Shown in pieces: positions 1-64,000 of a stretch of 64,000 bases of DNA. How positions within the stretch are numbered: the stretch's first letter is position 1; every line of letters starts with the position of its first letter. Source of the stretch: Terriglobales bacterium (lineage in GTDB: Bacteria > Acidobacteriota > Terriglobia > Bryobacterales > Bryobacteraceae); contig JAIXQP010000005.1 of NCBI GenBank assembly GCA_027485675.1, positions 1 to 64,000 of the forward strand, written 5' to 3'. The position numbers and the translations under genes were made by a program. The notes beneath the pieces are model-generated. The model was not told the DNA's origin. It saw only the letters and a list, made by a program, of their open reading frames with translations, and searched no databases.

Positions 1-4
1 CCCG

Positions 5-240
5 CGTATCCCAGCATCATCGCCCCAGTCGACCCATCCCTCTGCGCAGTGCGCTCCCCGCTCCCCACAGTTTCCAGCGTCCCGCTGGCCGTCTCAATCC
101 GCGCCGACCCACGTATCCCAGCATCATCGCCCCAGTCGACCCATCCCCCTGCGCCGCGCGCCCTACCCAGCGCCTCACTGACCGTCTCAGTCCGCGCCGC
201 CCCGCCTACCCCAGCCTCATCGCCCCAGCCAACCCACCCC
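5..240. repeat. Degenerate tandem repeat, about 2.3 copies; rest of 1-309 non-coding
   Basis: Copies begin at about 5, 112 and 205, giving spacings of 107 and 93 bases. Shared blocks are the 'ccagcatcatcgccccag' type segment at each copy start and a 'gtctca-tccgcgccg' segment at 91-106 and again at 184-199. The repeat lies downstream of the lipase-like gene that ends at 310 on the minus strand. Open frames cross it but show no domain and look like by-products of the high GC. Nothing else is visible up to 309, and the array may extend past the left edge. Confidence 0.6.
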
Positions 241-309
241 ACGACGCTGTCCCGAACCCCACCGGCCCCGCGGCGCCTCCCCCGCGCCACGCGGCCCCCG
301 TCACTCCCT

Positions 310-2031
310 TTACTCCACCGCCAACGTCGTCTCGTTACTCACCCGCCCATTGCTAATCAGCCGCAACCGCACCGCCGCCCCCCGCGGCGCCTCCGCCGGC
401 ACCACAAAGTTCACCTGATCCAACCCCGCAAACCCCGGCGCCCGTCCCGCATACACCGGCGTCACCCGCACACCCCCCAACTCCACCACCACCGGGGTCG
501 TCGCCCAAGCCAACCCATCCCGCTGCTCCGTCGCCCCCAACCCCGTCGCGAATACCGCCACCACCGCCCCGCTCCGCGCCGGACTCTGCGCCGTGTTCAA
601 CGTCCCGTTGATCGCATCAATCGCCGCCGCCGCGCCCAACCCCGTGCCGGTCTGCGTAAACACCGCCGGCGAAGCCGCTTCCACCAGCACGTTCATCTGG
701 TGCGAACCCGCCGCGTTCCGCACCTCCAACGTCATTAACCCCTGCGCCGTCTCCGGCAAAATCGCGTTGATCTGCGTCGCGCCCACAAACTGCAAACCCA
801 GCGGCGTCCCGTTCGCCAATACCCGCACCCCCGCCAACTCCGTCGGCAGCGGCAGCGCCACCGCCTGCGCTGAACTGGCCGCCAAATCCGCCCCGTAAAT
901 CGAGATAAACATCCCCGGCGCCCGGCTCAACGTCGGCACCCGGCCCGCCGCCGGGAGCACCGCCGCCAACCGCGGCCCCGTCTTAATCACCGCGACATTG
1001 AACCCAATCGGCGTAATGTTCACCGCCGAGGTCACCTCCGGCGTCGCCGTAATCCGCACCTCCTGCCGCCCCGCCGGGACAAACTCGGTCGACCACGCAA
1101 ACGCCCCCTTCGCTAAATCCAGCGTCCCCACCGCGACCCGCGTCGCCGACTCCACCGCCCGGCCCTCCCGGTCCTGGTAGCTCAGCAGCAGCCCGCCGCT
1201 CGTGTTCCACGAACTCGCCGGATCCGTCCCCAACCCCCGCCACTCCGCCGTCCCGTCCAGGAACGAGCGGATGATCCGCCAGGAGAGATGCTCCTCGGAG
1301 TCCACTTCGGCCAGGTAAGGCGCCCGGGCGCACCCCGGCGCCGCCAGCCGCAACAGCGGCGAGTTCGTATGGCAGTAGGGCACAATCCGCAGCCGGTCCT
1401 CCCCGGCCTGAAATCGTAGCGAGGCGGACGTGAAAGGAACCAATCCGTCCCCCGTCGCACTCGCGGCCCCGGCCACGGCAATCGCGTCGACGCCGCGCAG
1501 GTCATCGGCCCCCTGGTTCCAAGTCGCCAGATCGAAAAGGAACCGGCTGCCCGGCAACTGGGCTCGCACCTGCGGATCCACCGCCGCCACGCTGCCAAAC
1601 AACTGCGCAAAGCTGATGCCGAAGTGCGGCGAACCCAGAAACACCGCCTTCCGCACGCGCGGATTCGCCGGCGGCGTAAACGTTCCCGGCGCATTCTGTT
1701 TCCCCGACAAGTAGCTGCGCAGGATCAACCCGCCCATGCTGTGCGCCACCACATCCACCTGTGCCGCCCCGCTCTCGGCAATCCGGCGGCCCAGCGCCGC
1801 GCCCATCTCTTCAATCGTCGGCCGCGGTTCCCCCGCCGCCGGCACCGAACAGTTATTGAACCAGATCACCTCGCGGCCCGCCGCCCGGAGCCTCTCCTCC
1901 AGCTGGCCAAACGTCTCGCGGCTCACTTTGTTTTCACACGGCAGGTCCTGATATCCATTCACCAGAACCACCGGAGGCGGCGCACTCTGCGCCAGTAACA
2001 GCGAAGGAAGAAGGAGGAGTACCAAACGCAT
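310..2031 (-). CDS. Secreted alpha/beta-hydrolase (lipase-like) with Solibacter-type C-terminal domain
   Basis: This 573-residue protein starts with a signal peptide (hydrophobic residues 3-14, cleavage near AQS). An alpha/beta-hydrolase domain follows with the nucleophile elbow AHSMGG at 96-101, so Ser98 is the likely nucleophile, as in triacylglycerol lipases and PGAP1-like esterases. The region from about residue 370 to the end, with the closing 'GLDQVNFVVP' stretch, matches the form of TIGR03437, a C-terminal domain common in Solibacter secreted proteins. The start ATG has a TGAGGA ribosome site 3 nt upstream. The role is inferred to be extracellular or periplasmic ester hydrolysis; the substrate is unknown. 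Active Asp and His were not assigned. Confidence 0.8.
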   Translation of the reverse strand: MRLVLLLLPSLLLAQSAPPPVVLVNGYQDLPCENKVSRETFGQLEERLRAAGREVIWFNNCSVPAAGEPRPTIEEMGAALGRRIAESGAAQVDVVAHSMGGLILRSYLSGKQNAPGTFTPPANPRVRKAVFLGSPHFGISFAQLFGSVAAVDPQVRAQLPGSRFLFDLATWNQGADDLRGVDAIAVAGAASATGDGLVPFTSASLRFQAGEDRLRIVPYCHTNSPLLRLAAPGCARAPYLAEVDSEEHLSWRIIRSFLDGTAEWRGLGTDPASSWNTSGGLLLSYQDREGRAVESATRVAVGTLDLAKGAFAWSTEFVPAGRQEVRITATPEVTSAVNITPIGFNVAVIKTGPRLAAVLPAAGRVPTLSRAPGMFISIYGADLAASSAQAVALPLPTELAGVRVLANGTPLGLQFVGATQINAILPETAQGLMTLEVRNAAGSHQMNVLVEAASPAVFTQTGTGLGAAAAIDAINGTLNTAQSPARSGAVVAVFATGLGATEQRDGLAWATTPVVVELGGVRVTPVYAGRAPGFAGLDQVNFVVPAEAPRGAAVRLRLISNGRVSNETTLAVE

Positions 2032-2074
2032 ACATCCTCATTGTCGACCAAAAACCAGGCAACCAAAAACACGA

Positions 2075-2100
2075 AAGGCCGTCCCTAGGGGGACGGCCTT
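2075..2100 (-). terminator. Rho-independent terminator of the cold-shock gene
   Basis: A perfect 10-bp inverted repeat (aaggccgtcc / ggacggcctt) with a 6-nt loop lies 31 nt after the stop of the cold-shock gene. Read on the minus strand it is followed by a T-rich run that includes TTTTT. It separates the cold-shock gene from the lipase-like gene downstream. Confidence 0.8.
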
Positions 2101-2131
2101 CTTGAAACAGAGTCGTGCGTGCAGACGTGGC

Positions 2132-2335
2132 TTAACCGCGCGTGACGTTCTCGGCCTGCAGACCCTTCGGGCCCGTCTTGACTTCGAACTCAACCTCCGA
2201 TCCTTCATCAAGGGCTCTGTATCCGTTCATCTGGATCGCGCTGAAATGAACGAAAACATCCTCACCGCTGGACCGCTGGATAAAGCCATAGCCCTTGGCG
2301 GCGTTAAACCATTTCACTACACCTTTTTCTCTCAC
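2132..2335 (-). CDS. Cold-shock protein, CspA family
   Basis: This 67-residue protein is a single cold-shock domain of the usual length. RNP1 (KGYGFI, 14-19) and RNP2 (VFVHF, 27-31) are both intact, with the aromatic residues that stack on single-stranded nucleic acid. It is expected to bind RNA or ssDNA in the cytoplasm as an RNA chaperone. The start is GTG, chosen because a TAGGAG site sits about 8 nt upstream and the product then begins with the typical 'xxxGxVKWF'. The 135 bp upstream (2336-2470) carries no gene and probably holds the promoter and a leader of the kind common in csp genes; I did not identify the promoter. Confidence 0.95.
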
Positions 2336-2470
2336 TACTAAATCTCCTAATACTGGATACTGCTTTCAAAACGCTGCTGCGGGAAATGGCCGAAACGTCG
2401 AGGAATCAACAGTTTCGCCGCAGCGCTCTGAAAGTTTCTCACATTGGTCCGGCACTTGCAAATGGCCGGT

Positions 2471-3874
2471 CTAGGCCAGCAGCTTCTCAACGACGTGCCC
2501 GTGTACGTCCGTCAACCGGAATTCCCGCCCCATAAAGCGATAGGTCAGCTTCGTGTGGTCGAATCCGAGCAGGTGCAGCATCGTCGCCTGCAGGTCGTTG
2601 ATGTCCACTTTGTCCTCGAGAATGTTCAGGCCGAACTCGTCCGTCTTCCCGATCACCTGGCCGGTCTTGATGCCCCCGCCCGTCATCCACATCGTGTAGC
2701 CGTTCGGGTTATGATCGCGCCCGGCGTTGCTTGCGTCCTCTGGCCGCCGGAACTCCGACATCGGCGTCCGCCCAAACTCCCCACCCCAAACCACCAACGT
2801 ATCTTCCAAGAGTCCCCGCTGCTTCAAGTCCCGAATCAACGCCGCCGCCGGCTGGTCCGTCGTCTTGCACTGCTTCGGCAACCCCGTATTGATAGACGAG
2901 TGATGATCCCACGAACCATGCATCAGCATCACAAACCGCACGCCCCGCTCAATCATCCGCCGGGCCAGCAGGCAGTTCGTGCCATAGGCATTCGTCGCCT
3001 CCTGCCCAATCCCGTACATGTCCTTGGTCGCCTGCGATTCCTGCGAAAAGTCCAGTAACTCCGGCGACGAACTCTGCATACGAAACGCGAGTTCATAGGA
3101 GTGAATGCGCGACGAGATCTCTTCATCGCCCGTCACCGCCTGCCGCATCTCGTTCAAGTCCCGCAAAGCATCCAGCCGCGCCCGCTGCCTCGCCGCATCC
3201 ACGCCTTCCGGGTTCTCCAAATACAGAATCGGATCGCCCGTACTCCGGAACGGCGTCCCCGCATACGTCGTCGGCAGAAAGCCGCTCGAAAAGTTGTCGG
3301 ACCCACCGCTCGTCCCCGACCCCGAACTCAACACCACAAACCCCGGCAGGTTCTGCGACTCCGATCCCAACCCGTACGTCACCCACGAACCCATCGCCGG
3401 ACGCCCCACCTGGTTATGCCCCGTAAACAGCTTCAACTGCCCCGGATGGTGGTTGAACTGGTCCGAGTGCATCGACCGCACAAAGCACAAATCCCCGGCA
3501 ATCGACGCCGTGTGCGGCAGCAAATCCGCAATGTCCATGCCCTGCGGACCGTACTTCTGAAACGTCCGCGGACTCCCCAGAATCGTCGCCGTCGGCTTGA
3601 TAAACGCGAGCTTCAGATCCTTCGTCAGCGACGGCGGCAGGCTCTTGCCGTGCCACTGCTGCAGCGCCGGCTTCGGATCAAACAGGTCCATCTGGCTCGG
3701 TGCGCCTTCCATAAAGAGGAAGATCACCCGCTTGGCCTTGCCGGGGAACTGCGGCTTCTTCGGCGCCATCGGGTTGGCCACGGCGCCATAGCCGTCCCGC
3801 GCCAGCAGGTGTTGCAGCGCCACCATGCCGAAGCCCCCGCCCAGGCTACCCAAAAACTTTCGCCGGTTCGTCAT
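2471..3874 (-). CDS. DUF1501 protein with Tat-type signal
   Basis: This 467-residue protein begins with a twin-arginine motif (TNRRKFLGS) and a hydrophobic stretch, so it is probably exported folded by Tat. The body is DUF1501, a member of the alkaline phosphatase/sulfatase superfamily of unknown activity; the conserved 'GRDHNPNGY' segment near residue 395 is typical. It starts 7 nt after the PSD1 gene, the standard PSD1-DUF1501 pair of Planctomycetes and Acidobacteria. The pair is usually taken to act together in the periplasm, perhaps on sulfated or complex glycans, but no reaction is established. A second pair lies at 35.4-39.0 kb. Confidence 0.88.
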   Translation of the reverse strand: MTNRRKFLGSLGGGFGMVALQHLLARDGYGAVANPMAPKKPQFPGKAKRVIFLFMEGAPSQMDLFDPKPALQQWHGKSLPPSLTKDLKLAFIKPTATILGSPRTFQKYGPQGMDIADLLPHTASIAGDLCFVRSMHSDQFNHHPGQLKLFTGHNQVGRPAMGSWVTYGLGSESQNLPGFVVLSSGSGTSGGSDNFSSGFLPTTYAGTPFRSTGDPILYLENPEGVDAARQRARLDALRDLNEMRQAVTGDEEISSRIHSYELAFRMQSSSPELLDFSQESQATKDMYGIGQEATNAYGTNCLLARRMIERGVRFVMLMHGSWDHHSSINTGLPKQCKTTDQPAAALIRDLKQRGLLEDTLVVWGGEFGRTPMSEFRRPEDASNAGRDHNPNGYTMWMTGGGIKTGQVIGKTDEFGLNILEDKVDINDLQATMLHLLGFDHTKLTYRFMGREFRLTDVHGHVVEKLLA

Positions 3875-3881
3875 CGCTGCG

Positions 3882-6260
3882 CTACTCCCGTGTAATGAAT
3901 TCGTCCAGATTCAGCAACACGCTCGCCATCAGCGTCGTATTGTTCTCGGCTTGAAACCGCTCAAGGCGCGCCCGCTCCGCCGCCGTCGGCTTCCGCAGCA
4001 GCGCCCGCTCAAAGGCTTCGTCAATCGTTTTCACCCGTTTGCCCAGGTACTCGGCCGCCTCCATGAACACCGGATCGTTCAGCAGGTTCAGCGCCTGCAG
4101 CGGCGTATTCGACCGGATCCGCCGGCATGCGGTCACCGTCGACCGCGGCGCGTCAAAGTTCGAAAGCAACGGGTACGGCGTCGTCCGCTGGTAGTGAATA
4201 TAAACGCCCCGCCGGTACCGCTCCGTCCCCGGACTCACCTGCCACTTCGTGCCCGAAGAATAGCCCAGCGCCGTCACGCCCTCCGGCTGCGGCGGCTTCA
4301 CGCTCGGACCGCCAATCTTCGGATCGAGCAGACCCGCCACGTGCAGCGCCGCATCGCGGATCGCCTCCGCCGGCAGCCGCAGCCGCGACTGCCGCGCCAG
4401 CAGCCGGTTCTCCGGGTCCAGCTCATTCAACTCCGGCCGCGCGTGCGAGCTCTGCCGGTAGGTGGCCGACAGCACAATCGTGCGGATAATCGCCTTCCGG
4501 CTCCAGCCCCGCTCCATGAACTCCGCCGCCAGCCAGTTCAGCAGCTCCGGATGCGACGGCCGCGCGCCCATCACGCCAAAGTCCTCAGAGGTCTTCACGA
4601 GACCCGCGCCAAACAGCTCCTGCCAGATCCGGTTCACCGCCACGCGGCTCACCAGCGGATTCTCCGGCGAGGTCAGCCAATCGGCCAACTCCCGGCGCGT
4701 CGCCGGGCCGTTGCCCTTCGCCATCGGCGGCAGGAAGCCCGGAGCGTCCGGCTCCACCGGAATCCCCAGCGTCTTGTAGTCGCCCCGCACGCGCAGGTAG
4801 CTCTGCTTCGGCGCCGGCTCCTCGGCAATCGTGTAGGCCTGGCTCAGCGAAGGATACTCCTCGTCGAGCGCCTTCAACTTCTTATCGAGTTCATCGAACT
4901 TCAGCTTCTTGTACGCCGGCTGCCCAATGGCGAAGTGGTAGTTCCGGATAAAGTGGTTTTCGAGAACCAGCCGGTCCCGTTGGCTTCGTTTCGTAATTGG
5001 CTTGCGGATGATCCGTTCGCCGTCCCCGCCCTCGGTCAACTTCAGCAGGCAGTCCCATGCCAGATCCCAATCGGTCCGCTTGCCCGGCTCGGCCGAAGCC
5101 TGCAGCATGTTCTTTTCCCAGTCCGGCTGCAACTCCCGAACCTTGTACTCGGCAATCAGCGCCTCGCGCTTGGCCGTGTACTCCGCCCCGCGCACATCCT
5201 TCTCCCCCGGCAGCGGCGCCTCAATATCCTCCTCCTCCGCGTTATCGAAGAAGGCGTACATCGAGTAAAAATCTTTCTGTTGAATCGGGTCGTACTTATG
5301 GTCGTGGCACTGCGCGCAGCCCATCGTCAGGCCCAGCCACACCGACCCCACCGTCGACGCCCGGTCAGCGATGTTTTCAAACCGGAACTGCTGGTTGTCG
5401 ATGCCGCCTTCCCGATTGGTCAACGTGTTGCGGTGGAAGCCGGTCGCCACGCGCTGCTCCGTGGTCGCCCCCGGCAGCAAATCCCCCGCGATCTGCTCGC
5501 GCGTGAACTGATCAAACGGCATGTCCCGGTTGATCGCCTGGATCACCCACTCGCGCCAGCGCCACGCCCACGGCCGCGCCCAATCTTTTTCATAGCCATC
5601 GGAATCGGCATAGCGCGCCTGGTCGAGCCAATGCCGCGCCCACTTCTCGCCGAAGTGCGGCGACGCGAGCAGCCGGTCCACCTGCTTGGCGTAAGCCTCC
5701 GGGCTCCGGTCAGCGAGGAAGGCCTGGACCTCCTCCGGCGTCGGCGGCAGGCCGATCAAATCAAACGAGAGCCGCCGCAGCAGCGTCGCCCTGTCCGCCT
5801 CCGGCGACATCTTCAGATTGTCCTTCGCCAGTCGCGCCGCGATGAACCCGTCAATGCTCCCGGCTGGTTTCGAAAACGGCTGGTAGGCCCAGTGCTTCGG
5901 TTGGCTTCGTTTCGTTGCCGCGCGCAAGCTGGCGGGGAACTGCGCCCCCGCATCGATCCAGGCCGCGATCGTCGCAGCCTCCGCGGCGGCTAACCCCTTC
6001 GAGCCCATCGGCATCGCCGAGTGGCTGCTCTTGCCCGAAACGCGCAGCCACAGCTCGCTTTCGGCGCTCTTGCCCGGCACAATGGCCTTGCCGCCGTAGC
6101 CGCCCGCCCGGGCCGCCTCGGCATCATCCAAGCGGAATCCGCTCGTCTGCTTGCCCGGCCCATGGCAGGCGTAACACTTGGCCTTAAAAATCGGCTCCAC
6201 CTGGGAGTAATCAGCTCCCCAAAGCAGGCTGCCGCTAACAAGAACCAGAAAGAGTTTCAC
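3882..6260 (-). CDS. PSD1 protein: PSCyt1 cytochrome domain + DUF1549 + DUF1553
   Basis: This 792-residue exported protein has a signal peptide (residues 1-15), then a planctomycete-type cytochrome c domain with the haem motif CYACH at 29-33. DUF1549 follows (about 125-330), containing a second CxxCH in 'CAQCHDHKYDP', and DUF1553 closes the protein (about 500-770). The start is a GTG 9 nt after the sdhB stop, so the gene is probably read through from the sdh operon, with DUF1501 next. The family is known by domain order only. A periplasmic redox role is inferred from the haem motifs. Confidence 0.88.
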   Translation of the reverse strand: MKLFLVLVSGSLLWGADYSQVEPIFKAKCYACHGPGKQTSGFRLDDAEAARAGGYGGKAIVPGKSAESELWLRVSGKSSHSAMPMGSKGLAAAEAATIAAWIDAGAQFPASLRAATKRSQPKHWAYQPFSKPAGSIDGFIAARLAKDNLKMSPEADRATLLRRLSFDLIGLPPTPEEVQAFLADRSPEAYAKQVDRLLASPHFGEKWARHWLDQARYADSDGYEKDWARPWAWRWREWVIQAINRDMPFDQFTREQIAGDLLPGATTEQRVATGFHRNTLTNREGGIDNQQFRFENIADRASTVGSVWLGLTMGCAQCHDHKYDPIQQKDFYSMYAFFDNAEEEDIEAPLPGEKDVRGAEYTAKREALIAEYKVRELQPDWEKNMLQASAEPGKRTDWDLAWDCLLKLTEGGDGERIIRKPITKRSQRDRLVLENHFIRNYHFAIGQPAYKKLKFDELDKKLKALDEEYPSLSQAYTIAEEPAPKQSYLRVRGDYKTLGIPVEPDAPGFLPPMAKGNGPATRRELADWLTSPENPLVSRVAVNRIWQELFGAGLVKTSEDFGVMGARPSHPELLNWLAAEFMERGWSRKAIIRTIVLSATYRQSSHARPELNELDPENRLLARQSRLRLPAEAIRDAALHVAGLLDPKIGGPSVKPPQPEGVTALGYSSGTKWQVSPGTERYRRGVYIHYQRTTPYPLLSNFDAPRSTVTACRRIRSNTPLQALNLLNDPVFMEAAEYLGKRVKTIDEAFERALLRKPTAAERARLERFQAENNTTLMASVLLNLDEFITRE

Positions 6261-6269
6261 TACGCTATT

Positions 6270-7055
6270 TTACGCTGCGCCGCCCTCGGCGGTTGCCTCG
6301 CGATACGTCCAGGCGCCCACCGTGAAGTCGCGGTTCATCCGTGCGATGTTCTCAAGCGAAATATTCTTCGGGCAAACCGCTTCGCACAAGCCAATGTTCG
6401 TGCAACCGCCGAAGCCCTCTTCCTTCGCCTGATTCACCATCTTCACGGCGCGGTCATACCGCTCGGGCTGCCCCTGCGGCAGCAAGCCCAGGTGCGAAAC
6501 CTTCGCCGAAGTAAACAGCGACGCCGAGGCGTTCGGACAGGCTGCCACGCAAGCGCCGCAACCGATGCAGGTCGCCGCCGACATGGCCCGGTCCGAGTCC
6601 TTCTTCGGCACCGGAATCGCATTGCCGTCCGGCGCGCTGCCGGTCGGAATGCTGACAAAGCCGCCCGACTGAATAATGCGGTCAAAGGCGCTCCGGTTCA
6701 CGACGAGGTCCTTGATCACCGGGAACGCCGCCGCTCGCCACGGTTCGAGGAACAGCTCATCGCCGCTCTTGAACTCGCGCATGTGCAACTGGCAAACGGT
6801 CGTGCCCCGGCGCGGGCCGTGCGGCACGCCGTTGATGACGAAGCCGCAGGATCCGCAAATGCCTTCCCGGCAGTCGTGGTCGAAGGAGACGGGGATCTCC
6901 CCCTTGCCAATTAACTGCTCGTTCAGAACGTCGAGCATTTCGAGGAACGACATATGCTCGCTCACGTTGTCGAGTTCGTACTTCACCATCTTGCCGGCGT
7001 CGGAAGGCGACGTCTGGCGCCAGATGTTGAGGGTAATCTTCATGCTGCTGCTCAT
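6270..7055 (-). CDS. sdhB: Succinate dehydrogenase/fumarate reductase iron-sulfur subunit
   Basis: This 261-residue subunit passes electrons from the flavoprotein to the membrane subunit. The [2Fe-2S] ligands are Cys62, Cys67, Cys70 and Cys88 (CREGICGSC...C). The C-terminal domain has [12 protein letters not shown] (Cys163, 166, 169, 173) and a second group at Cys218, 224 and 228 for the [4Fe-4S] and [3Fe-4S] centres. It is the last sdh gene of sdhCAB, 16 nt after sdhA. A second Met at residue 5 is also a possible start. The wide spacing of the second cysteine group is like the B-type enzymes. Confidence 0.95.
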
Positions 7056-7071
7056 GGCTGTCTCTAATCCC

Positions 7072-8985
7072 TTACTTGTACGACCGCTGCGAGGGGTGCA
7101 CGTACTCGAACGTCAACTGCTCTTTATTCAGGATGGGTTCTTTGCCTTCGCCGGCGTATTCCCACGCGGCGGCATAGGCGTAGTGCTCGTCGTCGCGCTG
7201 CGCTTCGCCTTCCGGAGTCTGGTACTCCTCGCGGAAGTGACCGCCGCAGCTCTCCTTCCGGTCGAGCGCGTCAATGCACATCAACTCGCCGAGCTCAATG
7301 AAGTCCGCCACGCGCCCCGCTTTTTCGAGCGACTGATTCAGTTCGCCGTCCGAGCCCAGCACGTTCACGTTCTCCCAGAACTCTTTCTTGAGCGCCCGCA
7401 CCTTGCCGATCGCCTCTTTCAGACCCTTCTCGTTCCGGGCCATGCCGCAGTAGTCCCAAATGATCTTGCCGAGCTCACGATGGAAGCTGTCCACCGTCCG
7501 CTTGCCCTTGATCGAGAGCAGCTTCTTTACCCGCTCATTCACGTCGGCCTTTGCGGCCTTGGCATCCGGATGATCGGCCGTAACCTTGTCGAGCTTCGTC
7601 GAAGCCAGGTAGTTGCCCAGCGTGTACGGAATCACGAAGTAGCCATCGGCCAGACCCTGCATCAGCGCGCTCGCGCCCAGCCGGTTCGCGCCGTGGTCGG
7701 AGAAGTTCGCTTCACCCAGCACAAACAGACCCGGAATGGTCGATTGCAACTGGTAGTCCACCCACAGGCCGCCCATCGTGTAGTGGATGGCCGGATAGAT
7801 CCGCATCGGCACTTCATACGGGTTCTCGCCCGTAATCCGTTCATACATCTCAAACAGGTTGCCGTAGCGCTCGGCCACCGCGTTCTTGCCCAGGCGCTGA
7901 ATCGACTCGGCAAAATCCAGGTAAACACCCAGACCCGTCGGCCCTACCCCGCGTCCGGCGTCGCACATCCGCTTGGCGGCGCGGCTGGCCACGTCGCGCG
8001 GCACCAGGTTGCCGAAGCTCGGGTACTCCCGCTCCAGGTAATAGTCGCGCTCGTCTTCCGGAATCGACTGCGGAGACCGGTTGTCGCCCGCCTTCTTCGG
8101 CACCCAAATCCGGCCGTCGTTGCGGAGCGATTCCGACATCAGCGTCAGCTTCGACTGGTAGTCGCCGCTCACCGGAATACAAGTCGGGTGAATCTGCGTG
8201 AAGCAGGGGTTGGCAAACAGCGCTCCCCGCTTATAGGCCCGCCAGATGGCCGTCGTGTTCGAGCCCTTGGCGTTCGTCGACAGGTAGAAGACGTTGCCGT
8301 AGCCTCCCGTGCCGAGAATCACCGCATCCGCCATGTGGACGTCCGTCTGGCCGGTGATCAGGTTGCGCGTCACGATGCCGCGCGCCTTGCCGTCGATCAC
8401 GATCAGGTCCAGCATCTCGGTGCGCGGATACATGTCCACTTTGCCGAGCGAAATCTGGCGCTCAAGCGCCTGATAAGCGCCCAGCAGGAGCTGCTGCCCC
8501 GTCTGGCCCCGGGCGTAGAAGGTTCGCGAAACCTGCGCGCCGCCAAAGGAGCGGTTCGCCAGCGTCCCGCCGTATTCGCGCGCAAACGGCACGCCCTGCG
8601 CCACGGCCTGGTCAATAATGTTGACCGAAATCTCCGCCAGCCGGTACACGTTCGATTCGCGAGCGCGGAAGTCGCCGCCCTTCACCGTGTCGTAGAACAG
8701 CCGGAAGATCGAGTCGCCGTCGTTCTGATAGTTTTTCGCGGCGTTAATGCCGCCTTGCGCGGCAATCGAGTGCGCCCGGCGCGGCGAATCCTGGAAGCAG
8801 AAGCATTTCACGTTATAGCCGAGTTCGGCCAGCGTGGCGGCGGCCGCGCCACCCGCCAGGCCCGTTCCCACGACGATCACGTGGTACTTCCGCTTGTTCG
8901 CTGGGTTCACCAGCTTCATCTCAAACTTTGCCTTCTCCCACCGGCCTTCAATTGGGCCGGAGGGTACCCGCGAATTGAGTTCCAT
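7072..8985 (-). CDS. sdhA: Succinate dehydrogenase/fumarate reductase flavoprotein subunit
   Basis: The 637-residue catalytic subunit oxidises succinate to fumarate (TCA cycle, complex II) on the cytoplasmic face. It has an N-terminal dinucleotide fold ([11 protein letters not shown] near residue 41), the segment [12 protein letters not shown] that carries the histidine for covalent FAD, and the '[11 protein letters not shown]' substrate-site region. Length fits the roughly 640-residue form paired with single-subunit cytochrome b558 anchors. It starts 3 nt after the sdhC stop, so the two are surely co-transcribed. Confidence 0.95.
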
Positions 8986-8988
8986 AAT

Positions 8989-9681
8989 TTACTTCACCAA
9001 TCCCGTCAGCACCGCCAGAGGAATCGAAATGTTCCCGGCGGCGATCAAAAATGCGAAGGCTTTCGCCCCGAACTGCAGGCGCGGAGTATAACGCGGGTGG
9101 TTAAACCCGAGCGATTGGAACATGCTCCACACGCCGTGATACAGGTGCATGCACAGCAGAATCATCGCCACGATGTAAAACGCCGACGCATACCAGACCG
9201 AGAAGCCTTTAACGACGTTGGCATACACGCTCAGGTATTTGTAGTCGGGATGCACAGTGCCGGTCGTGAAGTGCAAAAGGTGGTAGACGATGAACAGGCC
9301 CACAATCGGTCCGCTCCAATACATCGTCCGCGACGCGTAGCTCGAGTTCAGATTGTTCTGCTTCACGTAGCGCACCGGCCGCGCCGCGTTCGCGGCAGAG
9401 GCCAACTGAATGGCCGACCAGATGTGCAGCACCACGCTGCCCAGCAGAAACAGCCGCGCTCCCCACAGCAGCTCTTCGCTCGCATGGAGCAATGCGCCAT
9501 ATTTGTCGATCGGGTGGACGCCGTCCTCCCCAACCGGCAGATAAATCTGCAGGTTGCCGGCCATGTGCCCCAGCACAAAACCGACCAGAATCAACCCCGT
9601 TACGGCCATTACAACTTTCTTGCCGATGGGGGCTTCATAGAAGCGCGAAACCCGCGCTAGACCACTTGCCGTAGCACTCAT
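8989..9681 (-). CDS. sdhC: Succinate dehydrogenase cytochrome b558 membrane subunit (B type)
   Basis: A 230-residue membrane anchor with about five transmembrane helices and several helix histidines (GHMAGN, VLHIW, VYHLLHF, MHLYHG) suited to binding two b haems. No sdhD is present, which fits B-type succinate:quinone reductases with one fused anchor. I place the start at the ATG beginning MSATASG because GAGAA lies just upstream. In-frame ATGs at 9711 and 9726 lack a ribosome site. First gene of sdhCAB; the closely spaced PSD1 and DUF1501 genes follow. Confidence 0.9.
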   Translation of the reverse strand: MSATASGLARVSRFYEAPIGKKVVMAVTGLILVGFVLGHMAGNLQIYLPVGEDGVHPIDKYGALLHASEELLWGARLFLLGSVVLHIWSAIQLASAANAARPVRYVKQNNLNSSYASRTMYWSGPIVGLFIVYHLLHFTTGTVHPDYKYLSVYANVVKGFSVWYASAFYIVAMILLCMHLYHGVWSMFQSLGFNHPRYTPRLQFGAKAFAFLIAAGNISIPLAVLTGLVK

Positions 9682-9690
9682 TGCGTTCTC

Positions 9691-9696
9691 ATTATA
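9691..9696 (-). promoter_or_regulatory. Possible -10 box (TATAAT) upstream of sdhC
   Basis: A perfect TATAAT on the minus strand ends 9 nt before the chosen sdhC start. At a normal 6-8 nt distance, transcription would begin at the start codon, giving a nearly leaderless message. No good -35 element sits at 17 nt, so this is a weak call; the box may simply be chance in an AT-rich stretch. Confidence 0.3.
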
Positions 9697-9777
9697 TGTG
9701 ATTCGAGCCATAGACACTTGTTGCAAGATTCCTCAGGTTTCCGCGTCTTTTCTCGATATGCCTACTGAGGAGTTTCA

Positions 9778-9963
9778 ATGTCCGCCGAAAACACCCCCAC
9801 CCTCCCCGAGTGGAGCCACGACTCAAACCAGGTGTTGGTGGCGATCGACGCTGGATGGCAGGACTGCGAAAGCGGCCTGGTGTCTCCAATGGCGGAAGTT
9901 GAAGCAATGGTATCGCTGTGGATTTCAAAATTTTCTTCTCGGACAAAGCCATCGGGGACCTAA
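9778..9963 (+). CDS. Putative antitoxin of a type II toxin-antitoxin pair
   Basis: This 61-residue protein has a GAGGAG ribosome site 5 nt upstream of its ATG. The central part 'AIDAGWQDCESGLVSPMAEVEAM' (read as two blocks, AIDAGWQD and SGLVSPMAEV) resembles the C-terminal toxin-binding linker of ParD-like and related antitoxins. There is no obvious ribbon-helix-helix in the short N-terminus, so the DNA-binding part may be degenerate or missing. It overlaps the toxin gene by 46 nt in another frame, as is common in such modules. Confidence 0.6.
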   Translation: MSAENTPTLPEWSHDSNQVLVAIDAGWQDCESGLVSPMAEVEAMVSLWISKFSSRTKPSGT

Positions 9964-10226
9964 ACCGCATCGTCGAGTACTTCGCGGCCGACTCGCCCGA
10001 TTCAGCCCGGCTTGTCGGAGAATCCCTCATGGCCCACATTCGCTGCCTCGCCGCCATGCCCATCATCGGCACGCCCATGGCCAAGCGCGCCAACGTCTAT
10101 AAGCTCTATCACTCCCCCTACGCCGTCTTCTACCGCGTCAACCGCTCCGGCGGCACCGTCGAAGTCCTCCACGTGTTCCACGGCGTCCGCCGCAAAAGTG
10201 TGCTCGCCACGCCACAGGCGTCCTAG
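9918..10226 (+). CDS. RelE/ParE-family toxin
   Basis: This 102-residue protein has the RelE/ParE pattern: a start 'DFKIFFSDKAIGDLNRIVEYFA', a middle helix pair and C-terminal strands 'YKLYHSPYAVFYRVN' and 'VEVLHVFHGVR'. Family members are either mRNA interferases or gyrase inhibitors; the form here is nearer ParE, but I cannot decide. The GTG start lies inside the antitoxin gene, so translation is probably coupled. The 80 bp after it (10227-10306) hold only a small palindrome, gcacac-c-gtgtgc at 10281-10293. Confidence 0.8.
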   Translation: MDFKIFFSDKAIGDLNRIVEYFAADSPDSARLVGESLMAHIRCLAAMPIIGTPMAKRANVYKLYHSPYAVFYRVNRSGGTVEVLHVFHGVRRKSVLATPQAS

Positions 10227-10306
10227 CCAAGCCCACACCCCCGTCTTCGCCTTTCCATGAAATCAATCACTTAGCGATTGGCACACCGTGTGCACGGAAG
10301 CTGCGC

Positions 10307-11578
10307 ATGAGTGGCAACGCCTATCGCAGCCTGTTCGGTCTTGTCTTTCTCGCCGGTCTCACCTTCGGAATCTTCACCGCTAGCGCCTTCTCCTGGAACG
10401 TCCCCGACGACACCAACGTCAACTCGCGCTACACCGTCGAACGCATCGAACTCTCCGGCGTCCCCGAATCCAAGCTCTCGGCGAGCCTCCGCAAGGAGCT
10501 CCAACAGCGCGTCGGCGAAAAATTCTCCCCGGAGGCCTTCGCCAAACTCGCCGGCCGCGTCCGCGAAGAGGTTCGCGCCCGCCTGGTCGCCCCCAAGCTC
10601 CTCCGCGGCTCCTCGAGCGAACAGATTCGCGTCGTCTTTGAAGTCTCCGGCCGCCGGCTCGACCTCCTCGCCAAGCCCTCCCGCCTCACCTATCACACCG
10701 CCCAGGGCTGGACCGGCGATCTCACCATGCAGCTCGGCGGCGCGCATATCGGCATCGTCTCCGATGGCGACGAGTACGTCGAACGCGTCTCCGGCATCAA
10801 AGCCGGCTACAGTCATGGCTTCTGGCAGGATCGCATTCGCCCCGGCTTTGAGTGGCAATCCATGCGGTCTCAGTTCCATCGCTCCACCCTGGACCGCACC
10901 CCGGAGCCCTATCGCGGCTTCGAACTCTTTCAACCCGAAGTGACTTTTACGCCTTGGCGGGGCGCCGATCGGGAGGAAATCTCTTTCTCCTCCGGCCTCC
11001 GCCTCCAACGGTTCACCAACCCGTCCCCTGGAGTGAACCGCGAAGCCTCGCACGCGCTAGTAAATACTCTGCGATACCGGCGCGTGTGGGGTGAGGAATC
11101 TACCGGTGAGTCCTCGACCCACGCCGAATACCGCCTGCGAACCGGCCTCGCCGGCCTCGGCTCGGACTACCGTTTCACCCGCCACGAGGCCGAAGCCGGC
11201 CTCGATTGGCGCCGCGGCCGCCACCTCGTCCTCCTCCGCGCCCAAGGCGGCGCCATCAACGGCGACGCTCCGCTGTTCGACCGCTTCGCCTACGGCAACG
11301 CCACCACCCTCCGCGGCTGGAACAAGTTTCAACTCGCCCCGCTCGGCGCCAACAAGGCCATCGCGGGCACCCTCGAAGCCGGCACCCGCGTCTGGCGACA
11401 AACCATGTTGACCGCCTTTTTCGATTCCGGCGCCGTTTGGAACCAAAATGGCGGCGGAGCCGTCCGAAACTCTACCGGACTTGGACTCCGGGCCAAAAAC
11501 GGATTCTTTCTTTACCTGGCCGTACCGCTGCGCGCCAATCCTGTTGAGGTCGTCCTGATCACCGGCGCCTATTTCTGA
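10307..11578 (+). CDS. Omp85/BamA-TamA-like outer membrane beta-barrel protein
   Basis: This 423-residue protein has a signal-anchor-like N-terminus (about 8-27), one POTRA-like region (about 40-115) and a C-terminal beta-barrel. The barrel carries LRGWNKF with RGW at 336-338, matching the conserved VRGY/F motif of loop 6 in Omp85 proteins, and the chain ends on an aromatic Phe like other outer membrane barrels. It is shorter than BamA (five POTRA domains), so it is more like the small Omp85 variants. It overlaps the DUF4390 gene by 1 nt (TGATG), so it probably heads the operon that ends with the NtrYX-like pair. Confidence 0.75.
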   Translation: MSGNAYRSLFGLVFLAGLTFGIFTASAFSWNVPDDTNVNSRYTVERIELSGVPESKLSASLRKELQQRVGEKFSPEAFAKLAGRVREEVRARLVAPKLLRGSSSEQIRVVFEVSGRRLDLLAKPSRLTYHTAQGWTGDLTMQLGGAHIGIVSDGDEYVERVSGIKAGYSHGFWQDRIRPGFEWQSMRSQFHRSTLDRTPEPYRGFELFQPEVTFTPWRGADREEISFSSGLRLQRFTNPSPGVNREASHALVNTLRYRRVWGEESTGESSTHAEYRLRTGLAGLGSDYRFTRHEAEAGLDWRRGRHLVLLRAQGGAINGDAPLFDRFAYGNATTLRGWNKFQLAPLGANKAIAGTLEAGTRVWRQTMLTAFFDSGAVWNQNGGGAVRNSTGLGLRAKNGFFLYLAVPLRANPVEVVLITGAYF

Positions 11579-12147
11579 TGACCCGACGCCTGCTGTTCGC
11601 CCAATCCGCAGTGCCGCTCCTCCGCGCCCTCGCGCCGGAGATGCTCCAACTGCGTTGGGACGATCAACAGCTCCGCGTCCAAGCCCCATACCTCCACTTT
11701 CTCAACGGCAAGTCCCTCGAACGGCTCCACAGCGGAGCCGCTTTGGTTTTCTCTCTCCAACTCTCCCTCTCCTCAGACAAGTTCAACACCGTCGTCCGCC
11801 GCAACTTCGACCGCTTCGTCGTCAGCTTCGACCTCTGGGAGGAAAAATTCGCCATCACGCGCCTCGGACCCACCAAACAACAGGCCTCCCACCTCAGCCG
11901 GGAAGCCGCCGAACGCTGGGTCTTCGACCATACCAGCCTGAGCGTGGGCGGCCTCGCCGACAACAAACCCCTCTGGCTCCGCCTCGATCTCCGCGCCGAC
12001 GACACCCGGGAGTCCACCACGCTCCTGCTCGATCCCACCGTCAACCTCGCGCGCCTTATCGAATGGTTCGGCCGCGCCCAACGTGGCGCCGATAATCGCT
12101 GGACCCTCGACAAGGGCCCCTTCCGCCTCGCCGAACTCCGGCGCTAA
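11578..12147 (+). CDS. DUF4390 family protein
   Basis: This 189-residue protein has the DUF4390 pattern: paired strands, then 'RNFDRFVVSFDLWEEKFA' and 'VTRLG'-like text (here ITRLG), and a C-terminal helix after 'PTVNLARLIEWF'. The function is unknown. In Betaproteobacteria DUF4390 genes sit just before ntrY/ntrX-like pairs, and the same order appears here. Its ATG overlaps the stop of the barrel gene by 1 nt, indicating translational coupling. The N-terminus is only weakly hydrophobic, so its location is uncertain. Confidence 0.65.
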   Translation: MTRRLLFAQSAVPLLRALAPEMLQLRWDDQQLRVQAPYLHFLNGKSLERLHSGAALVFSLQLSLSSDKFNTVVRRNFDRFVVSFDLWEEKFAITRLGPTKQQASHLSREAAERWVFDHTSLSVGGLADNKPLWLRLDLRADDTRESTTLLLDPTVNLARLIEWFGRAQRGADNRWTLDKGPFRLAELRR

Positions 12148-12157
12148 GCTCAGAACC

Positions 12158-13541
12158 GTGAGTCTTCGCACCCAGCTCATCGCGGTCTTTCTCCTGGCCA
12201 CCCTCGCCCCCCTCGGCGCCATGCTCTGGGTCACCATCAATCTGCTCGAAACCTCCCTCACCTACGCCTCCACCGACGAACTCGACAGCATCTCCAACTC
12301 GCTCGAAGCCACCGGCCGCGAGTTCTACCAGCGCGCCAAAGACTCCATCCAACAGGACGCCGCCGTCGGCAAGCTGAACCCCCAACGCTTCGCCCGCGCC
12401 GACCGCGATCTCTGGCCTACGCAAATCGCCACCTTCCACGCAAGCGGCGAACCCGCGCGCTACTTCCTCTCCGGCGACTCGGGCGACCGCCTCAACTACC
12501 TCGTCCGCCAACCCAACGGCGACATTTGGGCCTACGCCCGCAAGCTCGGCGGCCCCGGCATGACCCGCCTGCAGCAGCAGATCGCCAGCGCCCGCGAAGT
12601 CGTCAACCGCGCCCGCGTCTTCAACCTCCGCCGCGGCTTCGTCCTCACGCTGCTCGCTTCCGCTGCCGCCGTATTCCTCGCCTCTCTCGCCTTCCTCATC
12701 TGGATAGCCATCCAGATCACCCGCCCCATGCGCGAACTCCAGCAGGGCCTCGCCGAACTCGCCAGCGGCAACTTCTCGGTTCGTCTGGCGCCCGGCTCCG
12801 GCTGCAATGAGTCCTCCCAAACCGTCGCCGCCTTCAACCGCACCGCCGTCCAACTCGAAGAGAATCGCGAGAAGCTCGTCCACCTTACCCGTGTCGCCAG
12901 TTGGCAACTCCTCGCCCGCAAAATGGCTCACGAGGTCCGCAACTCCCTCACGCCCATCCGCCTCATCATGGAGGAGCTCGGCGACCGCCACGACCCCGCC
13001 TTTCTCCAGCAAGCCGCGCAAATCGTCAGCGATGAAGTCGCCACGCTCGAACGCCGCGTCCGCGCCTTCGGCGACTTTGCGGCCGAACCCAGCGCCCACC
13101 CCCAGCCCCTCGACGTCAACTCCCTCCTCGCCGAACGCATCGCCCTCCACCAGCCCGCCCACCCCGAAGTCACCTACGATCTCACCCTCGCCCCCGGCCA
13201 GCTCCGAGCCAGCGCCGACCCCGATCTGCTCAAAGGCGTTCTCACCAATCTCCTCGAAAACGCCGCCCAAGCCGCGGGGCAGGGAGGCCGCGTCCGTGGC
13301 CGCACCTATATCGAAAACGACCGCGCCGCCATCGCCATTGAAGATAGCGGTCCCGGACTGTCGCCGCTCGCCCGCGAAAACCTCTTTGCGCCCACCATCA
13401 GCTTCAAACGCGGCGGCATGGGCCTCGGCCTTAGCATCGCCCAGCGTGGCGCCCTGCTGAGTGGCGGTACGCTCGAACACTATGAAGGAGAGTTGGGCGG
13501 CGCCGCCTTCCGCGTGCTGCTGCCCCTGGTGACAGCCGACC

Positions 13542-13549
<8 letters not shown>
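12158..13549 (+). CDS. NtrY-like sensor histidine kinase
   Basis: A 463-residue membrane kinase. I start it at GTG 12158, 10 nt after the DUF4390 stop, because the product then begins 'MSLRTQLIAVF' with the first membrane helix at 5-27. A periplasmic sensor region (about 28-158), second helix (160-187), HAMP (about 187-235), HisKA with H-box MAHEVRNSLTP (His258) and an HATPase domain with 'EDSGPGLS' and 'GMGLGLSIAQ' follow. It should autophosphorylate and pass phosphate to the adjacent sigma-54 activator, whose gene overlaps its end by 8 nt. The signal is unknown; the upstream barrel and DUF4390 genes suggest an envelope signal. Confidence 0.88.
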
Positions 13550-14863
<1,314 letters not shown>

Positions 14864-14867
<4 letters not shown>

Positions 14868-15799
14868 CCGGCCAGATAGGCCCGCAGCGCCTCCAACTCG
14901 GCCGCCTCACCGAACCGCGCCGCCTTGTGGTTGGCGTCGATGTTCTTGAGCAACCCCGAAAGCACCCCGCCCGCGCCAACCTCCACCCAGTGCGTCACCC
15001 CTTCGCCGATCAGCAGCCGGATCGACTCGGTCCACCGCACCGTCCCCGGCACCTGCTCGATCAGTCCCACCCGGGCAGCTTCGCCGCTCGACGTCAACGC
15101 CGCCGTCACGTTCTGCACGAGCGGCACCGACAAATCCGCGAACGCCGTGGCCGCCAGATCCACCGCCAGCCGCTCTTGCGCCGGCTTCATCAGCGCGCAA
15201 TGGAACGGCGCGCTTACCGGCAGCGCGACCACCCGCTTCGCCCCGGCTTCCTTGGCCAGGTTCATCGCCCGCTCCACGGCGCCGGCGTGCCCGGCAATCA
15301 CCACCTGGTCCGGCGAGTTCAGGTTCGCCGCCGAAACCACCTCCCCCTCCGCCGCTTTTGCTAAGATTCCTTCGAGAGTTCCTTCCGGCAGTTTCAATAA
15401 AGCGGCCATGGCGCCGACCCCCTGCGGAACCGCCTCTTGCATATACCGCCCCCGTTGGCGGACCAGCCGGACGGCATCAGCAAACCGGAGCGCGCCCGCC
15501 GCCACCAGCGCGGAGTACTCCCCCAGGCTGTGCCCGGCCACGAAATCTGCCGTAACTCCTTCGCTCGCCAAAACTGCGTGCGCGGCGATGGAGACGGTGA
15601 GTAACGCCGGCTGCGTATTTTCCGTCTTCTTCAGTTCTTCGTCCGGGCCCTCAAAGCAAAGTGTGCTGAGGGGAAACCCCAGAGCTTCGTCGGCCTCCGC
15701 GAAAACGGCACGGGCGGCGGGGTACTGTTCGGCTAGGCTCTTGCCCATGCCGGCAAACTGGGAGCCTTGACCAGGAAAAAGAAACGCTGTTTTTGCCAT
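14864..15799 (-). CDS. fabD: Malonyl-CoA:acyl carrier protein transacylase
   Basis: This 311-residue cytoplasmic enzyme moves malonate from CoA to ACP to supply fatty acid chain extension. The oxyanion-site motif GQGSQ is at 10-14, the nucleophile motif GHSLGEYSA has Ser91, Arg116 is in place for the malonate carboxylate and His200 is in 'SAPFHCALM'. Length is normal. It stands alone, without other fab genes nearby, and converges with the sigma-54 activator. Confidence 0.95.
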
Positions 15800-15865
15800 G
15801 AAATCATCAGTGTAGCGTGGCTGTCATGATAAATTGCTAATCTGCGGTGTCAGTGAGGAGTTTCC

Positions 15866-18800
15866 GTGAGTCTTTCTGAAATTTGCGTTCGCCGGCCAGT
15901 ATTCGCCTTCATGTTGATCATGTTCCTCGTGATCCTGGGCGTCTTCAGTTTCCTCGATCTCGGGGTGGATCTGTTCCCGAAGACGGATGCGGCGACGGTC
16001 AACGTCCGCGTACAGCTTCCGGGTGCGAGCCCGGAGGAGGTCGTCTCCCAGGTTGTCCTCCCGCTCGAGGAGACCGTGGCGGCCGTCAGCGGCATTGAAG
16101 AGATGCGGGCGATGGTCTCGGAAGGCAGCGCGAACCTCACCATTACCTTCGTGCTCGAACGGGACATCGGCGAAGCCGTCGAAGACGTTCGCGAGAAGGT
16201 TTCGGCCGCCATGCGCAAGCTGCCGCCGAACGTCCTCCCCCCCACGGTTACCAAATCGGATCCGGATAGCGATCCCATTGTGACGCTCGCCGTCAGCGGC
16301 AACCGCAGCACCCGGGAACTCACCGAAATCGCTGATAAGCAGATCCGCCGCGCCTTTGAAACGATCGATGGCGTCGGGCAGATCGACCTCTCCGGCGGCC
16401 AGACCCGCCAAGTCAACGTCTTTCTCGACATTGACAAGATGAACGGCTACAACATCAGCGCCCAGGAAGTGGAGCGGGCGCTGCGGAGCGAGAACGTCGA
16501 AACCCCCGGCGGCCGCATTGTCCGCGGCACGGCGGAGATGGGCGTCCGGACCCTGGGGCGCCTCGAAAAGGTCTCCGAGTTCAGCGACATCATTATCAAG
16601 AACGTCAACGGCGTGCCCATCCGGGTCCGCGACGTGGCCGTGGTGGAAGATTCGAACAGCGAACGCCGCTCCTTTGCCTACTACAAGGGCAAGCCGGCCG
16701 TGATCCTCGAAATCCGCCGCCAGATCGGCATGAACACGGTGAAGATCGTCGACGCCGTTCTGGCCAAGATGAAGCTCGTCAACCAGACCCTGCCGAGCGG
16801 CGTGCAGATGGGCATGGTGAAGGAGCAGGCCACCTACATCCGCAACTCGGTGGAGGCCCTCGAAGAGCACCTGATCCTGGGCAGCTTCCTCGCCGGTTTC
16901 ATCGTATTCCTCTTCATCCGCGATTGGCGGACGGTGCTGATCAGCTTCATCGCCATCCCGACGTCGATTCTCGCCACCTTTACCGTCATGAAGGGCCTCG
17001 ACTATACGTTGAACTCCATGACCTTGCTGGGCTTAACCCTGGCCGTGGGTATCGTCATCGACGACGCGATCATCGTCATTGAAAACATTCACCGGCACCT
17101 CGAAGAGTACGACCTGCCCGTCATCGAAGCCACCATCCAGGCGACGCACGAAATCACCCTGGCCGTCGTGGCGACGACGATCTCCCTGGTCATCGTCTTC
17201 GTCCCCATCGCCTTCATCTCCGGCTACGCCAAGAAGTATCTGAATCAGTTCGGCTGGACCATGTCCATCTCGATTCTCGTCTCCATGCTGGTCGCCTTCA
17301 CGGTCACCCCGGCGCTGGCGTCCCGGCTGCTCAAACGCCATCCGAAACCGGAGGGCAAGAAGAAGGTGGTCGAGCACGAGTACTCGATGTTCGATAAGCC
17401 CTACACCGCGCTGCTGAACTGGTCCCTACGCCACCGGGCAATGGTGGTTCTCGCCAGCATGCTGGTGCTGGCGTCCACCTACCCCATCTATCAGGCCATC
17501 GGCCGCGACTGGATGCCGCAGGAAGACCAGAGCGAACTCGGCATGTTCATTGAAATGCCCGAAGGTTCGTCGCTAATGCTCACCGAGCGCACCGCGCTCG
17601 CCATCGCCAAGAAGATCGAGAAGGTGCCCGGCGTCATCGCCGTCGTCCCGCAGAGCTCCTCCATGATGGCCCGCGTCACCATGGCGTTCATTACGGTTCT
17701 TCTCGATGCGCCGGACAAACGCGGCCCCATTCTTGAAATCGGCAATCAGGTGCGTGCCGCGGCGGCGGAGTTTGCCTCCGCTCGCCCGCGCATCACCTAT
17801 CCCAATGCCCTCGGCGGCCGCGACACCTTCGCGCCCATCCGCGCCATGGTGCTCGGGCCGGACATCCGGAAGCTCGTCGAGATTGGGAAAGAAGCCAATC
17901 TCGCCCTGCTCAAGCAGCCGGCCATCACCGACGTCAAGGTCAATCTGAACTTGAACAATCCCGAACTGCAGGTGAACATCGACCGGCAACTGGCGAGCGA
18001 CCTGGGCGTTCGCGTCTCTGACGTGGCCGGCGCCGTCCGGCTGCTGATGTCCGGCGAAGACCAGATCTCCACCTTCAAGGAAGGCTCTGAGCAGTATCCG
18101 GTGATGATGCGGCTGAACCCCGCGCAACGCGACAATCCCGAAGCGCTCGGTCGCCTGCTGATTCCCAGCTCCCGCGAAGGGCTCATCCGCCTGGACTCCA
18201 TCGCCAAGTTGGAGCACGGCCTGGGACCGAGCCGCATCGACCGCTTCGCCCGGCAGTTCGGCGTCTCGATGTACGGCAACGTGGCCAAGGGCGCTTCGCT
18301 CGGCGACGCGGCCTCCGCCGCGCAAAGCGTGTTCCGTGAACTCGAACTCCCCATGGGCTACAGCGTGAAGTTCTCCGGACAGGTGAAGATCCTCGAAGAG
18401 ACGACCACCAACATGCTGATGGCTATCGGTCTGGCCAGCATCTTCATGTACATGGTGCTCGCGGCGCAGTTTGAGAGCCTCATCCATCCGTTCATCATCC
18501 TGACCACCCTGCCGCTCTCGATTCCCTTCGCCCTGCTGTCGCTCATCGCCACGGGCCGGACGCTGAACCTGTTCAGCGCCCTGGGCGTCCTGCTGCTGCT
18601 CGGTATCGTCAAGAAGAACGGCATTCTGCAGATTGATTACATGAACCGCCTGCGGGACGAAGGCCATGCCCTGAAGCATGCCATCATCGAAGCCAACCGC
18701 GTTCGCCTGCGGCCCATTCTGATGACCACCTTCGCCATCGTGGCCGGTCTGCTGCCGACCGCCTTCGGCACGGGCTCCGGCGCCTCGCAACGTTCGGCGA

Positions 18801-18955
18801 TCGCCATTACGATCATCGGCGGCCAGACGCTCTGTCTGCTTCTGACCCTGCTGGTTGTCCCCGTTGGCTATGACATGGTGGAGTCCACCAAGGGCTGGAT
18901 CACGGGCCGCCGCTCGAAGAGCGTCGACGTCCCGGCGGGCGCCACCGGCGACTAA
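15866..18955 (+). CDS. RND efflux transporter, HAE-1 (AcrB-like) permease
   Basis: A 1029-residue inner membrane pump of normal AcrB length with duplicated halves, each a membrane bundle plus a large periplasmic loop. The N-terminal 'RRPVFAFMLIMFLVILG' is typical, and the proton-relay aspartates of helix 4 are present (IDDAIIVIEN, Asp399/Asp400). The GTG start has GAGGAG 5 nt upstream. Unusually, no membrane-fusion or outer-membrane partner gene is adjacent: fabD is upstream and a zinc-ribbon gene follows. It presumably borrows partners encoded elsewhere. Substrate unknown. Confidence 0.93.
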   Translation: MSLSEICVRRPVFAFMLIMFLVILGVFSFLDLGVDLFPKTDAATVNVRVQLPGASPEEVVSQVVLPLEETVAAVSGIEEMRAMVSEGSANLTITFVLERDIGEAVEDVREKVSAAMRKLPPNVLPPTVTKSDPDSDPIVTLAVSGNRSTRELTEIADKQIRRAFETIDGVGQIDLSGGQTRQVNVFLDIDKMNGYNISAQEVERALRSENVETPGGRIVRGTAEMGVRTLGRLEKVSEFSDIIIKNVNGVPIRVRDVAVVEDSNSERRSFAYYKGKPAVILEIRRQIGMNTVKIVDAVLAKMKLVNQTLPSGVQMGMVKEQATYIRNSVEALEEHLILGSFLAGFIVFLFIRDWRTVLISFIAIPTSILATFTVMKGLDYTLNSMTLLGLTLAVGIVIDDAIIVIENIHRHLEEYDLPVIEATIQATHEITLAVVATTISLVIVFVPIAFISGYAKKYLNQFGWTMSISILVSMLVAFTVTPALASRLLKRHPKPEGKKKVVEHEYSMFDKPYTALLNWSLRHRAMVVLASMLVLASTYPIYQAIGRDWMPQEDQSELGMFIEMPEGSSLMLTERTALAIAKKIEKVPGVIAVVPQSSSMMARVTMAFITVLLDAPDKRGPILEIGNQVRAAAAEFASARPRITYPNALGGRDTFAPIRAMVLGPDIRKLVEIGKEANLALLKQPAITDVKVNLNLNNPELQVNIDRQLASDLGVRVSDVAGAVRLLMSGEDQISTFKEGSEQYPVMMRLNPAQRDNPEALGRLLIPSSREGLIRLDSIAKLEHGLGPSRIDRFARQFGVSMYGNVAKGASLGDAASAAQSVFRELELPMGYSVKFSGQVKILEETTTNMLMAIGLASIFMYMVLAAQFESLIHPFIILTTLPLSIPFALLSLIATGRTLNLFSALGVLLLLGIVKKNGILQIDYMNRLRDEGHALKHAIIEANRVRLRPILMTTFAIVAGLLPTAFGTGSGASQRSAIAITIIGGQTLCLLLTLLVVPVGYDMVESTKGWITGRRSKSVDVPAGATGD

Positions 18956-19021
18956 ATTTTTATACTCCCGAATCTTTTCTCCTTGCCGATACGTCTGGTG
19001 AGATGAAAGGAGGAAATGAAA

Positions 19022-19225
19022 ATGAAATCGAACAACACTCTCCCTGTTGAAGAGTTACCCGGCCGGGTTCACTGCTATATGTGCACGCACAATGTGGAGG
19101 CGACGGTCCTCAAGCAGGGCACGGCACGGAAGACCAAGCCGGGGCAGCGTTGCCCGCGGTGCAGCGCCAGTCTGGACTCCGGCTACGTGCTCGAAGTCTT
19201 CAGCGGCAGCTTAGTCACGGCGTAA
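19022..19225 (+). CDS. Small zinc-ribbon protein
   Basis: A 67-residue protein with two CxxC pairs (CYMC and CPRC) about 26 residues apart, the usual spacing of a zinc ribbon. I prefer the ATG at 19022 over 19016 because AAAGGAGG ends at 19013, leaving 8 nt to 19022 but only 2 nt to 19016. No wider domain is recognised. A second small CxxC protein follows 28 nt later, so the two may form an operon. Role unknown; zinc ribbons of this size often bind nucleic acid or protein partners. Confidence 0.7.
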   Translation: MKSNNTLPVEELPGRVHCYMCTHNVEATVLKQGTARKTKPGQRCPRCSASLDSGYVLEVFSGSLVTA

Positions 19226-19253
19226 CTGTCCAATTGCGATATCCTGAAGGAAC

Positions 19254-19493
19254 ATGAAACGTAAGACCCCTGCCAAAGAAACACCGGTCGTGGATCCCGA
19301 GATTCTGGCATCGGCCCATCGCAGTGTCGGAATGGAGAAAGCGAAGCCTGTCCGCAAGTGTGAAGTTTGCAGCGGCGAAGTGGCGACCACCTCCGGCCCC
19401 AGCACCGGCGAGGATCTTTGCTGGGTGTGCCGCCGGCTGAAAATCAGCGCGTGGCGGGATTCCGATCTGCAAGCCTCAACTGGTGGCGAATAG
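19254..19493 (+). CDS. Small CxxC/CxxC protein, probable zinc-binding
   Basis: This 79-residue protein has two CxxC pairs (CEVC and CWVC) 17 residues apart, after a lysine-rich N-terminus. An AAGGA ribosome site lies 4 nt before the ATG. It follows the zinc-ribbon gene on the same strand and overlaps the convergent cyclodeaminase-like gene by 18 nt. I do not recognise a family. Zinc binding is inferred only from the cysteine spacing. Confidence 0.65.
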   Translation: MKRKTPAKETPVVDPEILASAHRSVGMEKAKPVRKCEVCSGEVATTSGPSTGEDLCWVCRRLKISAWRDSDLQASTGGE

Positions 19494-20402
19494 CGGCAGT
19501 TGGGTCACTTTCCCCTGTTCTAGCGCCTGTTCATAAACCCAAGCGCCGACGGCGACATCTTCGAGCCCAATCCCTACGGACTTGAAAATGGTAATCGCCT
19601 CGGCGCTTTTCCGTTGGGGTTCATGCGCCAGCGGCTCGACGAAATCCCAGTCCGGCGGATCGAAGCTGAGAATCAGGTCTCCTGCTTCCATCCGCGCCTG
19701 CTCGACGGAATCCACGACGATCTGGTCGGCTCGCCGGAAGAGTTCCGCCGGTAACTCCCGTCGGCGCGGCGAGTTGGAGCCCGCCGCGTTGATGTGCGTT
19801 CCCGCCCGGATCAGCTCCGCCGGAAACAGCGGATCTTTGGCCGAGGTGGCTGTGATGACGATATCGGCGTCCACCAGCGCCGCTTCCACCGTCGGCATGG
19901 CGGCGGCGTTGGGATAGTGGCGGGCGAAGGCCTGCGCCTTCTCCTGGGTCCTGCTCCAGACGCTGATCGCCCGTACCGGACGCACCGCCATCACCGCCTC
20001 CAACTGACTCGCCGCCTGAAAGCCGCTGCCGAGCACCGCCACGTTCTGCGCCTCCGGCCGGGCGAGCCATCGTGTCGCCAGGCCGGAGGCGGCGCCGGTC
20101 CGAATCTGGCCCAGCCAGTTGGCGTCCATCAAAGCCAGCGGCATCGCCGTCTCGGCATCATAGAGCAGGAAGACGAACCAGGCGCCGTGCTTCGGGTGCG
20201 TCGAGTAGACCTTGGTGCCAAAGTAGGCGCCGTGGGCGCCCGCCATCTGGTGCAGAACGGCGCCGGAGGGCATCGTCAGCCGCCGGCGCGGCTGGCTCTG
20301 GGCCTCGCCGGTAGCGAAATCGCGGAAGGCGTGAGCCAGCAAATCGATCGCTTTGCTCATCGGGAGCAGTTGCCGGACGGTCGCTTCGTCGATGTGTACC
20401 AT
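19476..20402 (-). CDS. Ornithine cyclodeaminase/mu-crystallin family protein
   Basis: A 308-residue NAD(P)-dependent enzyme of the OCD/mu-crystallin family. The Rossmann motif GSGFQAASQ lies near residue 126, preceded by the substrate-side 'RTGAASGLAT' stretch, and the family segment 'DIVITATSAKDPLF' follows. Members include ornithine cyclodeaminase, alanine dehydrogenase and ketimine reductases, and motifs alone do not separate them. It is transcribed away from the exported protein at 20443 across a 40-bp gap that must hold both promoters. Confidence 0.85.
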   Translation of the reverse strand: MVHIDEATVRQLLPMSKAIDLLAHAFRDFATGEAQSQPRRRLTMPSGAVLHQMAGAHGAYFGTKVYSTHPKHGAWFVFLLYDAETAMPLALMDANWLGQIRTGAASGLATRWLARPEAQNVAVLGSGFQAASQLEAVMAVRPVRAISVWSRTQEKAQAFARHYPNAAAMPTVEAALVDADIVITATSAKDPLFPAELIRAGTHINAAGSNSPRRRELPAELFRRADQIVVDSVEQARMEAGDLILSFDPPDWDFVEPLAHEPQRKSAEAITIFKSVGIGLEDVAVGAWVYEQALEQGKVTQLPLFATS

Positions 20403-20442
20403 TTCCCTTCATTGTCGCCGGGATTTCGCCGAGAAGGGCAGG

Positions 20443-20874
20443 GTGAGGAAAGTTTGTCTCTTGCTCGGAGTCTGGCTCGCCGCGGTGACCGCGCGGCAGG
20501 AGGATTGGCCGGCCGAAACGCGCCTGGAGCGCACGGCCGCCTGCCCTACGGCGGTCCTGCTGATCGAACCCTCCCATGAAGACGCCGAGAGCGCTCTGCT
20601 GGCGTTTGCCGCCACCCTGGCCGACGAGCCTGGCGCGCGCGGCCACGTCGTGGTCCTGGCCGGCCAAGGCCCCGTCGCCCCGCGCGTTTGGCGTGCCCTC
20701 CGCACCCTGCCGCGGACCGAAGTCCACTTCGTCCAGGACGATCAGGAACTGGACGCCTTCGGGGTCACCAACGGCCTGGGTTTCTACCTGTTTGATGCGT
20801 GGGGACGCCTCAAAAAATACGACGACCGGAGCGAAGAGGCTCCGGTCGTCGTGGGTTCGTTTCGGAAAGCTTAG
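20443..20874 (+). CDS. Small exported protein, possibly thioredoxin-like fold without cysteines
   Basis: A 143-residue product starting at GTG 20443, preceded by GAGAAGGG. The N-terminus (VRKVCLLLGVWLAAVTA) looks like a signal peptide. The end, 'FGVTNGLGFYLFDAWGRLKKY', resembles the C-terminal strand region of peroxiredoxin/TlpA-like proteins, but there is no CxxC, so a redox role is unlikely. Function unknown. The last 56 nt of this gene double as the terminator of the convergent aceE gene, and the two stops overlap by 4 nt (TTAG). Confidence 0.55.
   Translation: MRKVCLLLGVWLAAVTARQEDWPAETRLERTAACPTAVLLIEPSHEDAESALLAFAATLADEPGARGHVVVLAGQGPVAPRVWRALRTLPRTEVHFVQDDQELDAFGVTNGLGFYLFDAWGRLKKYDDRSEEAPVVVGSFRKA
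20812..20852 (-). terminator. Rho-independent terminator of aceE inside the convergent coding region
   Basis: A perfect 14-bp stem (acgacgaccggagc / gctccggtcgtcgt, 20819-20832 and 20839-20852) with a 6-nt loop. On the minus strand it is followed by ATTTTTTG, the plus-strand A run at 20813-20818. It begins 19 nt after the aceE stop. The run of T lies only on the minus-strand side, so it serves aceE and not the plus-strand gene that encodes it. Confidence 0.88.
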
Positions 20875-23540
20875 GCCTTCGACGGTTCGGGCCGCTCGGG
20901 GTTGAGCCCGAGTTCCTGAATCGCCGCGGCCGCGCGCCCGGCGTCGAACTTGCCGTCGCGAGCCAGGCGGCTGAGCGTCGCGGCGGTGATGTTCTCGGCG
21001 TCCACTTCGAAGTGGCGGCGCAGTTGCTCCCGGTTGTCCGAACGGCCGAAACCGTCGGTTCCCAGGCTGACCAGCCGACCCGGCAGCCACGGAGCGATCT
21101 GGTCGGGCACGATCTTCATGTAATCGGAAGCCGCAATGATCGGCAGATCCGATCCCCCAACCACCGCGTGCAGATAACCCGTCCGCGGCGTCTCCGTCGG
21201 ATGCAGCCGGTTCCACCGCTCGGCTTCGAGCAGGTCGCGGCGCAACTCGTTGTAGCTGGTGACGCTGTAGACGTCCGTTGCCACGCCGTACCGGTCCAGC
21301 AGCGTCTGCGAAGCCTCGAGCGCCTCGTTCAGAATCGCGCCGGAGCCGAACAGAATCGCCTGCGGATTCTCGCTGGCCTTCACGCGGTAAATGCCCTTCA
21401 GCACGCCTTCGGAGATGTCCTCGCTCGGCAGCGGCGGGTGGGCATAATCATCGTTGCAGATGGTGAGGTAGTAGAAGCGGTCTTCGTTCAGCTCATACAT
21501 CCGCTTGATGCCGTCCTGGATGATGATCGCCAGTTCATACGCAAAAGCGGGATCATAGCTGTGGCAGGTGGGCACGGTCGAGGACAGCACCAGGCTGTGG
21601 CCGTCCTGATGCTGCAGGCCTTCGCCGGAAAGCGTCGTCCTGCCGGCGGTGGCGCCCATCAGGAAGCCTTTGCCGCGGCTATCGGCAAACGCCCAGATGA
21701 AGTCGCCCACGCGCTGGAAGCCGAACATCGAATAGTAGGTGAAGAACGGCATCATCGGCACGCCATAGTTGGCGTAGGCCGTACCGGCGGCGGTAAACGA
21801 ACCCATCGAACCGGCTTCGGTAATGCCCTCTTCAAGAATCTGGCCGTTCACCATCTCCTTGTAGAACAGGAAGATGTCGGCATCGTGCGGGGTGTAGAGC
21901 TGGCCCATCGGGGCGTAGATGCCCACCTGGCGGAACAGCGACTCCATACCGAACGTCCGCGCTTCGTCCGGAACAATCGGGACCACGTACTTCCCAATCG
22001 CCGGGTCCTTGATCAGGGCCGTCAGGATACGGACAAACGCCATCGTCGTCGAAACGGCGCGGTCGCCGGAACCCTGCAGCGACTCTTTGAACAGTTCGAG
22101 CGGCGGGGCGGTGATGCTCACCGGCTTCACGTTCCGGGCCGGCACGCTGCCGCCGAGGGCGGCGCGGCGCTCCCGCATGTAAACCATCTCCGGCGCATCC
22201 GCCGCCGGCTTGAGCAGCTCGCAGCTCTTGGCCTGCTCATCGGTGAGCGGCAGCTGGAAGCGGTCGCGGAAATAGAGCAGGGACTGCTCTTCGAGCTTCT
22301 TGGCCTGATGGGTAAAGTTGCGGCTCTCGCCGCCTTCGCCCATGCCGTAACCCTTCACGGTCTTGGCCAGGATCACGGTGGGTTTGCCCTTGGTTTCGAG
22401 CGCCCGCAGGTAGGCGTTGTACACCTTCACCGGGTCGTGGCCGCCGCGCGAGAGCTTCCGCAGCTGCTCATCGGACATATCCGCCACCAGCGCCGCGGTC
22501 TCCGGGTACTTGCCGAAGAAGTGCTCGCGGACGTAGGCGCCGCCCTTGGCCTTGTACGCCTGGAACTCGCCGTCCACGCACTCCGACAACCGCTTCAGCA
22601 GCATGCCGGATTCGTCGCGGGCGAAGAGCTCATCCCACGGTCCGCCCCACAGCAGCTTGACCACGTTCCAGCCCGCGCCGGCGAAGATGCCTTCGAGCTC
22701 CTTCACAATATTGCCGTTGCCGCGCACCGGACCGTCCAGGCGCTGCAGGTTGCAGTTCACGATGAAAATCAGATTGTCGACCTTCTCGCGGACCGGCAGG
22801 CCGATCGCGCCGAGCGACTCGGGCTCGTCCATTTCGCCGTCGCCGAGGTAGGCGAACACCTTCCGGTCGGTCTTCTCAATCAGACCGCGGTTTTCGAGAT
22901 AGCGCATGAAGCGCGCCTGGTAGATGGCGTTGAGCGGGCCGAGGCCCATCGAGACGGTGGGGAACTGCCAGAAGTCTGGCATCAGCCAGGGGTGGGGGTA
23001 GGAGGAAAGGCCGGGGTAATCGCGAAGTTCGTGCCGGAAGTTCGCCAGATGCTTCTCATCCAGGCGCCCTTCCAAAAATGCTCGCGAATACTGTCCGGGA
23101 GAGGCATGGCCCTGGAAGTAGATCAGGTCGCCGGGCTGATCGCCGATCTTGGCGCGGTAGACGTGGTTCTGCGCGACTTCGATCAACGTGGCCTGGGATT
23201 GGAAGGTGGCAATGTGCCCGCCAATGCCGGCGTCGTACTTGTTTGCCTTCACCACCATCGCCAACGCATTCCAGCGGACGAGGCTTTCGATCCGGCGTTC
23301 AATCTCGCGATCGCCGGGATAGGGAACCTCTTCTTCCGTGCTGATCGTGTTGACGTAAGGCGTCTTGTAGCTCGCAATCGGAGCCGCGCCGCTAATGGCA
23401 GCCTTGTTCAACAGGCGCTCCAGGAGGAACTTCGCCCGGTCGGGCCCCTCTGCGTCAATAATCTGATCCAGCGCTTCCAGCCATTCGCTGGTTTCTACCG
23501 GGTTGCGGTCTTCGTGGGTTTCTGCCTTGGGTTTCAGCAT
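20871..23540 (-). CDS. aceE: Pyruvate dehydrogenase E1 component, homodimeric type
   Basis: This 889-residue thiamine-diphosphate enzyme decarboxylates pyruvate and transfers the acetyl group to the lipoyl E2 protein. It is the single-chain E1 (about 890 residues) and not the alpha/beta form. The ThDP-binding motif runs from GDGEMDEPESLG to NCN (IFIVNCN). The N-terminal 'EWLEALDQIIDAEGP' is typical of AceE. No E2 or E3 gene is adjacent, so the complex must be assembled from other loci. It ends with a strong terminator. No clear ribosome site precedes the ATG. Confidence 0.95.
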   Translation of the reverse strand: MLKPKAETHEDRNPVETSEWLEALDQIIDAEGPDRAKFLLERLLNKAAISGAAPIASYKTPYVNTISTEEEVPYPGDREIERRIESLVRWNALAMVVKANKYDAGIGGHIATFQSQATLIEVAQNHVYRAKIGDQPGDLIYFQGHASPGQYSRAFLEGRLDEKHLANFRHELRDYPGLSSYPHPWLMPDFWQFPTVSMGLGPLNAIYQARFMRYLENRGLIEKTDRKVFAYLGDGEMDEPESLGAIGLPVREKVDNLIFIVNCNLQRLDGPVRGNGNIVKELEGIFAGAGWNVVKLLWGGPWDELFARDESGMLLKRLSECVDGEFQAYKAKGGAYVREHFFGKYPETAALVADMSDEQLRKLSRGGHDPVKVYNAYLRALETKGKPTVILAKTVKGYGMGEGGESRNFTHQAKKLEEQSLLYFRDRFQLPLTDEQAKSCELLKPAADAPEMVYMRERRAALGGSVPARNVKPVSITAPPLELFKESLQGSGDRAVSTTMAFVRILTALIKDPAIGKYVVPIVPDEARTFGMESLFRQVGIYAPMGQLYTPHDADIFLFYKEMVNGQILEEGITEAGSMGSFTAAGTAYANYGVPMMPFFTYYSMFGFQRVGDFIWAFADSRGKGFLMGATAGRTTLSGEGLQHQDGHSLVLSSTVPTCHSYDPAFAYELAIIIQDGIKRMYELNEDRFYYLTICNDDYAHPPLPSEDISEGVLKGIYRVKASENPQAILFGSGAILNEALEASQTLLDRYGVATDVYSVTSYNELRRDLLEAERWNRLHPTETPRTGYLHAVVGGSDLPIIAASDYMKIVPDQIAPWLPGRLVSLGTDGFGRSDNREQLRRHFEVDAENITAATLSRLARDGKFDAGRAAAAIQELGLNPERPEPSKA

Positions 23541-23585
23541 GGTATGAAGGGTGCGGTAACCCTACTATTCTATCTGAAATCAGAA

Positions 23586-23615
23586 AAGCCCACTCCCGCT
23601 ATTTGGCGGAAGTGG
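23586..23615 (-). terminator. Probable terminator of the TonB gene
   Basis: Minus-strand stem of 10 bp with one G-U pair (23590-23599 and 23606-23615, loop of 6 nt), followed on that strand by GCTTTTCTG. It lies 38 nt after the TonB-gene stop and before aceE, so it separates the two same-strand genes. Confidence 0.6.
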
Positions 23616-23652
23616 ACCTCTTTCACTGGAGACCGCTTCGGAGGAGAGCGGT

Positions 23653-24669
23653 TTACAGGAGCCTGAAGTTAACCTCTACGGTCGCTGCGACCGGTACAGG
23701 CTTGCCATCTTTAAATCCGGGGCGGAAACGCCACTTCTGAACCGCCTCAATCGCCTTCTCGTCCAGACCCAAACCGAGCGGACGAACCACGCGCAACTGC
23801 TGCGGTTGACCCTTCTCGTCTACGACGACATAAAGGACCACCGTTCCCTGGAACTTCGCCTTCCGCGCCTCTTCGGAGTATTCGGGCTCGACCTTCGAAA
23901 GCAGCGAGGGCGCCGAAACGCCACCACCAATCCGATACACGCCACCGCCCATGCCACCGCCCGAGCCCGGGCCCACGCCCGATCCGGAGCCGGAGCCTAC
24001 GCCCCCGCCTTTGCCGGAGCCAATGCCACCGGCCGAGCCGGGGCCATTCGAAGGAATCTTGCCCATCGCAAACGGGTCACCAATATTGGTCAGCGCCACC
24101 TGCGGAACTGGCGCATCCGGCTGCAGCACAATCGTCGGTTCCATCACCAGCTTCGGCTGGTTCTGAATCGGTTCGGCCGTCGGCGGCACGTACTGTTTCG
24201 GCGCAATCTTCGGGAGTTTGCCCTTGGTTTGCGGCAGGGGATTTAGATTCCCGCCGCCACCGCCACCGCCCATCGTCACCGTCTTCGGAGGCGCCGGGGG
24301 AATGTAGGGAGCCAGGTCGGTCGGCATGAACAGCGCCGTATCTTTCACTGCCTGAATCACTTCTTTCCGCGTACCGAGCCAAAGCACCAGCCCGATGATC
24401 ACCGCGTGCACCAGCATCGAGTACATGCCGGATTTCTTTTCGTTTCCGCCCGTTCCGCCCCAGATGTCTTTCACCGCGACGGGCTTGGACGTCACCTCTA
24501 AAGGTGGCAAGGGCTGCGGCTTCACCAGGTCTTTAATGTTCTGAACGAACTGCTGGTGCCAGGGGATCTCAGGGGTCAGCAACCGCGCCAAATGCAGATC
24601 GTCCGGATCCAGCTGCGGTGTGACGGCGCGATTTTGCTCGCTCGGTGTTGGAGTTGGAATGGTCGCCAT
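23653..24669 (-). CDS. TonB-family energy transducer
   Basis: A 338-residue protein with a cytoplasmic N-terminus of about 80 residues, one transmembrane helix (82-100), a proline-rich then glycine/serine-rich periplasmic stretch, and a C-terminal TonB domain (about 258-338: 'EPEYSEEARKAKFQGTVVL', 'VQKWRFRPG'). It should couple inner membrane energy to outer membrane transport. Canonical TonB has a very short N-terminal tail, so the long cytoplasmic part is unusual. No exbB or exbD is nearby. AGGA precedes the ATG. Confidence 0.85.
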   Translation of the reverse strand: MATIPTPTPSEQNRAVTPQLDPDDLHLARLLTPEIPWHQQFVQNIKDLVKPQPLPPLEVTSKPVAVKDIWGGTGGNEKKSGMYSMLVHAVIIGLVLWLGTRKEVIQAVKDTALFMPTDLAPYIPPAPPKTVTMGGGGGGGNLNPLPQTKGKLPKIAPKQYVPPTAEPIQNQPKLVMEPTIVLQPDAPVPQVALTNIGDPFAMGKIPSNGPGSAGGIGSGKGGGVGSGSGSGVGPGSGGGMGGGVYRIGGGVSAPSLLSKVEPEYSEEARKAKFQGTVVLYVVVDEKGQPQQLRVVRPLGLGLDEKAIEAVQKWRFRPGFKDGKPVPVAATVEVNFRLL

Positions 24670-24774
24670 CGTTCTTTATCCTGTCCCCTTGCAACACTAG
24701 ACGATCAACGCATCGGTAAGGTTGCAGTTTTCAGAATGAAACACCTTACCGGCTATGAAAAAGTGTATCACGCA

Positions 24775-26787
24775 CTATGGCAACAACCCGGACCGCGCCA
24801 ATAGCGCCTGCGGATCCGGATCCCGGCCCATAAAATTGCGGTAAAGCTGTGCCGGATCCTCACTGTCGCCCTTGGCCAAAATCTGGTGACGGAAGGCGAG
24901 TCCGGCCTCGGCGTTGAAGACTCCTTCGGTCCGGAAGCGGCTGAACGCGTCGGCGTCGAGCACCTCGGCCCACTTGTAGGAGTAGTAGCCGCCGGCGTAA
25001 CCCACTGGATTTGCAAACAGATGGGTGAAGGAGTTGATCATGGCGTGTTCGGCCGGCAGCGGCGCCGCGGAGAACTGCCCGAGCAGATTCCGGCTGTAGG
25101 CGACCACCTCGCCGTCCACCTCCGGCCGGTAGTTGGTATGCAGCGCCAGGTCGACAATGCCGAAACTCAGCTGACGCATCTGCGCGTTCGCCGCCCGGAA
25201 CGTCCGCGCCCGTTTCATCTTGTTAAATAGCTCTTCCGGGATCGGCGCGCCCGTCTCCACGTGGCGCGCGAACAGATCGAGCGCCTCCCGCTCCCAGCAC
25301 CAGTTCTCCATGATCTGGCTGGGCAGCTCCACAAAATCCCATGCCACGTTCGTCCCCGCCATGCTGCGCAGCGGCACCCGCGTCAGGCAGTGGTGCAACA
25401 GATGGCCAAACTCGTGGAAGATCGTCTCGACGTCCCGATGCGTCAGCAGCGCCGGCTGGTCGCCGAGCGGCGGCGTCAGGTTGCCGCAGATCAGCCCCAG
25501 ATGCGGGTCCCAACCCTCGCCGCGCGGCAGCCCCGTCAAAAACGAGTCCATCCAGGCGCCCCCGCGCTTGTTCTCGCGCGGGTAAAAGTCGGAATAGAAG
25601 CTGCCGAGGTGGTGCCCGGTGGCGGCGTCGCGGATGGCGAAGGTCTTGACGTCCGAGTGCCACACCGGCACCCCGGCCGTCTCCTCCACCGCAATGCCGA
25701 AAAGCCGGCGGCAGATCTCGAACAGGCCGTCCATCACCTGCGGCAGCGCGAAGTACGGGCGCAACTCCTCCTCGTCGAAGTCGTAGAGCGCCACCCGCTG
25801 CTTCTCGGCCCAATAGGCGATGTCCCAGGCCTCGAGCGGCTGCCCCGCGAAGGCGGCCAGTTGTTCGTTCTCCACCGCGAAGAATGGCTTCGTTTTGTTG
25901 TGAAGGTCTTCAAGAAACGCCTGCGCGGCGGCGCCGGTCTTGGCCATCCGCTCCACCAGCACGAGATCCGCGAAGTTGGCAAAGCCAAGGAGCTTGGCTT
26001 TTTCCTGGCGGAGTTCGAGGATCCGCGTCGTCAGCGTCCGGTTATCGTGTTCGCCCGTGGACGCCCGGGTCGCGTAAGCCCGGTAGAGCGCTTCGCGGAC
26101 GGAGCGATCGTCCAGGTACGTCAGCACCGCGACATAGCTCGGCTGCTGCAGGGTGAAGCGCCATCCGGCCTGCCCCTTGGCCTCCGCGCTTTGCCGCGCC
26201 GCGGCCCGGGCGCTCGGCGGCAGCCCGGCCAGTTGCGACTCCTCGGTCAGATACAGTTCAAAGGAGTTGGTCGAGTCCAGAACATTTTCGGAGTACTTCG
26301 TCGTCAGATGCGCCAGTTCGACGTCGATCGCCTCGGAACGCTTCTTGCCGGCCTCATCGAGTTCGGCGCCGGCACGGCGGAAGGCGTCCATCGTCTTCGT
26401 GAAGTTCCGCTGGTGGATGCCGGTCAGCGCCGCGGCCTCCGGTGTGGCCGCGAACTCCTTAAGGGCCTGCCACAATTCGGCGTTGAGCGGGATGGAGGAG
26501 TAAAAGGCACTCGCCTCCGGCTGAATCGCGTTGAAGGCCTCCCGCAACTCCTGCGTCGTGGCCACGGTTTCCAGGTGCCGGACAATGTTCAGCGCCACAT
26601 CCAGCGGCTCGGTTGCCCGGTCCAGCGCCAGCAGCGTGTTTTCGTAGCTCCGCGGGGCGGGGTTGTTCACCACCGCGTCGATGGCGGCTTGGGCCTGGCC
26701 GATCAGCTCCCGAATGCCCGGCACCACATGAGCGGCGTCAATCTGGTCGAACGGGATCGCGAATGGAATGGAAAGGAGGGGATTCAT
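24775..26787 (-). CDS. M3 family oligopeptidase (Dcp/oligopeptidase A type)
   Basis: A 670-residue zinc metallopeptidase of the thimet oligopeptidase family, about the usual length. The zinc motif HEFGH is at 458-462 with the third ligand in '[14 protein letters not shown]' (Glu near 487). It should cleave short peptides in the cytoplasm; no signal peptide is seen. GAGGGGAG lies just upstream of the ATG. It starts 17 nt after the PhyH stop, so the two probably share a transcript. Confidence 0.93.
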
Positions 26788-26804
26788 CGGCTCTCCCCTC
26801 TAGG

Positions 26805-27557
26805 TTAGCGGAGAAAGCCGGACCGGCCGCTGCCGGTCGAACTCAACTCGTCGTTGCGCGGATCGTCAATCGCCAGGATGCGCCGCAACTCCGGCGTCAG
26901 CGACTCGAGCGTCTCCGGCCGCAGCAGCCGCTTCTGATACTGCTGCTGGGGCTGATCGCCCCGTACAAAGAAGCCGTGGAGCGACCGCCGGGGGCGATCC
27001 GTCCGGTTGGCCGTGCCCCCGTGCCAGCAATGGGCGTTCATCATAATGACGTCGCCGGCCCGGCCCAAAATGATGGTCTCGTCCGGATGCGCCGCCGGCG
27101 GCAGCGAGCCCGAACGGTGCGACCCCGGTACGGCGCGCGTCGGCCCGTTCTCCGGCGTGAAATCGTCGAGCATCCATACGGAGTTGAATACGGCATAGCC
27201 CTGGGCGTCCGGCAGCAGCCCCATGTCGCAGTGCAGCGGCTGGGCGGAGTCCGAATGCGGCTCGGCGGCTCGGTAGTTCAGGCTCGAGAGCTTCCAATCC
27301 GGGCCCAGCACCAGCTCGGCGGCCGCCAGCAATTCGGGATGCGAAACCACCCGGCGGAACGTTTCGCCCTTGTCCACCAGATTGGCCAAACGCTGCGAAT
27401 TGGCTTCCTTGCGGAACTCCGCCCCGGCGCTTGCTCCCTCGATCTCCATTCGCTCGGCCACGGCGGCCCGCAACTCCTCGAGCCAGGCGGGGTCGATCAT
27501 TTGGGGGACGATCGTGTACCCTTGTTCCTGCAACTCCTGAATATTTTCGGGTGTCAC
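26805..27557 (-). CDS. Phytanoyl-CoA dioxygenase (PhyH) family protein
   Basis: This is a non-haem Fe(II)/2-oxoglutarate oxygenase of about 250 residues. Iron ligands are His and Asp in LHCDMG and the distal His in 'AHCWHGGTAN', followed by the conserved Arg that binds 2-oxoglutarate. I start at GTG 27557 because the product then begins 'TPENIQELQEQGYTIVP', the usual PhyH start. An in-frame TTG at 27575 is possible but would share a base with the waaF start. Neither has a clear ribosome site. Substrate unknown. Confidence 0.85.
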   Translation of the reverse strand: MTPENIQELQEQGYTIVPQMIDPAWLEELRAAVAERMEIEGASAGAEFRKEANSQRLANLVDKGETFRRVVSHPELLAAAELVLGPDWKLSSLNYRAAEPHSDSAQPLHCDMGLLPDAQGYAVFNSVWMLDDFTPENGPTRAVPGSHRSGSLPPAAHPDETIILGRAGDVIMMNAHCWHGGTANRTDRPRRSLHGFFVRGDQPQQQYQKRLLRPETLESLTPELRRILAIDDPRNDELSSTGSGRSGFLR

Positions 27558-27574
27558 GCCGAAATTGTACCGCA

Positions 27575-28606
27575 ATGAACTTTGGCCGAATTCTCATCCG
27601 AGCCACCAATTGGGTTGGCGATGCCGTCATGGCCGTACCGTCTCTCGAACAGATCCGGTTACGCTTTCCGGACGCCCATATCGCCATGCTGGCGCGGCCC
27701 TGGGTCAGCGGCCTCTACGATAAGTCGCTCATCGACGAAATCATTCCCTACACGGCGTCGAAGGGCTGGAAGGATCTGCGTGGCAAGTGGGAACTGGCCC
27801 GGCGTTTAGAGAAGATGCGGTTCGACGCTGCCATCTTGCAGCAAAACGCCTTTGAAGCCGCTGCCATCGTCTGGCTGGCCCGGATTCCCGTACGCATCGG
27901 CTATAGCCGCGAGGGACGCGGCCTGCTGCTCTCCGATCCCATTGCCGTCCCCAAACCGGGCGAGATACCCACCCACCAGCGTTTCTACTACCTCGAAATG
28001 CTGCGGCGCGCGGGCCTCATCGAAAAGCTGCCCGACTCCCCCGCCATCCGGCTGCCCGGCATCCCGTTCCTGCAAAAGGCCGGAGCGAAGCGGCTGCCGG
28101 GCGCCTGGATCGGGGTCTCGCCGGGCGCGGCCTACGGTACGGCCAAGCGGTGGCTGCCGGAGCGGTTCGCGGCCGCGGCGGTCACGGTGGCGCGGGATCT
28201 CTCCGCCGGCGTCGCCGTCTTCGGTTCGCCGGATGAAAAGGCGCTGTGCGAAGGCATCGCGGCGCAAATTCAAGCGGAGGGCGTCAACGCCAGAAGCTTC
28301 GCTGGCGAGACCGGCCTGGGCGAGTTCGTCGAAATGGCGTCCGTCTGCCAGGCGTTTCTCACCAACGACTCCGGTGCCATGCACGTGGCCAGCGCCCTCG
28401 GCATACCCACCGTCTCCGTCTTCGGCGCCACGGACCACGTCGCCACCGGACCAACTGGCCCCCTGGCGAAGGTAATCCGCGAGAAGGTGGAGTGCAGCCC
28501 CTGTTTGCTGCGGGAGTGTCCCATTGATCACCGGTGCATGAAGGCGGTGGCGGCGGACCGCGTGGCCGGCGAAGTTTTGGAATTGGTCCAGATCGCGCGA
28601 CAATGA
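27575..28606 (+). CDS. waaF: ADP-heptose:LPS heptosyltransferase (GT9, WaaF-like)
   Basis: A 343-residue glycosyltransferase family 9 enzyme that adds heptose to the lipopolysaccharide core on the cytoplasmic side. 'ILIRATNWVGDAVM' at the start, 'SPGAAYGTAKRW' and 'TNDSGAMHVASALG' match WaaF, and the C-terminal cysteine segment 'CSPCLLRECPIDHRCM' is typical of heptosyltransferase II. Start chosen at ATG 27575; upstream in-frame codons lie within the divergent PhyH gene. Heads a heptose-related run with the next two genes. Confidence 0.88.
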   Translation: MNFGRILIRATNWVGDAVMAVPSLEQIRLRFPDAHIAMLARPWVSGLYDKSLIDEIIPYTASKGWKDLRGKWELARRLEKMRFDAAILQQNAFEAAAIVWLARIPVRIGYSREGRGLLLSDPIAVPKPGEIPTHQRFYYLEMLRRAGLIEKLPDSPAIRLPGIPFLQKAGAKRLPGAWIGVSPGAAYGTAKRWLPERFAAAAVTVARDLSAGVAVFGSPDEKALCEGIAAQIQAEGVNARSFAGETGLGEFVEMASVCQAFLTNDSGAMHVASALGIPTVSVFGATDHVATGPTGPLAKVIREKVECSPCLLRECPIDHRCMKAVAADRVAGEVLELVQIARQ

Positions 28607-28618
28607 AAGGCGGAAATC

Positions 28619-28996
28619 GTGGATACCCGGATAAAAATCATCGGCCTCGAAGAGATGCGCGAACGCCTGCTCGCTCCGGCCCCGCCCCGCGCGCTGGTCA
28701 TCGGCCATTTTGATCCGGTGGTCTATACGAACGTGGAGCGCATGCTCGCCCTGGCCCAGGAGTACGGACCGCTGGCGATCTGCATCACCTCGCCGGCCGA
28801 TCCTCTCCTGCCGGCCCGCGCCCGGGCGGAGTTGGCCGCCGCGCTCGATTGCACCGAATTCGTCACCATCGCCGATCACGCCGAGACCGCCGTCCTCACG
28901 GGCATCCCCGGTTTGACCGTGATCGACGAAACGCACGATGATCTCCGGCGCCGGGAGGCGCTGATGGCTCTCGTGCGCGAGCGGCAGAAAGCGTAG
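28619..28996 (+). CDS. Degenerate cytidylyltransferase-like protein (RfaE/HldE C-domain relative)
   Basis: A 125-residue protein starting at GTG after AAAGGCGG. 'ALVIGHFDP' (residues 25-33) and 'RAELAAALDCTEFVTI' align by eye with the start and the 'RxExLxxLxxVDxV' region of HldE-type nucleotidyltransferases. The catalytic HxGH signature expected just after FDP is replaced by VYTN, so the usual nucleotidyl transfer is unlikely. It sits 12 nt after waaF and 7 nt before the next GT9 gene, so it belongs to a heptose operon. It may be a regulator or a structural partner. Confidence 0.6.
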   Translation: MDTRIKIIGLEEMRERLLAPAPPRALVIGHFDPVVYTNVERMLALAQEYGPLAICITSPADPLLPARARAELAAALDCTEFVTIADHAETAVLTGIPGLTVIDETHDDLRRREALMALVRERQKA

Positions 28997-29003
28997 GGCC
29001 GCG

Positions 29004-29885
29004 GTGCGCGTTTTGGTCATCCGCCTGGGTGCTTTCGGCGACGTCCTGCATGCCATGCCGGCGGCCACCGCGCTCGCCCGCTCCGGCCTGGATGTCACTT
29101 GGGTGGTGGACCGCAAGTGGGCTCCCCTGCTCACGGCCTGCCCGGTGCGCACCGTCGCCTTCGACCGGCGGGATTTCGCCGACGTCCGCCGGGTGGTGGC
29201 CGAACTCCGGGCCGCCCGCTTTGCCGTGGCCTACGACCTGCAAGGACTCATCAAGTCCGCCGTGCTGGGATGGCTGAGCGGGGCCCCCCGCCGCGTTGGC
29301 TTCGTTTCGTCGTATTTGCGCGAGCGCGCCGCGGCGTGGTTCTACTCGGAATGCGTCACCCCGCGCGGGGGGCACGTCGTCGAACAGGAGTTGTCGCTCG
29401 TGGGCCTGCCCGGCCACGAGTTTCCGCTCCCCGCCGGCGAACCGGTGGCGGACCTGCCCGCCGGGCCTTTCGTGCTGGCGAGCGACCGGGCCGGCTGGCG
29501 GGCCAAGGAGTGGCCGGCCGAGAACTATGCCGCCCTCGCCGCGCGGCTGCCCGTGCCGCTGGTGATGAATCGGCCCGCGTGGAGTCTGCCGCAACTGATC
29601 TACGCCACGCGCCAGGCCGCCGCCGTGTTGGGTCTCGATAGCGGGCCCATGCACCTGGCGGCCGCGCTCGGCAAGCCGGGGGTCGCGCTGTTCGGTCCCA
29701 CCTCACCCGAACGAAACGGTCCCTACGGCGGCAGCCTCACCGTGCTGCGCGCGCCGAACGCCGAAACCACCTATAAAAGAACCCAGGAGATCCCCGCTTC
29801 CATGCGCGCCCTTTCCGTGGACGCCGTGGGCGACGCTTTGCAACGATGCCTCGATACCTCTTCCCGAAACCCTACGCGGATCTAG
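29004..29885 (+). CDS. Glycosyltransferase family 9 (WaaC-like heptosyltransferase)
   Basis: A 293-residue GT9 enzyme starting at GTG, somewhat shorter than WaaC (about 320). 'VIRLGAFGDVLHAMPA' is the family N-terminus and 'LGLDSGPMHLAAALGKPGVALFG' the nucleotide-sugar site. It is probably the lipopolysaccharide core heptosyltransferase I, but family-level identity is all I can defend. Its last 40 nt overlap the methyltransferase gene in another frame. Confidence 0.82.
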   Translation: MRVLVIRLGAFGDVLHAMPAATALARSGLDVTWVVDRKWAPLLTACPVRTVAFDRRDFADVRRVVAELRAARFAVAYDLQGLIKSAVLGWLSGAPRRVGFVSSYLRERAAAWFYSECVTPRGGHVVEQELSLVGLPGHEFPLPAGEPVADLPAGPFVLASDRAGWRAKEWPAENYAALAARLPVPLVMNRPAWSLPQLIYATRQAAAVLGLDSGPMHLAAALGKPGVALFGPTSPERNGPYGGSLTVLRAPNAETTYKRTQEIPASMRALSVDAVGDALQRCLDTSSRNPTRI

Positions 29886-30397
29886 TGGCCCGCATGCGCG
29901 TGCCCAGCGGGTTTCTGCTGGTGGCGGCCTTCGGCTGGTTCGCCCAGCCCACCCCGGCGTCTCTGCTCTCCGGCATCCCGGTTTCGCTGGCGGGTCTGGC
30001 GTTGCGCGCCTGGGCCGCGGGGCATCTTGAAAAGAACCAGAAGCTGGTCGCTAGCGGACCCTACCGGTTCCATCGCAACCCGCTCTACGCCGGGACGCTG
30101 ATCACCGCTCTCGGCCTCGCTGTCGCGGCCGGACGCTGGGAGTTGGCGGTGCTGTTCGCGGCCGTCTTCCTGCTCGTGTACCTGCCGGTGATGGAGCTCG
30201 AAGAGCAGCATCTGCGGGGCTTGTTTCCGGACTATGCGGCCTTTGCCGACCGCGTCCCCCTGCTGATCCCGCGCTTCCCCGGCTTGCCGCCCACGGCGCC
30301 GTTCCGCGGGTGGCTCTACCAGAAGAATCGCGAGTACCAGGCGCTGCTCGGCTTCCTCGCCGGTCTCGGCTATCTGACGTGGAAGGCTATGGCTTAA
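29846..30397 (+). CDS. Membrane methyltransferase, ICMT/PEMT-like
   Basis: A 183-residue membrane protein with several hydrophobic segments and the SAM-binding motif region of the isoprenylcysteine/phospholipid methyltransferase fold: 'ASGPYRFHRNPLYAG' and later 'MELEEQHLRGLFPDYAAF'. Its substrate is unknown; bacterial members act on varied lipids or small molecules. It overlaps the GT9 gene by 40 nt and the convergent acetyltransferase gene by 11 nt. Confidence 0.8.
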   Translation: MPRYLFPKPYADLVARMRVPSGFLLVAAFGWFAQPTPASLLSGIPVSLAGLALRAWAAGHLEKNQKLVASGPYRFHRNPLYAGTLITALGLAVAAGRWELAVLFAAVFLLVYLPVMELEEQHLRGLFPDYAAFADRVPLLIPRFPGLPPTAPFRGWLYQKNREYQALLGFLAGLGYLTWKAMA

Positions 30398-31169
30398 GGA
30401 GCGTCACTTTCGTGTACGCGAGCCGAAACCCGCATTTTTCGTAGTTCCGCTGGGAGGCGCTGCCCGGCTCCGTATCCGCCGTGGCCAGGTCGCAACCGGC
30501 GCGCGCGGCCACCGCGAGACGTTCCCGGATGAGCTTCAACTGCAACCCGGCCCGGCGGTACCGCCGGATGGTGCCGTCGCACTGAAACAGCGCCAGGCCT
30601 TCGTGGAGGCACAACTGCGCGCCGGCCAGCGCCGCGCCGTCATGGCGGATGAGAAAGCTTTGCGTCTGCGGCATGCCGTGCAAGGTGTTGCAGAGTTCGA
30701 GCGCAGGTTGCGTGACGAGGTCGAAAAAGGACTCGCTCATGGGCGGGCCCCACTCCGCGGCGTCCTCCGCCAGCACGACGTCGGGATCGGGGTCCGCGAT
30801 GTCGGTGGCCGAGAGCGGGCGGAACAACGTGTTTTCAAACGCGCCAATCTCGTAGCCGCGCCGCGAGAGATACGTGAAAATCGCTGCATCGGCGAACGGG
30901 CTGAGGACGAACGTGACGGGCGCCATCCGCTCCTCGTAAAAGGCCTCCACCGCGTCCAGGTCTGCCTCGAGCGTCGGCGCCTCCATGCCGGCGCCTTTGA
31001 TCTGCGTCAGCGGTGAGGTCTCGTCAAGAAAAGCCGCCGTACCGCTGCCGCAAGGGATCCAGGCGGCAGCGGAGTGCGGGTATATCCGGTTGTGGGTGGT
31101 AACGCTCCACCGGGCAATCGCCGCCGCGGCCTGCTCGAGCCGGAGGGCGAGCGGAAGATCAGCGTACAT
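30387..31169 (-). CDS. GNAT-fold acetyltransferase-like protein
   Basis: A 260-residue protein whose C-terminal half looks like a GNAT domain: strands 'GAALAGAQLCLHEGLALFQCDGTIRRYRRAGLQ' region (motif A-like R-x-x-G at 'RRYRRAGLQ'), then 'TEPGSASQRNYEKCGFR', the usual 'N...y.k.GF' ending. The N-terminal half is a diverged repeat-like region. Acceptor unknown. It begins 5 nt after the FKBP gene stop, so the two are probably co-transcribed. Confidence 0.7.
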   Translation of the reverse strand: MYADLPLALRLEQAAAAIARWSVTTHNRIYPHSAAAWIPCGSGTAAFLDETSPLTQIKGAGMEAPTLEADLDAVEAFYEERMAPVTFVLSPFADAAIFTYLSRRGYEIGAFENTLFRPLSATDIADPDPDVVLAEDAAEWGPPMSESFFDLVTQPALELCNTLHGMPQTQSFLIRHDGAALAGAQLCLHEGLALFQCDGTIRRYRRAGLQLKLIRERLAVAARAGCDLATADTEPGSASQRNYEKCGFRLAYTKVTLLKP

Positions 31170-31174
31170 GAAGC

Positions 31175-31615
31175 TCAGATGATCAGTTTCGAGGCGATCG
31201 ATTCGAGTTGAATCTTGAAGGTCAACGCTTCTCCGGCCAGCGGATGGTTGCCGTCCAGGGTGATCTTGTCGTCCTCGATGCCCACCACCCGCACCACAAA
31301 GGCTTGGCCGCCGCCGGAGAGTTGGAGTTCCAACCCCTCTTCAATCTCGATGTCTTCCGGGAAACGGTCCCGCTCGACTTCAATGATCATTTCGGGGTTC
31401 GACGGGCCGTAGGCATCCTCGGGTTGGATGGTCGTGACGACGGACTGGCCGGGGGAGAGGCCAATCACTGCTGCGTCAAAGCCGGGGATTACTTGGCCGG
31501 TGCCGAGCGTAAACTCCAGCGGCTCGCGGCCTTCAGACGAATCAAAAATAGTGCCGTCAGCGAGGGTACCTTGATAATGAACCTTCACCTTGTCGCCGGC
31601 TTGCGCTGTAATCAT
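31175..31615 (-). CDS. FKBP-type peptidyl-prolyl isomerase, SlyD-like
   Basis: A 146-residue isomerase with the SlyD arrangement: an FKBP half (VHYQGTLADGTIFDSS, 'PGFDAAVIGL') interrupted by the insert-in-flap chaperone region (about 70-120, 'EDAYGPSNPEMI'), closing with 'GNHPLAGEALTF'. It lacks the histidine-rich metal tail of E. coli SlyD. It should catalyse prolyl isomerisation in the cytoplasm. Confidence 0.92.
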   Translation of the reverse strand: MITAQAGDKVKVHYQGTLADGTIFDSSEGREPLEFTLGTGQVIPGFDAAVIGLSPGQSVVTTIQPEDAYGPSNPEMIIEVERDRFPEDIEIEEGLELQLSGGGQAFVVRVVGIEDDKITLDGNHPLAGEALTFKIQLESIASKLII

Positions 31616-31638
31616 CGTCCGCAGTGTATCACTGCGGG

Positions 31639-32931
31639 TCAGCTGTTCGACAGGGAAACGAGTGCCGTTACCGTTTCGCGGAGACTCTTGTTCGTGCGCT
31701 GGAGGGCTTCCGCGGACTGGTTGGCCGAGGCGGCGGAAGCCGCGTTCGCCTGGCTGAGCCGGCCGATCTCGCTGACGGCAATCTGCACACTATGGATCTG
31801 GCGCCGTTGCGCCTCGGATTGAGCGGCGAGCCCGTTCACCTCGGCGGCCATTGCCCCGGACTGGCTCACCGCGGATTCGAGCAACTGCCGGACTTCGGTG
31901 CTGAGCGCGCGGACCGTGGCCGTCTCGGCGAGCACCAGATTCACCTGCTCTTCGGTCTGCTGCGCGGCCTGCGAGGACCGGAGCGAGAGCGAACGCACCT
32001 CGTCGGCGACGACGGCGAAGCCTGCCCCTGCCTCGCCGGCTCGCGCTGCTTCCACGGCCGCATTCAGGGCCAGCAGGTTGGTCTGGAAGGCAAAGTTCTG
32101 CACCGTGGCGGCGATGGTGCGGATCGCCTGGCCGGCGGCGACCAGCTCCCTCACCCGGTCATCCAAAACTGCCATCCGCTCCGCGCCGCCGGAGATCGAG
32201 GTAAGCGACTCACTCGAAAGCCGGTCGGAGCGCTTCGCCGTTTCGGTGATGGTGCCGATGTACTCCACCTGCTGGTCCAGGGAAGCGCCGCTCTGTTGAA
32301 CAGCCGCCGCCTGTTGATGCACCGCATGAGAGAGCTCCCCACTGGTCTTACAGATCGCCGCGACATGCTCGTCGAGAGCCTCCGCATTCATCTTAAGCTG
32401 AGCGGTCGCCAAGCCCTCGGCGATGGTGGATCGCGAAAGGGTCCGGGCGATCATGGCAGTAGGAATGGTTTCGGCCACTACAAACGCGGCATGCAGCAGC
32501 ACAACCGGAAAGGCCGCCTGGTAGTCGAACAGGCTGGCAGGAGCGACGAAGAAGAACAGAATATGGTGCACCGCAATCGTCCCCGCCGCGGCCAGAACCG
32601 CGAACTCATCGGCCAGCATCGTCAACACCGCCATGCTCGCAAAAACATGGAAATGCCACTCGATCCCGCCCTTGCCCGCATGAATGTAGAGGGCGCTCGT
32701 GAACATCGTGGCCATCGCCAGCGTCACCGCCGTCAGCCGCGTGGCGGGCGCTTGCCAGCAGGCCACCGCGGGCAGTGCGGCGATAATCGCCGCTATCGCC
32801 AGCACCGGAAAGACCGCCACGCCATGGTAAGCGGCGATCACCGCCGCGAGCGGCAACTGCGCCAGCAGGATTCCGAGATAGCGGCGGTTGGCGACTTGGC
32901 GATAGCGGGAAAGATGTTGCTCGATCTTCAT
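31639..32931 (-). CDS. Methyl-accepting chemotaxis protein with multi-helix membrane sensor
   Basis: A 430-residue receptor. Residues 20-190 hold about six membrane helices with short loops and no large periplasmic domain; '[10 protein letters not shown]' and 'AVHHILFFF' place several histidines near the membrane. No HAMP is evident. Residues 200-430 form the coiled-coil signalling domain with the conserved hairpin '[19 protein letters not shown]', which binds CheA/CheW. It may sense something in or near the membrane. It lies 12 nt downstream of the CGC protein gene. Confidence 0.88.
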
Positions 32932-32943
32932 GTGGGACTCCGT

Positions 32944-33441
32944 CTACAGGTTGTTGCTGGCACAGCCATACGCCGGCATCCGTTCCGGATCGCCTCCCGC
33001 ATGGAAAATTCGCATAAAAGTGAGGTCTTCGAGCGCCACCCCCGGCTGCGGCCGGTGTTTGGCGTATCCTCCCTGCCAGGTCCGGCCGCCCGGATCGGTG
33101 AGAGCCAGGCGAGGCCCCGAACGGACCGCGCTGACGGCCACTTCGAATCCGGCTCGCCGCAGGACCGCGGTCCATTCCGGCTGCGGCTGGTTCAGGTGGA
33201 CCCGCTCGCGCCAGCCCGGCTCAACTCCCCGCGCCGCCAAATGGCGAAATACCTCCGCCGAACAGCCGCAATCCACCCGCAATCGATGCGTGGCGGTCCA
33301 ATCGCGCCCATCCGCCGGAACGGTCTCGGCGCGCAGCGGCAAAACATGCGGCGCCATCCACCCCGCCATCACCATGCTCAATACGGCCGCCCAAGTGAAA
33401 AATCCACTCAAAAGCCAAATCGGTTGGGGGTATGACGGCAA
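32944..33441 (-). CDS. Membrane-anchored protein with CGC motif, thioredoxin-like
   Basis: A 165-residue protein from a TTG start, supported by CAGGAAG about 8 nt upstream. One membrane helix (8-27) is followed by a soluble part with 'VDCGCSAEVFRHL' (Cys58, Cys60), 'PEWTAVLRRAGFEV' and 'GYAKHR'. The strand-helix pattern and the cysteines after the first strand recall thioredoxin-like proteins, but the pair is CxC and not CxxC. Function unknown. It is co-transcribed with the chemoreceptor, so a link to sensing is possible. Confidence 0.6.
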   Translation of the reverse strand: MPSYPQPIWLLSGFFTWAAVLSMVMAGWMAPHVLPLRAETVPADGRDWTATHRLRVDCGCSAEVFRHLAARGVEPGWRERVHLNQPQPEWTAVLRRAGFEVAVSAVRSGPRLALTDPGGRTWQGGYAKHRPQPGVALEDLTFMRIFHAGGDPERMPAYGCASNNL

Positions 33442-33484
33442 TTCTTTCTTCCTGAGTGGCTTATCGGTTAGCCCACCCGCCCCT

Positions 33485-33490
33485 TATAAT
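33485..33490 (+). promoter_or_regulatory. Probable -10 box of the phosphofructokinase operon
   Basis: TATAAT, with a start site expected about 28 nt before the ATG. A TAGGAG ribosome site follows at 33515-33520. No clear -35 hexamer is seen, so strength is uncertain. Confidence 0.45.
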
Positions 33491-33524
33491 GAAAGTCAAT
33501 ACTTAATCGCGAAATAGGAGATTC

Positions 33525-34709
33525 ATGGGTATTCAGCGTATCGGCATCCTGACCGGCGGCGGCGACGTCCCCGGCTTGAATTCGGTGATCAAGGGAGTCA
33601 CCTACCGCGCCACCGAACTCGGCATCGACGTGCTCGGCTTCCGGCGTGGCTGGGAGGGGCTCACGCACCTCAACCTGGACGACGAAGAATCCAAGAAGCG
33701 GTACCTGATGCCGCTCGACCGGCAGAACACGGCCACCATCGACCGCTTCGGCGGCACCCACCTGCATTCCAGCCGCACCAACCCGGCCCGGATGCGGAAA
33801 CTGCCGGCCTTCCTCAGCCCCGACAGCTTCACCCCCGAAACCGTCATCAAGAAGGGCGAAACCTTCACCGCCTACGACATCTCGAAGCACGTCCTCGCGA
33901 ACCTTGAAAAGCTCGGCGTCGATTGCCTCGTCGCCATCGGCGGCGATGACACCCTCAGCTACGCCCAAAAGCTCCACAAACAGGGCTTCCGCGTGGTCGC
34001 CGTGCCCAAAACCATGGACAACGACGTCCGCGACACCGAGTACTGCATCGGCTTCTCCACCGCCATCTCCCGCGCCCACGACGCCATCCAGCGCCAGCGC
34101 ACCACCGTCGGCTCCCACGAACGCCTTGGCGTCTTCCGCATCTTCGGCCGCGACGCCGGCTACACCGCGCTCTACACCGCCTACGTCACCTCCATCCGCT
34201 GCGGCATCCCCGAGCACGCCTTCGACCTCGACAAGATGCTCGAACTGCTCGCCCGCGATAAACGCAACAACCCTTCCAACTACTGCCTCACCGTGCTCAG
34301 CGAAGGCGCCGCCTGGGAAGGCTATCAGGTGCAGGAATACGGCGAACCGGACGACTACGGCCACCGCCGCAAGATGAACGTCGGCGAACTCTTCGCCGAA
34401 CAGGCCAAGAAGCGCGCCGGCCTCGAAGCCATCGTCAGCGACCTCACCTACGACCTCCGCGGCGGCAGCCCGGATTTCGTCGACAAGATGGTCGCCACCA
34501 CCTTCGGCAACATGGCCTTCGACGCGATCCTCGCGGGCAAGAGCGGCCTGATGGCGGCGATCAATCATGGTTGCTACGCCATGGTCGAAATCCCCGATCC
34601 CAAGCTTGGACCGCGGAAGGTGGACGTCGAAACGATGTACAACACCGATCGCTACCGGCCCATCTACAGCAACAAACTCGGCATCCCGATCTTCCTGACC
34701 AAAGCCTAA
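33525..34709 (+). CDS. pfp: 6-phosphofructokinase, pyrophosphate-dependent type
   Basis: A 394-residue phosphofructokinase (glycolysis: fructose-6-phosphate to fructose-1,6-bisphosphate). The phosphoryl-donor site reads GGDDT (139-143) where ATP enzymes have GGDGS, and PKTMDND (161-167) where ATP enzymes have PGTIDND. Asp at the first site and Lys at the second are the established marks of pyrophosphate use, which would make the step reversible. The catalytic aspartates of MDND are intact. The methyltransferase gene starts at the very next base. Confidence 0.88.
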   Translation: MGIQRIGILTGGGDVPGLNSVIKGVTYRATELGIDVLGFRRGWEGLTHLNLDDEESKKRYLMPLDRQNTATIDRFGGTHLHSSRTNPARMRKLPAFLSPDSFTPETVIKKGETFTAYDISKHVLANLEKLGVDCLVAIGGDDTLSYAQKLHKQGFRVVAVPKTMDNDVRDTEYCIGFSTAISRAHDAIQRQRTTVGSHERLGVFRIFGRDAGYTALYTAYVTSIRCGIPEHAFDLDKMLELLARDKRNNPSNYCLTVLSEGAAWEGYQVQEYGEPDDYGHRRKMNVGELFAEQAKKRAGLEAIVSDLTYDLRGGSPDFVDKMVATTFGNMAFDAILAGKSGLMAAINHGCYAMVEIPDPKLGPRKVDVETMYNTDRYRPIYSNKLGIPIFLTKA

Positions 34710-35351
34710 ATGGGTCTGTTCGATCGGTTTGTCAAAAAGAAACCGGAGTTGACGGCGGATCTGCGCGAGCGGATCCGCCGTTCGTTTGAAGAGGCAGCCG
34801 CCGACGAGGAGCACTTCCCCTCGACGATCGACCCGCGCATCCTCCACGTCCGCGTCCTCGTCGAAACCTTCGGCGATCTCAACGGCCAACGCGTGCTCGA
34901 CGCCGGCTGCGGCAAGGGCCGCTTCGCCCGGGCCCTACTCGCCGAGTTCCCGCAAGCCTCCCTCTGCGGCATGGATATCGCCGAGGCCATGCTGCGCCAC
35001 GTGCAGCCCCCGCTGTGGCCCACGGCCGGCTCCCTCACCCAGTTACCCTTCGCCACGGCCGCCTTCGACGCCGCCTACGCCACCGAGTCGCTCGAACACG
35101 CCGTCGATATCGAAACCGCCGTCGCCGAACTCTGCCGCGTCGTTAAACCCGGCGGCGCCATCGTCATCATCGACAAGAACAAAGACCACTGGGGGCGTTT
35201 TGAAACCCCGGCCTGGGAACGCTGGTTCGGCCAGCAGGAGCTCGAAAAGATGCTCCGCCAACACTGCCGCCAGGTCACCAGCCGGCCCATTTCGTATTGG
35301 GAAGACGTGGATCCGGACGGCCTCTTTCTTGTATGGATCGCCCGCAAGTAG
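34710..35351 (+). CDS. Class I SAM-dependent methyltransferase
   Basis: A 213-residue methyltransferase of the Methyltransf_11 kind. The SAM site is VLDAGCGKGRFA (about 62-73), followed by the acidic 'GMDIAEAML' and 'FDAAYATESLEHA' segments. Acceptor unknown. Its ATG directly follows the phosphofructokinase stop, so they share a message, though no functional link is evident. Confidence 0.85.
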   Translation: MGLFDRFVKKKPELTADLRERIRRSFEEAAADEEHFPSTIDPRILHVRVLVETFGDLNGQRVLDAGCGKGRFARALLAEFPQASLCGMDIAEAMLRHVQPPLWPTAGSLTQLPFATAAFDAAYATESLEHAVDIETAVAELCRVVKPGGAIVIIDKNKDHWGRFETPAWERWFGQQELEKMLRQHCRQVTSRPISYWEDVDPDGLFLVWIARK

Positions 35352-35360
35352 AATAGGGGC

Positions 35361-37598
35361 GTGCGGTGGAGCCTATTTCTCATTGCGTGGGTCGCCTTGG
35401 CGCAGCCCCTGGTCTTGGCGCAGATAAAGCCAAAGCTCTGGTGGAGCTTTACACCCCTGCGTCCGGTGGAAGGTTCGATCGACGGCCACGTCCGCGCCGG
35501 CCTCGTGAAGAAGAGCATCGCGCCCAACCCCCGCGCTGACGCCCGCACCCTCCTCCGCCGCCTCCACCACGACCTCACCGGCCTGCCGCCTACCGAAGCC
35601 GAAGCCCAGGCCTTCCTGGCCGATCCCAACGTCCCCCAACTCGTCGACAAACTCCTCGCCTCGCCCCACTTCGGCGAACGCTGGGGCCGGCACTGGCTCG
35701 ACGTCGCCCGCTACGGCGAAGACGATTTCCACGGCACGGCGCCCCACCCCTACTCGAACGCTTGGCGCTATCGCGACTGGGTCGTCCAGGCCTACAACGA
35801 CGACATGCCCTACGACCTGTTCGTCAAGGCGCAGGTGGCCGGCGATCTGCTTCCAGGCAAGGAGAAGTATCTCGGCGGCCTGGGCCTGTTCGGCCTCGGG
35901 CCCTGGTACTATGGCATCTCGCAGCCGCCCCAGGCCCGCGCCGACGAGCGCCACGACCGCATCGACATGGTCACCCGCGGCTTCCTCGGTGTCACCGCCG
36001 CCTGCGCCCGCTGCCACGACCACAAGTACGATCCCATCTCCCAACGCGACTACTACGCCCTCGGCGGCGTCTTCGCCAGCACGGCGTACAAAGAGTATCC
36101 GCTCGCGCCCCAAGAACAGGTGGCCCGCTACGAAGCCCACCAGAAGAAGATCGCCAAGCAGGAGAAGGCCATCAACGCCTTCCTCGAACAGCAGCGCGAA
36201 CAACTGGCCGAAATCCTCTCCCACCGCATCGCCGACCTCATGACCGGCACCGGCGATCTCGACGCCGACCTGGCCAAGCGCTGGCGCGAGTACCTTGCCA
36301 AGCCCGACGAAGATCAGCCCTTCCGCGCCGAATGGGACCGGAAGAAGGACCGCGCCGCGGCCGAAGCCTACCAGGCCCTGGTCCTCGCCGTCGCCGAAGA
36401 GAAGAAGACGCTCGACGCCGAAAACGCGAAACGCGTCGCCCGGGCCGCCCCGCCGCCCACCAAGCGCCGCGTCGTCATCCTGCCCGGCAACTATGACTCC
36501 GAAGCCGACTTCAACCCCGGCGCCTACATCCCCACCGAGTCGCTCGAACGCGACCGCTACACCCTCTGGCGCAAGATGTTCAGCGGCGACGGGGCCCTGC
36601 TCCGCGTCAAGGAGGTCGACCGCTTCCTCACCGGCGAATGGAAGCGCCACCTCGAATCCCTGCGGGCCGAACTCGACCGGCTGAAGAAGACGAGCCCGCC
36701 GCCCTATCCCTTCTTCCACGGCGTCGCCGAGCACGAAGAGCCCATCGACCTCGAACTCAACATTCGCGGCAACCCCGAGGATCTGGGCCCCAAAGTGCCC
36801 CGCCAATTCCTCACCGCGCTCGGCGGCGATCCGCTGGGGCAGGGAAGCGGCCGCCTGCAGTTGGCCGAAGCCGTTGTGCGTCACCCGCTCGCGGCCCGCG
36901 TGATGGCCAACCGCATCTGGGCCCACCTGTTCGGCCACGGCGTCGTGCGCACCCCCTCGAACTTCGGCCTGATGGGCGAACGCCCCGGCAACCCCGAACT
37001 GCTCGAATACCTCGCGTCGCGCTTCGTCGCCCTCCGCTGGTCGCCGAAGGCGTTGATCCGCGAGATCGTGCTCAGCGAGACCTACCAGGCCTCCAGCGCC
37101 CAAACCGCCGAAGCGCAGAAGGTGGACCCCGGCAACCGCCTCTTCTGGCGCGCCGAACGGCGGCGGCTGGACGCTGAATCCATGCGCGACATGCTGCTGG
37201 CCGTCACCGGCGAACTCGACCCGAAGGTCGGCGGCGAGTCCGCGCCGCTCGAGGACAAGCTGCGCCGCCGGACCGTCTACGCCCGGGTCGGCCGCTATCA
37301 GCAGAACGAGACCCTGGCGCTATTCGACTTCCCGAGTTCCAGCGTCAGCGCCGAACACCGCGCCGCCACCAACGTCCCGCTCCAGCGCCTCTTCTTCCTG
37401 AACAGCGACTTCATCAAGGAACGGGCGGCCACCTTCGCCCAGCGGGCGCCGACGGTCGAACGGGCCTATGCCCTGCTGTTCCAGCGAACCCCTTCGGCCA
37501 GGGAGAAGGAGCGGAGCGAACGGTTCCTGGCCGAAGCCTCGCCGGCCGAGTACGCCCAGGTTCTTTTGAGTGCAAACGAGTTTCTCTATGTGGACTAG
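35361..37598 (+). CDS. DUF1549/DUF1553 protein (PSD1 type without the N-terminal cytochrome)
   Basis: A 745-residue exported protein (signal peptide 1-20, GTG start). DUF1549 follows at about 38-230 with 'SPHFGERWGRHWLDVARYG' and one CxxCH in 'CARCHDHKYDP' near residue 215. A charged coiled-coil-like middle precedes DUF1553 (about 480-740). Unlike the gene at 3882-6260 it lacks the PSCyt1 haem domain. Its DUF1501 partner overlaps its end by 11 nt. Confidence 0.85.
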   Translation: MRWSLFLIAWVALAQPLVLAQIKPKLWWSFTPLRPVEGSIDGHVRAGLVKKSIAPNPRADARTLLRRLHHDLTGLPPTEAEAQAFLADPNVPQLVDKLLASPHFGERWGRHWLDVARYGEDDFHGTAPHPYSNAWRYRDWVVQAYNDDMPYDLFVKAQVAGDLLPGKEKYLGGLGLFGLGPWYYGISQPPQARADERHDRIDMVTRGFLGVTAACARCHDHKYDPISQRDYYALGGVFASTAYKEYPLAPQEQVARYEAHQKKIAKQEKAINAFLEQQREQLAEILSHRIADLMTGTGDLDADLAKRWREYLAKPDEDQPFRAEWDRKKDRAAAEAYQALVLAVAEEKKTLDAENAKRVARAAPPPTKRRVVILPGNYDSEADFNPGAYIPTESLERDRYTLWRKMFSGDGALLRVKEVDRFLTGEWKRHLESLRAELDRLKKTSPPPYPFFHGVAEHEEPIDLELNIRGNPEDLGPKVPRQFLTALGGDPLGQGSGRLQLAEAVVRHPLAARVMANRIWAHLFGHGVVRTPSNFGLMGERPGNPELLEYLASRFVALRWSPKALIREIVLSETYQASSAQTAEAQKVDPGNRLFWRAERRRLDAESMRDMLLAVTGELDPKVGGESAPLEDKLRRRTVYARVGRYQQNETLALFDFPSSSVSAEHRAATNVPLQRLFFLNSDFIKERAATFAQRAPTVERAYALLFQRTPSAREKERSERFLAEASPAEYAQVLLSANEFLYVD

Positions 37599-38952
37599 AC
37601 GAGAGCTATTGGCCCGCACGGGATTAGGCTTCGGCGGCGTCGCCCTGTCGCAACTGCTGGCCGCCGACGCCTTCGCCCCCAAGGCCCCGCATTTCCCGGC
37701 CAAGGCGAAGCACGTGATCTATCTCATCCTCAACGGCGGCATGTCGCAGGTGGATACGTTTGATCCCAAGCCCGCGCTGACGAAGTACAACGGCCAGCCC
37801 ATGCCCGGCGGCAACCCGAAGACCGAACGGGTGACGGGTTCGCTGATGCAGTCTCCCTTCGCGTTCCGGCAGCAGGGGCAGAGCGGCATTCCCGTCAGCG
37901 AAATCTTCCCGCGCATCGGCGCGCAGATCGACAAGTTCACCGTGATCCGGTCGATGTACAACGACGTACCGAACCACGAGCCCTCGCTCTTCATGACCAA
38001 CTGCGGCGCCATTCAGCCGGGGCGGCCCTCGCTCGGCAGTTGGCTGACGTACGGACTCGGCACCGAGAACCGGAACCTGCCGGGCTACGTCGTCATGTGC
38101 CCGGGCACGCCGGTCGTCGGCCCGCCGCTGTGGGAGAGTGCGTTCCTCCCCGCCGTCTACCAGGGAACGTTCATCGGGATCAACGAAACGGATCCGAAGA
38201 AGCTCATCAAGTACGTGGACCGCGGCAAGACGGCCCCCGAGGCCCAGCGGCGGCAGCTAGACCTGCTGAAGGCGCTGAACGAAGAGCATCTCGCCGCGCG
38301 CCGCGGCGATGGACAGTTGGAGGCGACCATCGAGTCGATGGAGATCGCCTACCGGATGCAGACCGAAGGGCCGGAGGTGTTCGACTTAGCCAAGGAGACC
38401 CCGGCGACCCGCGAGCGCTACGGCGATTCGGCGTTTGGCCGCGGCTGTTTAATGGCGCGGCGCATGGTGGAAAAGGGTGTGCGCATGGTGCAGATCTACT
38501 TCGGCAACTCGCAGCCCTGGGATGCGCATGAAGACATTCAATCGCATGCGCGGCTCGCGCGGCAGGCCGATCCGGCTGTGGCGGCGTTGGTGCAGGATCT
38601 CGCAGAGCGCGGGCTGCTGAACGAAACGTTGGTCGTCGTCGGGACGGAGTTCGGGCGGACGCCGGCCGTCGAGACCGGGTCTACCACCAAGCTGCACAAT
38701 GGGCGCGACCACAACTCGCTCGGCTATTCGATTTTGCTGGCCGGCGGCGGTGTGAAGGGCGGCTACGTGCACGGGGCGACCGACGAGTTCGGCTACAAGG
38801 CCGTCGACAAGCCCGTCCATCCGCATGACCTGAATGCGACGCTGCTGCACCTGATGGGGCTCGATCACACGAAGCTGACCTACTTCTATAGCGGACGGCA
38901 CTTCCGGCTCACCGACGTGCACGGCGAGCTAGTGCGGGACATCCTGGCCTAG
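37588..38952 (+). CDS. DUF1501 protein (second copy)
   Basis: A 454-residue DUF1501 protein. I take the ATG at 37588, which gives a Tat-like start 'MWTRRELLARTGLG'; an in-frame GTG at 37570 is also open. The body matches the copy at 2471-3874 (VIYLILNGGMSQVDTFDPKP, 'HNGRDHNSLGYSILLAGGG'). It is the partner of the upstream DUF1549 gene. Its last 24 nt overlap the convergent CRTAC1 gene. Confidence 0.85.
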   Translation: MWTRRELLARTGLGFGGVALSQLLAADAFAPKAPHFPAKAKHVIYLILNGGMSQVDTFDPKPALTKYNGQPMPGGNPKTERVTGSLMQSPFAFRQQGQSGIPVSEIFPRIGAQIDKFTVIRSMYNDVPNHEPSLFMTNCGAIQPGRPSLGSWLTYGLGTENRNLPGYVVMCPGTPVVGPPLWESAFLPAVYQGTFIGINETDPKKLIKYVDRGKTAPEAQRRQLDLLKALNEEHLAARRGDGQLEATIESMEIAYRMQTEGPEVFDLAKETPATRERYGDSAFGRGCLMARRMVEKGVRMVQIYFGNSQPWDAHEDIQSHARLARQADPAVAALVQDLAERGLLNETLVVVGTEFGRTPAVETGSTTKLHNGRDHNSLGYSILLAGGGVKGGYVHGATDEFGYKAVDKPVHPHDLNATLLHLMGLDHTKLTYFYSGRHFRLTDVHGELVRDILA

Positions 38953-40863
38953 TCCGATATGCAGCGGCGCGGCGCAGGAACTGGCGTAGCCGCAGGCCGT
39001 GGGCAGCAGCGGCGGCCGCTTCTCCTGCCGCGAGCGGCCAGCCGGTTCCGTGACGTTGCGTAACAGAATGGCCGGCGCGCCCAGTCGCGTCAGCGCCGCA
39101 TCCAACCGGCCATCGTTGTCGAAGTCCGCGATGACGGCTCCGCGCCAAGCGCCTTTCGGCGTCACCGGGATCGCTTGTTGAAAAATGCCTTTTGCCTGTA
39201 AGAAGAGCGTGGAGGTCTCTTCGTAGACCTCGTTCGAAACGGCCGCGATGTTATCCGTCACGTGGCTATTGGCGGTAAGCAGGTCGAGCCAGCCGTCGTT
39301 GTTGAAGTCGCCGAAGACCGCCCCCCAGCCGGAGCGGGTCATCGTCAGCGCGCCGAGTTTGGCCGGGTAGGTCACGTCCTGAAAACGGCCGCCGCCCAGG
39401 TTGCGCAGCAGCGGAAACGTCTCGCGGACCAGAGCCGTGAAAATCAAGTCGGGCCGCCCATCGCGGTCGATGTCCGCCACGCTCGTCCCCATCGCGGAGA
39501 CCGGTTGGCCGCTCTCACTCAAGGCCACGCCCGATTCGAGGCCGGTCTCAGCGAACGTCCCGTCGCCATTGTTGTGGAAAAGGAAGTTCGGCAGGTTGTC
39601 GTTCGTGACAAACAGGTCCAGCCAGCCGTCCGCGTCGAAATCCGCGACCGCCACCGACATGCCCTTCCCCCGGTGGCGGGCGATGCCGCTGCGCTCGGAA
39701 ACATCCTCGAACGTCCCGTCGCCCCGGTTGCGATAGAGGCGATTCGCCAGCGGCGCGAACTCCTTCGGATTGCAGTAGACGCGGACTCCCTTGGCGTCGT
39801 CGCCACAGAACTTGTTGTTGGCCGGCGTCCAACTGAGGTAGTTGACCACGAACAGGTCCAGATCGCCGTCCCGGTCGTAATCAAACCACGCGGCCGCGAC
39901 GGCGAACGGCTCGTCGGCAATGGCGGAAGGCACCGGCGTCAGGACGCCCTTGTCGTTGCGGTACAGGACATTCCGGCCCGCCCCGGTGACGAACAGGTCC
40001 GGGTCGCCGTCGTTGTCGAAATCGCCCACCGCGGCCCCAATTGCGAAGCCGTCTCCGGGGAGGGGAACCGCCTCCCATCCGCCCGCGCCGCGATTGTGGA
40101 GCAAGGTGTTGGCGTGTTGCGGTCCGGCTTTCCGCAGGGTGCGCGGGTCGGCGCCGTTCGGGAAGAAGAGGTCAACCAGGCCGTCGCCGTCGAAGTCGGC
40201 CGCTGCGAGTCCGCCGGCCATCGTGGAGACGAGGTGCTTGGCGGCCGTGGGCGAGTGGTTCAGGGTGAACGGAAGATCCTGCACGGCGAATCGCGGGACG
40301 ACCAATTCCCCCGCGGCGGAGGCAACCGGGGCGCGGGCGATCTTTTCGAGAATCTGCCGGCCTTCGCTGTTGTTGGCCGCGGCGGCGGCCTGCCGGGCTT
40401 CCGGGTAGCGGCCGAGTTTATAGAGAGCGCTCGCCAGGCCCGACCGCCCCTCCGGCGAATCGGCGCGCCGGTAGTGGGCCACGGCCACCTCCAGGTTGCC
40501 CCGCTCCTCCTCAATCCGGCCCCGCAACTGCCACACCCGCGCCGCCGGTTCACCGGCCGCCAGCGCCGCCGTCGCGCTCGCCAGCGCCTCATCGAAACGG
40601 CCCCGCAGAAACTGGACCCGCGCGAGGAAGTACGGGGCCTTCACCTCGGCAAAAAGGGCCTCGGCCTTGGCGAGTTCCCCGGTCTGCTGCCAGGCTAAAC
40701 CCAGCAACAGCGCCGCCGGCCGGTCCTTCGGATTGGCCGCCAGATGCCTCTCGTACAGCGCCGCGGCTTCAGCGAACCGCTGTTGCTGGTAAAATTGCCA
40801 TGCCTGCTCTTTTGCCGACTGTCCGAACAAAACGACGGCCAGGAGCATGGCTGCGATGCGCAT
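38929..40863 (-). CDS. CRTAC1-type protein: TPR repeats + FG-GAP/VCBS propeller, shortened ASPIC end
   Basis: A 644-residue exported protein. After a signal peptide (1-17) come TPR-like helices (to about 180), then at least seven calcium-binding-style repeats with D-x-D-x-D-G cores (DFDGDGLVD, DFDNDGDPD, DYDRDGDLD, DFDADGWLD, DIDRDGRPD, DFNNDGWLD, DFDNDGRLD), typical of an FG-GAP propeller. The usual C-terminal ASPIC/UnbV domain is only partly there: after 'LLRNVTEPAG' the text jumps to 'GYASSCAAPLHIGLG' and stops. About 25-30 residues appear lost. The end overlaps the DUF1501 gene. Confidence 0.8.
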   Translation of the reverse strand: MRIAAMLLAVVLFGQSAKEQAWQFYQQQRFAEAAALYERHLAANPKDRPAALLLGLAWQQTGELAKAEALFAEVKAPYFLARVQFLRGRFDEALASATAALAAGEPAARVWQLRGRIEEERGNLEVAVAHYRRADSPEGRSGLASALYKLGRYPEARQAAAAANNSEGRQILEKIARAPVASAAGELVVPRFAVQDLPFTLNHSPTAAKHLVSTMAGGLAAADFDGDGLVDLFFPNGADPRTLRKAGPQHANTLLHNRGAGGWEAVPLPGDGFAIGAAVGDFDNDGDPDLFVTGAGRNVLYRNDKGVLTPVPSAIADEPFAVAAAWFDYDRDGDLDLFVVNYLSWTPANNKFCGDDAKGVRVYCNPKEFAPLANRLYRNRGDGTFEDVSERSGIARHRGKGMSVAVADFDADGWLDLFVTNDNLPNFLFHNNGDGTFAETGLESGVALSESGQPVSAMGTSVADIDRDGRPDLIFTALVRETFPLLRNLGGGRFQDVTYPAKLGALTMTRSGWGAVFGDFNNDGWLDLLTANSHVTDNIAAVSNEVYEETSTLFLQAKGIFQQAIPVTPKGAWRGAVIADFDNDGRLDAALTRLGAPAILLRNVTEPAGRSRQEKRPPLLPTACGYASSCAAPLHIGLGQDVPH

Positions 40864-40943
40864 GGAACCATTCTACGGCGGGTCTTCAATCGGCGTGAGT
40901 GGGATCAATGTGGTAATCTCGATAGAGATAAGGGAGATTGGTT

Positions 40944-42716
40944 TTGGTTGAATTGAACACCCCCACCCGAGAAGCCGTGGAAGCGGCCTATGACCGGACG
41001 GTCCGCGAAGACATTGAGCGGTTCCGTGCGGTGGCGGCCGACTATCTGGACGGCAAACTGACGGCCGATCAGTTCCGCGCCGAGCGGCTGCGCCGGGGTG
41101 TCTACTCCCAACGCCAGGAAGGCGTCCACATGATCCGGACCAAGGTGCCGGGTGGCATCATGACCGCCGAGCAGATGGATTGCCTCGCCGATGTGGCCGA
41201 CCAGTTCGCGGCGGGTAAGGGCCATCTCACCACTCGCCAGAACATGCAGTACCACTTCGTCCCGCTGCCGCAGGTGGCCGACCTGCTGCATAAGCTGGCC
41301 GACGTCCGCCTCACCACGCGCGAAGCCTGCTACAACACGGTCCGCAACATCACCGCCTCGCCCCTCGCCGGGCTCCTGGCGAATGAAGTCTTCGACGTCC
41401 AGCCCTACGTCCGCAAAGTCGCCCTCGCGTTCCTCCACAACCCGCTGACCGACTCCATGCCCCGCAAGTTCAAAATCGCCTTCTTCGGCGGCGGCGAACG
41501 CGACGATATGGCGCTGGCGATTCATGATCTCGGCTTGACCGCCGTGATTCGCGACGGGCAGCGCGGCTTCCGCACCGTGCTCGGTGGCGGCTTAGGCCCC
41601 CTGCCGAACGAAGCCGTTCTGCTCGACGAGTTCCTGCCCGAAGATAAGCTGATCCCGCGCACCGAAGCGGTGCTGCGCCTCTTTAACCAGCACGGCAACC
41701 GGAGCAATAAGAACAAAGCCCGGCTCAAGTTCGTTCTGCGCGAGCGGGGTATCGAATGGGTGAAAGAGACCATCGAAGCCAACTACGCCGACATTCTGGC
41801 CAACGGCGGCACGCCCGAACCCACCCACGTCCCCGAGAATTTTGGCGGCTTCCGCCTGCAGCCCTTCCCGCTCGGCGAAGGCGGCCAGCTCCCGATCCTC
41901 GGTTCCACCCCGGCCGACCCCGCCTTCGACCGCTGGCTCGAAACCAACGTCCAGGAGCAGAAGCACGCTGGCTACGCCATCGTCACCATCCGCTGCCCCC
42001 AAGGCAATCTCGTCAGTTCGCAGATGCGCGCCGTGGCTAACATCGCCCGCGACGCCGGCGATAGCTACGTTCGCGTGGGGATCGATCAGAACCTCATGAT
42101 CGCCTGGATCCCGGTGCACAACCTCCGCCGCGTCCATGCTGCGCTGCAAGCGGTTGGCCTTGCCGATGCGGGCGCCTACGAGATCACCGACACGGTCTCC
42201 TGCCCCGGCGGCTACTCGTGCAATCTCGCCCTCACCAAGTCTATGAACCTGGCCGCGGCCATCTCGCAAGCCGTCGCCGACTACCGCGACCCGCAGGTCC
42301 GCAAAATGGCCGTGAAGATCAGCGGCTGCCCGAACTCCTGCGGCCAGCACTGGATCGCCGATCTCGGCTTCTACGGCAACTCCCGGAAGATCAACGGCAA
42401 GGAAGTGCCTTACTACCTCATGCTCCTCGGCGGCGGTCACGACCGCGAAGGCATGCTTCGGTTTGGCTTGGCCATCCAGAGCCTCCCCGCCCGTTTGATC
42501 ACGGTAGCCGTGCGCCGCGTCATCGATCACTTCATGCAGGATCGCCAGCCCGGCGAATCGTTCCGCGAATATGTCCTCCGGCACAAGGTCGCGTTCTTCA
42601 AGGAAATGACCGCCGATCTCGCCAAGCCCGCCGAGTTCACCGACGAGATGTACATGGACTGGGGCGATGAAGTGGCCTTCTCCCTGCAGTTGGGCCGCGG
42701 CGAGTGTGCGTCCTAG
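40944..42716 (+). CDS. Siroheme nitrite/sulfite reductase (ferredoxin type)
   Basis: This reductase of about 590 residues does a six-electron reduction of nitrite or sulfite. The siroheme/[4Fe-4S] ligands are present: CPGGYSC (about Cys420/426) and GCPNSCGQ (about Cys462/466), with the two half-domain repeats around them. I prefer TTG 40944 because AGGGAG (40931-40936) is 7 nt upstream; TTG 40938 is too close. Motifs do not decide between nitrite and sulfite. The siroheme could come from the cobA/hemD operon at 45-50 kb. Confidence 0.88.
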   Translation: MVELNTPTREAVEAAYDRTVREDIERFRAVAADYLDGKLTADQFRAERLRRGVYSQRQEGVHMIRTKVPGGIMTAEQMDCLADVADQFAAGKGHLTTRQNMQYHFVPLPQVADLLHKLADVRLTTREACYNTVRNITASPLAGLLANEVFDVQPYVRKVALAFLHNPLTDSMPRKFKIAFFGGGERDDMALAIHDLGLTAVIRDGQRGFRTVLGGGLGPLPNEAVLLDEFLPEDKLIPRTEAVLRLFNQHGNRSNKNKARLKFVLRERGIEWVKETIEANYADILANGGTPEPTHVPENFGGFRLQPFPLGEGGQLPILGSTPADPAFDRWLETNVQEQKHAGYAIVTIRCPQGNLVSSQMRAVANIARDAGDSYVRVGIDQNLMIAWIPVHNLRRVHAALQAVGLADAGAYEITDTVSCPGGYSCNLALTKSMNLAAAISQAVADYRDPQVRKMAVKISGCPNSCGQHWIADLGFYGNSRKINGKEVPYYLMLLGGGHDREGMLRFGLAIQSLPARLITVAVRRVIDHFMQDRQPGESFREYVLRHKVAFFKEMTADLAKPAEFTDEMYMDWGDEVAFSLQLGRGECAS

Positions 42717-42737
42717 TCAGCAAGTGCGATACAGTGT

Positions 42738-42758
42738 GGGGCGAGGAATCTTAGCCCC
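42738..42758 (+). promoter_or_regulatory. Small hairpin around the ribosome site of the DUF4332 gene
   Basis: A 5-bp stem (GGGGC at 42738-42742, GCCCC at 42754-42758) encloses an 11-nt loop holding GAGGA. The stem ends directly at the ATG. It could tune ribosome access, or be chance; five G-C pairs in high-GC DNA are weak evidence. Confidence 0.35.
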
Positions 42759-43160
42759 ATGAAAATCGAAGAAATCGAGGGAATCGGACCCGCCTACGCC
42801 ACCAAGCTGACCGAGGCGGGTCTCACTACGGTGGAAGCCCTCCTCGAAGCCGGTGGTACCGCCAAAGGCCGCGCCGCGCTCGCCGAAAAGACCGAGATCA
42901 GCGAAAAGCTGATTCTCCGCTGGGTCAACCACGCCGACCTGATCCGCCTCAAGGGTGTCGGTCCCCAGTTCGCCGAACTGCTCGAAGCGGCAGGCGTCGA
43001 TACGGTCAAGGAACTCCGCAACCGGAACGCCGCCAACCTCGCCGCCAAGCTCATTGAGATCAACGAAGCGAAGAGCATTGCCGGCACCACTCCGAATGCA
43101 AAGCAGGTCGAGGGTTGGATTGAAGAAGCCAAAACCCTCGATCCCAAGGTCTCGCACTAG
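42759..43160 (+). CDS. DUF4332 (helix-hairpin-helix) protein
   Basis: A 133-residue protein made of two helix-hairpin-helix units: 'IEGIGPAYATKLTEAGL' (about 6-22) and 'LKGVGPQFAELLEAAGV' (about 63-79). This is the DUF4332 arrangement, related to DNA-binding HhH domains, but its target is unknown. It follows the reductase gene by 42 nt and its stop overlaps the Clp-like gene stop by 4 nt (CTAG). Confidence 0.82.
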   Translation: MKIEEIEGIGPAYATKLTEAGLTTVEALLEAGGTAKGRAALAEKTEISEKLILRWVNHADLIRLKGVGPQFAELLEAAGVDTVKELRNRNAANLAAKLIEINEAKSIAGTTPNAKQVEGWIEEAKTLDPKVSH

Positions 43161-44383
43161 CGCCGCGTGAAGCGGGCGGACTGCGTTCGCCCGCCTTCCG
43201 TCTCCATGGCGATCTGCGCCGCCACCAGTTGTTGGCTAAAGCTGATATTCGTGATCTGCGCCATCGTCACCGGGCTCATCCCCTCAGCCTCGCGCTGAAA
43301 GGTCAGTTGTCCCGTGCCGGCGTCGTACCCCACGCGGATCGAATCCCCCATGCGAATCTGCTCGGTGGCGATCAGGTTAGACAACGGCTGCACCAACGCC
43401 CGCTCAATCGCCCGCTTCAAGTGCCGGGCGCCGTACTTGGCGTCAATGCCCTGTTCGAGCAGGTGCTCCTTCGCCTCGTCCGAACACTGGAAGATAAAGG
43501 CCCGATCCGACGACGATTGGAAAATCCGCTGCTGCACCTGCCTGAGTTCGATGTCGAGAATCTGCCGCATCTGCTTCTCGCCCAGCGGCTGAAACACCAC
43601 CACCTTGTCCAGCCGGTTCATGAACTCCGGCGTGAACTTCTTCCGCGCCGCCTCCACCCCGGACCGCGAAATCTTCTCGGTCGTCTTCGCGTCCAGCGTG
43701 TCCGGGTTCAGCGCATCGGTCCGCTGCAAGCCAAATCCCAGCTTCGGCTGCAGCAGGCTCGACATCTCACTCGCCCCCAAGTTCGAGGTCATGAAGATCA
43801 TCGCCCGGCTGAAGTCCACCTTCCGGTTGTCGCCCAGCGTCAACGTCGCCTTGTCCAGGATCCCCAGCAGCAGATTCCAAAGCGAATCCGAGGCCTTTTC
43901 AATCTCATCGAACAGGATGAAACTCAGCTTCACCCGCTCGGTATGGTGCTGGTTGATCGTCTCCTGGCTCAGCAGGGGATGCGTCTCCCGATGCCCCAGG
44001 TAGCCCGGCGGCGATCCAATCAGCTTGGCGATCTCGTGGCTGTGCTGAAACTCCGCGCAGTCGATCTTCACGACCGCCCGCGGGCTCCCCACCAAACTCT
44101 CCGCCATCGCCTCCACAATCCGCGTCTTTCCCGTGCCCGTCGGCCCGAGAAACAAGAAGTTCCCCACCGGCCGTCCCGGCGGATTCAGACCCGTCTGGTG
44201 CATCTGGTAGATGTTGACGATCTGGTCGATCGCCTCATCCTGCCCAATCACCAGGCGCCGCAGGTTGGAATCCAGCGCCTCGGCCTCCCTCCCGGTTCGC
44301 GAGGGATCGAGCCGAATATTGGTCGGAAGATTCTTAGCGGTCGAACCGGATCCGGATAATCCTAGGCTAGCCAGCCGCGTCAT
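43157..44383 (-). CDS. Single-ring AAA+ ATPase of the ClpA/ClpB D2 type
   Basis: A 408-residue AAA+ protein starting at the ATG that has AAGGAG 7 nt upstream; a longer frame back to 44503 lacks such a site. It has Walker A GPTGTGKT (80-87), pore loop GYLG (128-131), Walker B ILFDEIEK (156-163), sensor 'MTSNLGA' and the C-terminal Clp small domain with 'YGARHLKRAIER'. Only one AAA domain is present, and no N-domain, middle domain or IGF-type ClpP loop was seen. It is probably an unfoldase or remodelling factor. Confidence 0.8.
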   Translation of the reverse strand: MTRLASLGLSGSGSTAKNLPTNIRLDPSRTGREAEALDSNLRRLVIGQDEAIDQIVNIYQMHQTGLNPPGRPVGNFLFLGPTGTGKTRIVEAMAESLVGSPRAVVKIDCAEFQHSHEIAKLIGSPPGYLGHRETHPLLSQETINQHHTERVKLSFILFDEIEKASDSLWNLLLGILDKATLTLGDNRKVDFSRAMIFMTSNLGASEMSSLLQPKLGFGLQRTDALNPDTLDAKTTEKISRSGVEAARKKFTPEFMNRLDKVVVFQPLGEKQMRQILDIELRQVQQRIFQSSSDRAFIFQCSDEAKEHLLEQGIDAKYGARHLKRAIERALVQPLSNLIATEQIRMGDSIRVGYDAGTGQLTFQREAEGMSPVTMAQITNISFSQQLVAAQIAMETEGGRTQSARFTRR

Positions 44384-44567
44384 GCCACTACTCCTTTGCC
44401 ATTTCATTTGGGGGTACCAACTTGTTGGTCGTGAAGCGGCAAGATCTTCCGGCGAGTCCGTTCCAGGGATCTCTCGAATTGGTCTACGTAGTCCTCGAAT
44501 CACCGATTACCTCACAAGAGATCCCAGCAATTCAGGTGCCGATCGAATCGAGAGCTGATTTTAAGGC

Positions 44568-45284
44568 CTATTTCCCTGGTTTTGATGGCCGAATTTCCAC
44601 CCGGCTCACCAACGTCCGCGCCGGCATTCTCAGTACCGCAAGAACCATATCGGCAACATCTTCCGGAGCAATCTTCCAATCTGAACCTTTTCCTCCGGTT
44701 CGCGGAGAAAAATTGGTGTCCACGCTGCCCGGCATAATGTACGTCACCCGGATGTCCTCCTGCCGGTGATCGAGCATCATCGCCTCGCTAAATCCATTCA
44801 ATCCGAACTTCGACGCGTTGTAGGCCGCCCCTCCGGCAAACGGATTCTTCCCCGCCAAACTCGACAGGTTCACAATATAGCCCCCGCCGCCCGGCCGCAT
44901 CCGCTCCAGCGCCTCCCGCGAGCAATAAAAACTCCCGCTCAGGTTCACCTCAATCGTCCGCCGCCAGTCCTCCACCGTCAACTCCCCCGTCGGCTTGAAA
45001 ATGCCAATCCCGGCGTTGTTTACCAGGATGTCCAAACCTCCCAATTTGGCATCCGCGAACCGGAACAGTTCCGCCACCTGTTCCGTATTGGAAACGTCGC
45101 ACGCCGTGGCGTACCCATGGACGTACCCCCGGGCCCGCAACTCTTCTTCGGCCCAGTCCGCCTCCGTTCTTCCGCAAAACACCACGTGGGCGCCCGCCTC
45201 GAGCAGTTGCTCCACAATCGCCCGGCCAATCCCGCGCGTTCCCCCCGTCACCAGGGCGCGCTTTCCGTTCAATGAAGTTGTCAT
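44568..45284 (-). CDS. Short-chain dehydrogenase/reductase
   Basis: A 238-residue classical SDR. The cofactor site is TGGTRGIG (13-20), the structural motif NNAGIG is present, and the catalytic Ser, Tyr and Lys lie in 'NLSSLAG...AAYNASKFG'. Substrate not predictable. The frame can be extended upstream, but the ATG at 45284 gives the normal SDR start. The 184 bp before the next minus-strand gene (44384-44567) show no gene and look lower in GC. It is divergent from hemX by 31 bp. Confidence 0.88.
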   Translation of the reverse strand: MTTSLNGKRALVTGGTRGIGRAIVEQLLEAGAHVVFCGRTEADWAEEELRARGYVHGYATACDVSNTEQVAELFRFADAKLGGLDILVNNAGIGIFKPTGELTVEDWRRTIEVNLSGSFYCSREALERMRPGGGGYIVNLSSLAGKNPFAGGAAYNASKFGLNGFSEAMMLDHRQEDIRVTYIMPGSVDTNFSPRTGGKGSDWKIAPEDVADMVLAVLRMPARTLVSRVEIRPSKPGK

Positions 45285-45315
45285 AGGCTTACTCGATATA
45301 CTGGAAATACGATCG

Positions 45316-46134
45316 ATGCAGGACTTCAGCATAGTATGGCTGCGGGTGGCGGCGGTGTTGTACGCAGTCGGCCTGATCCACGTCCTGTTTTTCGTCTGGC
45401 GCCGCTCCAGCCTCTTGTTTCCCGTCGCGCTGCAGGCCTTCGCCGCCGGCGCCCTGCTCCACACCGTCTCCATCGTGGAACAATCTTTGCAAAGTGGGCA
45501 TCTTGCGTTACAAACATTTCATCAAACGATCAGTGCCTGTGCGCTCCTGATCGCCGTGGCCTTTCTCCTCGTGTACAAACTGTACGATTTTTCGAGCCTC
45601 GCCGTTTTCATCTTCCCCATCACCTGCCTGATGGCGATCATCGGCACCACGGCCGTCCCCGTCACCCCCTGGTCGCAATCCGCCCTCCGCGACGCCTGGC
45701 TGCTCGCCCACGTCCTGCTCATCCTCGCCGGCTACGTCGCCATGCTCCTCATGGCCGTCAGCTCCGTCTTCTACCTCCTGCAGGAGCGCCACCTGAAGGC
45801 GAAGTCCTCAAGCAGCCTCTTTGACCGCCTTCCCCCCCTCGGCACCCTCGATTCCCTCAGCTCCCGCTCTATGGCCATCGGATTTGTCTGTACCACCGGC
45901 GGCGTTATCACCGGCTGCCTCTGGGCCTTTATCGAGTCCGGCACCCGCTGGATCAGTGAAGGCAAGGTGCACATCGCGCTCTTCACCTGGATCTTCTATC
46001 TCGTCGTCGTCTACCTGCGTTCAAGCGCCGGCTGGCGCGGCCGCCGCGCGGCGTTCCTGTCCATTTACATGCTGATGTTCAGCGCGCTCACCTGGGTCTC
46101 CCACACCGACCTGCGGGACCTCCTCGCCCGATGA
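45316..46134 (+). CDS. hemX: HemX/CcsA-like cytochrome c assembly family membrane protein
   Basis: A 272-residue protein with about eight membrane helices. It belongs to the CcsA/CcmC/HemX family; the segment 'WSQSALRDAWLLAHVLLILAGYVAM' carries the conserved histidine in a WxxxH-like context. Its place immediately before hemA, overlapping it by 4 nt (ATGA), copies the hemAX association of Bacillus, where HemX affects HemA level. A role in haem export or HemA control is inferred. No strong ribosome site precedes the ATG. Confidence 0.78.
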   Translation: MQDFSIVWLRVAAVLYAVGLIHVLFFVWRRSSLLFPVALQAFAAGALLHTVSIVEQSLQSGHLALQTFHQTISACALLIAVAFLLVYKLYDFSSLAVFIFPITCLMAIIGTTAVPVTPWSQSALRDAWLLAHVLLILAGYVAMLLMAVSSVFYLLQERHLKAKSSSSLFDRLPPLGTLDSLSSRSMAIGFVCTTGGVITGCLWAFIESGTRWISEGKVHIALFTWIFYLVVVYLRSSAGWRGRRAAFLSIYMLMFSALTWVSHTDLRDLLAR

Positions 46135-47402
46135 AGCTGCACGTCACAGGCCTGAACCACCGCACGGCCCCCGTCGAAGTACGCGAACGCGTCGCCTTCT
46201 CCGACGCCGCCCTCCCGGACGCCCTCCGCGAACTCCGCGAACGCACCGGCTTCCACGAAGGCCTCATCCTCTCCACCTGCAACCGCGTCGAAATCGCCGT
46301 CGCCACCGATGATCAGGTCGACGCCCAGCGCTCACTCGAAGAGTTCCTCGGCGAAGCCCGCCACGTCGAACGCAAAAAACTCAGCGCTCACCTTTATGGC
46401 TACGACGACCGCGACGCCATCCGCCACCTCTTCCGCGTCGCCTCCTCGCTCGATTCCATGGTCCTCGGCGAACCGCAGATCCTCGGCCAGCTAAAGCAGG
46501 CCTACGCCGTCGCCAAAAGCTCGGGCTCCGTCGGCAGCTACCTCGATACCGTCCTCACCCGCGCCTTCTCCGTCGCCAAACGGGTCCGCACGGAGACGAT
46601 GATCGGCCAGAACGCCGTCTCCGTCAGCTTCGCCGCCGTCGAACTCGCTCGCGAGATCTTCGGCAACCTTAAGGATTGCCGCGTCCTTCTCGTCGGCGCC
46701 GGCAAGATGAGCGAACTCGCCGCCCGGCATCTCCATCGCAGCGGCGTCAGCAAGATCCTCGTCACCAACCGCACCCGCTCCCGCGCCGAAGAGATGGCCG
46801 CGATCTTCGATGGCACCATCATCGACTACGATGCCTTCCTCCAAACGCTCCCCGAAGTCGACATCGTCATCGCTTCGAGCGGCGCCCCCCACTACATCCT
46901 CACCCGCGATCAGGTCCAGCGCGCCATGGGCCTCCGCCGCGGCCGCCCCATGTTCCTCATCGATATCGCCGTCCCGCGCAATATCGAACCGGCCATCAAC
47001 CAGCTCGAAAACGTCTTCCTCTACGACATCGACGACCTCGGCAAAGTCGTCGACCAGAACCGTAAGGAACGAGAATCGGAGGCCGCCACCGGCGAAGCCA
47101 TCATCGCCGAAGAGGTGGAGAAGCTGGTCGCCCGGCTCAAGACCCGCGCCGCCACCCCCGTCATCGTCGAACTGCAGGATCACCTCGATCAGCTCCGCCG
47201 CGGCGAACTCCAGCGCCTCCGCTCGAAGCTCGGGCCCCTCACGCCGCAACAGGAAGAGGCGATCGAAGCCCTCACCAAAGGCCTGATGAACAAGGTGGCC
47301 CACGGCGCCATCGCGGAAATCCGCAAGTCCGCCGCGCAGGAAGACGGCTGGCAAACCGTCAGCCTGGTGCGCCGTCTCTTCCGCCTCGAAACCGATGAAT
47401 AA
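46131..47402 (+). CDS. hemA: Glutamyl-tRNA reductase
   Basis: This 423-residue NADPH-dependent enzyme makes glutamate-1-semialdehyde from Glu-tRNA, the first committed step of C5 tetrapyrrole synthesis. The catalytic Cys50 is in LSTCNRVE, the start 'GLNHRTAPVEVRE' is diagnostic, and the NADPH domain follows ('VLLVGAGKMSELAARHL'), then the dimerisation helix. It overlaps hemX by 4 nt and hemC by 8 nt. Confidence 0.96.
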   Translation: MKLHVTGLNHRTAPVEVRERVAFSDAALPDALRELRERTGFHEGLILSTCNRVEIAVATDDQVDAQRSLEEFLGEARHVERKKLSAHLYGYDDRDAIRHLFRVASSLDSMVLGEPQILGQLKQAYAVAKSSGSVGSYLDTVLTRAFSVAKRVRTETMIGQNAVSVSFAAVELAREIFGNLKDCRVLLVGAGKMSELAARHLHRSGVSKILVTNRTRSRAEEMAAIFDGTIIDYDAFLQTLPEVDIVIASSGAPHYILTRDQVQRAMGLRRGRPMFLIDIAVPRNIEPAINQLENVFLYDIDDLGKVVDQNRKERESEAATGEAIIAEEVEKLVARLKTRAATPVIVELQDHLDQLRRGELQRLRSKLGPLTPQQEEAIEALTKGLMNKVAHGAIAEIRKSAAQEDGWQTVSLVRRLFRLETDE

Positions 47403-48297
47403 CTCGCTCATTATCGGGAGCCGCGGCTCCCAACTGGCCCTCTGGCAGTCCAACTGGGTGAAAGCCCAACTCGAACAACACGGCTATACCGTCTCCATCG
47501 AGATCATCCAAACCACCGGCGACAAGATCACGGACGTGTCGCTCTCAAAGATCGGCTCGAAGGGCCTCTTCACCAAGGAGATTGAGGAGGCGCTCCTCGA
47601 TGGCCGCGTCCACCTCGCCGTCCACTCCTGTAAGGACATGCCCACCGAACTGCCCGCCGGCCTCGTCCTCTCCGCCATCCCCGTCCGCGAAGATCCCCGC
47701 GATGTCGTCGTCGGCCGCAAGATCAGCGAGCTCCCCGCCGGCTCGAAGGTCGGCACCAGCTCCCTCCGCCGCGCCGCGCAGTTGCAGGCGCTGCGCCCGG
47801 ACCTCGTCATCGAGAACATTCGCGGCAACGTCGATACCCGCCTCCGCAAGCAGCAGGAAGGGCAGTACGATGCCATCATCCTCGCCGCCGCCGGGCTCCA
47901 TCGCCTCGGCCTCGGCGCCCACATCGCCGAGTACCTCGCCCCGGAGCAGATGATGCCCGCCGTCGCCCAGGGCGCGCTCGCCATTGAAACGCTCACCGAC
48001 GGCCCCGGCTTCGCCGCCGCGTCCCTCCTCGACGATGCCGCCACCCGCCTCTGCGTCACCGCCGAACGCGCCGCCCTTCGCGCCCTCGGCGGCGGCTGCC
48101 AGGTGCCGCTCGGCGCCCACGCCACGCTCACCGGCGATACGCTCACCGTCCACGGCGTCTGCGTCTCGCCCGATGGCCGCCTCGTCGTTCGCGCCTCGGC
48201 CACCGGCGCCGACGCCGAAACCACCGGCGCCGCTCTCGGCCAGCGCCTCCTCGACGGCGGCGCCCGCTTCATCCTCGATCAGGTCTACCACCCATGA
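47395..48297 (+). CDS. hemC: Porphobilinogen deaminase (hydroxymethylbilane synthase)
   Basis: This 300-residue enzyme joins four porphobilinogens into hydroxymethylbilane. The dipyrromethane-bearing cysteine is Cys235 in GGGCQVPLG. The catalytic Asp81 lies in 'HSCKDMPTELP', and the arginines in 'GTSSLRRAAQL' and 'NIRGNVDTRL' bind the chain. It overlaps hemA (8 nt) and the fused gene downstream (4 nt, ATGA). Confidence 0.96.
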   Translation: MNNSLIIGSRGSQLALWQSNWVKAQLEQHGYTVSIEIIQTTGDKITDVSLSKIGSKGLFTKEIEEALLDGRVHLAVHSCKDMPTELPAGLVLSAIPVREDPRDVVVGRKISELPAGSKVGTSSLRRAAQLQALRPDLVIENIRGNVDTRLRKQQEGQYDAIILAAAGLHRLGLGAHIAEYLAPEQMMPAVAQGALAIETLTDGPGFAAASLLDDAATRLCVTAERAALRALGGGCQVPLGAHATLTGDTLTVHGVCVSPDGRLVVRASATGADAETTGAALGQRLLDGGARFILDQVYHP

Positions 48298-49736
48298 AGG
48301 TCTATCTCGTCGGCGCCGGGCCGGGCGATCCCGGCCTGCTGACGATCAAAGGCCGCGAAGTCCTCGCCCGCGCCGACGTCATCCTGCATGACCACCTCGC
48401 CAGCGACGCCGTGCTCGACTTTGCCTCCCCCACCGCCGAGCGCATCTACGTCGGCAAGAAGAAAGCGGACCACGCCATGCCGCAGGAAGAGATCGCCCGC
48501 CTCATGGTCGGCCACGCCCGCGCCGGCCATCTCGTCGTCCGGCTCAAAGGCGGCGACCCGCTCATCTTCGGCCGGGGCGGGGAAGAGATGGAGGCGCTTG
48601 TCGAAGCCGGCATCCCCTACGAAATCGTCCCCGGCGTCACCGCCGCCCTCGGCATCGCCGCCTACTCCGGCGTCCCGCTCACCCATCGCGACCACACCAG
48701 CGCCGTCACCTTCGTCACCGGCCACAAGCCCGAACAGATCGACTGGTCCCGCCTCGGCCACGCCGAAACGCTCGTCATCTATATGGGGCTCACCGCCATC
48801 GGTGAAATCTCCGCCCGGCTCATCGCCGCCGGCCGCGACCCCGCCACCCCCGCCATGGCCGTCCGCTGGGGCACCCGCCCCAATCAGCAGACCATCGTCG
48901 CCACCCTAGCCGATCTGCCCGCGCAGATCGCCGCGGCGCAGATGCGCCCGCCCGCCTCCGTCGTCATCGGCGAAGTGGTCGCCCTCCGCGAAAAGTTGAA
49001 CTGGTTCGAAAAACTGCCCCTCTTCGGCCAGCGCATCGTCACCACGCGCGCCGGCATGGCCGACCCCCTCCGCGCCCTCGGCGCCGAAGTCTTCGAACTC
49101 CCCGCCATTGAAATCCGCCCACCCCAGGACCCCGCGCCGCTTGCCGCCGCCATTGCGCAATTGGCCACCTACGATTGGCTGATCTTCACGAGCGCCAACG
49201 GCGTCCGCGGCTTCCTCGCCGCGCTCGATGCGAGCCCCGTCGATCTCCGCCAACTCCGCGCCCGCCTCTGCGCCATCGGCCCGGCCACTGCGGCCGCGCT
49301 CACGGCGCTCCATCTCAAGGTCGATGTCATCCCCGAAGAGTACGTCGCCGAAAGCCTTGTGGCCGCCCTCGAAAAGTTCGACCTCGCCGGCAAACGCATC
49401 CTGCTGCCTCGCGCCGCCGTCGCCCGCGATGTCGCGCCCATTGCCCTCGGCGAACGCGGCGCCCACGTCGATGTTGTCGAAGCTTATTACACCGCCGTCC
49501 CCCCCACCGACCTCTCCGCCGTCGCTGCCGCCGACTGGGTCACCTTTACGAGTTCCAGCACCGTCAAAAACTTCCTGGCTTTAGGCGGCGGCCGCCTGCT
49601 CGACGCCGGCGCCCGCATCGCCTCCATCGGCCCAGTGACCAGCGCCACCGTTAGGCAACACGGCTACGATGTCTCGGTCGAAGCCCGCGAGTTCACCATT
49701 CCCGGCCTAATCGCAGCGCTGACGACGCCTAGCTGA
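48294..49736 (+). CDS. cobA/hemD: Fused uroporphyrinogen-III methyltransferase and uroporphyrinogen-III synthase
   Basis: A 480-residue two-domain enzyme. Residues 1-245 are the SAM methyltransferase (SUMT: 'VGAGPGDPGLLT', 'RLKGGDPLIFGRGGEE', 'PGVTAA'), which makes precorrin-2 for siroheme and B12. Residues 250-480 are uroporphyrinogen-III synthase (HemD: 'FGQRIVTTRA', 'TFTSSSTVKNF'). HemD makes the substrate that the first domain methylates, so the fusion channels flux to siroheme. The last 8 nt overlap the minus-strand gene of the YcaO locus. Confidence 0.93.
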   Translation: MKVYLVGAGPGDPGLLTIKGREVLARADVILHDHLASDAVLDFASPTAERIYVGKKKADHAMPQEEIARLMVGHARAGHLVVRLKGGDPLIFGRGGEEMEALVEAGIPYEIVPGVTAALGIAAYSGVPLTHRDHTSAVTFVTGHKPEQIDWSRLGHAETLVIYMGLTAIGEISARLIAAGRDPATPAMAVRWGTRPNQQTIVATLADLPAQIAAAQMRPPASVVIGEVVALREKLNWFEKLPLFGQRIVTTRAGMADPLRALGAEVFELPAIEIRPPQDPAPLAAAIAQLATYDWLIFTSANGVRGFLAALDASPVDLRQLRARLCAIGPATAAALTALHLKVDVIPEEYVAESLVAALEKFDLAGKRILLPRAAVARDVAPIALGERGAHVDVVEAYYTAVPPTDLSAVAAADWVTFTSSSTVKNFLALGGGRLLDAGARIASIGPVTSATVRQHGYDVSVEAREFTIPGLIAALTTPS

Positions 49737-50190
49737 TTTGTACAGTCACGTCGGTGGAATTGCTCAGGGCCGCCACCAGGTCCGCCAATCCAGTGTGCAT
49801 CACTAAGCTGGGGATTCCGGCGAGTGATCGGCTTGTAATCATTACTCCAGCGCCGCCCGCGATCCCTGCGGCTTGGCCGCTGGCGGCGTCCCGCGGGGAT
49901 TTGATTGAGACGAGCGTGTTTTCAAGCGGTATGCCGAGCGCGCCTTGGGGGCGGGCCGTTGCGTCGAGGTGGTCACTGTAGGCGTCGATCGGGTTCCCTG
50001 GGTACGTGTAGCCTCGGGCCGGACTCAGTAGAACAATATCGCCCCAAACGACATTGTGCTCTGCTCGGGCGACCCGATAAGCTCCCGACGCCAGCGTCAA
50101 GTTGGACGGGCTCTTTTGCAAGCTCCCCAAGAAGCTCCTGCTGCCAATCTGCCCCGTCAAGTGCGTGCCAACGATCCTGATCTCACTCAT
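49729..50190 (-). CDS. Paralogue A flanking YcaO-TfuA; candidate substrate or partner
   Basis: A 153-residue protein with no recognised domain. I start it at the ATG of MSEIRIVG, with AGGAG 7 nt upstream. It shares with the protein at 52508-52897 an N-terminal 'SEIR..G..L.G.IG.RSF', a middle 'WGDI.LL.P', then 'SPRD.ASGQ', 'IT.RS' and 'SLVM..GL.DL', and the ending 'VQ' plus Ile/Val and Ser/Thr. It has no cysteine, no signal peptide and no membrane helix. A glycine/alanine-rich stretch follows SPRDAASGQ. It is divergent from ycaO across 93 bp. Being a substrate is inference from position alone. Confidence 0.7.
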   Translation of the reverse strand: MSEIRIVGTHLTGQIGSRSFLGSLQKSPSNLTLASGAYRVARAEHNVVWGDIVLLSPARGYTYPGNPIDAYSDHLDATARPQGALGIPLENTLVSIKSPRDAASGQAAGIAGGAGVMITSRSLAGIPSLVMHTGLADLVAALSNSTDVTVQIS

Positions 50191-50283
50191 TACCGGTCTC
50201 CTGACACGCAACTCGTGATATTCCCGCCAAAGAGCTCATTCGCAAATCGATGAGGCGTTTCCGCCGGGAATTTCGAGGTAGGT

Positions 50284-51474
50284 GTGTCGCTCCCTCTCAG
50301 CCGCATGCAAAAACAGTTCACCACCGGCACCCACCGAGCGGTCGCTCCCGGCGAGACCCTGGCCCGCATCAAGCCATTCTTCGCCGAGATCGGCATCACT
50401 CGCCTTGCCAACGTCACTGGACTCGACTCGATCGGCATCCCGGTCGCCCAGGCGGTCCGGCCAAACTCGAAATCACTCTCCGTGTCCCAGGGCAAAGGGG
50501 CCACGCTCGATTGCGCATTGGTTTCCGCCGCCATGGAGTCCATCGAGGGCTACCACGCCGAGCAGATCTCCGGTCCTGTCCATATCGCGAGCTATCAGGA
50601 TCTGAGCCGACGGTCCTTTGCTCTGGCCGATCCCTACCGCCTGCCCGCGAATCAGGCAATTTCGTTCCGGCCGGACCGGCCCATCGCCTGGATTGAAGGC
50701 TACGACTGGACCCACCGGGGACCCGTCTGGGCGCCGTTCGATCTTGTTCATTTGGACTTCACCGTGGGCCGTCGCGTGCTGGACAGCGGCTTCGAGCCCA
50801 GTTCCTCCGGCCTCGCTTCCGGCAATCATCTCCTCGAAGCACTCAGCCACGCCCTTTGTGAGTCCATTGAACGCGACTCGATTGCCGCGTGCGATCCTAG
50901 CGACCCCACGTCGCGCCAACGAAGAAAGGTTGCCCTGTCCTCTGTGGACGAACCCGCCTGCCGTCAAGTCCTCGAACAGTTCCGGTCGGCCGGCATCCGG
51001 GTCACCGTTTGGGACAACACGTCCGCCCTCGGCGTGCCCTGCTTTTCTGCGGAGATCGATGAGCCCGACGCAGGCCCGTTCCGGCGCGTTCGGCGAGCTG
51101 GGGGCAGTGGCTGCCACCCCTCCCGCTCCATCGCTTTGCTTCGTGCCTTAACCGAAGCCGCTCAATCCCGGTTGACTTACATCGCCGGGTCCCGGGACGA
51201 TATGACGTTCGACCCGAGTGAAAGGCCCTCGATGTTCGAAGGTGCGGGCGGCGAACCTCCCGCCGCAGTAAGTTACTCCTCCATTCCGGATATGAACTTC
51301 CCGACGATCGACGAGGATGTCCAATGGCTGGTGAGCCAGTTGCAAGCCTGCGGTTTTGATCAGGTGATCGTGTTCGATCTCACGATCCCCGCATTTGGCA
51401 TCCCCGTGGTGCGGGTGTTGATCCCCGGCCTCCAGACCGAAAAGCGCTCTGTCACCCTGAGAGACAGCCGATGA
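50284..51474 (+). CDS. YcaO-domain ATP-dependent peptide backbone-modifying enzyme
   Basis: A 396-residue YcaO protein. ATP/Mg ligands match the family: Ser81-Glu85-Glu88 in 'SAAMESIEGYHAE', Glu185/Glu193/Glu196 in 'LLEALSHALCESIERD', and 'LRALTEAAQSRL...RDD' near 286-305. YcaO enzymes activate the backbone amide oxygen with ATP to make azolines, macroamidines or, with TfuA, thioamides. The proline-rich C-terminal tail of azoline-type YcaOs is absent ('VTLRDSR' ends it). No cyclodehydratase partner or dehydrogenase is nearby. GTG start with GAGGT upstream; overlaps tfuA by 4 nt. Confidence 0.9.
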   Translation: MSLPLSRMQKQFTTGTHRAVAPGETLARIKPFFAEIGITRLANVTGLDSIGIPVAQAVRPNSKSLSVSQGKGATLDCALVSAAMESIEGYHAEQISGPVHIASYQDLSRRSFALADPYRLPANQAISFRPDRPIAWIEGYDWTHRGPVWAPFDLVHLDFTVGRRVLDSGFEPSSSGLASGNHLLEALSHALCESIERDSIAACDPSDPTSRQRRKVALSSVDEPACRQVLEQFRSAGIRVTVWDNTSALGVPCFSAEIDEPDAGPFRRVRRAGGSGCHPSRSIALLRALTEAAQSRLTYIAGSRDDMTFDPSERPSMFEGAGGEPPAAVSYSSIPDMNFPTIDEDVQWLVSQLQACGFDQVIVFDLTIPAFGIPVVRVLIPGLQTEKRSVTLRDSR

Positions 51475-52511
51475 GATGGATCGTTTTCTCGGGGCCGTCG
51501 CTTCCTGCCGCCGAGATCGAAGCGCTGTTGCCGGGCGCGACAGCGCTGCCCCCGGCCGAAAGGGGCGATCTCTACCTGGCCGCCCAGGAGCGGCCCGACG
51601 CCATCGGATTGATCGACGGCTACTTCGAACAACGCCTCTCGGTATGGCATAAGGAGATTCTCTGGGCGATGGAAGCCGGCATCGCCGTCTACGGGGCGAG
51701 CAGCATGGGCGCACTGCGCGCCGCGGAGTTGGCGGCGTTTGGCATGCGTGGAGTCGGTGCCATCTTTGAGAAGTTCCACTCCGGGGAGTGGCTCGACGAT
51801 GATGAGGTGGCCGTCAGCCACGCCACCGCCGAGTTCGATTACCGGTCCGGGTCCGAGGCGCTAGCCAACATCCGGTTCACCTTGGAACAGGCCCGGCAGG
51901 CGGGCGTGATAATCGCCGCCGAGCAGGAAAGGTATATAGCACTAGCGAAAAGCTGGTTCTACCCCGTGCGGACCTACGCCGCGCTGTTAGAAGCGATGCC
52001 GCACCCGGCGCTGGCCGCCTGGCTCCCGGCCAATCGCCTCGATCAGAAGCGGGCCGACGCCCAGTTGATGCTCCGCGAGATGGCCTCGGCGGAGCCGCAC
52101 CGGCCCGAGTTCGTTCTCGAGCAAACCATGTTCTGGGACCACCTGCGCCAGGAGCTCCAGCGCGTGCCGATCTCGGAAGCCGATCGAAAGGTACTGGCCA
52201 CCGTCAACGATGCCCCGGAACTGCGGACCGCCGCTGTTGGCTGGTGGCTCGCGCGGCACGAACTCGCGGGTCCACCGTCGATTTTCGAGGCGAACCAAAA
52301 GTTCTGCGATCGGCACGGACTCACTTCGCCGGAAGCCGTGCAGCGCTGGCTAGCCGATAATCACTATCGCCCGGAGGATCTGAACGCGTTGTTGACGGCG
52401 GCCGCGCGGGCGGCCCGGGCCGAGCAGTCCGCCGGATGCGCCCTCGAGGAAGTTCTCCTGCAGTATCTCCGCTGGAGTGGCGAATACCAGCACCGATTGC
52501 GGAATGCCTAG
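51471..52511 (+). CDS. tfuA: TfuA-domain protein
   Basis: A 346-residue protein with the TfuA domain at its N-terminus: 'VWHKEILWAM' (58-67), 'YGASSMGALRAAEL' (74-87) and 'DDDEVAV' (109-115). TfuA partners YcaO in thioamide formation (thioviridamide-type peptides and the McrA glycine in methanogens), probably handling the sulfur donor. The C-terminal 200 residues are an extra helical region I do not recognise, longer than the minimal domain. Coupled to ycaO (ATGA), and its stop overlaps the convergent paralogue B by 4 nt (CTAG). Confidence 0.9.
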   Translation: MRWIVFSGPSLPAAEIEALLPGATALPPAERGDLYLAAQERPDAIGLIDGYFEQRLSVWHKEILWAMEAGIAVYGASSMGALRAAELAAFGMRGVGAIFEKFHSGEWLDDDEVAVSHATAEFDYRSGSEALANIRFTLEQARQAGVIIAAEQERYIALAKSWFYPVRTYAALLEAMPHPALAAWLPANRLDQKRADAQLMLREMASAEPHRPEFVLEQTMFWDHLRQELQRVPISEADRKVLATVNDAPELRTAAVGWWLARHELAGPPSIFEANQKFCDRHGLTSPEAVQRWLADNHYRPEDLNALLTAAARAARAEQSAGCALEEVLLQYLRWSGEYQHRLRNA

Positions 52512-52897
52512 GTCACCTGCACCACGACGTCGTCGGCGCCCCGGATCGCTTGAATCAGGTCGCCTAACCCGTCCAACATGACCAGGCTGGAGACGTCACT
52601 GATCGACCGGCCAGTGATCACAATTCCAGAGGGTTGCCCCGAAGCCGGGTCCCGTGGGGACATAATCGTGAAAAGCGGCGTATTGTCCCACCCCTCAATC
52701 AGCCGAACGGTTGCCGGGCCTTGGGATGGCGTGAGGAGCAAGATATCGCCCCACTTCAAGCTGTTTCCAGCGGCCGGCACGGGTTGAGAGCCTGGGACGA
52801 TGGCAAAGCCAGCCGGATTCCGGCGCAGCGTCGCCGAAAAGCTCCTCTCGCCAATCCGTCCACTCAAATAACCGCCACTAGTCCTGATTTCACTCAC
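52508..52897 (-). CDS. Paralogue B flanking YcaO-TfuA; candidate substrate or partner
   Basis: A 129-residue homologue of the protein at 49729-50190. The GTG start is chosen because AGGGAG lies 9 nt upstream and the product then lines up exactly with paralogue A at SEIR; an ATG at 52906 touches the ribosome site. Relative to A it lacks about 14 residues in the middle and 5 after SPRD.ASGQ, and the rest aligns by eye throughout. No cysteine, signal peptide or membrane helix. It converges on tfuA. Function unknown. Confidence 0.7.
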   Translation of the reverse strand: MSEIRTSGGYLSGRIGERSFSATLRRNPAGFAIVPGSQPVPAAGNSLKWGDILLLTPSQGPATVRLIEGWDNTPLFTIMSPRDPASGQPSGIVITGRSISDVSSLVMLDGLGDLIQAIRGADDVVVQVT

Positions 52898-52999
52898 TGT
52901 GGGCATCTCCCTAGCACCCATCTCGTTGGGGTTCGTTCGCCCGGCTCAAACTTTCTTGCAGCCCTTGTCGATTTTCGCCACACTCATTCGTTATAGGGC

Positions 53000-53338
53000 A
53001 TGAGTCAATTTCTTCTCCTCCTTCACGAACCGGCGGATTCGCCGTTCCTTTCAATGAGCCCTGCCGAGATGCAGGCCGTCATCGAGCGCTACTCGGCCTG
53101 GTCCGCCAAGCTGGGTGCTGAGGGCCGCATCGCCGGCGGCAACAAGCTCAAGGACGGTTCCGCCCGGCACCTCACCAAGCTCGGGGTCATCGACGGTCCG
53201 TACCCGGAAACCAAAGAGATCATCGGTGGCTACTTCCTCATTCAAGCGGCCAGCTATGACGAAGCGGTGGAAATCGCTCTCTCTTGCCCCCATCTCGACT
53301 TCGGCCGCATCGAAGTCCGCGAGATCGAACGCCTGTAA
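53000..53338 (+). CDS. DGPF/YCII-family protein
   Basis: A 112-residue protein with the YCII/DGPF fold; the signature reads 'DGPYPETKEIIGGYFLIQAASYDEA'. The biochemical role is not known. These genes are typical neighbours of ECF42-type sigma factors, and here the sigma gene starts 3 nt after its stop, so it is a likely partner or target. Confidence 0.88.
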   Translation: MSQFLLLLHEPADSPFLSMSPAEMQAVIERYSAWSAKLGAEGRIAGGNKLKDGSARHLTKLGVIDGPYPETKEIIGGYFLIQAASYDEAVEIALSCPHLDFGRIEVREIERL

Positions 53339-53341
53339 CCC

Positions 53342-54325
53342 ATGCAGGAACTCGTCGAAAATCTCTTTCGGCGGGAAGCGGGCCGGATGGTCGCGTCGCT
53401 CACGCGCTCGTTCGGCCCGGGCAATCTCTCTTTAGCCGAAGACGCCGTGCAGGAAGCGCTCATCCGCGCCCTCCGCGTGTGGCCCTACCGCGGCGTTCCG
53501 CCCAACCCCGCCGCCTGGCTGCACACCGCCGCTAGGCACTACGCCCTGGATCAGATCCGCCGCGCCGCCAAGCAGCCCGGCCTCGAACCGCTCCCGCTCA
53601 GCGAGCCGCCGTCGATCGACGACACGCTCCAACTCATCCTCCTCTGCTGCCATCCGGCGATTCCGCCCGAAAGCCATGTGGCGTTGATCCTCAAGACGGT
53701 GAGCGGCTTCAGTGTCGCCGAGATCGCCCGGGCTTTCCTCTCGCCGCCGGAGACCATTGCCCAGCGCCTCGTGCGCGCCAAGCGCATCATTCGCGAGCAG
53801 GGTTTGCAGCCCAACCCGGACTGTCTCGAAGCGGTCCACGCCGCGCTTTATCTGATGTTCAACGCGGGCTACCCGGCTGGTGGAGAGCACTGTGAAGAGG
53901 CCATCCGGCTCACCGAGTGTCTGCTGGACGCGGGCCTAGGCACGGCGGATACGCAAGCGCTCCGCGCGCTCTTTTATTTCCATGCCGCCCGCTTCCCCCG
54001 GCCCGTTGCGCCCTACCGCGCCGTGCTCGGTTACCGCGCTCTCGAAGCCGCGATGCAGGCCTCCGCGCTGAGCCCCTGGCACCTCGAAGCCGGCATCGCC
54101 GCCGCCCACCTCTGGCGCCCCATCGACTGGCCGCAAATCGTAATGCTCTATAGCAATTTACACGACGTGAAGCCGACGGCCATCGTTCGCCTCAACTGGG
54201 CCGTCGCCCTCTCCCAGGCCGGAGAAAATGAAAAGGCCCGCGCCATGCTCGCTGCGATCGCCGCCAGCGGCGAACTCAACGGCTACGCGCCCTTCGAAGC
54301 GACCGTCCGCGCGGGCCTTTTGTGA
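53342..54325 (+). CDS. ECF sigma factor, ECF42/DUF6596 type, short at the C-terminus
   Basis: A 327-residue sigma factor: region 2 (about 10-80, 'AEDAVQEALIRAL'), region 4 ('ILKTVSGFSVAEIARAFLSPPETIAQRLVRAK', about 112-143 in two blocks) and the TPR-like extension of the ECF42/DUF6596 group ('GIAAAHLWRPIDWPQIVMLY', 'RLNWAVALSQ'). Family members run to about 400 residues and end with another helix pair after 'RADLLRRLG'. Here the chain stops at 'ATVRAGLL'. No anti-sigma gene is present, as usual for this group. Confidence 0.85.
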   Translation: MQELVENLFRREAGRMVASLTRSFGPGNLSLAEDAVQEALIRALRVWPYRGVPPNPAAWLHTAARHYALDQIRRAAKQPGLEPLPLSEPPSIDDTLQLILLCCHPAIPPESHVALILKTVSGFSVAEIARAFLSPPETIAQRLVRAKRIIREQGLQPNPDCLEAVHAALYLMFNAGYPAGGEHCEEAIRLTECLLDAGLGTADTQALRALFYFHAARFPRPVAPYRAVLGYRALEAAMQASALSPWHLEAGIAAAHLWRPIDWPQIVMLYSNLHDVKPTAIVRLNWAVALSQAGENEKARAMLAAIAASGELNGYAPFEATVRAGLL

Positions 54326-54330
54326 TTGAT

Positions 54331-54801
54331 TCAAAGCCTTGTTCCCACGATCGAATCCACCACCAGAGGGAATACGCCGAAGGCAAGATTCACCGCTCGA
54401 ATGCGCCCCGCGCGACGACGGTAGTGATGGAGCGCGGAGCGAGCCAGGGAAACGAAATCAGAACCTTTCGGGCTGCTCCCTTGTTGGGACGGCAGGCTCC
54501 ACCAAAGTGTCAGGGCGGTGAAGACGCCATGCAGGACGATTCCTGCGTGGGCCGCCAGCCCGGATCCCTGGACAATGACCGCAGGTGGATGAGCGGCCAC
54601 CAGAGAGAGGTTCAGCGCGATGAGCGCGGTCACGCCTCCGACCAACGGCCGATGTTGTGGGCCGTACCAGTGACGACTGAGATTCGCACCGCCACCCGAG
54701 GGTTTCGCGAGATCGTCGATCAGGTCTCCGGCGAATCAGAGCATAACCGCTGACATCCAGAACGACCAAGCGAGCACAACTGTGATCAGCGGTATCAACA
54801 T
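54331..54801 (-). pseudogene. Four-helix membrane protein interrupted by an in-frame TGA
   Basis: From the ATG at 54801 the frame reads 'MLIPLITVVLAWSFWMSAVML', meets TGA at 54736-54738 (codon 22), and continues in the same frame as a coherent membrane protein ('FAGDLIDDL', 'RPLVGGVTALIALNLSL', 'LHGVFTALTLWWSL', 'NLAFGVFPLVVDSIV') to 54331, 156 codons in all. The stop falls at the end of the first helix, so function is likely lost unless a start after it is used; no good one is seen. Selenocysteine is not supported by any known family. No ribosome site precedes the ATG. Confidence 0.5.
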
Positions 54802-54839
54802 TACTATCTATTCTAAGTCTTGGCTTGCAGGGAACTCGA

Positions 54840-55346
54840 TCAGACGCCAGCGGCTCGTAATATCGAAAGCCCTCCTGGGGTGAGGGAGAACGCCATAGTC
54901 GCGGCGCTGAAAACAAGTGCGCGAAGCCTGGTTTTTCCTACCGAGTACATGGCCAGTTGAAGGAGCAAGCCGAAATAAGGGACTCCCCCAACGATGGGTC
55001 GGGCAGGTTCCTTCATGAGCAAGGTCTTTCGGACAAAGCCTATGCCTAGAATCAAATAAAGCAGACTGGCGAGGATTGAGGTGTAAGTGCCGTGCGCCTG
55101 GCTGGCGCCAAAAGAACCGACAATAAGCGCCAAAAAACAAGCGATGCTCCCGCAAAGAATGCCAACCGGAATGCCTATGAACAGCTTTGCCCAGCGGGAT
55201 CTTCCCTCAAGGGCAGGGAAATGTCCGCGTGTTCTCAGTTTCCCATCCAGTTCGAACTCTAGAAACATGACGAACATGTGCATCCACATTCCCCAGGAGA
55301 CTACTGTCAGAATCAACACGATAAAGATTGCCAGAGTTAGAGACAT
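54840..55346 (-). CDS. Four-helix membrane protein, unknown
   Basis: A 168-residue protein with about four membrane helices (near 4-27, 57-80, 88-106, 120-150) and a charged loop 'FELDGKLRTRGHFPALEGRSR' split by the membrane boundary. No family recognised. GC and third-position bias are visibly lower than in the flanking genes, suggesting acquired DNA. It lies just upstream of the interrupted membrane gene on the same strand. Confidence 0.6.
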   Translation of the reverse strand: MSLTLAIFIVLILTVVSWGMWMHMFVMFLEFELDGKLRTRGHFPALEGRSRWAKLFIGIPVGILCGSIACFLALIVGSFGASQAHGTYTSILASLLYLILGIGFVRKTLLMKEPARPIVGGVPYFGLLLQLAMYSVGKTRLRALVFSAATMAFSLTPGGLSILRAAGV

Positions 55347-55739
55347 ACCATGTAGCCCAGTGCCCTCTTGATCAACCTAGCTCATCGCCTTGAAGGGCGA
55401 GATCCAGGTGGGGTAGGTAAACGTCTCCTGCGGAAGTCGACGCCTTTGCATGAGCACCCCCTCTCTATTGTACGGATCCAGCTATTCGGTCGAATTCGCC
55501 ATCTCCGCTCCGGTCAATCCCAGACCAGATCGTTCGTCGTCACCCAAGCAAAGGCTACCCGCGTAGACTGCGCTGCAATACGCATGTTCTGCCGCTGCCA
55601 ATACTTAACGAGACAACGGAGGGCCTGGTCCACAAATTAATTGTGGTGGAGGTCCGAACGAACGCATGCAACGTCAGCGGTCCAGAGACCAGTCCCATTT
55701 CATCGACCGAATTGTTGCGAAGAGCGATACCATGAGGTC
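55347..55739. other. 393-bp stretch without a supported gene
   Basis: Lower-GC sequence between the divergent membrane protein gene and the ACP-like protein gene. A 90-codon plus-strand frame (55368-55640) has no ribosome site and no domain. A small hairpin (ccacaa-attaa-ttgtgg, 55630-55646) is present. It probably holds two divergent promoters; none was identified. Confidence 0.5.
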
Positions 55740-56471
55740 ATGGCAGTGGCGATCGATCCTGGTGTTGCCGTAGTTTTGGAGCGGGTCGAAGAGTCCTTCG
55801 GAATTCAGTTCCGTCCAGGGGAGCTAAACGACGAATCGTGCTTTTCCGACTTGTGCGCTGCGGTCATCGCTCACTTGACGCAGACCAAGACGGACAGATG
55901 CTTCACTAGCATTGTCTTCTGGCGACTGCGGCGAGGATGCGTTGAGAGTTTTGGAACTCTCAGGTCCGAGGTAAGGCCTTGGACACCCACTGATCTCATC
56001 CTGCCCCGCTCGGGCCGTCGCCAAGCTTGGCATCGGCTGGCAGAGTCGACCGGCCTCAAATTGCCTGCCTTGGAGTATTCTTCTGGTGTTGCCAGCTTCA
56101 TCTTTTTGGGTGGAGCCGTAAGTGCTACTGCGCTGACTATTCCGTTCGCCTATGATTGGGCGCACTTAGCTTCGTTGTTAGTCTCGTTCCCATTGAGCCA
56201 CTACTTACTCTTTCGGCTATGTCGGCCCTTTGCGAACCAGCTTTCCGCACAGAGTGTGACCATAGGCGATCTAGCCAAGGCCGCCGTTGGACTCAACTAC
56301 GGCAAGCTAGCTCAGGAGCTTGGAGGAGTCTCGCGCGAGCAGGAATTGCTGGACGCAATCCGTCATGTGGTCGCTGACTTGATCGACATTCGCCCGGAAA
56401 TCTTCAGGAGTGAAAATCCCCGCCTGATCGATCTGGAGGACGCGAACGACGGCTTCCGTGCGGAAGTCTAA
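55740..56471 (+). CDS. Unknown membrane protein with ACP-like ends
   Basis: A 243-residue protein. The N-terminus ('VEESFGIQFRPGELND', then 'FSDLCAAVIAHL') and the C-terminus resemble acyl-carrier-protein helices, though no DSL serine site is seen. Two membrane helices lie at about 118-160, and the segment 'RPWTPTDLILPRSGRRQAWHRL' (middle part 'LILPRSGRR') recalls hypothetical planctomycete/acidobacterial proteins. Start is ATG 55740 or GTG 55746. Base usage is unlike the neighbours. Function unknown. Confidence 0.5.
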   Translation: MAVAIDPGVAVVLERVEESFGIQFRPGELNDESCFSDLCAAVIAHLTQTKTDRCFTSIVFWRLRRGCVESFGTLRSEVRPWTPTDLILPRSGRRQAWHRLAESTGLKLPALEYSSGVASFIFLGGAVSATALTIPFAYDWAHLASLLVSFPLSHYLLFRLCRPFANQLSAQSVTIGDLAKAAVGLNYGKLAQELGGVSREQELLDAIRHVVADLIDIRPEIFRSENPRLIDLEDANDGFRAEV

Positions 56472-56566
56472 CCCCTCCTCGCGGAGGGGCAACTCGCCAG
56501 CCGACCGGCGTTCGGCGCCGGCAGCTACTGCCCAAGCGATTTCCATGTTGCGCTAGCGTGGTATCC

Positions 56567-57217
56567 ATGTCCTCCGCCCACATCGAAATGACCCCCGCCC
56601 TCTGCGACTACCTCCGCGAAGCCTCCCTCCGCGACCACCCCCTCCTCGCCCGCCTCCGCGCCGAAACCGCCGCCCACCCCCGCGCCATCATGCAGATCAC
56701 CCCCGAACAGGGCCAGTTCATGCAACTCCTCCTCCGCCTCATCAACGCCCGCCGCACCCTCGAAATCGGCGTCTTCACCGGCTATAGCGCCCTCATCACC
56801 GCCCTCGCCCTCCCCGCCGACGGCCAAGTCATCGCCTGCGATATCAGCGACGAATGGACCTCCCTCGGCCGCCCCTACTGGCAGGAAGCCGGCGTCGCCC
56901 ACAAAATCGACCTCCGCCTCGCCCCCGCCCTCGAAACCCTCAACAGCCTCACCGGCCCCTTCGATTTCGCCTTCATCGACGCCGACAAGGTCAACTACGA
57001 CGCCTACTACGAACGCTGCCTCCAACTCGTCCGCCCCGGCGGCCTCATCCTCATCGACAACACCCTCTGGCACGGCGACGTCATCAATCCCGCCAAGCAG
57101 GACCCCGATACCCTCGCCATCCGCGCCCTCAACAAAAAGCTCCAGGCCGACCCCCGCATCGACCTCTCCCTGCTCCCCATCGGCGACGGCCTCACCGTCT
57201 GCCGAATATGTCCTTAA
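56567..57217 (+). CDS. O-methyltransferase, caffeoyl-CoA type
   Basis: A 216-residue class I methyltransferase of the cation-dependent family 3 (caffeoyl-CoA/catechol type). The SAM site is 'TLEIGVFTGYSAL', the metal ligands are in 'FIDADKVNYDAYYE' and 'LIDNTLWHG'. Acceptor unknown. The frame is open from GTG 56558, but ATG 56567 is the better start. Its end overlaps the convergent DUF4197 gene by 26 nt. Normal high-GC codon use resumes here. Confidence 0.88.
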   Translation: MSSAHIEMTPALCDYLREASLRDHPLLARLRAETAAHPRAIMQITPEQGQFMQLLLRLINARRTLEIGVFTGYSALITALALPADGQVIACDISDEWTSLGRPYWQEAGVAHKIDLRLAPALETLNSLTGPFDFAFIDADKVNYDAYYERCLQLVRPGGLILIDNTLWHGDVINPAKQDPDTLAIRALNKKLQADPRIDLSLLPIGDGLTVCRICP

Positions 57218-57854
57218 GCACCGAAGTCACCCGCGCCGCCGGGTTCTTCCGCATCTGCTTCTCTTCCTGCGCCACCATGTAGAACAACCCGTCGAGCGCC
57301 TTGCCCACGACGTACTGTTCGATATTCACCGTCTCAATCTTGCTCGCAAACGGAATCTTCTGAAAGCGGCCAACCAGTTCGTTGTACTGCTTGGTCGCGC
57401 CCACCTGCCCCATCGCCTCCGTCACCGGCGGCAGAAACGCCACCGCCAGCGGATCGTACGTCTTCTTCTTGAAGAAGTCGGCAATCGCCGTCTCCCCGCC
57501 CGTCAGCAGACCCCGCGCGTCGTCGAAGTTGATCGTCTTGATCGCGTTCCCAAAGATCGGCTTCGCCAGCGGCGCCGCCTTCTCCGCCGCCCGGTTCATC
57601 GACAGCACGAACTCGTCGATCTTCTTCCCCATGCCGATCATCTGCAACCCCCGCACCAGCGGCTGCAGCTTGGGCGGCATCAGAATCTTAATGGCTTCGT
57701 TTCGGAAATAACCATCCAGGCGCCCCGTCAGGTCGACGGCGTTGTTCAGCCCCACCGTCAGCACCTCCTTCAGGCCCAGACTCGTCTTGTCCGTCTGCGC
57801 GGGAAGCGTCCCCGCGGCCAAGGTCCAGAGCAGCGAACGGCGTGCGATCACCAT
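57192..57854 (-). CDS. DUF4197 protein
   Basis: A 220-residue protein with a Tat- or Sec-like N-terminus ('VIARRSLLWTLAAGTLPAQ') and the DUF4197 pattern ('SLGLKEVLTVGLNNAV', 'LLTGGETAIADFFKKKT', 'EQYVVGKALDGLFYMVA'). The function of the family is not known; members are exported. Its ATG overlaps the stop of the 610-residue gene by 7 nt, so it is the last gene of the MoxR-like operon. Confidence 0.85.
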   Translation of the reverse strand: MVIARRSLLWTLAAGTLPAQTDKTSLGLKEVLTVGLNNAVDLTGRLDGYFRNEAIKILMPPKLQPLVRGLQMIGMGKKIDEFVLSMNRAAEKAAPLAKPIFGNAIKTINFDDARGLLTGGETAIADFFKKKTYDPLAVAFLPPVTEAMGQVGATKQYNELVGRFQKIPFASKIETVNIEQYVVGKALDGLFYMVAQEEKQMRKNPAARVTSVLKDIFGRR

Positions 57855-59680
57855 ATATAGTCCTTCGCCTCCTTACGGCGAGCATAACTATCAAGAATGT
57901 GCACGACGCGCAAGCGTTTCACCTTATCGCTCGAAAGGGCGCCAATCGGGATATAGACAATCGAACGGTTCAGCCGGCTGGCAATGGAGCGAAACACGCT
58001 CCGCGGCGGCTTCGCGGCCACGTAAACCACATGCCGCTCCACGGAATAATCGAGCGCCGCCAGCAGCAGCGTCTCCGGCTTTGACTCGGCGAACGCATAG
58101 TCCGGGTCGCTCCAGACATACGACATGCGGCGCGCCGGCAGCGTCATCAGAAAGCCGCCGTACTCCGCCCTTCCAATGCCCGGCCCCACCACGTGCTCCG
58201 CCGGGTTCGTCGCATAGAACGCCATGTCCGATTCGTTCTGGTGCTCGCCCTGCCACGTCGCCAGATACGTGTAGCGGTCCTCCGGATCCTCGTCGAAGAT
58301 CACGCAAAGCGCCCCCACTTCACCCGCAATCCGGTTCGCCTCCCGGACGAAAATCTTGCTCTTGTGCCAGTTCCGCAACGTCTCCCGCAGGTCGATGCCA
58401 TCGAGCAGCGACGTCGTGAACTCCTGCACCTTCATCCGGTCTTCGCTCAGCAGGCGCCGGGCCTTGTCCTTCAGAAACTTGCCGTAGGTTTCAATCTCCA
58501 GGTCCTCCGGCGGGTAACTGCAAATCGATTCGCCGTCCAGCCGGTGCTTCCAGTCGCCCGGCTCCTTTTCCTTCTTCCGCTGCTTCAGGCCGCGTGGCAT
58601 CAGCCGCTGCTTCGGCCGCGGCAGCCGGCGCCGCAAGCGGATCTTCTTCGTATTCAGCCAGACGTCGTCCGCCTGAATGCGCATCGTCTCCATATCCGGA
58701 GCAATCTGCTGGGCCGGGTACTTGTTCGCCAGCTCCCACACCTCCCAGCCGTAGTTGTCATCCACAATGGACCGCGCCGCCACCGTCAAATCGAACAGCC
58801 CCGCCACCAGGTCATGATTCGTTCGCGCCAGGTTCCGCGTGTACTTCGCCAGCAGCCGCCGCTGCCAGTGCACCACCGTGTCCCCGGCGTTCTTGTGATA
58901 GTGCGCCTCCGCCTCACGCAACAGGTCGAAGTTCGCCCGCTGCCGGTCAATCAGGGCGTCCTCCTTCCGCGCAATCCGCCACAGCTCATACCGCTGCTGC
59001 AGATAAGGCATCTCCGTCGTGATCTCGGCCAGACAATCCGGGTCCGGGTTCACCAGCCGCACCCGTGACGCCTTCACGCGCTTGGCCGGCTCCTCCTGCG
59101 GAATCTGCATCGCGTCCAGCAGCGGGTCCAGCAGGTTGAACGAGACGACGATCAGCGTCGCCGCAAACGGGTCCGCGCCCTGCAACCGCCACGCCATGCC
59201 CGCGCCGTGCGCCTCGAGCTCCTCGTTCCGCGGCGGCGGCTGCAGCCGGTAGGCCTCCACATAACGGTCGAGCCCAATCCGCCGCACCGCGTAAGGATCC
59301 GGGTACTGCGCCGCCACGTGCGGCCGGTCCTGCAGCGCCGGTTCGATGAACAGCACCTCGGCGCCAATCTCCCGCGCCGTCCGCACCGCTTCCACAAACG
59401 GGTCGCACGGCTCCACGGGCACGTAGACGAACGACTCCTCGTCCAACTCAAAGGCATCCGGCGTCGGATACATCAGGGCGGAGAACTGCGGCAGCCGGTC
59501 AATCGCCCGCAGATAAAACTCTTCGCAGGTGTGCGGCAGCTCCACCGCCACCACCTTCGGCCGCGACTCCAGAATCGTCTGCCTTACCTCGATGGCGAAC
59601 TCCATCCGCCCCGGCGCCACCGGAAAGTAGCGCCACGCGCCGCGGATCAGGCTACCGGCGTCGTCAGCTCCGGGGAACAT
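57848..59680 (-). CDS. 610-residue TraB/DUF5682-like protein, unknown
   Basis: I do not recognise a firm family. The first 110 residues follow the plan of TraB/ChaN-like and DUF5682 proteins: 'RYFPVAPGRMEFA', 'RPKVVAVELPHTCEEF', 'LPQFSALMY', then 'VYVPVEPCDPFVEAVRTARE' and 'LFIEP'. The rest is an alpha/beta body with a basic stretch around 'KKIRLRRRLPRPKQRLMPRG' and a C-terminal domain ending 'RLRVVHILDSYARRKEA'. No signal peptide. It overlaps the MoxR-like gene (17 nt) and the DUF4197 gene (7 nt). DUF5682 proteins pair with MoxR ATPases, which supports the reading. Confidence 0.6.
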   Translation of the reverse strand: MFPGADDAGSLIRGAWRYFPVAPGRMEFAIEVRQTILESRPKVVAVELPHTCEEFYLRAIDRLPQFSALMYPTPDAFELDEESFVYVPVEPCDPFVEAVRTAREIGAEVLFIEPALQDRPHVAAQYPDPYAVRRIGLDRYVEAYRLQPPPRNEELEAHGAGMAWRLQGADPFAATLIVVSFNLLDPLLDAMQIPQEEPAKRVKASRVRLVNPDPDCLAEITTEMPYLQQRYELWRIARKEDALIDRQRANFDLLREAEAHYHKNAGDTVVHWQRRLLAKYTRNLARTNHDLVAGLFDLTVAARSIVDDNYGWEVWELANKYPAQQIAPDMETMRIQADDVWLNTKKIRLRRRLPRPKQRLMPRGLKQRKKEKEPGDWKHRLDGESICSYPPEDLEIETYGKFLKDKARRLLSEDRMKVQEFTTSLLDGIDLRETLRNWHKSKIFVREANRIAGEVGALCVIFDEDPEDRYTYLATWQGEHQNESDMAFYATNPAEHVVGPGIGRAEYGGFLMTLPARRMSYVWSDPDYAFAESKPETLLLAALDYSVERHVVYVAAKPPRSVFRSIASRLNRSIVYIPIGALSSDKVKRLRVVHILDSYARRKEAKDYIW

Positions 59681-60491
59681 ACCGCAGGGCCTCTTCGCCT
59701 AGCGTTTCGAGAATCGCGGTGCGCATCGCATCGCCGGCCATGTGGCCGTCCTTGGCCATATGCCGCAGCTTGCTCGTGTACCGCGCAATGTTGATGCCGT
59801 CACGCGCCGAATAGCGTTCGTCGGCCGCATGGGCGTGCTGCAGGAATTCGGTCACGTACTCGAGAATGCTCTCCTCGGCAAACGGCAGGTTCTCCCGCAG
59901 AATCGCCAACTCCTCGTCGTAGTTCGGGAAGTCGATCAGAATCTGCGGCTGCAAGCGTGAATGGATGTACTCCGGCAGGTCGAACGTCGAACTGTCGTCG
60001 TTCATCGTCGAAACAATCCGGAACAGCGGATGCGCCTTGATCTTGATGCCCGCGATGATCGACTCCACATACCGCCGGTTATCGAGCAGCGGCGCCAGCG
60101 ACGCCCACGACTTCTCGCTCATCCGGTTGCCTTCGTCCAGGATGCAGATCCCGCCCCGGATCATCGCCGTCACGAGGCCCGAAGCCACGTACCGCAACTG
60201 CCCCTCGCCCTCGATCACGGGTGTTACCAGCAGGTCCTCCGGCCGCGTGTCCGACGTCGCCTGCATGATGTACACCTCGCGGCCCAACCGCTTGGCCGCC
60301 GCGTACGCCAGCGTCGTCTTCCCCACGCCCGGCTTGCCCACCAGCCGCGGGCTCATCGGCAGATCCCGCTCGTCAATCACCAGCCAGGCAGCCAGTAGTT
60401 GGCGCAGAACATCCTCCTGCCCCACCCAATCGATATTCAGTTCGTCCGGATGCGCCAGATGCAGGCGTACCCCATCTATTTCAACGACCAT
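59664..60491 (-). CDS. MoxR-like AAA+ ATPase
   Basis: A 275-residue AAA+ protein. Walker A GKPGVGKT is at 52-59, Walker B 'GGICILDEGNRM' near 113-124, sensor 1 'STMND' at 161-165, and the region 'ATSDTRPEDLL' matches MoxR-type ATPases, which act as chaperones for a partner protein. The ATG at 60491 is chosen because the product then begins with the usual short N-terminus; longer frames run into the divergent gene. It heads the operon with the 610-residue protein and the DUF4197 gene. Confidence 0.88.
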   Translation of the reverse strand: MVVEIDGVRLHLAHPDELNIDWVGQEDVLRQLLAAWLVIDERDLPMSPRLVGKPGVGKTTLAYAAAKRLGREVYIMQATSDTRPEDLLVTPVIEGEGQLRYVASGLVTAMIRGGICILDEGNRMSEKSWASLAPLLDNRRYVESIIAGIKIKAHPLFRIVSTMNDDSSTFDLPEYIHSRLQPQILIDFPNYDEELAILRENLPFAEESILEYVTEFLQHAHAADERYSARDGINIARYTSKLRHMAKDGHMAGDAMRTAILETLGEEALRYVPRS

Positions 60492-60519
60492 CCCGCCATT
60501 GTCGCAGTAAACTGGGAGC

Positions 60520-61104
60520 TTGTTGCTCCGCGCTCTCGCTTTCCTGCTGTACGCCCTCCCCGCTTGCGCTGAAGTGGAGTTGCATCTTACCTTCCGGATG
60601 CTCGAGAAGGTTATCCGCGAACAGGTCTTCACCGCCGAAGGACGCAAATATGTTCGCGGCTCGAAGACCGCCAAATGCAGTTACGCCTATCTCGAATCGC
60701 CGCGGATCGGCGAAGCCGCCGGCCGCCTCATCGTTCGCGCCCGGTTCACCGGCCGCTCCGCCATGGACTTCCTCGGCCGCTGCGTCGGCATGGGCGAGTC
60801 CTTTGACGTCGTCATCCTCGCCACCCCCTACGTCGAACAGACCCAGCTCCGCCTGAAAGACGTCGTCGTCGAACCCGCCGACGGCCGCAAAACGCTCTAC
60901 TCGCGCCGCGTCTGCGATGGCCTCACCGCCGAACTCCCGCGCCAGATGCAGTTCGATATCGCCCCGGAAGCCAAACGGATCCTCGAAGCGCCCTCGCCCG
61001 ATTTCCCGTTCCTCCGCTCGCTCAGCGGCCTCCAGGTCCCCCGCGTCTTCATGACGCCGGAAGCCGTCGTCGTCGCCCTCGCCTTCCGCCTGCGCGTCGA
61101 ATAA
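60520..61104 (+). CDS. Exported protein, possibly lipid-binding fold
   Basis: A 194-residue protein with a signal peptide (1-16, cleavage near CAE) from a TTG start with GGGAG upstream. The repeated amphipathic strands ('RLIVRARFTGR', 'ATPYVEQTQLRLKDVVVEP') and 'AVVVALAFRLRVE' at the end resemble secreted lipid-binding (DUF1439/TULIP-like) proteins, but this is by eye. Function unknown. It ends one base before the convergent permease stop and is divergent from the MoxR-like gene. Confidence 0.55.
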   Translation: MLLRALAFLLYALPACAEVELHLTFRMLEKVIREQVFTAEGRKYVRGSKTAKCSYAYLESPRIGEAAGRLIVRARFTGRSAMDFLGRCVGMGESFDVVILATPYVEQTQLRLKDVVVEPADGRKTLYSRRVCDGLTAELPRQMQFDIAPEAKRILEAPSPDFPFLRSLSGLQVPRVFMTPEAVVVALAFRLRVE

Positions 61105-62364
61105 CTACTCGTACCGCAGCGCTTCCACCGGATCGAGCCGCGCTGCCTTAAACGCCGGCCACACCCCGAAAAACAGCCCAATTCCCACGCTCACGCCAAA
61201 CCCGATGCCCACCGCCCACGGCGGCACCACGCTCGGCAGCGACGGCACCAGCTTGCCGACAATCAGCGTCACCAGAATCGAAATCACGATTCCCAGCAAT
61301 CCGCCCAGACCCGTCAGCGTCACCGCCTCCGTCAGGAACTGAATCACGATATCGCTCCGCCGCGCCCCCAGCGCCTTTCGCGTCCCGATCTCCTTGGTCC
61401 GCTCCGTCACGCTCACGAGCATGATGTTCATCACGCCAATGCCGCCCACCAACAGGCCCAGCCCCGAAAGCGCCGTCGACACGAGAATAATCAGCCCGTT
61501 GATCGAGTTGAACTGCGCAATAATCTGGTCCGCCGTCGTGATCGAAAAATCGTCCTCCGCCTCCGGAGGCGTCTTCCGGAACCGCCGCATCACCCCGCGA
61601 ATCTCCTCCATGGCGTCATCGCGCACGCCCGGATAGGCCTTGGCCGTAACGCTGTAGCGATCAATCCCCGGATACCGCAGCCGCGCCACCGAAAGCGGAA
61701 TCGTCACCTGCCGGTCCAGCGGATTCTCGCCGAAAAAGCCGCCTTTGGCCTCCTCCGTCACGCCCACCACCACATACTCCTGCCCGGCCACCGTGATCGG
61801 CTGCCCCAACGCCCCGCCCGTCGGAAACAACGCCTCGGCCAGCTTCGGGCCAATAATGCACACCCGCGCCGCCCGCTGCTCTTCTTCCTGCGTAAACGGC
61901 CGCCCGGCAATAAAGTTCCGCGGGTTCGTGATAAACACCGTCGCCGAAGCGCCCTGCATGCTCACCTGGTCCGACTCAAACCCCGGCACCTTGGCCGTAA
62001 TCGGGTTCCGCCCAATGATGCCCGGCAGGAACATCGTCACGCTCGTCTCCTGCACGGAAGGCACCAGCCGCTTGATCAGCGCCGCATACTCCGGACCCAC
62101 CGGCCGCCGCCGCAACTCCTTCACGCGCGGCTCCTGATTCGGGTCGCCCGAATAGCGCCCAATAAACACATTGTCCGGACCGAACTCGGCGAAAAACGTC
62201 GTGATCCCCTGCTGCAGGCCCGTCAGCAAACTGGACACGGTCACCACGGTCGTGATTCCAATCACAATGCCCAGAATCGTCAGCAGAGACCGGAACCGGT
62301 TCGCCCACACCGAGTCGAGCGCCACCCCGATCGTCTCCGTCAATGAGATTGTTCCTACGGTCAT
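61105..62364 (-). CDS. ABC transporter permease, MacB/FtsX type
   Basis: A 419-residue permease: one N-terminal membrane helix ('SLLTILGIVIGITTVV'), a periplasmic MacB_PCD domain (about 45-290), then three helices in the FtsX domain with 'GIGVMNIMLVSVTERTKEIGTRKALGARR'-type text (core 'TERTKEIGTRKALGAR'). The ATG at 62364 has AGAGGA 5 nt upstream. The ATPase partner is not in the window. The family moves peptides, drugs or lipoproteins by a mechanical cycle. It follows a paralogous permease by 8 nt. Confidence 0.9.
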   Translation of the reverse strand: MTVGTISLTETIGVALDSVWANRFRSLLTILGIVIGITTVVTVSSLLTGLQQGITTFFAEFGPDNVFIGRYSGDPNQEPRVKELRRRPVGPEYAALIKRLVPSVQETSVTMFLPGIIGRNPITAKVPGFESDQVSMQGASATVFITNPRNFIAGRPFTQEEEQRAARVCIIGPKLAEALFPTGGALGQPITVAGQEYVVVGVTEEAKGGFFGENPLDRQVTIPLSVARLRYPGIDRYSVTAKAYPGVRDDAMEEIRGVMRRFRKTPPEAEDDFSITTADQIIAQFNSINGLIILVSTALSGLGLLVGGIGVMNIMLVSVTERTKEIGTRKALGARRSDIVIQFLTEAVTLTGLGGLLGIVISILVTLIVGKLVPSLPSVVPPWAVGIGFGVSVGIGLFFGVWPAFKAARLDPVEALRYE

Positions 62365-62372
62365 CGTGTCCT

Positions 62373-63623
62373 CTAATCCGCCCGCAGCGCTTCCACCGGA
62401 TCCAGGCTCGCCGCCTTCGATGCCGGGTACCATCCCGAAATCACACCCACCGCGCTCGAGACGAAGATCGCCAGGAACACATAGGCGCCCGTAATCTCCA
62501 GCGGCGCATTGAAGGCCACCGAGAGCGCCTCCGTCAACACGTACGCCAGCCCCAATCCGATCAGCCCGCCCACCATCGACATCATCAGCGACTCAATCAG
62601 AAACTGCAGCAGGATATCGCTCTTCCGCGCGCCCAGCGACTTCCGCACCCCAATCTCGCGCGTCCGCTCCGTCACGCTCACCAGCATGATGTTCATGATC
62701 ACAATCCCGCCCACCACCAGCGAAATCATCGTCACCGGCACCACCACCACTTTGATCAACCCCAGCACCTGGTCAATAAACGCCCGGATCGAATCCGGCG
62801 TCAGAAAGTCGAAGTTATCCACTTGCCCCGGCCGCGTCCGGAAGCGTGTCCGCAGCGCCATCCGGGTAATGTCCAGGCTCTCTTCGAGCGTCAACCCCGT
62901 CTCCGGCCGCGGCTTGGCGAAAATCGTAATGTTATTCGCCGGGCCAATGATCCGCGTGAACACCGGCGAAGGAATATACACGGAGTTGTCCTGCGACCGT
63001 CCCCCCGCATTCCCCAGCTTCTCCTGCACGCCCAGCACGGTGAACTCGTAGCCGCGCACGGTAATCTTGCCGCCGATTGGCGAAACGCCCACGAAGAGCT
63101 TCTCGCGCACCTCGTCCCCAATCACGCAGACATACTGCCGGGTCCGCTCTTCCTGATCGGTGAAGAAGCGCCCGTCCGTCAGCACGACATCGCGAATACT
63201 CGGCAGCACGGCGCCCGTGCCCAAAATCGCCGCACCCTCGTAGGTCACTTCTCCGCGCTTAATGTCTTCAACGCGCGTCCGGTACGGCGCGTACAGAATC
63301 TGGTCGCCCGTCGTCAGCCGCAAGTAGTCGAGATCGTCCCCGCGAATCTGCTTATTCACCCGCAGCTTCTCGGCCCGCTCCTTGCGCGTCAGGCGGCCGA
63401 CGTTGGCAATCTGCGCAATCAGATACGTCTCGCTGCCGAATGCCTTCGAGGTTGTCACCTCAGCGTAGTTGCCCAATCCTTCAATTGCCGCCCCCACCAG
63501 CACGACGCTCGTCACGCCGATGATAATGCCCAGCAGCGTAAGAAACGTACGCAACTTGTGCGCCCGCAGCGAACTGGCCGCCAGGCTGACGGCGGTAAAG
63601 AATTGATAGCGTATGGAGGACAC
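62373..63623 (-). CDS. ABC transporter permease, MacB/FtsX type (paralogue)
   Basis: A 416-residue permease with the same plan as the next gene: N-terminal helix 'TFLTLLGIIIGVTSVVL', MacB_PCD domain, three C-terminal helices and 'TERTREIGVRKSLGARK'. I start it at GTG 63623, where GGAGGGG lies 7 nt upstream; a GTG at 63647 lacks such a site. Together the two paralogues probably form a heterodimeric transporter with an ATPase encoded elsewhere. Confidence 0.9.
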   Translation of the reverse strand: MSSIRYQFFTAVSLAASSLRAHKLRTFLTLLGIIIGVTSVVLVGAAIEGLGNYAEVTTSKAFGSETYLIAQIANVGRLTRKERAEKLRVNKQIRGDDLDYLRLTTGDQILYAPYRTRVEDIKRGEVTYEGAAILGTGAVLPSIRDVVLTDGRFFTDQEERTRQYVCVIGDEVREKLFVGVSPIGGKITVRGYEFTVLGVQEKLGNAGGRSQDNSVYIPSPVFTRIIGPANNITIFAKPRPETGLTLEESLDITRMALRTRFRTRPGQVDNFDFLTPDSIRAFIDQVLGLIKVVVVPVTMISLVVGGIVIMNIMLVSVTERTREIGVRKSLGARKSDILLQFLIESLMMSMVGGLIGLGLAYVLTEALSVAFNAPLEITGAYVFLAIFVSSAVGVISGWYPASKAASLDPVEALRAD

Positions 63624-63728
63624 GAGAGCTCCCCTCCAGAATGACACAGCGGCCCAAATCCTTGGCTAAAGATATGCAAATCTCTCCACGCCGCCCGCCC
63701 CGCCCTCGTCATAGGATAATGAAACAGT

Positions 63729-64000
63729 ATGCGAAACCTTGCCGCTTCTAATCGCCGGATCACCCGCCGGGGCTTCACCCTCATGGAACTGATGATCGTC
63801 GTCGCCATCATCTTCGTGATCCTGGCCATCGCCGTGCCCAAGTACAACCAGTCCAAGATGCTGGCGAACGAAACCGCGGCCACCCGCATGATCGGCACCA
63901 TCCATACGACCCAGGCCCAGTATCAGAGCCAGTTCGGCCGCTATGCCGTTACCCTCCAGGAGCTCGGCCCGCCCGCCAGCGGCCAGCCCAGCGCCGCCGC
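63729..64000 (+). CDS. Type IV prepilin (PilA-like), cut by the window end
   Basis: The first 90 codons of an open frame that runs off the right edge. 'RRGFTLMELMIVVAIIFV' (about 14-31) is the class III prepilin signal: cleavage after Gly15, Phe16 to be N-methylated, Glu20 at mature position 5. The hydrophobic helix and the 'TAATRMIGTIHTTQAQYQ' helix continuation are typical of pilins and pseudopilins. It cannot be decided whether it is the major pilin. Divergent from the permease operon. Confidence 0.88.
   Translation, partial: MRNLAASNRRITRRGFTLMELMIVVAIIFVILAIAVPKYNQSKMLANETAATRMIGTIHTTQAQYQSQFGRYAVTLQELGPPASGQPSAA

Follow-up and report, generated by a model that had tools for sequence, protein, structure and literature searches.

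A mobile YcaO-TfuA cassette of Acidobacteriota with a small folded protein as its putative dedicated thioamidation target

Described YcaO systems and the pair in the window

To our knowledge, the known products of bacterial YcaO-TfuA pairs are peptides. Section 13 of PMC8120280 likewise treats only peptide products for this enzyme pair in bacteria. For whole proteins, excerpts of PMC13063428 report that E. coli YcaO modifies full-length uL16 and does not modify uL16 peptides, and name methyl-coenzyme M reductase as the sole other characterised case known to its authors. We analysed a 64,000-nucleotide stretch of an acidobacterial contig (the window), in which a ycaO-tfuA pair lies between two small paralogous genes, A and B (Table 1). 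ORF calls confirm the layout described by an earlier, sequence-only reading of this DNA, with its 4-nt ycaO/tfuA overlap and a member of the A/B family on the opposite strand at each end. A and B are 40% identical (E 4e-30) and share one orientation, forming a direct pair that is not co-transcribed with ycaO-tfuA since it lies on the opposite strand. Neither A/B nor TfuA has another convincing copy in its own genome, where one further stretch matches at E 0.7.

Table 1. Features of the cassette and its ends, in window coordinates
Feature	Position	Strand	Remarks
Left short direct repeat	49713..49720	+	GCAGCGCT; empty site is GCAGCTCT in G097, GCCGCCCT in G091
Inserted cassette A-ycaO-tfuA-B	49721..52957 (about)		~3.24 kb, at 3' end of hemD
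Protein A	49729..50190	-	153 aa; A/B family; tail-to-tail with hemD
YcaO	50284..51474	+	396 aa; GTG start, alternative ATG at 50305
TfuA	51471..52511	+	346 aa; 4-nt overlap with ycaO
Protein B	52508..52897	-	129 aa; paralogue of A; 4-nt overlap with tfuA 3' end; GTG start uncertain, ATG three codons upstream
Right short direct repeat	52958..52965	+	GCAGCCCT; GCGGCCCC in G084, inexact there

Both enzymes carry their expected Pfam domains above cut-off: PF02624 in YcaO (E 2.6e-75), and PF07812 in TfuA (E 2e-44), where it covers residues 49-168 only. The YcaO motifs ExxER (186-190) and ExxQxR (284-289), which we take to be the nucleotide-binding Glu/Arg/Gln motifs, are invariant in the four YcaOs compared. 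Among NCBIfam models, YcaO is closest to TIGR03266 (McrA-glycine thioamidation), at 212.1 bits against a cut-off of 365, with the SagD cyclodehydratase model behind at 117 bits; TfuA scores 192.6 bits against the McrA-thioamidation model NF033432, whose cut-off is 235.2, so that the pair does not reach the curated cut-offs of these McrA-glycine thioamidation equivalogs. McrA-thioamidation models also score highest for the YcaO and TfuA of a related locus in Rubrivivax. From these family relationships, the pair would probably carry out thioamidation.

The locus thus resembles the archaeal system that acts on McrA (Gly465) in its enzyme pair, in the overlap of ycaO and tfuA, in its best NCBIfam models and in a whole-protein target, which is putative here; it differs in that both proteins score under the curated cut-offs, the window TfuA continues for about 140 residues past the McrA-type model, and the genes form a bacterial mobile cassette with a small dedicated putative target. 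E. coli YcaO offers a parallel in that a folded bacterial protein is modified, apparently through recognition of tertiary structure, but it works without TfuA and on a conserved ribosomal protein (excerpts of PMC13063428); the window YcaO scores 24 of 700 bits against the corresponding model NF040716 and belongs to another family. Clusters for thioamidated RiPPs (thioviridamide-like, thiovarsolins and other long-TfuA loci) share the YcaO-TfuA pair and may include methyltransferases; unlike these, the cassette has no short precursor, protease or transporter that we could find, and instead carries a predicted-globular protein of 116-192 aa convergent with tfuA.

The C-terminal extension of TfuA, which the sequence-only reading had regarded as unusual, proved to be common: 63 of the 80 relatives returned align over it, and 67 of 76 called TfuAs have at least 344 aa in a scan made with long TfuAs as queries. 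We therefore dropped it as the mark of a special system. In a tree of 77 TfuA rows from 81 loci (L048, L051, L052 and L078, whose tfuA the gene caller missed, being left out), holding the TfuAs of A/B loci together as one clade improved on the free quick tree by 24.9 log units (p-AU 0.855); the TfuAs of A/B loci from two phyla can be a single clade.

Distribution, gene content and transfer of the cassette

A strong association with TfuA is evident for the A/B family. Within the order, five of 257 genomes carry A/B and four of these five carry TfuA, which occurs in 12 of the 257 overall (Fisher p 1.4e-5, in genomes unevenly complete, 58-100% among those listed); at all five TfuA loci of these four genomes, as in Rubrivivax, A/B directly adjoins TfuA. 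The seven known A/B loci come mostly from MAGs, and one genome accounts for two of them. Six have a long tfuA directly beside A/B, tail-to-tail in all six (Acidobacteriota plus one Rubrivivax), and in four of the six a methyltransferase-TPR gene then follows. The prediction that the A/B family tracks YcaO-TfuA is borne out by this adjacency at six of seven loci and by the co-occurrence statistics, and we consider the partnership well supported. As to A/B genes without YcaO-TfuA nearby, six of the seven loci are paired, while in G059, whose assembly is 86% complete, no TfuA was found; its A/B gene ends 148 bp from a contig end. The proposal of a two-sided bracket with two dedicated targets did not hold: four of the six loci have a single A/B copy, indicating that A and B arose by duplication in the lineage of the window and do not reflect a rule.

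Members of the family are 13-35% identical to the one from Rubrivivax, with two acidobacterial proteins at 34-35%, and have no NCBIfam match; A, B, YcaO and TfuA have no PADLOC match. No A/B was found on plasmids searched with the Rubrivivax protein, or in phage records and IMG/VR searched with window B, and PHROGs gave one match for one of seven members (phrog_35828, E 0.0015, no function). Weak A/B matches in G370, G567, G732, G783 and G812 were rejected as chance, being partial alignments, to unlike proteins or short overlapping frames.

Neither the inserted cassette nor the five others contain a gene for a leader peptidase, protease or transporter/exporter, in agreement with the earlier claim that protease and transporter are lacking. 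In the Rubrivivax and G186 cassettes all gaps are at most 90 bp and contain no ORF of at least 15 aa lying mostly outside known genes, so A/B is the sole carried non-enzyme gene there. In the window, four small ORFs (20-47 aa) turned up, and three of these span the right junction. G081 has four such ORFs and there are six in the second G084 cluster; at both loci they lie upstream of ycaO and, by eye, do not resemble one another. None of these small ORFs lying mostly outside known genes is precursor-like.

We also considered the methyltransferase-TPR protein as an essential component and dropped it: it is absent from the window genome (no relative at E 1e-10), and close relatives (E < 1e-100) occur outside A/B loci in six genomes (G056, G221, G078, G098, G087 and, as a second copy, G186), where the stretches read around them show no A/B, TfuA or YcaO profile match. 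The protein has one weak PADLOC match (mad2, E 0.006).

Genomes of the same genus with an empty hemD site delimit the insertion (exact by BLAST in G091 and G097; by eye at the printed junction in G093 and G095), and the boundaries enclose exactly the four genes A-ycaO-tfuA-B. The short direct repeat at the cassette ends is either a target-site duplication or microhomology. Between G000 and G084, dS is 0.24-0.35 for the cassette and 0.45-0.87 for nine flanking genes, although by hemD the empty-site G091 is nearer to G000 (dS 0.309) than is G084 (0.563); the low divergence of the cassette relative to its flanks therefore indicates that the unit moved or was exchanged whole, and its transfer as one unit is well supported.

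Protein A is a real gene, as judged from purifying selection against its G084 orthologue (dN 0.045, dS 0.249). B evolves faster: each of the two parts analysed has a dN/dS of about 0.4.

Fold of the A/B family

A/B members are 116-192 aa long and predicted to be globular, with two conserved halves separated by a hypervariable loop that is modelled at low confidence. Across eight members the invariant residues are limited to four Gly and one Leu, so conservation singles out no modification site. Pfam gives no family for any of seven members at E up to 10, YkuD (PF03734) and Tlde1_dom (PF10908) included. Structure searches nevertheless point toward L,D-transpeptidases, with the reservation that Foldseek E-values are 0.2 or worse and the models have mean pLDDT of 68-69. 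For window B the first match is the L,D-transpeptidase 5bmq (probability 0.69), and among the best 50 of 69 matches TMq exceeds 0.4 only for L,D-transpeptidases (5bmq, 5e51 chains, 4xzz, 4zfq) and 4xxt; with the Rubrivivax model the top match is the unrelated elongation factor G, and two L,D-transpeptidases, ranked 6 and 8, have the highest TMq values among the best 50 of 84.

Profile-profile comparison of A/B with DUF2778, a choice of test family that was not blind because the likeness had been noticed by eye beforehand, gives a global score of 22.0, whereas 150 column shuffles peak at 10.6 and 25 other families at 7.7; none of these shuffles or families reaches the observed global or local scores. 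HHalign's own probability is low (8-16%), and the comparison needed an alignment of eight, since the A/B profile has no HHalign match to a single DUF2778 or YkuD sequence. A/B thus matches DUF2778/Tlde1_dom and the YkuD L,D-transpeptidases in topology and, over its full length, in profile, but it differs from them in lacking a Pfam match, in its inserted loop, in the absence of an evident exported form (inspection by eye shows no signal sequence) and at the catalytic His...SxGC positions, where His is lost in all eight members and Cys is kept in two (Rubrivivax, G081) and replaced by Ser in six (including A). That A/B adopts a degenerate L,D-transpeptidase (YkuD/DUF2778) fold with lost catalytic residues is well supported as a prediction from profiles and models, by tests weak singly and consistent together.

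Proposed function and alternatives

We propose, with a probability of about 0.5, that this mobile, self-contained cassette thioamidates a dedicated folded protein. YcaO would activate a backbone amide at the expense of ATP, TfuA would supply sulfide equivalents from the host thiocarboxylate pool to form one or more thioamides, and the dedicated substrate would be A/B, the small folded protein whose gene lies tail-to-tail with tfuA. A more specific and more tentative version holds that the target is the cassette's own pseudo-L,D-transpeptidase scaffold, a non-catalytic YkuD/DUF2778 relative presenting its hypervariable loop. Elimination of other candidates together with gene association suggests A/B as the putative substrate and the loop as the putative modification site, and by the same reasoning the SAM-methyltransferase-TPR protein may further modify this target in most of the cassettes known; the window version lacks that partner and has duplicated the putative target instead. 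The A/B-TfuA link on which the sequence-only reading was built stands; the methyltransferase-TPR partner, the A/B fold and the inserted nature of the cassette had escaped it.

An alternative that we judge less likely is that A/B is an accessory, either a protein that recognises and delivers a host protein or small molecule to YcaO-TfuA or one that controls the enzymes, with the substrate encoded elsewhere. YcaO enzymes with host-protein substrates exist (uL16, PMC13063428; McrA, PMC5589413; excerpts of both), a globular domain with a low-confidence loop is adaptor-like, and A/B is convergent on the opposite strand, whereas short genes in some other long-TfuA loci sit just upstream of ycaO. Yet the divergence of A/B, at 13-35% identity to the Rubrivivax member, and the decay of B in G084, where the gene has an in-frame TAG at codon 49, suit a variable product better than a fixed adaptor, and the window's duplication is less easily accounted for if A/B is an adaptor. 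Less probable again is an oversized RiPP precursor, whose halves would act as leader and follower and whose loop would be a core freed by a host protease as a thioamidated and, at some loci, methylated peptide. The loop varies strongly in length and sequence among members, peptides are the bacterial YcaO-TfuA products we know, and the loop of the G186 protein contains two imperfect copies of a segment (10-residue windows, 6-7 identities) resembling the repeats of thiovarsolin precursors (PMC6511847, in part). This reading sits poorly with halves predicted to fold as one domain, unlike a leader peptide, with the lack of an evident signal sequence and with a cassette devoid of protease or transporter.

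We give little credence to a module for competition or self-protection in which A/B descends from DUF2778 (Tlde1-type) interbacterial cell-wall effectors and is armed or stabilised by thioamidation. The DUF2778/YkuD relationship is consistent with it, as is the neighbourhood of methyltransferase-TPR relatives elsewhere in the order, which includes proteins that weakly match peptidoglycan-binding or fn3 families, but the catalytic His is missing throughout and the Cys in six of eight members, and the cassette has no secretion or immunity gene and no PADLOC match for its four proteins. Least credible is a selfish or decaying fragment of four genes merely travelling together: the stop in the G084 copy of B and a ycaO split across two frames in the second G084 cluster fit such decay, but A, ycaO and tfuA are under purifying selection (dN/dS about 0.14-0.18), and the pairing and tail-to-tail order recur in Rubrivivax with an A/B protein at 34-35% identity to two acidobacterial members.

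If the cassette does thioamidate its own folded protein, A/B would bring the kinds of protein known to carry a backbone thioamide to three and be the first purpose-made target among them; the system would be the first to combine protein thioamidation with a methyltransferase-TPR partner. The A/B family offers concrete small candidates, and the enzyme pair with its dedicated target would make a portable genetic set with which to study and use protein thioamidation. Bacterial YcaO-TfuA would then serve more than the making of peptides.

A protein family that accompanies YcaO-TfuA

The A/B family, named for the two small proteins that flank ycaO-tfuA in the window, tracks YcaO-TfuA. The sequence-only reading had called for a co-occurrence check, and a survey of 257 genomes of the order bears the association out: an eight-sequence profile finds the family in 5, TfuA is present in 12, and TfuA occurs in 4 of the 5 A/B genomes (Fisher p 1.4e-5). 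The window genome gave the sole convincing A/B match in a phylum sample of 396 genomes (seven-sequence profile), as did Rubrivivax sp. A210 among 250 genomes of its family (eight-sequence profile). That reading had also placed all four ORFs of the window locus correctly and recognized A and B as homologous, as confirmed here (40% identity, E 4e-30). A, B and the other members scanned have no match in Pfam or NCBIfam, PADLOC returned nothing for A, B or the Rubrivivax member, and no further convincing copy of the A/B family or of TfuA was found in the window genome. The gene caller was home-made and missed some genes, including A and B of the window.

Genes of the A-ycaO-tfuA-B cassette in the window
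Gene	Position	Strand	Assignment
A	49729-50190	-	ORF
ycaO	50284-51474	+	ORF; YcaO identity certain
tfuA	51471-52511	+	ORF; TfuA identity certain
B	52508-52897	-	ORF

The sample consists of seven A/B loci, mostly from MAGs. At six of them (the window, two in genome G084, and one each in G081, G186 and Rubrivivax) tfuA directly adjoins an A/B gene; the two lie tail to tail in 6/6, with an overlap of 4, 4, 4, 8 or 20 nt or a 35-nt gap, and at one of these loci the adjoining gene is a broken B copy. At the seventh, in G059, the A/B gene stops 148 bp short of the contig end, and a search for TfuA in this 86%-complete assembly gave none. A second A/B copy in front of ycaO occurs only in the window and its G084 counterpart, and B shares 47% identity with A against 18-30% with members from other lineages; the two-sided bracket stressed by the sequence-only reading is thus a local duplication and not a general design. 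In G084, codon 49 of the B copy (L024:8009-8395) is an in-frame TAG that breaks the gene; in the second G084 cluster ycaO (L025:4897-6101) is split over two frames, or the split reflects an assembly error.

Seen from TfuA, a scan of one genome per species in 84,980 species returned 303 relatives of the long form, the best 80 of which were examined: five have A/B in their flanks (up to 6 kb), namely the four already known and Rubrivivax, and A/B is absent from the fetched flanks of the remaining 75. The C-terminal extension of TfuA, which had seemed unusual from the sequence alone, is not special, as the alignments of 63 of these best 80 of 303 run past query residue 290. A quick tree of 77 TfuAs puts the A/B-linked rows in one group of nine (SH-aLRT 93) that includes three unlinked rows; the A/B label needs three changes on this tree. 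Constraining the six A/B rows together raises the log-likelihood by 24.9, and the constraint withstands the test (p-AU 0.855).

The cassette at hemD and its methyltransferase neighbor

We located hemD, at whose 3' end the cassette lies, in 17 of 19 genomes of the genus and fetched the downstream region in seven. BLAST alignment of the window to G091 and G097 stops at ~49,720 and restarts at ~52,956 with the subject unbroken; both genomes omit exactly A-ycaO-tfuA-B, so the cassette is an insertion. In G093, G095 and G101 hemD directly adjoins yciI, with 48-70 bp of the junction too diverged for BLAST, and visual inspection of the printed sequence shows G093 and G095 to read through the junction; G092 and G094 additionally lack the yciI-sigma genes that follow hemD. 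A short direct repeat, GCAGCnCT, stands at both window junctions, and the empty site has a single copy in G097 and a single copy with one difference in G091; since the right copy in G084 is GCGGCCCC, a target-site duplication is only possible.

Within the genus, G084 carries this cassette too, and at this site. Between the window genome and G084, dS is 0.249 for A, 0.242 for ycaO and 0.348 for tfuA, lower than for any of nine flanking genes (0.445-0.866); for hemD and sigma it is 0.563 and 0.866 in this pair and 0.309 and 0.271 between the window genome and the empty G091. This low cassette divergence, with the empty genome being the closer relative, argues that the cassette moved, or underwent exchange, as one unit. 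Neither a transposase nor an integrase is encoded in the cassette.

A SAM methyltransferase with TPR repeats is the next gene in G081, G186, the second G084 cluster and Rubrivivax, where the protein matches Methyltransf_28 (Pfam, E 1.9e-11); the window genome has no relative at E 1e-10. Other genomes of the order encode close relatives of it with no YcaO-TfuA in the neighborhood, so this enzyme is a recruited partner and not a fixed one. At three loci (L141, L142, L143) the neighbors of its relatives include genes with weak matches of peptidoglycan-binding, VanY-like or fn3 type, and very large proteins (1096, 1280 aa).

Other TfuA systems

A separate long-TfuA system comprises 36 loci (including L045, L047, L049, L056, L057 and L059), mostly from Rhodobacteraceae and other alphaproteobacteria, with a ~430-aa protein downstream of ycaO-tfuA that bears an HExGH motif in 36/36; the one such protein scanned has no Pfam match. 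The next protein, at 32 loci, is ~100-300 aa long, and 25 of 33 such proteins have a C-terminal run of SGA-type pentapeptide repeats, which look like a multi-core thioamidation substrate; adenylate-cyclase-TPR and GNAT genes follow. Five short-TfuA clusters in the window's order (L030, L031, L032, L034, L035) consist of a kinase-like gene, resembling a serine/threonine kinase by eye, a ~90-100-aa protein, ycaO and short tfuA, and probably represent ordinary thioamidated RiPP clusters that share a conserved precursor. Short proteins are encoded directly upstream of ycaO in two TfuA lineages close to the A/B group (L072:4547-4774, 75 aa with a Cys-containing end; L084:4467-4700, 77 aa); these are likely precursor peptides, which are absent from the A/B loci.

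Fold and possible role of A/B

AlphaFold2 predicts one shared topology for the Rubrivivax protein (mean pLDDT 69) and window B (mean pLDDT 68): strands, a low-confidence stretch of ~20-40 residues, and then strand-strand-helix-strand. Searched against the PDB, window B has the L,D-transpeptidase 5bmq as top match (probability 0.69, E 0.21) and further entries of that fold among its matches (5e51 chains, 4xzz Csd6, 4zfq), and the Rubrivivax protein finds L,D-transpeptidases 5e51 and 8da2 at ranks 6 and 8, after unrelated short matches; none of these is significant alone. In a global alignment with eight sequences of the L,D-transpeptidase family DUF2778, the A/B profile is in register over the whole domain, end to end, PxGxY turn on PxGxY turn, and the low-confidence stretch is an insertion in A/B. 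The global score is 22.0, against maxima of 10.6 in 150 column-shuffled controls and 7.7 in 25 other families, and the local score 23.1, against 19.0 and 20.3; the single tests are weak and are strengthened only by these controls. The catalytic His is missing in 8 of 8 members compared; the Cys is retained by the Rubrivivax and G081 proteins, and the remaining six have Ser in its place. These likenesses and losses make a non-catalytic L,D-transpeptidase-like scaffold the likeliest identity of A/B. Its loop is hypervariable, and that of the G186 protein (L026:3818-4396) contains two imperfect segment copies, around residues 78 and 126.

YcaO enzymes carry out ATP-driven activation of backbone amides. 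The top specific model for the window YcaO is McrA thioamidation (212 bits, versus 117 bits for azoline-forming SagD). Thioamidation of uL16 in vitro is reported to require Na2S, MgCl2 and ATP, with E. coli YcaO modifying full-length uL16 and not uL16 peptides (PMC13063428); TfuA is described as hydrolyzing thiocarboxylated ThiS homologues, which serve as the sulfur source (PMC13063428, PMC8939145), and the McrA thioamide of Methanosarcina as requiring YcaO-TfuA (PMC5589413). The Rubrivivax and G186 cassettes contain no ORF of at least 15 aa lying mostly outside the known genes, so that A/B is the only protein carried that is not an enzyme; this, the full-length-only modification of uL16 and the McrA precedent lead us to prefer thioamidation of folded A/B, and we put the probability that A/B is the substrate at about 0.5. 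A/B acting as an adaptor is less likely, and A/B as a giant precursor less probable still.

Titles and abstract openings of the literature on YcaO/TfuA thioamidation, methyltransferase-TPR, Acidobacteria and transpeptidase describe no such A/B system; a supplement of PMC8120280 counts some Acidobacteria clusters, and these could include an A/B locus, listed without a class. The enzyme pair itself is established; what appears to be new, within the literature so searched, is the family of partners with its fold, together with the cassette and the link to the methyltransferase. If A/B is the substrate, YcaO-TfuA would thioamidate the folded protein, and methylation would be added to the thioamidated product wherever the methyltransferase is present.
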